Of a stretch of DNA of 27,610 nt, positions 1-27,610 are shown piece after piece. A program made the translations under genes and the position numbers. Position 1 is the stretch's first letter, and each line of letters starts with the position of its first letter. The DNA is from Candidatus Delongbacteria bacterium (lineage in GTDB: Bacteria; UBA4055), in NCBI GenBank assembly GCA_016937995.1, contig JAFGVM010000036.1, positions 1-27,610 of the forward strand. Direction: 5' to 3'. Under the pieces are notes generated by a model. The model was not told the DNA's origin, searched no databases, and saw only the letters and a program-made list of their open reading frames with translations.

Positions 1-345
1 GCTGAGCAGAAATTGATAGCTGAATATGCAGAAGAATTAATAAAGACCTGTGATCCTTTAAAAGCTCAAATGATCCTGAGCGAAATGGCATTGGTATACT
101 ATAAGGATTTTTATTTCAGGGAGAGTGAGGAAACATATAAAAAATTACAAGAAATGACGTTAAAAAGCACAGTCGATCTCTCCTACGTAAAATCGTTATA
201 TAACGTAGCTTTATTCAGAATATTTTTCTACCGTCAAAGACTGGCATTCGGACCTTATCTGGCTATGGGAATTATGCTCTCTTCGCTGTATGGCAACTGG
301 ATAGTGGATCAATACTTTAAAATGATGAAAAATCTTGTTATATGA
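1..345 (+). CDS. C-terminal end of a helical, possibly TPR-like protein (5' truncated by window)
   Basis: The reading frame is open from base 1 (Ala-Glu-Gln-Lys...) to a TGA at 343-345, leaving 114 residues of a protein whose start lies outside the window. The visible part looks all-helical. One segment has TPR-like spacing of aromatic and small residues (about residues 22-50, ALVYYKDFYFRESEETYKKL). A Tyr/Phe-rich hydrophobic stretch follows near the C-terminus. I do not recognise the family. A weak promoter-like pair (335-340 and 358-363) overlaps its 3' end, so the downstream iron-sulfur genes may be transcribed separately. It could be the end of a TPR-containing regulator or a lipoprotein; the sequence does not decide. 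Confidence 0.6.
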   Translation, partial: AEQKLIAEYAEELIKTCDPLKAQMILSEMALVYYKDFYFRESEETYKKLQEMTLKSTVDLSYVKSLYNVALFRIFFYRQRLAFGPYLAMGIMLSSLYGNWIVDQYFKMMKNLVI

Positions 346-363
346 TGTCCAATGTCATATATC
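335..363 (+). promoter_or_regulatory. Possible sigma70-like promoter for the iron-sulfur genes
   Basis: TTGTTA at 335-340 is followed, after 17 bp, by TATATC at 358-363. The desulfurase ATG lies about 60 bp downstream and has an AAGGAA ribosome-binding site at 408-413. The match is approximate in AT-rich DNA. FCB bacteria may use a different promoter consensus, so this is only a candidate. Confidence 0.25.
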
Positions 364-421
364 ATGTAAAATATTTATAATATATTTCACTATATAGTTC
401 ACTAAATAAGGAAATAGAAAA

Positions 422-1651
422 ATGAATGATGAAAAAATAATATATTTCGATAACGGAGATACAACAAGAATAGACGATGAAGTTCTTGACTATATGTTGC
501 AGTTCTACAGGACAAGTTATGGGAATCCGGTATCTCTGCATTCGTTAGGAATTGAAGCCGATGAGAATATTGCATCCGCAAGAGAAACAATTGCAGGATT
601 TATCAATGCTGACGCAAATGAGCTTATATTTACTTCAGGAGCAACTGAATCTAATAATATGGCCATCAACGGCATAGCAGGATTCTATAAGGAGAAGGGA
701 GATCATATACTCATTTCATCAATAGAGCATTCATCTGTAAAAGCAGTAGCTCACAGGTTGGAAAATGAAGGTTTTGAAGTAGAAGAGGTTAAAGTAGACA
801 AACAGGGTTTCCTGGATATCGAAGATCTAAGATCCAAAATTAGAACAAAGACTATTTTGGTTTCAGTTATTTACGGGAACTTTGAAATAGGAACTGTTCA
901 GAATATCAGAGAGATCGGAGCTGTCTGCAGGGAAAATAATATTGTTTTTCATACCGATGCAGCTCAGGCTTACGGAAAGATGAGAATAGATGTCAAAGAC
1001 GAAAATATCGACCTAATGACATTTAATGCTCATAAAAATCACGGACCTAAAGGTGTTGGAGCACTATATGTAAGAAAAGGAATTAAGCTTAAAAAAATGA
1101 TCGATGGCGGGTCCCATGAATTTGGAATGAGGTCCGGAAGTGAGAATATCCCTGCGATAATGGGTTTTGCCCTTGCTTCAGAAATAGCATACAGGGATCT
1201 GGAAATAAATAATTCACATCTAATTAAAATGAGAGATAGACTCGCTGATGGTCTTTTACAGATAGATCACGTAACTTACAATGGTGCACATGGTGAAAAT
1301 ATTGATAAAAGGTTACCGCATAATGTTGACATCACATTTCAGTATATCGAAGGTGAAGCTATCCTTATGCATCTCTCTTTAAGAAATATTTGTGTTTCTT
1401 CAGGATCAGCATGCTCATCAAAGACACTCGAACCGTCACATGTACTGACCGCTATAGGATTAAAGCATGAACAGGCTCATGGTTCAATAAGATTTACCCT
1501 ATCTAAATTTACAACTGAGGAGGAAGTTGACTCTGTTATACAAAATGTGAAGGAAGTCGTAGAAATTTTAAGAAGTATGAGTTCATTTATACCGGAAGAA
1601 CATAGTGAACTGATAAATAAAGATGCAAAGACATTTTACAAAAAAAAATAG
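422..1651 (+). CDS. iscS: Cysteine desulfurase, IscS/NifS family
   Basis: PLP enzyme (aminotransferase class V fold) expected to take sulfur from L-cysteine as a persulfide for Fe-S cluster assembly in the cytoplasm. The 409 residues match the usual IscS/NifS length. Visible landmarks are the N-terminal FDNGDTT (family LDNAATT), SGATESNN at 72-79, the PLP-stacking His in EHSS at 102-105, HTDAAQ at 177-182, the Schiff-base Lys205 in NAHKNHGPKGVGALY, and the persulfide-forming Cys331 in SSGSACSS. The ATG at 422 has an AAGGAA site about 8 bp upstream. The next gene, 48 bp downstream, is an IscU-type scaffold, so the pair supplies sulfur and scaffold. The C-terminal tail (about 385-409) is charged and not conserved in the family as I know it. 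Confidence 0.95.
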   Translation: MNDEKIIYFDNGDTTRIDDEVLDYMLQFYRTSYGNPVSLHSLGIEADENIASARETIAGFINADANELIFTSGATESNNMAINGIAGFYKEKGDHILISSIEHSSVKAVAHRLENEGFEVEEVKVDKQGFLDIEDLRSKIRTKTILVSVIYGNFEIGTVQNIREIGAVCRENNIVFHTDAAQAYGKMRIDVKDENIDLMTFNAHKNHGPKGVGALYVRKGIKLKKMIDGGSHEFGMRSGSENIPAIMGFALASEIAYRDLEINNSHLIKMRDRLADGLLQIDHVTYNGAHGENIDKRLPHNVDITFQYIEGEAILMHLSLRNICVSSGSACSSKTLEPSHVLTAIGLKHEQAHGSIRFTLSKFTTEEEVDSVIQNVKEVVEILRSMSSFIPEEHSELINKDAKTFYKKK

Positions 1652-1660
1652 AAATTTGAA

Positions 1661-1681
1661 CAAGGTGGCTTAAGCCCCTTG
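1661..1681 (+). other. Hairpin between desulfurase and scaffold genes
   Basis: CAAGG (1661-1665) pairs with CCTTG (1677-1681), and GGC (1667-1669) with GCC (1674-1676) around a TTAA loop, leaving one bulged T at 1666. It ends six bases before the AAGGAG ribosome-binding site of the next gene. There is no U-tract, so it is not a standard terminator. It may stabilise mRNA or tune translation, or be a short palindromic repeat. Confidence 0.5.
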
Positions 1682-1699
1682 AAACTAAGGAGATTCAAG

Positions 1700-2359
1700 A
1701 TGGCACTTAAATACACTAAAGAAACTATAGAACACTTTACGAAACCTCACAATCTGGGAACACTTGAGAATCATAATGCAGAAGCAACTGAGGGAAGCCC
1801 GGCCTGCGGTGATATGGTAAATTATACTTTGCAGATCAATCCTGAAACATTGATCATCGAAGATATTAGATTCCGGTCTTACGGTTGTGCCTCGAACATA
1901 GCAACAGCATCAATTGCCACTGATATAGTTAAAGGTAGGCATATAGATGAAGTAAAGAAGATGGGGACATCTGAGGCTGCATCAAAACTTGGCGGATTAC
2001 CTCCTGTAAAAATGCATTGTTCTGTTCTTGCAATAAATGGCATTAAGGCTGCAATAAGAGAATTTGAAAAGAAGATCGGTAGAATTGTAGATGAGCAGAG
2101 AGTTCTGACAGAGAAAGCTTTAAAGAATATTTTAAAAGACATTATTCATCCTAAACACGGTATAAATATCATAGACAACAACAATGTTACCAGAATAAAG
2201 ATCGAAGGTCAGAACGTGTATATTGTTATCGAACTTGAACCAGATGAGGAAATGTTCGCACCGAACATACGTGAAGAGATCCAGGAACATCTTGAAGCGA
2301 TGAAATGTTCACATGAGATAATGGTAAAAATAGAATCTAAAACCGGTCAGTTCATATAA
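1700..2359 (+). CDS. iscU: IscU-type Fe-S scaffold fused to a C-terminal DUF59/MIP18-like domain
   Basis: Scaffold on which Fe-S clusters are built with the upstream desulfurase. Residues 1-125 are an IscU/NifU N-terminal domain with all three ligand cysteines: Cys36 in PACGD (with Asp38), Cys63 in YGCASN, and Cys107 in KMHCSVLA. Residues about 135-215 resemble the DUF59/MIP18 (PaaD/SufT, Mrp N-terminal) fold: a helix with LKDIIHPKHGINIID, then strand-rich VTRIKIEG and VYIVIELEPDEE, then a helix. This is not the usual NifU C-terminal CxxC thioredoxin-like domain. I chose ATG 1700 because AAGGAG at 1687-1692 sits 7 bp upstream; an in-frame TTG at 1679 would add seven residues but lies inside the hairpin. 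The DUF59 part lacks the conserved Cys often found in SufT/Mrp-type proteins. Confidence 0.88.
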   Translation: MALKYTKETIEHFTKPHNLGTLENHNAEATEGSPACGDMVNYTLQINPETLIIEDIRFRSYGCASNIATASIATDIVKGRHIDEVKKMGTSEAASKLGGLPPVKMHCSVLAINGIKAAIREFEKKIGRIVDEQRVLTEKALKNILKDIIHPKHGINIIDNNNVTRIKIEGQNVYIVIELEPDEEMFAPNIREEIQEHLEAMKCSHEIMVKIESKTGQFI

Positions 2360-2367
2360 AATAAATC

Positions 2368-2424
2368 GTAGAGACATACGTAAAGACGTAGTCGTACTAC
2401 GTCTCTACGTATCTACGTCTCTGC
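2368..2424. repeat. Compound GTAG-footed hairpin repeat (REP-like)
   Basis: A nested inverted repeat fills most of the 95-bp gap. The inner stem is perfect: AGACGTAGT (2384-2392) pairs with ACTACGTCT (2396-2404) around a CGT loop. The middle stem pairs TACGTA (2377-2382) with TACGTA (2406-2411). The outer stem pairs GTAGAGAC (2368-2375) with GTCTCTGC (2417-2424) with one G-T wobble, leaving TCTAC (2412-2416) bulged. CTACGTCTCT also occurs twice directly (2397-2406 and 2413-2422). The foot GTAG matches the other hairpins in this window and the tetranucleotide known at the foot of REP elements. It may end or stabilise the scaffold transcript, although no U-run follows. Confidence 0.75.
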
Positions 2425-2454
2425 GTTCCCCCCTAATACTTAACTTGGTCCCAA

Positions 2455-3561
2455 ATGAAATATAACCTAATCGCAACATGCACTTTCGGTCTGGAATCAG
2501 TTCTCAAAAAGGAATTGATCGGTCTTGGTTATAATGATCTTCAGGTGCAGGATGGCAGAATAACTTTCCAGGCTGAAGAACTTGGTATTGCCCGAGCTAA
2601 TCTATTTTTAAGAACAGCTGACAGAATATATCTGAAGTTATCCGAATTCAAAGCTGAAGATTTTGACGAACTCTATGAAGGTGTGAAAAATATTGACTGG
2701 CAGGATATGGTTCCGGTCGATGGAGTAATGCATGTTAACGGAAGATCAAAGAAATCAAAACTGTCTTCTGTACCGGCATGTCAGTCCATAACAAAAAAAG
2801 CCATCATAGATAAAATGACCAAGTCCTACGGAGTTGAAAAATTCACAGAGGACGGTAAAGTATTCCCCGTAGAGATAATACTTGAGAATGATATTGCAAT
2901 AGTAACTTTAGATACTTCCGGAACAGCTTTATACAAAAGGGGTTACAGACTGCATACAGGTGAAGCTCCCTTAAAAGAGACACTTGCTGCGGGATTAATA
3001 CTTCTTTCTAACTGGCGGCCGAATATACCGCTTATAGATCCTTTTTGCGGCTCCGGTACAATTCTTGTGGAAGCAGCCATGATAGGCAGGAACATCGCTC
3101 CTGGATTGAACAGACATTTTCTTTCGATGAAATGGGATTTTCTAAATAGATCTATCTGGAAAAAAGCTGTCGAGGAGGCTTTTGATAAAAGAAATACTAA
3201 CAAACTTGAGCTTTTCGGTTCTGATATTGATCCCAAAGTTATAAAATATGCCCAGTTAAATTCTGAAAATGCAGATCTGAACACAATGATAGAATTTAAA
3301 CAACAGGATATAACAGACTTTAAGTTTACTAATAAAAAAGCCTATATTATAACTAATCTGCCTTACGGTGAAAGACTGAGAAACAAGAGCTCAATTGATG
3401 AACTGTACAGATCTTTTAAAAATTCAATAAAATATAACGACCAGTTCGGAAAGCATATTTTCACTTCGCACGAACATTTTCAGGAGATCTTCGGAAGGGC
3501 AAATAAAAAAAGAAAGCTGTACAATGGAAACATAAAGTGTCATCTGTACAGCTATTATTAG
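2455..3561 (+). CDS. THUMP-domain class I SAM-dependent rRNA methyltransferase, RlmL/YpsC-like
   Basis: Predicted to methylate a guanine N2 position in 23S rRNA, by analogy with the N-terminal half of RlmL (m2G2445) and with YpsC. Residues about 1-60 are the ferredoxin-like start (IATCTFGLESVLKKEL) and about 65-155 the THUMP domain, ending in VTLDTSGTALYKRGYR, which is typical just before the catalytic domain. The methyltransferase domain shows the SAM-binding motif DPFCGSGT (195-202), GSDIDPKVI (255-263) and the catalytic NLPYGER (301-307), a N-P-P-Y-type motif that indicates base-amino methylation. At 368 residues it is a single methyltransferase, not the RlmK-RlmL fusion. No clear Shine-Dalgarno precedes ATG 2455. 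It is convergent with the next gene, only 6 bp away, with no terminator between. Confidence 0.9.
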   Translation: MKYNLIATCTFGLESVLKKELIGLGYNDLQVQDGRITFQAEELGIARANLFLRTADRIYLKLSEFKAEDFDELYEGVKNIDWQDMVPVDGVMHVNGRSKKSKLSSVPACQSITKKAIIDKMTKSYGVEKFTEDGKVFPVEIILENDIAIVTLDTSGTALYKRGYRLHTGEAPLKETLAAGLILLSNWRPNIPLIDPFCGSGTILVEAAMIGRNIAPGLNRHFLSMKWDFLNRSIWKKAVEEAFDKRNTNKLELFGSDIDPKVIKYAQLNSENADLNTMIEFKQQDITDFKFTNKKAYIITNLPYGERLRNKSSIDELYRSFKNSIKYNDQFGKHIFTSHEHFQEIFGRANKKRKLYNGNIKCHLYSYY

Positions 3562-3567
3562 AATATT

Positions 3568-4104
3568 TTACTTACTTATAAAATTATTTGTATGAAAGAA
3601 ACCAAGTCTTAAAGAATCATTCGATGTTGTACCGATCTCGTGAATATTACCGTAAAACTCACCCTGAATTTCTTCCCCGGGTATGAATTTCGTTATAATT
3701 ATCTTTGTGATCTCAGCGTTCATATCTCCAGTTTCAATTAAATAATCGCCGTAAAGATCATCATTGGGTGTATCTAATCTGATCCTGTTTGAATAAGAGT
3801 CACTGATCAATATCTCTTGTTCCTGTCCGACTGTTCCAGGATCTACTTCAAACTTAATTGTCCACGATTCATTTACAATTCCACCAACCTCATCCTGAGC
3901 CGTGAAAGTGTAAATATAATCCGGATCCTCAATTATCTGGACATTATCCTTAGCAGTATAATATCTGGAATTCTCTGTGAAATCAATATTCACTTCCAGC
4001 CTGTTGGTCTTTGGAGGATATATGATCTCCTCTTCATCACAACCAGAGAATATCAGTACTAAAGTTAAGGTTAATAATAAAGTCACAATTTTTCCTGCCT
4101 TCAT
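3568..4104 (-). CDS. Small predicted lipoprotein of unknown function
   Basis: 178 residues with a textbook lipoprotein signal: MKAGK, then a Leu/Thr/Val-rich core, then LIFSG before Cys22, with an acidic DEEE right after the Cys. The mature part is probably an all-beta, immunoglobulin-like domain (alternating polar and hydrophobic strands, IYTFTAQDEVGG, ESWTIKFEVD, EGEFYG-type ends), but I do not recognise a family. GGAG lies 7 bp upstream of the ATG on the minus strand. It is the last gene of the long minus-strand cluster, 23 bp after the TPR lipoprotein, so the two may act together in the envelope. No terminator is visible before the convergent methyltransferase gene. Confidence 0.75.
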   Translation of the reverse strand: MKAGKIVTLLLTLTLVLIFSGCDEEEIIYPPKTNRLEVNIDFTENSRYYTAKDNVQIIEDPDYIYTFTAQDEVGGIVNESWTIKFEVDPGTVGQEQEILISDSYSNRIRLDTPNDDLYGDYLIETGDMNAEITKIIITKFIPGEEIQGEFYGNIHEIGTTSNDSLRLGFFHTNNFISK

Positions 4105-4127
4105 AATTTATCTCCGTTTAATCTAAA

Positions 4128-5951
4128 TTAATCATTTCTTCTGTCCATCATATACCATTTATCCGCTTCGCTTTCCTTTTTCTCTACAGTTCTTTTCTGC
4201 GGAACGGATGAATCTGTACTTAATTTTATCGATGCGAAATTTGCATATGTTGATTTTGGATATTTTTCCTTTATCTGACTGTAAATATCAGCTGCTTTTT
4301 CCATATCATATAAATAATTTTCAGCTATTAATGCGGCAGCGTTCATTATTTTGGGTGCTATTGGACTGTCCTCAAATTTTTCAACTATCTTCAAATACTC
4401 TTCTATTGATTCTGAGTAGAGGGAATCAAGAAATGTATCTGAGGCTATATTGAAGTAATATTTTGCAGAATCCTCAATAACATTGACCAGTTCTATTCCT
4501 CTTTCATTTCTAACTGCATTTGATGCTATAGTATTGGGATATTTTATCAATATACTATCCTTATAGCCTTCATACAGACTATTATCCATACTTGAAAGAA
4601 TATATAAAGCTCTGGATGATATGTGTGGAAGATCAGACATTTTTGAAACTTCTAAAAGATAGTTCACCGCAGAATCAGGCTGATTGATATCATACATATA
4701 CTTTTCAGCCAGTAACATCTTGTCATTTGCCAACTCTTTATTCTGTTTCTTAAGATCCTTAAAAGTCTCAATTTTTTTTAACGAAAGCTTATTATATTCG
4801 TTTTGATCGACACTGTCTTTATATTGCAGTAATTTATTATCAATTCTCGAGAGTTTTGATGCTAATGTATCAACTTTACTGTTTTGAACCGGGACCTTCT
4901 TTTTTAATTTCTGGAATTCGTTAATTGTTCTCTTTCTTTCAACTGCGAGTTTATAAGTATCATTCCCTCTATCGTAAAATCCTGAAGAATCGTACATTAC
5001 GATCGCATTTTCAAAGTCCTTTTTATAATTGAAGTAATATTCTCCTAAGAAGAACGCAGTTTTAGACAGGAACGCTCCATTTTCTCTGTTTTTTTGATTA
5101 ACCCTCAATATCTCATCTAATTTATCATAGGATTTTTGATAATCTCCCAATGAGTAATACAATTCTCCCATCTTCAGATCACCTTCAAGTGCGTATTTAT
5201 CATATTCTTCAATACTGAGTATATTTTTAATTATTGTAAGAGCACTGTCAATATACCCCTGCTTTTGTAAGGCATCAGAATATTTCATGGTATAACTGAA
5301 TTTTTTCTCTCTGATATCTGTATTATCAATTAACTTTTTGTAAATGTCTGCTGTTTTATTATAATTCTTTGTTTCTTCGGCAAGTTTTGATGCTTTTTCT
5401 AAAAATATTATTTTTTCTCCGGGATTTTTCGTTTCTTCAGCCGCTTCAAGATATAGGTCCAAGGCTTTAGAACTATCTTTTAACGATATACTTAACTCTG
5501 CATTCAGGTTCATTAAATCCAATGGTTCAATATCAAGATTATCCATTTTTATGCTTTCGATCAATTCGACAGCAGTATCAAAATTATTTGATGCTATCTC
5601 AACTTCGGCCAACAATACTTTTGCTTTATTTATTAAATCAGAATTTGGATAGTTAGTTATAATTTCTATATACTTTCTTTTAGCTTTGTCGTATTTTTCC
5701 TGCCTGTAGTAACATTGTCCCATCATGAGCAATGCATCATCTACCCATTTACTGTTCGGATAAAATTCGAGGATTTTTGAAAGCTCTTTGATACTGTTCT
5801 CATACAGATTTTTATCAACCTGATTATTTAATTTCCTTTTTTCCTCTGCTTCTCTATAACTTTTTTCTGCATTGAAGTACATATTATAATAGGCACAGCC
5901 AGTCATAATAATCATAAAAATAAGCAAAAATATTTTCTTAAATTTATTCAT
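4128..5951 (-). CDS. Large TPR lipoprotein, BamD/YbgF-like repeats
   Basis: 607 residues beginning with a lipobox (IFMIIMTG before Cys19), then CAYYNMYFNAEKSYREAEEK, a start I associate with TPR lipoproteins of FCB bacteria. The rest is helical with many tetratricopeptide-type units. A BamD-like pair at about 50-110 contains ELSKILEFYPNSKWVDDALL and IEIITNYPNSDLINKAKVL; more units lie at about 120-330 and in the C-terminal 120 residues (EYLKIVEKFEDSPIAPKIM, IYSQIKEKYPKSTYANFA). A charged, coiled-coil-like stretch sits at about 345-410. Such proteins usually scaffold outer-membrane or periplasmic complexes. It starts 5 bp after the acyl synthetase stop, so co-transcription is likely. The precise role is unknown. 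Confidence 0.82.
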   Translation of the reverse strand: MNKFKKIFLLIFMIIMTGCAYYNMYFNAEKSYREAEEKRKLNNQVDKNLYENSIKELSKILEFYPNSKWVDDALLMMGQCYYRQEKYDKAKRKYIEIITNYPNSDLINKAKVLLAEVEIASNNFDTAVELIESIKMDNLDIEPLDLMNLNAELSISLKDSSKALDLYLEAAEETKNPGEKIIFLEKASKLAEETKNYNKTADIYKKLIDNTDIREKKFSYTMKYSDALQKQGYIDSALTIIKNILSIEEYDKYALEGDLKMGELYYSLGDYQKSYDKLDEILRVNQKNRENGAFLSKTAFFLGEYYFNYKKDFENAIVMYDSSGFYDRGNDTYKLAVERKRTINEFQKLKKKVPVQNSKVDTLASKLSRIDNKLLQYKDSVDQNEYNKLSLKKIETFKDLKKQNKELANDKMLLAEKYMYDINQPDSAVNYLLEVSKMSDLPHISSRALYILSSMDNSLYEGYKDSILIKYPNTIASNAVRNERGIELVNVIEDSAKYYFNIASDTFLDSLYSESIEEYLKIVEKFEDSPIAPKIMNAAALIAENYLYDMEKAADIYSQIKEKYPKSTYANFASIKLSTDSSVPQKRTVEKKESEADKWYMMDRRND

Positions 5952-5956
5952 CAGTA

Positions 5957-7459
5957 TTATTCACATTTATTTCTACAACTGTCTTCTACTTCCCTGAAGT
6001 TCACTTTCCCGTTACCCATCACTGGAAGCTCCTTGAAATATAATATTCTTTTGGGGACAGAGATAGGAGGAAGTTCTTTAGACAGTTTTTTCTTCAGTTC
6101 TTTCTCGTTAATATCAGAAGTTGTGGCCACAATTATTTCAGCCCCTTTGGTAACGTGAGGTATTTCAACCGCACAGCATAACTGATCATCTTCAAGATAT
6201 TTTTCCACTGCATTCTCTACTGCTACCAGCGAGATCATTTCACCAGCAATTTTTACAAACCTTCTCAACCTTCCTCTATGCCATAAGAACCCGTCCTCAT
6301 CCATGATACCTATATCACCTGTATCATACCACCCCTGATGGATGTGTAATGCTGTTTCTTCAAGATCATCATAATATCCTTTCATCACCAGCCTTCCTTT
6401 GACGTAGATTTTACCTTCAACTCCTGTAGGTACTTCTTCATCAGTATTGATATCAACTATTTTAACATTTACTCCCGGTAAAGGCTGTCCAATACTACCG
6501 AACTTGTTATTATCAACTCTGTTAACAGATATAACAGGACTTGTTTCAGTTGTCCCATAACCTTCAAGTATCTCAATTCCGTGCTTGTTCATGAATGAAT
6601 CTTTAATATTTTTATTGAGCTTATCCCCACCCGCGATGACCAGTCTAAGGCTTGAAAAATCTCCGGCTTGTGATTTCTGAGAATAACCTCTCATAAATGT
6701 AGGAGTTGCTGTTATGATCGTACATTTATTGTTCTTTATTCCTTTGGCTACAGTCTCATATTCCAAAGGATTTGCAAATGTATTTACGGCTGCTCCTGAA
6801 AGCATTGGTAAAAAAAGTGATGTTGTTAAACCAAAAATATGAAATATCGGAAGAACACCTGTGAATATATCATTATTATCAATAAAGAATTCTTTCTGAA
6901 TAGCTTCAACATTTGAAAATATATTATCATGGGATAGCATTACAGCTTTGGGTTCTTTTTCACTTCCTGTAGTAAACAGAAGAGCAATAATATCATCAGG
7001 TGATTTTTTTGCTATAAATAGTTTTGGAATAAAAAATTTTATGAGAGCACTTATTTTTTTTATGATAGACACAGTACTGATAATATCTTCAAGAAAAAGC
7101 ATATCCTCCTTTGGTTTTAATCCGATCTTTTCAATAAATTTTCTTGAAGTGATAACATGTCTGAAACGACCTTTCTTTTTTGCGTAGATAATGTTTTTAT
7201 CCGCACCAGTGGAATAATTTATCATGACAGGGACTTTTCCTGAGAACAGTACTGCAAAAGTAGTAATAAAAGCTCCGGCAGTTTTTGGAAGCATTATCCC
7301 TATAAATTCATCCTTCTTCTTCTTTACTATAGATGACAACAGAAGTGATGCTATAAGTAACTTTCCATATGTATATACCTGACCTGTAGTATTATCAATT
7401 ATAGCTATTTTCTTCTTATTTTTAGATGCAACTTCAACAAATTTAGAATGAATACTCAT
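5957..7459 (-). CDS. AMP-forming acyl-CoA/acyl-ACP synthetase (Aas synthetase-domain-like)
   Basis: 500-residue member of the ANL adenylating superfamily that should activate a fatty acid with ATP and pass it to CoA or ACP. Motifs: the P-loop A3 LLFTTGSEKEPKAVMLSHDNI (GSEKEPK is typical of Aas and related acyl-ACP synthetases), LPIFHIFGLT, the A5 motif EGYGTTETSPVIS, A7 WYDTGDIG, A8 RLRRFVKIAGEMIS, and the A10 catalytic Lys in GNGKVNF near the C-terminus. Bacterial Aas is usually fused to a PlsC-type acyltransferase; none is present here. It overlaps the rfaE2 start side by 4 bp, which indicates translational coupling. Its place among LPS and phospholipid genes suggests fatty-acid recycling or acyl supply for envelope lipids. 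Long-chain acyl-CoA ligase is the alternative. Confidence 0.88.
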   Translation of the reverse strand: MSIHSKFVEVASKNKKKIAIIDNTTGQVYTYGKLLIASLLLSSIVKKKKDEFIGIMLPKTAGAFITTFAVLFSGKVPVMINYSTGADKNIIYAKKKGRFRHVITSRKFIEKIGLKPKEDMLFLEDIISTVSIIKKISALIKFFIPKLFIAKKSPDDIIALLFTTGSEKEPKAVMLSHDNIFSNVEAIQKEFFIDNNDIFTGVLPIFHIFGLTTSLFLPMLSGAAVNTFANPLEYETVAKGIKNNKCTIITATPTFMRGYSQKSQAGDFSSLRLVIAGGDKLNKNIKDSFMNKHGIEILEGYGTTETSPVISVNRVDNNKFGSIGQPLPGVNVKIVDINTDEEVPTGVEGKIYVKGRLVMKGYYDDLEETALHIHQGWYDTGDIGIMDEDGFLWHRGRLRRFVKIAGEMISLVAVENAVEKYLEDDQLCCAVEIPHVTKGAEIIVATTSDINEKELKKKLSKELPPISVPKRILYFKELPVMGNGKVNFREVEDSCRNKCE

Positions 7460-7947
7460 AATTGCTTCCTCATCTTTTTAATAGTTTGAGTTGTGGATCT
7501 CCCCGGAGTCAGTTTTACAACTTTAACTTCTCCACCATTCTTTTTAACAATATCAGAACCAACTATAAATCTAGGATCGTTTTTATCAGTCACATCAGGA
7601 TCATAATCAGATCCCTTAACTAAAACATCCGGTAAAATAAAATTTATCAATTCCACAGGTGTATCCTCGTCAAAGATCACCACATAATCAACAGATCTTA
7701 ATTCGCTTAAAATAAAAGCTCTATCATTTTCAGGATTTACAGGCCTGTCTTCTCCTTTCAACCTTTTCACTGAACTGTCACTGTTTACACCGACTATAAG
7801 CACATTTCCAAAATTTGCAGATTCTTTTAAATAATCAACATGCCCTTTATGTAAAATATCAAAAACACCGTTCGTGAAAACTATCTTTTTGCTTTCTTTT
7901 CTAATTTCAGATACAATATATTCCAGATCCTTAATATCATCTTTCAT
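7456..7947 (-). CDS. rfaE2: D-beta-D-heptose 1-phosphate adenylyltransferase (RfaE2/HldE C-terminal type)
   Basis: 163 residues of the cytidylyltransferase-like nucleotidyltransferase fold. Expected to transfer AMP to D-glycero-D-manno-heptose 1-phosphate, a step in making ADP-heptose for the LPS inner core. The nucleotide-binding motif is FTNGVFDILHKGHVDYL (HxGH at about 33-36). NSDSSVKRLKGEDRPVNP and the ending PGRSTTQTIKKM are characteristic of RfaE2. The kinase half (RfaE1) is the separate gene just upstream, with a 4-bp gap, so the fused HldE of many proteobacteria is split here. The downstream acyl synthetase overlaps by 4 bp. AAAGGGAT precedes the ATG as a weak ribosome-binding site. 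Confidence 0.93.
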   Translation of the reverse strand: MKDDIKDLEYIVSEIRKESKKIVFTNGVFDILHKGHVDYLKESANFGNVLIVGVNSDSSVKRLKGEDRPVNPENDRAFILSELRSVDYVVIFDEDTPVELINFILPDVLVKGSDYDPDVTDKNDPRFIVGSDIVKKNGGEVKVVKLTPGRSTTQTIKKMRKQL

Positions 7948-7951
7948 TGTT

Positions 7952-8959
7952 TTATCCCTTTTCTATAGCTCCGGATTCTTTAAGCCTCTTTAACAGTTCA
8001 TCTGGATTAACAGGTACGATACTGACATCCTCAACTACAAGTGATGCAGCATAATTTGCTATTGCACATGCCTGCTCAAAAGTAGCACCTGCACACATAA
8101 AAGCTGTAATTGTTGCAATAACAGTATCTCCGGCACCTGATACATTAGCTATTTTCAAAGCTTTTGCAGGTATGATCTTCATTTTTTCACCCTTTCTAAA
8201 GATCGCAACACCTCTTTCACTCAGTGTTATAACAACATACTTAAAGTCCAGTTTTTTTAACAGGTCGATACCTGCCTTTTCAATCTCAGTCTCACTTTTT
8301 ATTTTTCTTCCAAGGATCTCTTCAGCTTCGTGCAAATTAGGTTTAAATAAAGTTGCACCTTTAAAACTTAAAAGATTGGTCAATTTGGGATCAACAGTCA
8401 CTATGATATTATTTTCGTTACATAACTTGATGATCTTCTTGATTATCGCAGGTGTAAGCATACCTTTGTTATAATCCTGCAATATTACACCGTCAAGCTT
8501 TTTAATGTTCTTTTCAAAATTTTTAATGATCTTCTTCTCTGTTCTACTGTCGATCGAATTTTTATGCTCTTTATCAAATCTTATCACATGCTGGCTTGAT
8601 GCGAGAATTCTTGTTTTTACAGTAGTGGGTCTTGATGTATCAATTATAATGTTCTCAATGTTTATATTGTAATTCTTGAGATTTTCAACAAAGTTCGATC
8701 CGTTAATATCGTTACCGATTATACCATACAGACAAGTGTCAGCACCTAACGATCTTAAGTTCAACGCAACATTGGCTGCACCACCCGGTTTTATCTCTTC
8801 ATGAGAAATATCAATAACAGGAACTGGTGCTTCTGGTGAGATTCTATTTGTGTCCCCCCAATAATAAACATCTAGCATCACATCACCTATAACAGCGATC
8901 TTCTGTTTCTTAAGACCAGTAAATATCGTTTTTAGCTCTGAGCTTTTAACTTTTATCAT
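7952..8959 (-). CDS. rfaE1: D-glycero-beta-D-manno-heptose-7-phosphate kinase (RfaE1)
   Basis: 335-residue PfkB/ribokinase-family sugar kinase. Expected to phosphorylate heptose 7-phosphate at C1 to the 1,7-bisphosphate. Visible motifs: GDVMLDVYYWGDTNRISPEAPVP near the N-terminus (typical of RfaE1/HldE), the substrate-binding PGGAANVALNLRSLG, ILQDYNKG, VDPK, KPNLHEAEEI and the catalytic anion-hole NVSGAGDTVIA with the base Asp. With rfaE2 it gives two of the ADP-heptose steps; GmhA, GmhB and the epimerase are not in this window. It starts 12 bp after the HAD gene and has only a weak ribosome-binding site, consistent with translation from a shared mRNA. Confidence 0.94.
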   Translation of the reverse strand: MIKVKSSELKTIFTGLKKQKIAVIGDVMLDVYYWGDTNRISPEAPVPVIDISHEEIKPGGAANVALNLRSLGADTCLYGIIGNDINGSNFVENLKNYNINIENIIIDTSRPTTVKTRILASSQHVIRFDKEHKNSIDSRTEKKIIKNFEKNIKKLDGVILQDYNKGMLTPAIIKKIIKLCNENNIIVTVDPKLTNLLSFKGATLFKPNLHEAEEILGRKIKSETEIEKAGIDLLKKLDFKYVVITLSERGVAIFRKGEKMKIIPAKALKIANVSGAGDTVIATITAFMCAGATFEQACAIANYAASLVVEDVSIVPVNPDELLKRLKESGAIEKG

Positions 8960-8971
8960 TTTATTCTCAAA

Positions 8972-9595
8972 TTAATTTAATTTAGCATTTTTTACAGGGT
9001 TACCTTTTATTACATAATAATATTCGTCTGAGATCCCAAGCATAGGATGATCTCCCTTGGAATTACCAAAGGTAATTATCCTTGAAGAAGCATCATAGTA
9101 TTCAGACTCCCTGATCCTTTTTACTTTTTCTTCGTTGTTACAGTTCATTCCGGATAATTTTCCTGTTAATCTATCATCAGATTTTTCTGTCAAGGTACAT
9201 ATCAGACCATCGTAACCAAGTTCTTTAGCAAAGTAATTCATATAAATATCCGGTGATGCAGTTACAAGAACTATCTTGTATCCATCATCTCTGAATTTAT
9301 TTAACAGATCTAAAACTTTATGGTTGAATTTTACACTCTTTAAATATTTTTTGCTCTTTTTATTAATATAAGCTACTGAAACTCCCGAGTAGAATTTCTT
9401 ATAGCTGTATTCCTTCATTTCATTTCTGGTTTTCATTCCAAAAATGTATTTTATCAGGTTGAAAACCAATCCGGGAATATTTAGTAATATCTTGATACAG
9501 GATGAATAAAAGAACAAAGACCTTATGTAAGTATCCTTCTTTGTAACGGTACCGTCAAAATCGCTGAATATGATCTTTGTTTTTCCATCATTCAC
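8972..9595 (-). CDS. HAD-IB family phosphatase, candidate phosphatidylglycerophosphatase (PgpC-like)
   Basis: 207 residues with HAD motif I SDFDGT (Asp12 nucleophile, Asp14), motif II VTASPD, a motif III Lys, and motif IV GNSKGDHPML. The cap region (about 20-75) has a hydrophobic stretch, SCIKILLNIPGLVFNLIKYIFG, as in the membrane-associated PgpC/YfhB phosphatases and other HAD-IB enzymes. It starts with GTG (9593-9595), 5 bp after the stop of the CDP-alcohol phosphatidyltransferase. That order suggests it removes the phosphate from phosphatidylglycerophosphate made by its neighbour. Phosphoserine-phosphatase-like activity on another substrate cannot be excluded. No Shine-Dalgarno is seen, in line with coupling to the upstream gene. 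Confidence 0.82.
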   Translation of the reverse strand: MNDGKTKIIFSDFDGTVTKKDTYIRSLFFYSSCIKILLNIPGLVFNLIKYIFGMKTRNEMKEYSYKKFYSGVSVAYINKKSKKYLKSVKFNHKVLDLLNKFRDDGYKIVLVTASPDIYMNYFAKELGYDGLICTLTEKSDDRLTGKLSGMNCNNEEKVKRIRESEYYDASSRIITFGNSKGDHPMLGISDEYYYVIKGNPVKNAKLN

Positions 9596-9600
9596 AAGAA

Positions 9601-11148
9601 TTACTCGCTGATAAATACTTTTTTGCTTCTATTTCCATATGATATCAACTTTCCATCCATAATGCTTATCCCCTTCAGGTCAGAATCAGGAGCTAATATA
9701 ATTTCTTCAATCGCAGGTTGGATATCTCCATTATAGACAGCTTTACTCACGTTAACTTTGTATATCAGGTCTTTTGAAAGCTTATTGGCTAATATGTACA
9801 GTGTGTTATCTTTGCAATATAGATTTTTGATATAAAACTCACTCTTAATTTTAAAGCTTGTCTGATTTTTTAAGTTTTTACCCTTTTTTAGATCTTCTGT
9901 CTTACAGAAATATAAATATCCTGAAAAAATATAATCATTGATTACTATAAATTTTTCATTATTGAAATTTACTGTAGCCAGTGTACTTGATGATTCGAAA
10001 CCTGTATTATATTCATCTATAACTTCGGTTTTATTACTGTTTATCAGTGCGGTAAGGTCAAGTTTATACACTTTATTCAAGAGGTCATCAATAAGATAAA
10101 AATACTCTCCGTCAAATTCAATGTCTTTTACTTTTGTCAGGTATGACGGAAGATCAAATGATCTATAGAACTCGATCTTGTTCCCATCAATTTTATGGAC
10201 AAATAATTTTGATTGTTCGTTTGAAGTAGAGGCTACAAGTATAAAGTTATTTATAGTCACTATACCAGTATTTGTGAATTCACCTTTATGGTGAAGATCA
10301 TCGACTGCTTTCCAGTTCAATCTCTTAACATCACTTTCGATCTTATTTTTTATCAGGTCAAGAAAATATGGAGATATCAGGAACATCATAACTATTAATA
10401 AAGTGCTCGTTACCGTTTTATAAATACCCTTTACGCTGCCCAGACTGAATAAATAATCGACCAGAGAATAAAGTGTAACACCTATTACAAGGAATGAAAT
10501 TGAAAATGTTGTAAGGTAGTTTATGTGGAAATGAATATTATTCAAATTAAACAACATGGTCACAAGTATGATCATAAGTCCTATGATTATGCCGAGAAGT
10601 TTTCCTTTTATCCTGAAGATAAGTAACAAAGCTATATTAAGGATCAGACCAATGGCTGCAGATCTATATAGAAATGTATCAGATAAGGTTCCGCCATCCT
10701 GGATTACGTTTATCATTAGAGCGTACATCAGTAGGTACTGACCGCCAAACTGTACTGCTCCTTTTAGTTTGCCACTGAACCTTGCACTCATAACTGTTCC
10801 CGAGAAAGAAGCAAAGATCCTTACATAAGCCACAATTATATCTCTGAAAAAGAAAAATACCATGAACCATATCGGGAACAGACCATGATAAGCCAAAGCG
10901 AAAAAATAAAAGAATCTCGAGATCGAGTCTGACAGGGGATCAAGTATCTTTCCAAGATCGGTTACAAGCTTATCTCTCCTCGCAACGTAACCATCGATTA
11001 TATCCGACACTTCTGAAAGGCTCATGATAACATATGCTATGACCAATAATTTTATATTTCCACTGAAGATCAGTAGCACGCCTATTATTGTCAGTATCAC
11101 TCTTGAAATTGTTATAATGTTCACTTTATTGATGTATTTTCTATCCAT
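9601..11148 (-). CDS. CDP-alcohol phosphatidyltransferase (PgsA-like) with a large C-terminal extension
   Basis: 515 residues, against about 180-200 for a plain PgsA. The N-terminal membrane domain (1-180) holds the full signature D-x2-DG-x2-AR-x8-G-x3-D-x3-D: Asp49, Asp52, Gly53, Ala56-Arg57, Gly66, Asp70 and Asp74. It should transfer a phosphatidyl group from CDP-diacylglycerol to an alcohol, most likely glycerol 3-phosphate. Further membrane segments follow (about 185-205, 212-235, 247-267). Residues about 280-515 form a soluble, beta-rich region with repeated units such as VKDIEFDGEYFYLIDDLLNK and IKNLYCKDNTLYILANKL, like a small beta-propeller, probably on one face of the membrane. The extension is unusual for this family. 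The HAD gene 5 bp downstream is a likely partner. Confidence 0.85.
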   Translation of the reverse strand: MDRKYINKVNIITISRVILTIIGVLLIFSGNIKLLVIAYVIMSLSEVSDIIDGYVARRDKLVTDLGKILDPLSDSISRFFYFFALAYHGLFPIWFMVFFFFRDIIVAYVRIFASFSGTVMSARFSGKLKGAVQFGGQYLLMYALMINVIQDGGTLSDTFLYRSAAIGLILNIALLLIFRIKGKLLGIIIGLMIILVTMLFNLNNIHFHINYLTTFSISFLVIGVTLYSLVDYLFSLGSVKGIYKTVTSTLLIVMMFLISPYFLDLIKNKIESDVKRLNWKAVDDLHHKGEFTNTGIVTINNFILVASTSNEQSKLFVHKIDGNKIEFYRSFDLPSYLTKVKDIEFDGEYFYLIDDLLNKVYKLDLTALINSNKTEVIDEYNTGFESSSTLATVNFNNEKFIVINDYIFSGYLYFCKTEDLKKGKNLKNQTSFKIKSEFYIKNLYCKDNTLYILANKLSKDLIYKVNVSKAVYNGDIQPAIEEIILAPDSDLKGISIMDGKLISYGNRSKKVFISE

Positions 11149-11229
11149 TTTATCCGCTATGTTTATTTTTTATTATATTTAATTATGAAGATACACATTC
11201 GGGATGTTAAAGTCACTAATAAAAATTTC

Positions 11230-12369
11230 TCAGTTGGCTACATATTCAACAAGTTCTTCCTCAATGCTGTCCCAGGAATATTTTCTGCCCAAGTTAATAC
11301 AATTTTCTTTCATATCCCTCAATAATCCGGGATCATTCAGCATTATATTCAGAGTCTCATAAATCATTTTTTGATCGGAAGGATCAATTACTTTTCCAAC
11401 AATATTGTCTTTTACCACTTTACTCATTTCAGGAAAATTTGAAGCTAGTTGAGGTATACCTGCCTGAATATACTCGAACATTTTATTTGGTGTTGACCAG
11501 AAGAAACTTTTACCGCTGTTCTTTATCAGACAAAGACCAATGTCAGCACACACAGTATAGTTTATCAGTTCGTTGTGAGGTACTTCGTTCAAAAAAAATA
11601 TCCTTTCGAACAAATTGAGCTCTTTAGATAATTCTTTCAGCTTTTCTTTTTCTATACCTTCCCCAATTAAGACCAGAACAGCATTCTTGTCAACATTAAC
11701 AAATGCTCTCAATACATCATCAAGACCGTTATTGAAAAGAATATGCCCCTGATAAAGCACTATCTTCTTTTTATTATCTATGTTCAGGATCTCATGCAAC
11801 AAATTCTTTGAAGAGGGAATTTCTTTTATCATTGGCAGGTTTGTAAATACTTTAATATCTTTAAGACCATATATTTTTTTCAGTTCTTCAGCGATCGGAT
11901 TAGATACAGTGATCACTTTATCTGCACGTTTTATAAAAAAATTCTCATACCTGATCCAAAAATTTTTAACGAACGGCCTGTTCTCGATATGACTGTTACC
12001 ATGCCAGAATTCATGAGCATCATAAACGAACGGGATTCCTTTGAAAATTGCAGCGACATACACAGGCAATAAAGGAAAAATATCATGTGAATATATCACA
12101 TCAGCTTTAGTTACAAGTAACTTAAAAAATAATTTGATCCAATAGATGATCATGTTTACCGGGAAAGAGAATGATCTGTAGATCTTTATCCTTCTTACTT
12201 TAATGCCTTCCCATGCCGAAAGTTCTTTATCATTGTCAAATTTGATACCGATGACCTTTGATCTATGCCCGGATTTAAGAAAACTGTTCGCAACTTTGTA
12301 TCCTCTGTACTCAGTGTACAAATGATCATAAACTGCAAAAACTATATTTTTTTTCTTAGATTTCTTCAT
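11230..12369 (-). CDS. Glycosyltransferase family 4-like (GT-B fold)
   Basis: 379 residues in two Rossmann-like halves. The N-terminal acceptor half has VIYSHDIFPLLPVYVAAIFKG, then FVYDAHEFWHG. The C-terminal donor half has IVLYQGHILFNNGLDDVLRAF, VLVLIGEGIEKEKL, the HNELINYTVCADIGLCLIKN loop, and the nucleotide-sugar binding TPNKMFEYIQAGIPQLASNFPE with its E-x7-E-like Glu residues. It should transfer a sugar from a nucleotide-sugar donor to an envelope glycan or lipid; neighbours for heptose activation suggest LPS or capsule. The N-terminus MKKSKKKN is basic, suggesting peripheral membrane contact. A GTAG-footed hairpin lies just before the start, where no Shine-Dalgarno is seen. Confidence 0.88.
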   Translation of the reverse strand: MKKSKKKNIVFAVYDHLYTEYRGYKVANSFLKSGHRSKVIGIKFDNDKELSAWEGIKVRRIKIYRSFSFPVNMIIYWIKLFFKLLVTKADVIYSHDIFPLLPVYVAAIFKGIPFVYDAHEFWHGNSHIENRPFVKNFWIRYENFFIKRADKVITVSNPIAEELKKIYGLKDIKVFTNLPMIKEIPSSKNLLHEILNIDNKKKIVLYQGHILFNNGLDDVLRAFVNVDKNAVLVLIGEGIEKEKLKELSKELNLFERIFFLNEVPHNELINYTVCADIGLCLIKNSGKSFFWSTPNKMFEYIQAGIPQLASNFPEMSKVVKDNIVGKVIDPSDQKMIYETLNIMLNDPGLLRDMKENCINLGRKYSWDSIEEELVEYVAN

Positions 12370-12384
12370 CTTTTGTTTTGTTGT

Positions 12385-12413
12385 GTAGACACGTAGCAGT
12401 GCTGCGCCTTTAC
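12385..12413. repeat. GTAG-footed imperfect hairpin (REP-like)
   Basis: An imperfect inverted repeat runs from GTAGA (12385-12389) to TTTAC (12409-12413), with an inner stem around CGTAGCAG / TGCTGCG. It covers the stop codon of the upstream minus-strand gene (12410-12412) and most of the 40-bp gap to the glycosyltransferase start. It has the same GTAG foot as the other hairpins in the window. It looks like a degenerate member of the family. Confidence 0.6.
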
Positions 12414-13147
12414 TTCAACACATCCTTGTTCAATCTGTAAAACCCATCGAAATTCTCAGGTTTCAACCAATAGTATTTCAACTGATCGTAGTTTGTTATG
12501 ACCACAGCATTTTTACTGTCAGAAGCGTATATCAATTTAAAATCTTTTTCAGATATTTTATCAATGACCATTGCAAGCATTCCATTTTTCAACTTCACAA
12601 GATCACCATTTCTAAGCATAGAACTTTTAACTCTATAGATATTTTTTCTGATCTCATCCATTTGCATATAACCTTTAAAACTCCGTCCGGATTTTTCTGC
12701 TGCGTGTTGATACATCTTACAGATCAAATGTGAATTATCTGTAGCTTTGTCTTTATCCGGGTCCTTACCTTCTCTGAGAGGCAGACCTTCATACTTTTTT
12801 GCAAGTTTATTTATCTGAGACCCGAAATCAGAATTATCACTGATCAATGTATCTTCGGAGTCTGGAGAAATACTTTCTGAGATCTCATCTTCAAACTGCA
12901 TATTCATATCATCCTCTTCGCTTGAAATGATTTCTTCCTCCTTTTGAACAGTCTCAGGTTTATCAACAACTTCCTTGACCTTGTCTTTAATATTGTCTAC
13001 TGATCTATCAAAAAAAGATTTGTCTCTAAAAAAGAAATAATATCCGCCGTATATCAGTGCACCAACTATCAGTAGCGAGAACACAGAGTCCATGAATGAA
13101 CTGCTTGTTGCTTTTTTATTTTTTTTTCCTGTTTTTTTCTTTGCCAT
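12410..13147 (-). CDS. Membrane-anchored NlpC/P60-like protein lacking catalytic residues
   Basis: 245 residues. A Lys-rich cytoplasmic tail (MAKKKTGKKNKK) precedes one membrane helix (about 20-40), then a charged linker (41-105) rich in Glu/Asp/Ser. A C-terminal domain (about 110-245) follows the outline of NlpC/P60 peptidoglycan hydrolases: LAKKYEGLPLREG in place of the usual A-x-x-Y-x-G-x-P-Y-x-x-G, then DNSHLICKMYQHA in place of DCSGLVxxVY, then RNGDLVKLKNG in place of RPGDLVFF. The catalytic Cys position is Asn138, and the region that should supply the catalytic His reads AMVIDK. I therefore expect a binding or structural protein, not a hydrolase. The ATG at 13147 is chosen because AAGGAA (13153-13158) lies 5 bp upstream; a longer frame would overlap the DUF445 gene. 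Confidence 0.68.
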   Translation of the reverse strand: MAKKKTGKKNKKATSSSFMDSVFSLLIVGALIYGGYYFFFRDKSFFDRSVDNIKDKVKEVVDKPETVQKEEEIISSEEDDMNMQFEDEISESISPDSEDTLISDNSDFGSQINKLAKKYEGLPLREGKDPDKDKATDNSHLICKMYQHAAEKSGRSFKGYMQMDEIRKNIYRVKSSMLRNGDLVKLKNGMLAMVIDKISEKDFKLIYASDSKNAVVITNYDQLKYYWLKPENFDGFYRLNKDVLK

Positions 13148-13197
13148 TTTTGTTCCTTGATTTTTTACTTTTTGAAGGTTTATTAGAGTGAGACAGA

Positions 13198-13770
13198 CTA
13201 AATTACGAATATCAGCAGTTGTACACAACCGATCACAAATCCCAGGACCCCGCCAAAATATGTAACATAAGCGAGTTCTTTTCTGGTAACGCTGATGATT
13301 ATTTCCTCTAATCTTTCAAGCGAGAATTCCTTAACTTTCCTGGTCACAGTATCTTTTACATCCATTTCATCGAGTATAGAAGGCAGTTCAGTATCTATCA
13401 TACCAATAACCTTTTCAGATATCATCTGCTTAATATCATCAGTAATGAAAGAGGATAATATTCCGAACTGACCGTACATTGAATCCAGTGCTTTGTATAT
13501 CTTATTTTTAACCTCATCTTTTTTGAAAAGATCATGAAGTGAATCAGCGGTAACCAGATGCTCTCCAACAGTTTCACCGATCTTCTCAGCCAGTCTGTGA
13601 TGCTCTTTTGGTATAACTCCGGGTGTGAACGGAAGAGTCATTCCAAGAAATTTTATCGGTTTAAATGGTCTGAATAACATTTTAATTGCCAGATAATTTG
13701 TAAATAAACCGATTATAGCTCCAATTACAGGTATCATTATATACTTAATTGTTTGTGAATCCATTGACAC
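13198..13770 (-). CDS. DUF445 family membrane protein
   Basis: 190 residues. An N-terminal membrane segment (about 9-28) leads into the DUF445 hallmark GLFTNYLAIKMLFRPFKPIKFLG, then LPFTPGVIPKEHHRLAEKIGETVGEHL. A helical soluble middle and a C-terminal membrane helix (GGVLGFVIGCVQLLIFVI) follow. It is shorter than YheB-type members (about 370 residues) but both membrane ends are present, so I read it as intact. The GTG start at 13770 shares one base with the TAG of the upstream methyltransferase and has GGAG 5 bp before it; an ATG two codons later has poorer spacing. The molecular function of DUF445 is not established; it is an envelope protein by location. Confidence 0.85.
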   Translation of the reverse strand: MSMDSQTIKYIMIPVIGAIIGLFTNYLAIKMLFRPFKPIKFLGMTLPFTPGVIPKEHHRLAEKIGETVGEHLVTADSLHDLFKKDEVKNKIYKALDSMYGQFGILSSFITDDIKQMISEKVIGMIDTELPSILDEMDVKDTVTRKVKEFSLERLEEIIISVTRKELAYVTYFGGVLGFVIGCVQLLIFVI

Positions 13771-14507
13771 TATATCTCCTTTATTTTCACTGCCACAGCC
13801 TGATATCTGTCCAGTTTTGTATCTTTAACTGCCTTTTTCTTAAGGAATGGAAGTAGTTTTACAAGCTTAAAGCCGTTTAGTTTCAACAATTCTTTAATTT
13901 CATCAGATGTATACCCTCTTTCATAATGTGTTTCATTGAAAGAAGCATACTTACCTTCCTCTTCTTTGATAAAGAACTTCATTTTACACTCTAAAATTAA
14001 CGTATCGTAATTAAATTTGGAATCGTAAGAAATAAAGAACTGATCTGTTTCTTCAATTCTTACTCCTTCCCATTCATTTATCAAACCGAATACTGTGTTA
14101 AAATCAAAAATAAAGATCCCATCGGCATTCATAACCTTGTTAGTTGCTGCAAAACATCTTGAAAGTTTATTTTTGTCTGTGATATAATTGATCGTATCAA
14201 AGCATGAAATAACATTATCGAACTTTCTTTTTAGTTTAAAGTTGGTCATATCCGCCTGAAAAAAATCCACCCCGGGGTGTTTATACTTTGAAATATTTAT
14301 CATCTCCTCAGAATTATCTAGTCCTGCTACCTCATAACCCAGTTGCCTGAAGTATATTAGCTCTTCAGAAGTACCGCATCCCAGATCTAGGATGTTTGTT
14401 CTCTCTCCGCCTGCATTTATTATCAGATCATCCAGATAATCGACCAGATCATTATAATCAAAAGGTTCCATTATCATATCGTAGTATTGCGCTATTTTAT
14501 TAAACAT
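13770..14507 (-). CDS. Class I SAM-dependent methyltransferase, substrate unknown
   Basis: 245 residues of a Rossmann-fold methyltransferase. Motif I is ILDLGCGTSEE (about 39-49), with the acidic ribose-binding Asp64 in VAGLDNSEEMI. Next come FFQADMTNFKL, and VISCFDTINYITDKN in the motif IV region. A beta-rich insert (about 135-190, EGVRIEETDQFFISYD and neighbours) precedes the C-terminal strands, as in the YjiC/UbiE-like small-molecule methyltransferases. It overlaps the neighbours on both sides by one base (start at 14507 and stop at 13770), a sign of tight coupling. The substrate cannot be told. Confidence 0.85.
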   Translation of the reverse strand: MFNKIAQYYDMIMEPFDYNDLVDYLDDLIINAGGERTNILDLGCGTSEELIYFRQLGYEVAGLDNSEEMINISKYKHPGVDFFQADMTNFKLKRKFDNVISCFDTINYITDKNKLSRCFAATNKVMNADGIFIFDFNTVFGLINEWEGVRIEETDQFFISYDSKFNYDTLILECKMKFFIKEEEGKYASFNETHYERGYTSDEIKELLKLNGFKLVKLLPFLKKKAVKDTKLDRYQAVAVKIKEI

Positions 14508-15295
14508 TATTGCTGCTCACCCAGTTTAGTTTTTATTATCGTTAAAAGATCTCGATGGATCTGTTCATTTCCAATGACGATACATCCATGATCAAAGTAC
14601 TTTTTTCCGCCATTGAAATCTGTGAATATACCTCCTGCCTCTTCCAATATGACCTTCCCTGCTGCGATATCCCACGGGGAAAGCCATCCCTCGTAAAATC
14701 CTTCAAATCTACCGCAAGCTGTATAAGCGAGATCTATAGCTGCACTGCCCATTCTTCTGATACCACTGCAATTACTTAAAACTTCAGCAAGACATTCAAA
14801 ATAAACTTTTATCTTCTCTGGTTTTCTGAACGGCATACCAGTGGCTATTATTGATCTGGAAATATTTTTTTCCTTTGATACTGTTATAGGACTGTTGTTC
14901 ATGAAGGACCCTTTACCCTTAACTGCGTGAAAAAGTTCATCCGTATACGGTTGATATATAACACCTACCTGAACATCATTCCTGTTGTAATATGCTATTG
15001 ATACCGCACTGTGTTTAAGACCGTGAATAAAATTAGTTGTGCCGTCAAGAGGATCTATGATCCACAGGTCGTTAACAGGTTCAAAATTCTGACCATCCTC
15101 CTCAGCCAAGAAATTATGAGCCGGATACTCTTTTGAAATTATCTCTTTTATCCTGTCCTGACATTTTATATCTACTTCAGTAACATAGTCAGACCTGGAT
15201 TTCTCATGAATGATCTCAGCTTTACTATGCAGGATTATTTTACCCGCTTCTCTTGCAGCTTCCTTAGCAATATTTAAAATTTGTGTATAATCCAT
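14507..15295 (-). CDS. Inositol monophosphatase family protein (SuhB/IMPase)
   Basis: 262 residues of the Li-sensitive, Mg-dependent FIG superfamily. The metal-binding motifs are present: LAEEDG (Glu65-Glu66, Asp67), WIIDPLDGTTNFIHG (Asp81, Asp84, Gly85, Thr86), and the C-terminal GWLSPWDIAAGKVILEEAGG. IRRMGSAAIDLAY is also typical. It should dephosphorylate inositol 1-phosphate or a related sugar or nucleotide phosphate (the family also includes CysQ and fructose-1,6-bisphosphatases). I chose ATG 15295, two bases after the upstream TAG; a longer frame from a TTG at 15310 would overlap that gene. The Shine-Dalgarno is weak. Whether it supplies inositol for the phosphatidyltransferase nearby is open. 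Confidence 0.9.
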   Translation of the reverse strand: MDYTQILNIAKEAAREAGKIILHSKAEIIHEKSRSDYVTEVDIKCQDRIKEIISKEYPAHNFLAEEDGQNFEPVNDLWIIDPLDGTTNFIHGLKHSAVSIAYYNRNDVQVGVIYQPYTDELFHAVKGKGSFMNNSPITVSKEKNISRSIIATGMPFRKPEKIKVYFECLAEVLSNCSGIRRMGSAAIDLAYTACGRFEGFYEGWLSPWDIAAGKVILEEAGGIFTDFNGGKKYFDHGCIVIGNEQIHRDLLTIIKTKLGEQQ

Positions 15296-15297
15296 TA

Positions 15298-16977
15298 CTA
15301 TTCTACACAATGATAAAAATATTTAAGATCTTCAATATCTGCTTTGTCTTTGACGTAATCTTTCTTCTCAGGTTTTTTCAGCGTCTTTGCAAGTTTTTCT
15401 GCTTCAACAAAATACTTTTTTCTGAACTTTTCTATATCTTTTTGCTCGATGTCTTTCAATTCATATTTTTTTAGGACATTCAAACTTCTCGATTTTTCAG
15501 TATAGTTAATATTTGTCCATTCTGAAGTATTAATGTTGAACTTATACTGGAACAGGAACTTATCGCCATAATCAGAAATGAAATTTATAGCTTTGATAAG
15601 AAAATCTATATCTTTCTTGGTAAAAACAAAATGCAAATTTATTCTTACCCATCCCGGTTTCACTCCGGTAATTCCCTGAACGATCTTTTTCCTGTATTTA
15701 TCAGATGTTTTTATATCAATATGTAATAACCTGTGTCCGTAAGGTCCTGCACAACTGCAACCTGCTCTTGATTGAATTCCAAAGAGATCGCTCAGCAACC
15801 TTGTTACCAGCCTTGGATGAAGATAACGATCTTCATGTTTTATATTGAATGAAATTATCGGGATCCTGTTTTTTGGATCTCTGTTCCCGATTATTTCAAT
15901 TTTATCATTGTTCAATATTGAGCTGAAAAAAATATTTTTATTTTCATCCTCTACTTCTTCAATGGTATCGATCCCGATCTTCTCCTTTGTTTCCATTGCC
16001 AAAGCGGTTTTAATGGTTTGTAAAATAGGAGGTGTCCCGGCTTTTTCCCTTGTTTCTATATCTGAAGAATAATCCTGCTGAAAATATCCTACATAATCGA
16101 CCGTACCTCCACCTGCAGTTGTAGGAGGAAGATCATTTCTATACAACTTCTGATGAAAGATCAGCACACCTGCACTTCCCGGCCCTCCCAGAAATTTATG
16201 CGGAGAAAAGAATATAGCATCGAAATAATTATCTTTATCTTTTTCAATATCTACTTTGACATAAGGTGCTATTGCTGCAAAATCGAAAAATGCATAAGCA
16301 TTATGCTTATGTGCTATCCTTGCTATTTCATAGCTATCCGATACAATACCTGTAATGTTTGATCCGGCTGAGAATGAGCAAATTTTTATCCTGTTCCTGT
16401 ATTTACTATCTGATATTTTATCTCTAAAATCCCTGAGATTGATCAGTCCGTCATCTCCAAGTTCGATCACAACCAATTCTGCGAACGCCTCTCTCCACAT
16501 AAGCTCATTGGTATGATGTTCATAAGGACCAATAAAAACCACAGGTTTATCAATATTTATCTTTTCCAGAACAGAACAGTCTTTACATCCCAGGCTTTTG
16601 ATCGAAGTATAGATCCTATCCCGTGTAGCAGGAGGTATATAGACACCCATTATCTCCTGTAATTTTTTTAATGCTCCTGTCGAACCAGAACCGGTTGAGA
16701 TTATTTTGTAATTTTCTCCTGCATTAACATATTTCTTGATCATTTCCTCTGACTGGTGAAGAATGTTCGTTAAATATTTACCGGTATAATCATCTGTCGT
16801 ATGCGTATTGGCATAAGATTTCTCTATATTTAGCAGTTTATCCTCTATGAATTTCAAGTTACGTCCGGATGCTGTATAATCAGCATAAAATAGATTTCTT
16901 TCACCGTAAGGAGTTTCAATAACGGAATAGTTACCGATAATTTCTTTCCTTACATAATCCAGGCTTAATTTTTTCAT
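15298..16977 (-). CDS. Aminotransferase class V-fold PLP enzyme (cysteine-desulfurase-like), unusual subtype
   Basis: 559 residues, longer than IscS (about 400). N-terminal FYADYTASGRNL replaces the usual LDNAATT. STGSGSTGALKKLQ binds the PLP phosphate, with PYEHHTNELMWRE, FSAGSNITGI, FFDFAAIAPY, and Lys261 in SPHKFLGGPGSAG as the Schiff-base lysine. The active-site loop carries two cysteines, Cys407 and Cys409, in SRAGCSCAGPYGHRLL. The C-terminal 120 residues are Lys-rich and helical. The subtype occurs in many bacteria without an assigned reaction that I can name; cysteine desulfurase or selenocysteine-lyase-like chemistry is possible. It is the first gene of the long minus-strand cluster and so could define its promoter. 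Confidence 0.85.
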   Translation of the reverse strand: MKKLSLDYVRKEIIGNYSVIETPYGERNLFYADYTASGRNLKFIEDKLLNIEKSYANTHTTDDYTGKYLTNILHQSEEMIKKYVNAGENYKIISTGSGSTGALKKLQEIMGVYIPPATRDRIYTSIKSLGCKDCSVLEKINIDKPVVFIGPYEHHTNELMWREAFAELVVIELGDDGLINLRDFRDKISDSKYRNRIKICSFSAGSNITGIVSDSYEIARIAHKHNAYAFFDFAAIAPYVKVDIEKDKDNYFDAIFFSPHKFLGGPGSAGVLIFHQKLYRNDLPPTTAGGGTVDYVGYFQQDYSSDIETREKAGTPPILQTIKTALAMETKEKIGIDTIEEVEDENKNIFFSSILNNDKIEIIGNRDPKNRIPIISFNIKHEDRYLHPRLVTRLLSDLFGIQSRAGCSCAGPYGHRLLHIDIKTSDKYRKKIVQGITGVKPGWVRINLHFVFTKKDIDFLIKAINFISDYGDKFLFQYKFNINTSEWTNINYTEKSRSLNVLKKYELKDIEQKDIEKFRKKYFVEAEKLAKTLKKPEKKDYVKDKADIEDLKYFYHCVE

Positions 16978-17209
16978 TTAATACCACTCTTAAAAGGTTT
17001 TTCAATTCCCCGCTATTTATAAGTTATTTAATATAAAGAAAGTTATATAAAAATTCTATCACAAATTCACTAAATTTATTGACCAGCTTGTTTATCTTAG
17101 ATTTTTGTAACATCTAATGCTCATATCGTTATATGTTTATGAATTTTATCATTGTAATTCCTCTACTATGTAATTATTTTTAAATGCTTATGATAAAAAA
17201 TTAAACTTC

Positions 17210-17215
17210 AAGGAG
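17210..17215 (+). promoter_or_regulatory. Ribosome-binding site of the C10 protease gene
   Basis: AAGGAG lies 5 bp before ATG 17221 and fixes the start. The 243-bp gap to the divergent gene at 16977 is very AT-rich. I see a TTGACC at 17079-17084 but no well-spaced -10, and no clear operator. Confidence 0.7.
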
Positions 17216-17220
17216 TAGTT

Positions 17221-19461
17221 ATGAAGAAAGTTATGATGGGAATAGTATTGTTGATGATGACCATACTTATATCCAAACCGGTTCAGATCGATACTGCAAG
17301 AAATATCGCTTTGAATTGGTACAAAGGTTTTTCAGCCAGTAAAACAATTCCGAATATTTCTTCAGTTGATGAGATCAGATCGAATGATAACGTAGACATT
17401 TATGTTTTCAATATGACCGAAGGTTTTGTTCTTGTGGCCGGGGATGATGCATCTGTTCCGGTATTAGGCTACTCTTTTGATAAAACTTTTGTTTATTCTG
17501 AGGAAAAATCCAACATTAAATTCTGGATCGATGCTTACAGAACAAGTTTGAAAGAAATAAGATATAACGAACTAAGCAATGAAACTACTCTTGAAAAATG
17601 GAATAATATCCTTAGCAATGAGATAGTATCAAAGGATTCTAAGGCTGTTGCCCCCTTGTTGTCAACAACTTGGAATCAAAGTCCGATCTACAACGACTAT
17701 TGTCCACTGGATGGCGGAAGTTTATCAGTAGTTGGTTGTGTAGCTACTGCAATGTCACAGATCATGAAGTACCATTCTTATCCTCTTCACGGGAACGGTG
17801 AGCACAGCTATAATGAATTAGGTCAGGACCTTTACGTTAATTATTTTTTCTCAACATATAACTGGGATGAAATGCCGAACAGTTTATCTTCCAGCTCAAC
17901 TCCTGTTCAAAAGCATGAAGTTGCACAGATATCATACCATGCCGGTGTTTCTGTTGAGATGATGTATGGAGCAGATGGTTCAGGAGCTTATTCCACAGAC
18001 GTTCCTTATGCACTGAAAACTTACTTCAAATATAATGCAGGTGTAGGATATTATGACAGGTCTTCTTTTAACAGTGTACAATGGCATACATTGATATTAG
18101 AGAACCTTGACAATGCTTTACCTGTATACTATTCCGGTCAGGGACCGGACGGTGGTCATGCTTTTGTATGTGACGGTTATCAGGCTACAGATTATTTCCA
18201 TTTTAACTGGGGATGGGGTGGCTCTTCAGACGGATATTATTACTTGGACAACCTTAATCCCGGTGGTTTAACTTTTAATGATTGGCAGGCTGTAGTCAAA
18301 GATATCAGACCGGGAACTGTTGACCTTGTTGTAGATCCGTTCATTGAAGATTTTGTCAGCAGCGAAAACGAAATTGTGATAAATTTAAATGATTACTTTA
18401 CAAGTATTTCCGGTGGAACGATCGATTATTCAATTGATGATTCCAGTAACATTGTCGGGCTGACACATTCCATTACAGACAGCATATTAACTTTAACAAA
18501 AGTCGGGAATGGTCTTTCTAAGATAGTTGTTGTTGGAACGAACAAATCTGATGGAATATTTGATGATTTTTATGTTAGATTCGGAGACCCGCTTCCGCTT
18601 GCCGGATTTGGCAATACTTATAATTTAAACGCCTTTTCCACAATAAACGCAGGTAATAATTCAGAATTGAATGCAATGGAAAAACTTTCTGTTTCCATGT
18701 GGATAAAGTTAAATCAGACCGGTATAAATCAGGGAGTTATTTCTAAAGCATCAAGCACCTCATCCGGATGGTACATACAGGTACAAAGTAATAATATAAT
18801 TAAATTCTTTATCAAAACACAGGACGGGCTTCTCAGAAAACTTTACAGTTTAAACGCTTTAAATGCTGATGAGTGGTATCATCTTGCCGTTGTTTACGAT
18901 GGAAAAGACTTTGTTATGTATCTTAACGGGGAATACGAAAATCAAAAAGTATCCTATCCTACAGCTTCAGCGATCCAGCATGACGAATCCGACGATCTAA
19001 TTCTGGGTTCTGCACCGGGTATGTATTTTGACGGTTCTATTGATGAAGTTTGTGTCTGGGACCAGCCAAAATCACTGGATTTCTTCAGAAGTATTCTTCA
19101 AAATCAACCTTCTACTTCTGATCCTGATCTGGTTTCATACTGGAATATCGATGAAGGTTTTTACAGTGAGATCTCAGACCAGAACAATTTGAACAATGCA
19201 TTGATCGAAAATATAAACCTGGAATACTGGACAAATTCTACTGCTCCAGTAAGATATTTCATTCCAACAAATACTAATGCAACCGGAACACTACCCGGAG
19301 AAAAAGGTGCCGAATTGACATATGCAATAGTTGATAACGGTTCTTTGGGAACAATGTCAATTCTTGATCCGGTAGCCGGAACTTTCGAATACACACCTGA
19401 CACTGATGTTTTCGGTGTAGATACTCTTACTTACAAAGTATCGAAAGATATCTATTCTTAA
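17221..19461 (+). CDS. Secreted C10 (streptopain-like) cysteine protease with LamG domain; sorting tail cut off by in-frame stop
   Basis: 746 residues. A signal peptide (MKKVMMGIVLLMMTILIS) precedes a Spi_C10-like propeptide (about 22-130; VDIYVFNMTEGFVLVAGDDASVPVLGYS is characteristic). The C10 catalytic domain (about 135-365) has Cys173 in VVGCVATAMSQIMKYH and His313 in GGHAFVCDGY, then YFHFNWGWGGSSDGYYYL. A LamG/concanavalin-like domain runs from about 461 to 660 (LSVSMWIKLN, EWYHLAVVYDG, GSIDEVCVWDQ). A cadherin-like or Big-type repeat (about 675-746; TFEYTPDTDVFGVDTLTYKV) is interrupted by TAA at 19459-19461. The same frame continues into a type IX sorting domain. As written the protein would be secreted to the periplasm but not sorted; the intact form would be a surface or extracellular protease. 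Confidence 0.9.
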   Translation: MKKVMMGIVLLMMTILISKPVQIDTARNIALNWYKGFSASKTIPNISSVDEIRSNDNVDIYVFNMTEGFVLVAGDDASVPVLGYSFDKTFVYSEEKSNIKFWIDAYRTSLKEIRYNELSNETTLEKWNNILSNEIVSKDSKAVAPLLSTTWNQSPIYNDYCPLDGGSLSVVGCVATAMSQIMKYHSYPLHGNGEHSYNELGQDLYVNYFFSTYNWDEMPNSLSSSSTPVQKHEVAQISYHAGVSVEMMYGADGSGAYSTDVPYALKTYFKYNAGVGYYDRSSFNSVQWHTLILENLDNALPVYYSGQGPDGGHAFVCDGYQATDYFHFNWGWGGSSDGYYYLDNLNPGGLTFNDWQAVVKDIRPGTVDLVVDPFIEDFVSSENEIVINLNDYFTSISGGTIDYSIDDSSNIVGLTHSITDSILTLTKVGNGLSKIVVVGTNKSDGIFDDFYVRFGDPLPLAGFGNTYNLNAFSTINAGNNSELNAMEKLSVSMWIKLNQTGINQGVISKASSTSSGWYIQVQSNNIIKFFIKTQDGLLRKLYSLNALNADEWYHLAVVYDGKDFVMYLNGEYENQKVSYPTASAIQHDESDDLILGSAPGMYFDGSIDEVCVWDQPKSLDFFRSILQNQPSTSDPDLVSYWNIDEGFYSEISDQNNLNNALIENINLEYWTNSTAPVRYFIPTNTNATGTLPGEKGAELTYAIVDNGSLGTMSILDPVAGTFEYTPDTDVFGVDTLTYKVSKDIYS

Positions 19462-19803
19462 GAAGCGATCTCTTTGATCTTCGATATTAAGGACGGCAAC
19501 AGCATAGAAGATACATATGTACCGACTTCAGCAGTTCTGTATCAGAACTATCCGAATCCTTTTAACCCTGAAACTACTATCTCTTTCTCTATTGACGAAA
19601 GCGGTCCTGTAAAACTTGTGGTCTTTGACAGAATGGGTAGGAGTATTAAAACCCTTTCAGAAGGTTTTAGCGATAAGGGTGTTCATAAAATAAAATGGGA
19701 TGGCAAGAATAATTTCGGAGAGTCCGTATCTTCCGGAGTATACTATTACATGCTTAAGACCAGGAATTTCACTGATGTAAAGAAAGCGTTACTGATAAAA
19801 TAA
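19462..19803 (+). pseudogene. Detached T9SS type A C-terminal sorting domain of the C10 protease
   Basis: After the TAA at 19459-19461 the frame continues unchanged for 113 codons to a TAA at 19801-19803. The first residues (EAISLIFDI) complete the last strand of the cadherin-like repeat. LYQNYPNPFNPETTISFSI begins a type IX secretion sorting domain; VKLVVFDRMGRSIKTL, KIKWDGKNNFGESVSSGVYYYML and a short basic end complete it. A typical domain of this kind is 80-95 residues and this one looks whole. It cannot work alone because it has no signal peptide and no ribosome-binding site. One base change (for example TCA to TAA) or a sequence error would explain it; readthrough is the other possibility. 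Full length would be about 860 residues. Confidence 0.85.
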
Positions 19804-19821
19804 CTCAGATCACATATAAGC

Positions 19822-19854
19822 AAAAAAGGTGGAAATGATTTTCCACCTTTTTTT
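19822..19854. terminator. Strong bidirectional intrinsic terminator
   Basis: AAAAAAGGTGGAAA (19822-19835) and TTTCCACCTTTTTT (19840-19853) form a perfect 14-bp stem around TGAT. The T-run ends the protease transcript on the plus strand, and the A-run gives an equal T-run on the minus strand for the convergent gcvT gene ending at 19911. Confidence 0.92.
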
Positions 19855-19910
19855 ATGTTTTGAATATTTTTTAATGGTACTATCAGAATGATTTGAAACG
19901 AGTATGATCG

Positions 19911-21029
19911 TTACAGGAAATTTTTCATTTTCTTTCGGGACGTTGGTTTCACAAAAGGAGAAGTTGTTATTTTTCCTTCAAGGATCCTTTTCTTTCCTTC
20001 CTCATTGAATGTTAATTCTGTTTCTTCAGCCAACTCAACTTTTGACCTTAAGAATCCTATAGGTTTATTCTCAAGTGTTGGAGAGATCACACCGGACATC
20101 ACCGTACCGATAACTTCTTCATTTTTAAGCACATTCCATCCCGGCATTGCTTTACTTCTTCCATCCATAATGAATGGATAAATAAAATAATTAATACCTG
20201 ACTCTTTTTCTTTTACCAGAACATCTTTACCGATAAAATCATGCTCCCACTCAAATACAAATCCCCATGGTGTACCAACAGCAGGTATTTTAGGATGAAT
20301 TTCATGACCGTGAAGAGGAAGACCCGCTTCAGTTCTTAAAGAATCTCTGGCACCTAAACCGCATGGCTCAATACCGTATTTCCCACCTACCTCTAGAAGT
20401 TTATTCCACAATTCAACAGCGTATTTATTATCACCATAGATCTCAAAACCGATCTCTCCGGTATAACCTGTTCTTGATAATAACACAGGAATTCCGTCAA
20501 GTATAATATTTTCTTTGAATTTGAAGAAACCGAATTTGTCGACTGCCTCTTCCCCTCCAAGTTCCTGAATGATCTTTGGGGCATTAGGTCCCTGCAGATC
20601 AAGTTTGAATGTATTATCACTCACATTATTGACCTGAACATTTTCTGAAGCATGTGATCTCAACCATTGAAAGTCCTCTTCTATATTTCCAGCATTGACC
20701 ACCAGCATCCACTTTTCTGTGTTAAACTTGTAAATGATGCAATCATCTATAACACCACCCTGCTCATTAAGCATGAAATTGTACATTGCCTGACCATCGG
20801 TCATACCTTTTATATCATTTGTTAAAAGATTTGACATCATTTCTTCACTTCCCTGTCCGAATATATCAAATTCACCCATATGGCAAATATCAAATAGACC
20901 AACGGCATCTCTGGTAGCATGATGCTCCGCACTTTGTCCTTTTCCATACCACAACGGCATTTCCCAGCCGGCAAAATCAACCATTTTACCACCAAGTTTT
21001 ACATGCTCGTCATACAAAATAGTCTTCAT
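19911..21029 (-). CDS. gcvT: Glycine cleavage system T protein (aminomethyltransferase)
   Basis: 372 residues, the usual GcvT length. It transfers the methylene group from the aminomethyl-lipoyl H protein to tetrahydrofolate, releasing ammonia. Family landmarks: LGGKMVDFAGWEMPLWY, DAVGLFDICHMGEFDIFG, GGVIDDCIIYK, LDLQGPNAPKIIQEL, LSRTGYTGEIGFEIYG, the GLGARDSLRTEAGLPLHGHEI motif, and the C-terminal GTVMSGVISPTLENKPIGF. ATG 21029 is preferred because AGGAG (21036-21040) is 6 bp upstream; an in-frame ATG at 21053 lacks one. No other glycine-cleavage gene (gcvH, gcvP) is in the window, so gcvT stands apart from its partners. It ends at a terminator shared with the convergent protease gene. Confidence 0.95.
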   Translation of the reverse strand: MKTILYDEHVKLGGKMVDFAGWEMPLWYGKGQSAEHHATRDAVGLFDICHMGEFDIFGQGSEEMMSNLLTNDIKGMTDGQAMYNFMLNEQGGVIDDCIIYKFNTEKWMLVVNAGNIEEDFQWLRSHASENVQVNNVSDNTFKLDLQGPNAPKIIQELGGEEAVDKFGFFKFKENIILDGIPVLLSRTGYTGEIGFEIYGDNKYAVELWNKLLEVGGKYGIEPCGLGARDSLRTEAGLPLHGHEIHPKIPAVGTPWGFVFEWEHDFIGKDVLVKEKESGINYFIYPFIMDGRSKAMPGWNVLKNEEVIGTVMSGVISPTLENKPIGFLRSKVELAEETELTFNEEGKKRILEGKITTSPFVKPTSRKKMKNFL

Positions 21030-21060
21030 TCTTCTCTCCTGTATATCATACATTATTATT

Positions 21061-21117
21061 GAATTTCAAATTCGAATTTAAAGATTATTATAAGAAATTG
21101 CAAAATAATTATTTGCA
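21061..21117. promoter_or_regulatory. Palindromes and -10 box upstream of gcvT
   Basis: On the minus strand TATAAT (complement of 21087-21092) is a good -10 for gcvT; a matching -35 is poor. It is flanked by TGCAAA (21099-21104) paired with TTTGCA (21112-21117), by the perfect 12-mer AAATTCGAATTT (21068-21079), and by GAATTT-C-AAATTC (21061-21073). Such symmetry around a promoter suggests an operator, but AT-rich chance palindromes are common. No glycine riboswitch features are seen. Confidence 0.35.
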
Positions 21118-21136
21118 TCAATTTAAACTGTTAAAT

Positions 21137-21165
21137 AAAAAAAGGAACGCATTTCTGCATTCCTT
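21137..21165 (-). terminator. Intrinsic terminator downstream of the DUF1015 gene
   Basis: Read on the minus strand, AAGGAA...TTCCTT (21142-21147 with 21060-series partner 21160-21165) plus GCA/TGC form a 9-bp stem with one mismatch and a four-base loop, followed by seven T residues (A-run at 21137-21143). This ends the DUF1015 transcript before the gcvT promoter. Confidence 0.8.
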
Positions 21166-21190
21166 AAAAAAAGATGAAATTTTGTTCTGG

Positions 21191-21254
21191 CTGTTTATAA
21201 TACGAATTTTATAAACAGTCATTAGTTCATTAGTCCTCAAGACTATGAACTAAT
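21191..21254. repeat. Two adjacent inverted repeats, the second spanning the DUF1015 stop codon
   Basis: CTGTTTATAA (21191-21200) and TTATAAACAG (21209-21218) form a perfect 10-bp stem with an 8-base loop. ATTAGTTCA plus TAGTC (21221-21229 and 21231-21235) pair with GACTA plus TGAACTAAT (21241-21254), with a single bulged T. This 14-bp stem contains the TAA stop (21230-21232) and the last codons of the DUF1015 gene. Together with the terminator at 21137-21165, three hairpins stand in a row at this 3' end. Confidence 0.65.
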
Positions 21255-22477
21255 AGGCCTGAACGCAATTTAGGTTCGAACCAGGTAGACTTAGGCGGCA
21301 TGACCTTACCAGCATCAGCAATATTCATCAATTCTTCGATCGAAGTCGGGTGCATAGCGAATGCAACCTGGAATTTTCCACTGTTAACGAGTCTTTCAAG
21401 CTCCCCTAAACCTCTTATCCCTCCGATAAAATCTACTTCATCGCTTGTTCTAGGGTCTGCAATACCAAAGAAAGGATCTAGCAGATTGTTCTGTAGAACA
21501 GCAATATCCAATGAATTTACAGGATCGTTCTTTACAACATACTCATCTCTGATAGTAAGCTTATACCACTCATTTTTATAGTACATTCCAACTCTGCCTT
21601 TGCAACATGGCTTATATTTATCTGCTCCCTTCTTTTCCACTTCAAATATTTTTTCTACAGCTGCGAACATTTCTTCTTCTGTATGTCCGTTCAGGTTCTT
21701 GAGAACTCTATTGTAATCCATTATCATAAGTTGTTCATCAGGAAAAAGAACTGACAAGAAATAGTTATATTCTTCATTTCCAGTGTGGTTTGGATTAGCT
21801 TCCTTTCTTCTGTTAGCTACAATCGCAGCAGAAGCTGATCTGTGATGACCGTCAGCAACATATAAAAAGTTCAATTTCGCAAATTCAACTATAAGCTTAT
21901 CACTTAATTCATCATTTTCAATGATCCATACTGTATGACCGATACCGTCAGTCGCTACAAAATCATATACAGGAGTTTCTTTTACAGCTTCAGCTACCAG
22001 ATCATCAATAGACTTCTGAGCTCTGTAAGTTAAGAAAATAGGACCGGCATTAACATTTGTAGTGTCAACGTGCTTGATTCTGTCATTCTCTTTCACTTTT
22101 CTCGTATGCTCATGCTTCTTTATCACATCATCATCATAGTCTTTTGCACTGCAGCATCCAACTATACCGTACTGCTCTTTTCCGTTCATGGTCTGACGGT
22201 AAATGTAAAGCTTATCACTGGCTTCTTTTATCAAAGTCCCTTCTGCAATAAATCTATTAAGGTTGTTCTTTGCTGTCTGATAAACTTCTTCAGAGTATAG
22301 ATCTGTTCCTACGGGTAGGTCAACTTCCGGTTTTACAACGTGAAGAAAAGAATATTCGTTATCTTTTGTTAATTCTCTTGCCTCTTCACTGTTAAGAACA
22401 TCATAAGGAAAACTTGCAACTTTTTCTTCCAGACCTTTCTTTGGTCTTATAGCTTTGAATTTTCTTAAAACTGCCAT
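21230..22477 (-). CDS. DUF1015 family protein (COG4198), ParB/SerK-like fold suspected
   Basis: 415 residues, the usual family length. Recognisable parts: FKAIRPKKGLEEKVASFPYDVLNSEEA at the N-terminus, KKHEHTRKVKENDRIKHVDTTNVNAGPIFLTY, and the signature LYVADGHHRSASAAIV, followed by NYFLSVLFPDEQLMIMDYNRVLKNLN. The family has no settled reaction. I infer a ParB/sulfiredoxin-type fold from the DGHHR motif, which recalls free-serine kinase (SerK) relatives, and the gene is often near serine biosynthesis genes in other bacteria. Here the nearest metabolic gene is gcvT, which also concerns serine/glycine one-carbon flow, but a terminator separates them. GGAG lies about 7 bp before the ATG. It is divergent from the transporter operon. 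Confidence 0.88.
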   Translation of the reverse strand: MAVLRKFKAIRPKKGLEEKVASFPYDVLNSEEARELTKDNEYSFLHVVKPEVDLPVGTDLYSEEVYQTAKNNLNRFIAEGTLIKEASDKLYIYRQTMNGKEQYGIVGCCSAKDYDDDVIKKHEHTRKVKENDRIKHVDTTNVNAGPIFLTYRAQKSIDDLVAEAVKETPVYDFVATDGIGHTVWIIENDELSDKLIVEFAKLNFLYVADGHHRSASAAIVANRRKEANPNHTGNEEYNYFLSVLFPDEQLMIMDYNRVLKNLNGHTEEEMFAAVEKIFEVEKKGADKYKPCCKGRVGMYYKNEWYKLTIRDEYVVKNDPVNSLDIAVLQNNLLDPFFGIADPRTSDEVDFIGGIRGLGELERLVNSGKFQVAFAMHPTSIEELMNIADAGKVMPPKSTWFEPKLRSGLLVHSLED

Positions 22478-22631
22478 GTTTGCTCCGTATTATATTTCAA
22501 TTATTATTTTTTTTAGCAATGGAATATATTTTTTATATTGATATAGGTCAAGAATATTTTTTACAGTTCTGGTGCAACCTTTTTCATTTTTCAGAGTCTA
22601 ATATACTGTCAGGATTAAAAATAAAGATTTT

Positions 22632-22661
22632 TTGTTTATGATAACAGGAAAAGAGTATATA
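22632..22661 (+). promoter_or_regulatory. Candidate promoter of the MacA/MacB-type operon
   Basis: TTGTTT (22632-22637), an 18-bp spacer and TATATA (22656-22661) resemble a sigma70 promoter, 67 bp before the adaptor ATG. The predicted transcript would begin within or just before the GTAG hairpin at 22672-22696. The rest of the 251-bp divergent gap is AT-rich, with no other clear element. Confidence 0.35.
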
Positions 22662-22671
22662 TATTTACTAT

Positions 22672-22696
22672 GTAGAGACAAAACACAATGTCCCTT
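22672..22696. repeat. Degenerate GTAG-footed hairpin in the transporter leader
   Basis: GTAGAGACA (22672-22680) pairs with TGTCCCT (22689-22695) over six of seven positions around an AAACACAA loop. It has the same foot and stem sense as the other GTAG hairpins. It would sit at the 5' end of the operon mRNA. Confidence 0.5.
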
Positions 22697-22728
22697 GGAT
22701 ATAAAAAACAAATAATATCAGGATAAAA

Positions 22729-24000
22729 ATGAAAAATAAGAAAAAGAAGTTCGTCTGGTTGATCATAATTTTGATCGTTGCAAGCATTGTTTATAAAATA
22801 GCTACCAAGAAAGAAGAGATCACGACAATTGAATCTGACACAGTTAAGAAGAGAGTTATCGTTAAAACTATCTCAGCTTCAGGTATTGTTGAACCTATTA
22901 AAACTGTAAATATTTCTTCTGAAATTGCTGCGAACATTAAAAGATTACTGGTAAAAGAGGGCGATATCGTAAAAAAGGGTGATCTTCTTCTTGAACTTGA
23001 CAGAAAGAATATTGAAGCAGAAGTTGAGCAGCAGAAAGCAGCTTTGGCACAGCAGAAGTATAATTCTAAAATGGCTGGATCCAGGCTCAAACAGGCGGAA
23101 TTGGATTATGACAACAAGGTAAAGTTAAAGAACAGTAATTTTCTCTCTGAGACAGACTTTGAAAATGTAAAACTGAACCTTGATATTGCCAGAACAAGCT
23201 ATGAATCATCTCTAGAGAGTATAAAACTTCAGGAAGCATATCTTGAACAATCCAGGGACAGGCTGAATAAAACTAATTTTTATGCACCTATGGACGGTCT
23301 TGTTTCAAAAATTTATAAAGAAGAAGGTGAAATGGTCCTTGGTAGTCAGTTCAATACAGACATCGTCTTAAATATTGTTAATGTAAAAGAGCTGCAGGTC
23401 AATATTGAAGTTGATGAGAATGATGTACCTTTAATATCTTTAGGTGATTCTGTAAAAGTCACTGTTGATGCTCTTCCTGATACTGTGTTTAAAGGTATCG
23501 TAACAGAGATAGGAAATTCTCCCGCATTCCTCGGCAGTTCAGAAAGATCAGTTGCATATAAGGTTATGGTCAAAATGCTCACAAAAGATCAGGGTATTAA
23601 ACCCGGTATGACATCTTATACAGAGATAATCACAGATGTTGTAAATGATGTTGTATCCATTCCTATTCAGGCTTTGGCACGTAGAAAATATTCTGAGTTG
23701 AACAATGGGGATAAAGAAAATGAAAAAATTACTGAAGAGGAAACTGAAAAAGGTATAGTCTGGTCTAATGAAAGTGAGTATGCTGATGTGGTATTTAAAT
23801 TGAGACCGAAGGGTCCTGATAATATATATAATGTAGAAACTGTTCAGGTAAGAACAGGTATCGCAAACAACAGGTTCATAGAAATTACTGACGGGCTTGA
23901 AGAAGGTGATCTGATCGTTATCGGAAATTATAAGACCATCAGTAAGGTGCTTAAATCTGAAATGGAAGTTAAAGATACAGTTGAGAAGGAAAACAAATAA
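22729..24000 (+). CDS. Periplasmic adaptor, MacA/HlyD family (RND-type membrane fusion protein)
   Basis: 423 residues. MKNKKKKF precedes one membrane anchor (about 9-25, [17 protein letters not shown]). A beta-barrel/lipoyl segment follows ([32 protein letters not shown]), then a long alpha-helical hairpin (about 88-185; [44 protein letters not shown]). The second lipoyl half is [21 protein letters not shown], and a beta-barrel contains LVVN-type strands and [14 protein letters not shown] charged insert (about 325-350, [18 protein letters not shown]) separates it from the membrane-proximal domain. It links the inner-membrane permeases to an outer-membrane channel not seen in this window. It overlaps the ATPase start in TAATG. 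Confidence 0.92.
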
Positions 24001-24707
24001 TGGAAGAAATTTTGATCAAGATAGAAGATATCAGAAAAACATATACTCCGGGAAAAGAAAAGATCCATGCACTTGACGGTGTGTCTTTGGAGATCAAGAA
24101 GGGTGAATATATAGCTATTATGGGTGCATCAGGTTCTGGCAAATCAACTTTGATGAACATTATCGGTTGTCTTGATGTTGCTACGAGTGGAAAATATTAT
24201 TTGAATAAGCATAATGTTGAGAGTTTGAATGATAATGAACTTGCTACGATCAGAAATAAAGAGATCGGATTTGTTTTTCAGACATTTAATCTGCTGGCAA
24301 GATCAACAGCCCTTCATAATGTAGAATTACCTTTAATATATTCAAAAGTTCCTGCCCAGAAAAGAAAGGATAGGGCAATAACCGCATTGAAAAAAGTAGG
24401 TCTTTCTGACAGGATGATGCATAAACCTAATGAACTTTCAGGCGGTCAGAAGCAGAGAGTCGCAGTAGCAAGAGCTTTGATAAACGATCCTTCCATTATC
24501 TTAGCCGATGAACCTACCGGTAATCTTGACTCTAAGACCAGTATCGAAATAATGAACCTTTTCAATGATCTTCATAAAGAAGGAAATACGATCATTGTAG
24601 TAACTCATGAACCTGATATCGCTGAATTTGCAAAAAGAGTTATCCATCTGAAAGACGGTAAGATCGAACAGGATTATCTGAATGGGCAAAAACGAAATAA
24701 TAATTAA
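24000..24707 (+). CDS. ABC transporter ATPase, MacB/LolD type
   Basis: 235 residues with every ABC motif: Walker [10 protein letters not shown] (42-50), Q-loop [10 protein letters not shown], signature [15 protein letters not shown] (from 146), Walker [13 protein letters not shown] (166-177), and the H-loop His203 in [27 protein letters not shown] is typical of the MacB/LolD (mechanotransmission) class. It is a stand-alone ATPase, unlike the fused E. coli MacB, so it should serve the two permeases downstream. Translation is coupled to the adaptor by the TAATG overlap. The gap to the first permease (167 bp) is far larger than the other junctions in the operon and is filled with repeat elements. 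Confidence 0.95.
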
Positions 24708-24714
24708 AGGATCT

Positions 24715-24793
24715 GTCATCCTCGGGCTGGGTACCAGAACCGGGGATCCATAAATAGATCGCTCTGGATATCCGGATCGAGTCCGAATATGAC
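24715..24793. repeat. 79-bp palindromic element, GTCAT...ATGAC ends
   Basis: The left arm starts GTCATCCTCGG and the right arm ends CCGAATATGAC, so the ends are inverted (GTCAT/ATGAC with TCGG/CCGA inside). The middle has ATCCA (24746-24750) paired with TGGAT (24765-24769) and a CCGGATCGAGTCCG run in the right arm. Repeats of the form GTCAT-CCGG...ATCCA...TGGAT...CCGG-ATGAC are widespread palindromic elements in many bacterial genomes. The left arm seems to carry a few extra bases compared with the right. It lies between two genes of one operon. Confidence 0.75.
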
Positions 24794-24821
24794 AATAAAA
24801 CTACAAACTCAATGCGTTTCA

Positions 24822-24845
24822 GGGCACAAGATGTTGTGCCCCTAC
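24822..24845. repeat. GTAG-footed hairpin (minus orientation)
   Basis: GGGCACAA (24822-24829) and TTGTGCCC (24834-24841) form a perfect 8-bp stem with a GATG loop. On the minus strand it is preceded by GTAG (complement of CTAC, 24842-24845) and reads GTAGGGGCACAA..., like the hairpin in the transposase gene. It lies 28 bp after the GTCAT...ATGAC element and about 30 bp before the permease start. Confidence 0.75.
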
Positions 24846-24867
24846 TTCTAACCTCTAACTTCTGACT
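24844..24867 (+). repeat. Degenerate seven-base tandem repeat before the permease start
   Basis: Three pyrimidine-rich units of about 7 bp, of the form TTCTAAC, CTCTAAC and TTCTGAC, run between the GTAG hairpin and the permease ATG at 24875. No Shine-Dalgarno is present. The units are imperfect and could be chance. Confidence 0.35.
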
Positions 24868-24874
24868 TAAAAAA

Positions 24875-26095
24875 ATGTACTACATCTGGGAATCCATTAA
24901 AATATCATTAAACATCATCAGAGAGAATAAACTGCGATCGTTCCTGACACTTCTCGGTATCATGATCGGTGTTGCAACAATAATTTTTGTCCATTCTGTG
25001 CTTGTAGGTGCTGAAAAGTTTATTGTACAAGAACTTTCATCGATGGGTTCAAACACTCTTCATATTTCAAAATACTCCTGGATGGGAAGGGACTGGAGAG
25101 TAGAAAGAAAGAGAAAACCTCTGACAATCGAGAATGCAGATTTTATCAGAGATAATTCCAACATGATCGAATATGTCTCCCCTATTATTTATTCCTGGAG
25201 TCATGTTAAATTCGGATCAAATACTCTATCCTACGTTTCACTGATCGGCTCTAATGAATATTACGAATATACATCAGATTCAGCACCGGAATCAGGTCGT
25301 TTTTTTAATTCAGGTGAAGTTGAAAGAAAATCTGATATTGTGTTACTTGGAAGTCAGGTCGCAGATCTTTTATTTGCTGATATCGATCCTGTGGGTCAGT
25401 ATGTAAAACTGAACGGAAAAAAATTCTATGTAATAGGTGTTTTGAAAAAAAAAGGTGAGATGTTCGGTAATAATATGGATGAAAAAGTTATAATTCCGAT
25501 CACTACTCTTAAAAAATATTTTAATTACAGCAGAAGACATGGTATTGAGATTTCAGTTAAAACAAAAGACCCCACTAAAACAAATGAAACTATTGATAAT
25601 ATTACATCTCTGCTCAGAGTAAGCCGGGGGTTAAAGCCTGATGAGGATAATGATTTCAGTATTAATGAAATAAGTCAGATCCTGGATTTTCTGAACAAGA
25701 TCACCGGTTCACTGCAAATACTACTTTTCGTCATAGGTTCCCTTTCTCTTCTTGTAGGTGGAATTGGGATAATGAATATTATGCTTGTTTCAGTTACACA
25801 GAGAACCAAAGAGATCGGCACCAGAAAAGCTCTCGGTGCTACGAAAAGTCTTATTCTCACACAATTTATAATTGAATCGGTCATTCTTTGCTCTTTCGGA
25901 GGTTTCATGGGAATTATTGCAGGTTTCTCTGTTGCTGCACTTATAAGCAGCTTCACACCTCTACCGTACAGCATCTCTCTAATATCAATGATGATCGGTG
26001 TCGGTTTTTCAACACTTGTCGGTGTTGTCTTCGGTTATTATCCTGCGAACAAAGCTGCGAAACTGAACCCTATTAACGCTCTAAGGTACGAATAA
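24875..26095 (+). CDS. ABC transporter permease, FtsX/MacB family (first of two)
   Basis: 406 residues. TM1 (about 20-45, LRSFLTLLGIMIGVATIIFVHSVL) is followed by a periplasmic MacB_PCD domain (about 46-275), with ELSSMGSNTLHISKYSWMG, SPESGR-like PESGRFFNSGEV, VLLGSQVADLLF and KFYVIGVLKKKGEMFG. Three helices come at the C-terminus (about 285-310, 335-355, 365-385), with the intracellular GTRKALGATKSLILTQFIIESV coupling helix that contacts the ATPase. The ending PANKAAKLNPINALRYE is a family hallmark. There is no ATPase domain, so it depends on the upstream one. The stop overlaps the next ATG (TAATG at 26093-26097). It is about the same length and layout as the next protein, which suggests a heterodimer. 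Confidence 0.93.
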   Translation: MYYIWESIKISLNIIRENKLRSFLTLLGIMIGVATIIFVHSVLVGAEKFIVQELSSMGSNTLHISKYSWMGRDWRVERKRKPLTIENADFIRDNSNMIEYVSPIIYSWSHVKFGSNTLSYVSLIGSNEYYEYTSDSAPESGRFFNSGEVERKSDIVLLGSQVADLLFADIDPVGQYVKLNGKKFYVIGVLKKKGEMFGNNMDEKVIIPITTLKKYFNYSRRHGIEISVKTKDPTKTNETIDNITSLLRVSRGLKPDEDNDFSINEISQILDFLNKITGSLQILLFVIGSLSLLVGGIGIMNIMLVSVTQRTKEIGTRKALGATKSLILTQFIIESVILCSFGGFMGIIAGFSVAALISSFTPLPYSISLISMMIGVGFSTLVGVVFGYYPANKAAKLNPINALRYE

Positions 26096-27315
26096 TGATA
26101 CTTGACCTTCTAAAAATAGCTGTATCATCTATCTTTAAGAACAAGATGCGTTCCTTTTTAACTATGCTTGGTATTATAATAGGTATCATGGTGATAATTC
26201 TTATGCAGGCTGCTATTGAAGGATTCAGAAGTGAAATGCAGAAAGAGATCAATAAACTCGGTGCTGCAAGTTTCTTTATTACCAAAAGACCTACCATGGG
26301 TGGTGATCACGACTGGAAAAAATACTGGAAGAGACCGAATATTACTTTTGATTATGCTGAAAAGATAGAGAATTCATGTAACAGTGTTGAGATAGTGATA
26401 CCTTTGCTTAGAAAATGGGGTCAGGAAGTTAAATTCGGTAATAAGAAGACTGAGCAGAATATTACAGTCAACGGTGCTACAGATAACTGGTTACAGCTTT
26501 CTGGTTATGATATTGAATCAGGTCGATATTTCACAGGTACTGAACTGAATGAAGGTATCGAAAATGTTATTATTGGTAAAAGTGTTCAGAATAAACTATT
26601 CGAATTTATTGATCCGATCGATCAATATGTATTTATCAGAGGATTAAGATTTAAAGTTATCGGTGTTTTCTCAGAAAAAGGTAAAAGTTTCGGTCAAGAT
26701 CAGGATAACTTTGTCGCTATTTCAGCTCATCATTTTCAGAGAATGTTCGGCAAGGACAGGAATGTTGATCTACTGGTAGCTGCAAAGGATCAGACTCTTC
26801 TTTCCAGAGCTGTAGATGAAACCATTGTTGCTTTAAGAAGGATGAGAAATTTAAGGTCAGATGATGAAAATGATTTCGAGATCACTACTAAAGATGAAAT
26901 TGCTACTAAGATGAATAACATTATTGCCATTATCTATCTTGCAGCTTTGTCTATTGGTGGAATGTCTCTGGTAGTCGGCAGTATCGGTATTATGAATATT
27001 ATGCTGGTTTCTATAACTGAAAGAACAAAAGAGATCGGTCTGAGAAGATCTGTCGGAGCAAATAAAAATAATATCATGGTTCAATTTTTAATAGAAGCGG
27101 TGATCTTGAGTCTTTTCGGTGGATCTTTCGGTATCGGAGCCGGTGTAGGAATTTCAAAACTTGTTTCTACATTTTCAAAGATATCTACCGTTGCACCTCT
27201 CTGGACGATAATGACAGCTTTCTCTGTATCAGTCCTTATAGGATTAGTCGCAGGAATCTATCCTGCCATGAAAGCCGGGAAGCTGAATCCGATCGATGCT
27301 CTACGGCAGGAGTAG
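26095..27315 (+). CDS. ABC transporter permease, FtsX/MacB family (second of two)
   Basis: 406 residues, a paralogue of the preceding permease. TM1 (about 20-42, FLTMLGIIIGIMVIILMQAAIEG), then a periplasmic MacB_PCD domain containing INKLGAASFFITKRPTMGGD, DIESGRYFTGTELNEG, VIIGKSVQNKLFEF and RFKVIGVFSEKGKSFGQDQDN. C-terminal helices are IAIIYLAALSIGGMSLVVGSIGIMN, IEAVILSLFGGSFGIGAGVGIS and a last one ending IYPAMKAGKLNPIDALRQE. The coupling segment is ERTKEIGLRRSVGANKNNIMVQFL. The two permeases share the same order and spacing of these motifs, so an old tandem duplication is likely. The stop at 27313-27315 lies 3 bp from the convergent transposase stop, with no terminator between. Confidence 0.93.
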   Translation: MILDLLKIAVSSIFKNKMRSFLTMLGIIIGIMVIILMQAAIEGFRSEMQKEINKLGAASFFITKRPTMGGDHDWKKYWKRPNITFDYAEKIENSCNSVEIVIPLLRKWGQEVKFGNKKTEQNITVNGATDNWLQLSGYDIESGRYFTGTELNEGIENVIIGKSVQNKLFEFIDPIDQYVFIRGLRFKVIGVFSEKGKSFGQDQDNFVAISAHHFQRMFGKDRNVDLLVAAKDQTLLSRAVDETIVALRRMRNLRSDDENDFEITTKDEIATKMNNIIAIIYLAALSIGGMSLVVGSIGIMNIMLVSITERTKEIGLRRSVGANKNNIMVQFLIEAVILSLFGGSFGIGAGVGISKLVSTFSKISTVAPLWTIMTAFSVSVLIGLVAGIYPAMKAGKLNPIDALRQE

Positions 27316-27318
27316 GCA

Positions 27319-27610
27319 TTACCAATCCAATGGATTATCACGAATGTATTTCCTAATTGAATACAATTCTTTTTCATTTCTGATAATATGATCGTGGAAT
27401 GATCTTTGCCATTTGAATGTGGATTTATATTTTATTTGTTTTATTTCACGCGATACATTTGATTTAAATGAACGAATCATTTCACCCAAACCATGTCGTT
27501 TATTAACTTGTTTTAATCGGTTTTGGAAATATTGCGTATTATTGGAAACCGTAGGGGACGATTCCCATTCGTCCCCTCTTCTAATGGCGTCCTGTTTAAA
27601 AATGTTGTCC
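27319..27610 (-). CDS. REP-associated tyrosine transposase (RAYT, Y1_Tnp family), C-terminal part; 5' end beyond window
   Basis: On the minus strand a frame open from the window edge runs 96 codons to TAA (complement of 27319-27321). The C-terminal part reads FKWQRSFHDHIIRNEKEL, then YSIRKYIRDNPLDW, a hallmark of Y1_Tnp/RAYT proteins. The Tyr in RKYIRDNP is the likely catalytic nucleophile. Before that comes GLGEMIRSFKSNVSREIKQI, the helix preceding the tail in this subtype. The N-terminal HUH motif and the MPNHIH-type segment should lie outside the window. The middle linker (RRGDEWESSPT) is encoded by a 9-bp-stem hairpin with a GTAG foot. RAYTs are single-copy, domesticated relatives of IS200/IS605 transposases that act on REP hairpins. 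It lacks flanking ends as visible here, so mobility of the gene itself is unproven. Confidence 0.88.
   Translation of the reverse strand, partial: DNIFKQDAIRRGDEWESSPTVSNNTQYFQNRLKQVNKRHGLGEMIRSFKSNVSREIKQIKYKSTFKWQRSFHDHIIRNEKELYSIRKYIRDNPLDW
27551..27577. repeat. GTAG-footed hairpin inside the RAYT reading frame
   Basis: AGGGGACGA (27553-27561) and TCGTCCCCT (27569-27577) form a perfect 9-bp stem with a TTCCCAT loop. GTAG is at 27551-27554. The whole lies in frame in the transposase gene without breaking it. Confidence 0.8.

Follow-up and report, generated by a model that had tools for sequence, protein, structure and literature searches.

The window analysed here is an entire contig (C80) of 27,610 nucleotides from a 2.75-Mb Candidatus Delongbacteria genome assembled in 99 contigs. 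On the minus strand, the final 292 bases contain a 96-codon frame that remains open at its 5' side where the contig ends. The features of this region are listed below by position.

26095–27315, plus strand: MacB/FtsX-type permease gene, convergent with the RAYT gene; its synteny with a congener identifies the RAYT orthologue.
27319–27609, minus strand: partial RAYT/TnpAREP coding sequence, the C-terminal 96 codons and stop, with the 5' end lost at the contig end; assigned from an NCBIfam match and the orthologue.
27346–27348, minus strand: predicted catalytic tyrosine codon, within YIRDNP; placed by alignment with the Y motif YIxNNP of subclass 2.4.
27406–27411, minus strand: WQ codons; placed by alignment, with the motif definition from PMC6006769.
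27551–27576, plus strand: in-gene REP, a GTAG foot and GGGGACGATTCCCATTCGTCCCC hairpin; the coding strand reads the hairpin, then CTAC.
27577–27580, plus strand: TCTT beside the footless end of the REP, common to several dispersed copies (AAGA before GGGG on the opposite strand).

The initial annotation read the frame as the C-terminus of a RAYT and the database evidence bears this out. The fragment matches the NCBIfam model for REP-associated tyrosine transposases (NF047646) with an E-value of 7e-10 over model positions 68–132, and both the family profile and the catalytic tyrosine motif are found over the C-terminal half. The score lies under the model's 80-bit whole-protein cut-off because half of the protein is missing, and truncation, rather than absence of the family, likewise explains why a Pfam search with the fragment alone returned no match. 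A search of PHROGs gave a single marginal match, to a family of unknown function, and plasmid records contained distant relatives only. The orthologue, in a congener (L021), adjoins the equivalent MacB-type permease in identical convergent order and its tail is 68% identical to the window fragment. It carries the MPNHIH motif and matches Y1_Tnp above the cut-off, such that the profile match anticipated for the window gene is realised in the orthologue and not in the fragment.

The HUH core was also said to be missing. The HUH half is indeed absent, but the fragment already holds the catalytic tyrosine motif, so it is only the HUH half that has been lost. With the orthologue as query, this N-terminal half was not found on the other contigs of the genome. 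A single Y1_Tnp match turned up in the genome, on contig C56, but it belongs to a different gene and was ruled out as the missing half. Since the N-terminal half is not in the assembly, we infer the HUH motif and the intactness of the window gene from the orthologue. The signature of subclass 2.4 is thus divided between the two genes: WQ and YIRDNP (with D for the first N of NNP) lie in the window, and MPNHIH is seen only in L021. We assign the window gene to the RAYTs and, on this divided signature, probably to TnpAREP subclass 2.4 (RAYT group 4), with the N-terminal half seen only in the orthologue. The WQ residues have been reported as contacts to the GTAG guide in TnpAREP (PMC6006769). Two further RAYT loci were noted: a second gene of 205 aa (L176, G000:C41), with another hairpin (GGGCGAATAACCATTCGCCC) in its linker, and a remnant lacking the N-terminal half (L177, G000:C81).

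Comparison of the tail with L021 over 60 codons gives a dN of about 0.18, a dS of about 1.6 and a dN/dS of about 0.11, a ratio that is rough, with dS near saturation, yet clearly below 1. The tail is under purifying selection and, with the frame also open, the gene does not appear to be a decayed pseudogene. DNA similarity between the two contigs ends at base 27504, near the start of the REP-bearing linker. In L021 the HUH motif precedes this linker and the in-gene REP occupies the place equivalent to that in the window gene. The L021 linker holds two hairpins in opposite orientation and, given this inverted pair, the lost 5' part of the window gene probably carries a second, inverted REP beyond the contig end. 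Tandem peptide repeats (TKPPMFS; MRHDE) lie between the two in-gene REPs of L021 and of another relative, L023.

The hairpin itself was described correctly by the initial annotation, down to the base: a perfect 9-bp stem, AGGGGACGA/TCGTCCCCT, pairs 27553–27561 with 27569–27577 around a 7-nt loop, has a GTAG foot at 27551–27554 and sits in frame in the linker, upstream of WQ and the tyrosine. As single-stranded DNA it folds with −9.6 kcal/mol (z −2.8). A palindrome of this kind could in principle be a by-product of the residues RGDEWESSPT, bearing no relation to REPs. Recoding these residues synonymously with the codon usage of the contig produces a stem of at least 9 bp in 2.2% of cases, and the stem by itself is only mildly unusual. 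It is the dispersed copies that place the hairpin beyond chance: exact copies with the same foot occur elsewhere in the genome, where shuffles of the window lead us to expect 0. These copies refute a chance palindrome, to which we attach a negligible probability.

A genome-wide search that allowed up to 3 mismatches placed the 23-bp core at 17 sites and its reversed control at none. The pattern GGGGAC-N11-GTCCCC matched 29 sites, giving the family at least 29 copies, the in-gene one among them. A GTA(G) foot is found at exactly one end in 24 of these 29 sites and at both ends in none (0/29), and most of the sites lie outside long open frames. The association with dispersed GTAG-tagged REPs by which RAYTs are recognised is therefore present. 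The three genomes of the genus have copy numbers of 29, 31 and 11; outside it, the family turned up in one of 16 genomes, as a single copy. Among the genomes searched, the family is essentially confined to the host genus. Other palindromes were also encountered. An intergenic perfect 9-bp stem at 2384–2404 (AGACGTAGTCGTACTACGTCT) resembles a second REP-like family (GTAAAGACG...CGTCT), which was found at L149 and L151 and in the L023 linker. Several additional families of GTAG-tagged palindromes, such as GGATGAACACATAGGTTCATCCctac and GGGAAGGCGTGGAAGCCTTCCCctac, lie beside dispersed copies in this genome (flanking stretches L160, L162 and L170). Elsewhere on the contig, 17221–19803 holds a C10 peptidase that has a Spi inhibitor propeptide and a laminin-G domain; a separate frame comes next, with an end resembling a T9SS sorting tail, and the two may be a single gene interrupted by a stop or frameshift.

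We surveyed 94 relatives from many phyla in which the HUH, WQ and Y motifs could be recognised; L048/L127 and L043/L142 are each one gene met twice in this set. A perfect linker stem of at least 8 bp is present in 78 of the 94. Against synonymous shuffling, the linkers contain 107 hairpins where 9.6 are expected, and the regions outside the linker 15 where 5.9 are expected. Nine of the 94 have neither a linker hairpin nor a foot, which implies that the REP is not essential. GTAG precedes CTAC in 56 of the 94, either as a 28/29-nt double-foot element, a form already described (PMC6006769), or as an inverted REP pair. The fixed 28- or 29-nt double-foot elements make up 30 of these 56 spans. The span from GTAG to CTAC is divisible by three in only 1 of the 56 genes, and the CTAC foot stands in the third frame in only 2 of 74, though no stop would result there; kin genes are counted separately in both figures.

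The same survey bears on the possibility that the hairpin, in mRNA or in an exposed single strand, is an operator through which RAYT or a pausing polymerase limits expression of the gene. Such autoregulation would be in keeping with the stable stems that most relatives have, often in inverted pairs. REP hairpins have also been suggested to down-regulate RAYT expression, in the way that hairpins down-regulate IS200 transposases (PMC3733652). However, the position of the hairpin within the linker varies, some genes have no hairpin at all, and a one-sided GTAG foot is better suited to DNA recognition than to an RNA switch. We regard autoregulation as improbable.

Is it the DNA or the protein that is conserved? 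The initial annotation had proposed comparing the linkers of homologues, and these keep the hairpin as DNA while the residues that it encodes change. The hairpins of the window gene and L021 encode different residues (RGDEWESSPT and TGDGKKPSPT, respectively) and both are still palindromic. L099 and L108 have 31 identical linker bases, whereas their fourfold sites agree in 2 of 24, and L104 and L147 have 30 bases in common that are read in two frames, giving RGTACRAPT and VGARHAVPL. Identical hairpins are thus shared by enzymes despite core-protein identities of only 51–77% and drift at the fourfold sites. Across 4,095 pairs, runs of at least 24 bp are common to 28 pairs in the linker and to 2 in the HUH half; for linker runs of at least 20 bp, 4 of 34 (four gene pairs) lie in different frames. 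Within one genus, L127 and L181 (76% identical) have REP stretches that agree in 36/36 and 38/39 bases, the single difference breaking the second stem in L181. Hairpin similarity also follows enzyme similarity (Mantel r 0.34, 0/999 permutations), a trend that common descent alone would give. The comparisons show that constraint or renewal acts on the linker hairpin at the DNA level, with retention and re-insertion both fitting the sequences. We take them as evidence that, across the family, in-gene hairpins are conserved as DNA rather than as residues; re-insertion of the same REP would also produce this pattern.

Searches for four in-gene hairpins covered 20 genomes each. Where the genome has a RAYT that carries the searched hairpin, a further copy was present in 13 of 18 cases, with up to 123 copies in all; no further exact copy was found in the other 5 of the 18. 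The remaining genome-hairpin combinations had any copy in 7 of 62, and some of these may have another RAYT. In one genome (G036), the searched hairpin itself is found in L026, in the open frame immediately before the HUH half. An in-gene hairpin is predictive of the family dispersed in its host.

The predicted structure of a congener's RAYT (L127) has a fold that matches TnpAREP and the IS200/IS605 transposases. The core blocks mostly exceed a pLDDT of 90. Most of the linker falls in a disordered segment at 43–55, flanked by the strand that follows HUH and by the long helix after it. The TnpAREP of E. coli cuts REPs that are single-stranded and recognises their GTAG (PMC6006769, PMC8266576). 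By analogy, single-stranded DNA carrying the hairpin and its foot would be what the enzyme encoded in the window recognises, and this enzyme might mobilise the dispersed REP copies. The words target and self-targeting in the initial annotation belong to this predicted step. A REP would have entered the linker that joins the HUH half to the tyrosine half. We propose that disorder of this segment makes the encoded residues tolerable, and that the REP now persists as DNA since it is carried along with the very enzyme by which it is recognised. That the linker of this RAYT gene is partly encoded by the host's own GTAG-tagged REP, the putative substrate of the enzyme, and that this REP is kept as DNA, we consider likely.

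What the in-gene copy does, if anything, is a separate question. REPs may simply jump widely, with harmless insertions surviving in the disordered linker of RAYT genes, where the in-gene copy would have no role. The preferred view of Quentin et al. is that the activity of the protein is little affected (PMC6006769), and intragenic REPs are known in unrelated genes (PMC3733652); the disordered linker of the L127 model and the absence of the REP from nine relatives sit well with this reading too. Identical hairpin DNA in genes with drifted fourfold sites, and in part in different frames, speaks against a neutral passenger, as does the large excess of hairpins in the RAYT linker, though repeated insertion could still account for some of this. 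A neutral passenger is a plausible account to which we give somewhat less than even weight. Tentatively, and as a possibility that we hold to be distinctly less than even, we suggest instead that the in-gene REP is a working cis part: the gene would carry the recognition sequence of its own enzyme, as a label or donor that is inherited with it. Selection on the DNA would maintain this sequence in any frame, so that the specificities of enzyme and repeat would remain coupled during horizontal transfer and would evolve together.

A RAYT gene that carries a REP of its own family was called unusual in the initial annotation, a description that does not hold, since such genes are a published hallmark of subclass 2.4 (PMC6006769). 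Quentin, Siguier, Chandler and Fichant (2018, PMC6006769) describe in-frame REPs in tnpAREP genes, generally between HuH and Y, as unique to this subclass, and on that account we count the arrangement as known. The window gene resembles TnpAREP subclass 2.4 (Bertels RAYT group 4) in its NHxH (from the orthologue), WQ and YIxxNP-like Y motif, its variable HuH-Y insertion, its in-frame REPs and the REPs dispersed in its host; we found no difference of kind, the window copy being incomplete. It also resembles the Escherichia coli TnpAREP of subclass 2.2 (PDB 4er8) in its HUH/Y1 fold and in the aligned motifs of the tail (E 1.7e-6). Unlike the window gene, subclass 2.2 has flanking REPs, mostly with bulged stems (PMC6006769). 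In having GTAG at one end, a short palindrome, mostly intergenic positions and described intragenic copies, the repeats are like the GTAG REP families of Di Nocera et al. (2013, PMC3733652). These authors list 24 such families, to which the GTAGGGGAC-N11-GTCCCC family, seen almost only in the host genus, is likened here by general features. Palindromic repeats in frame within genes are also represented by the Rickettsia palindromic elements (cited in PMC3733652). In contrast to the REP of the window, those elements are spread over unrelated genes. To our knowledge, they are not tied to any recognising enzyme.

In the largely open-access literature searched, we found no earlier report of a RAYT with an in-gene REP in Candidatus Delongbacteria, and in the texts consulted we saw neither tests of DNA-level conservation nor a matrix of in-gene hairpins against dispersed families. 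The window RAYT is a further example of a published arrangement, new in its host genus as far as we have found, and what is added here is evidence that the hairpin DNA, rather than the residues, is kept.

How REPs spread, and what ties each RAYT to its own repeat family, is a standing question. The finding adds one genus to a known pattern. Were the in-gene REP a working cis part, the bias against spans of whole codons would make its loss by exact excision self-inactivating. For the subclass as a whole, the linker of a RAYT hints at the pairing of enzymes with dispersed repeats; the in-gene copy points to its dispersed repeat and the specificity of the enzyme therefore becomes readable from sequence.
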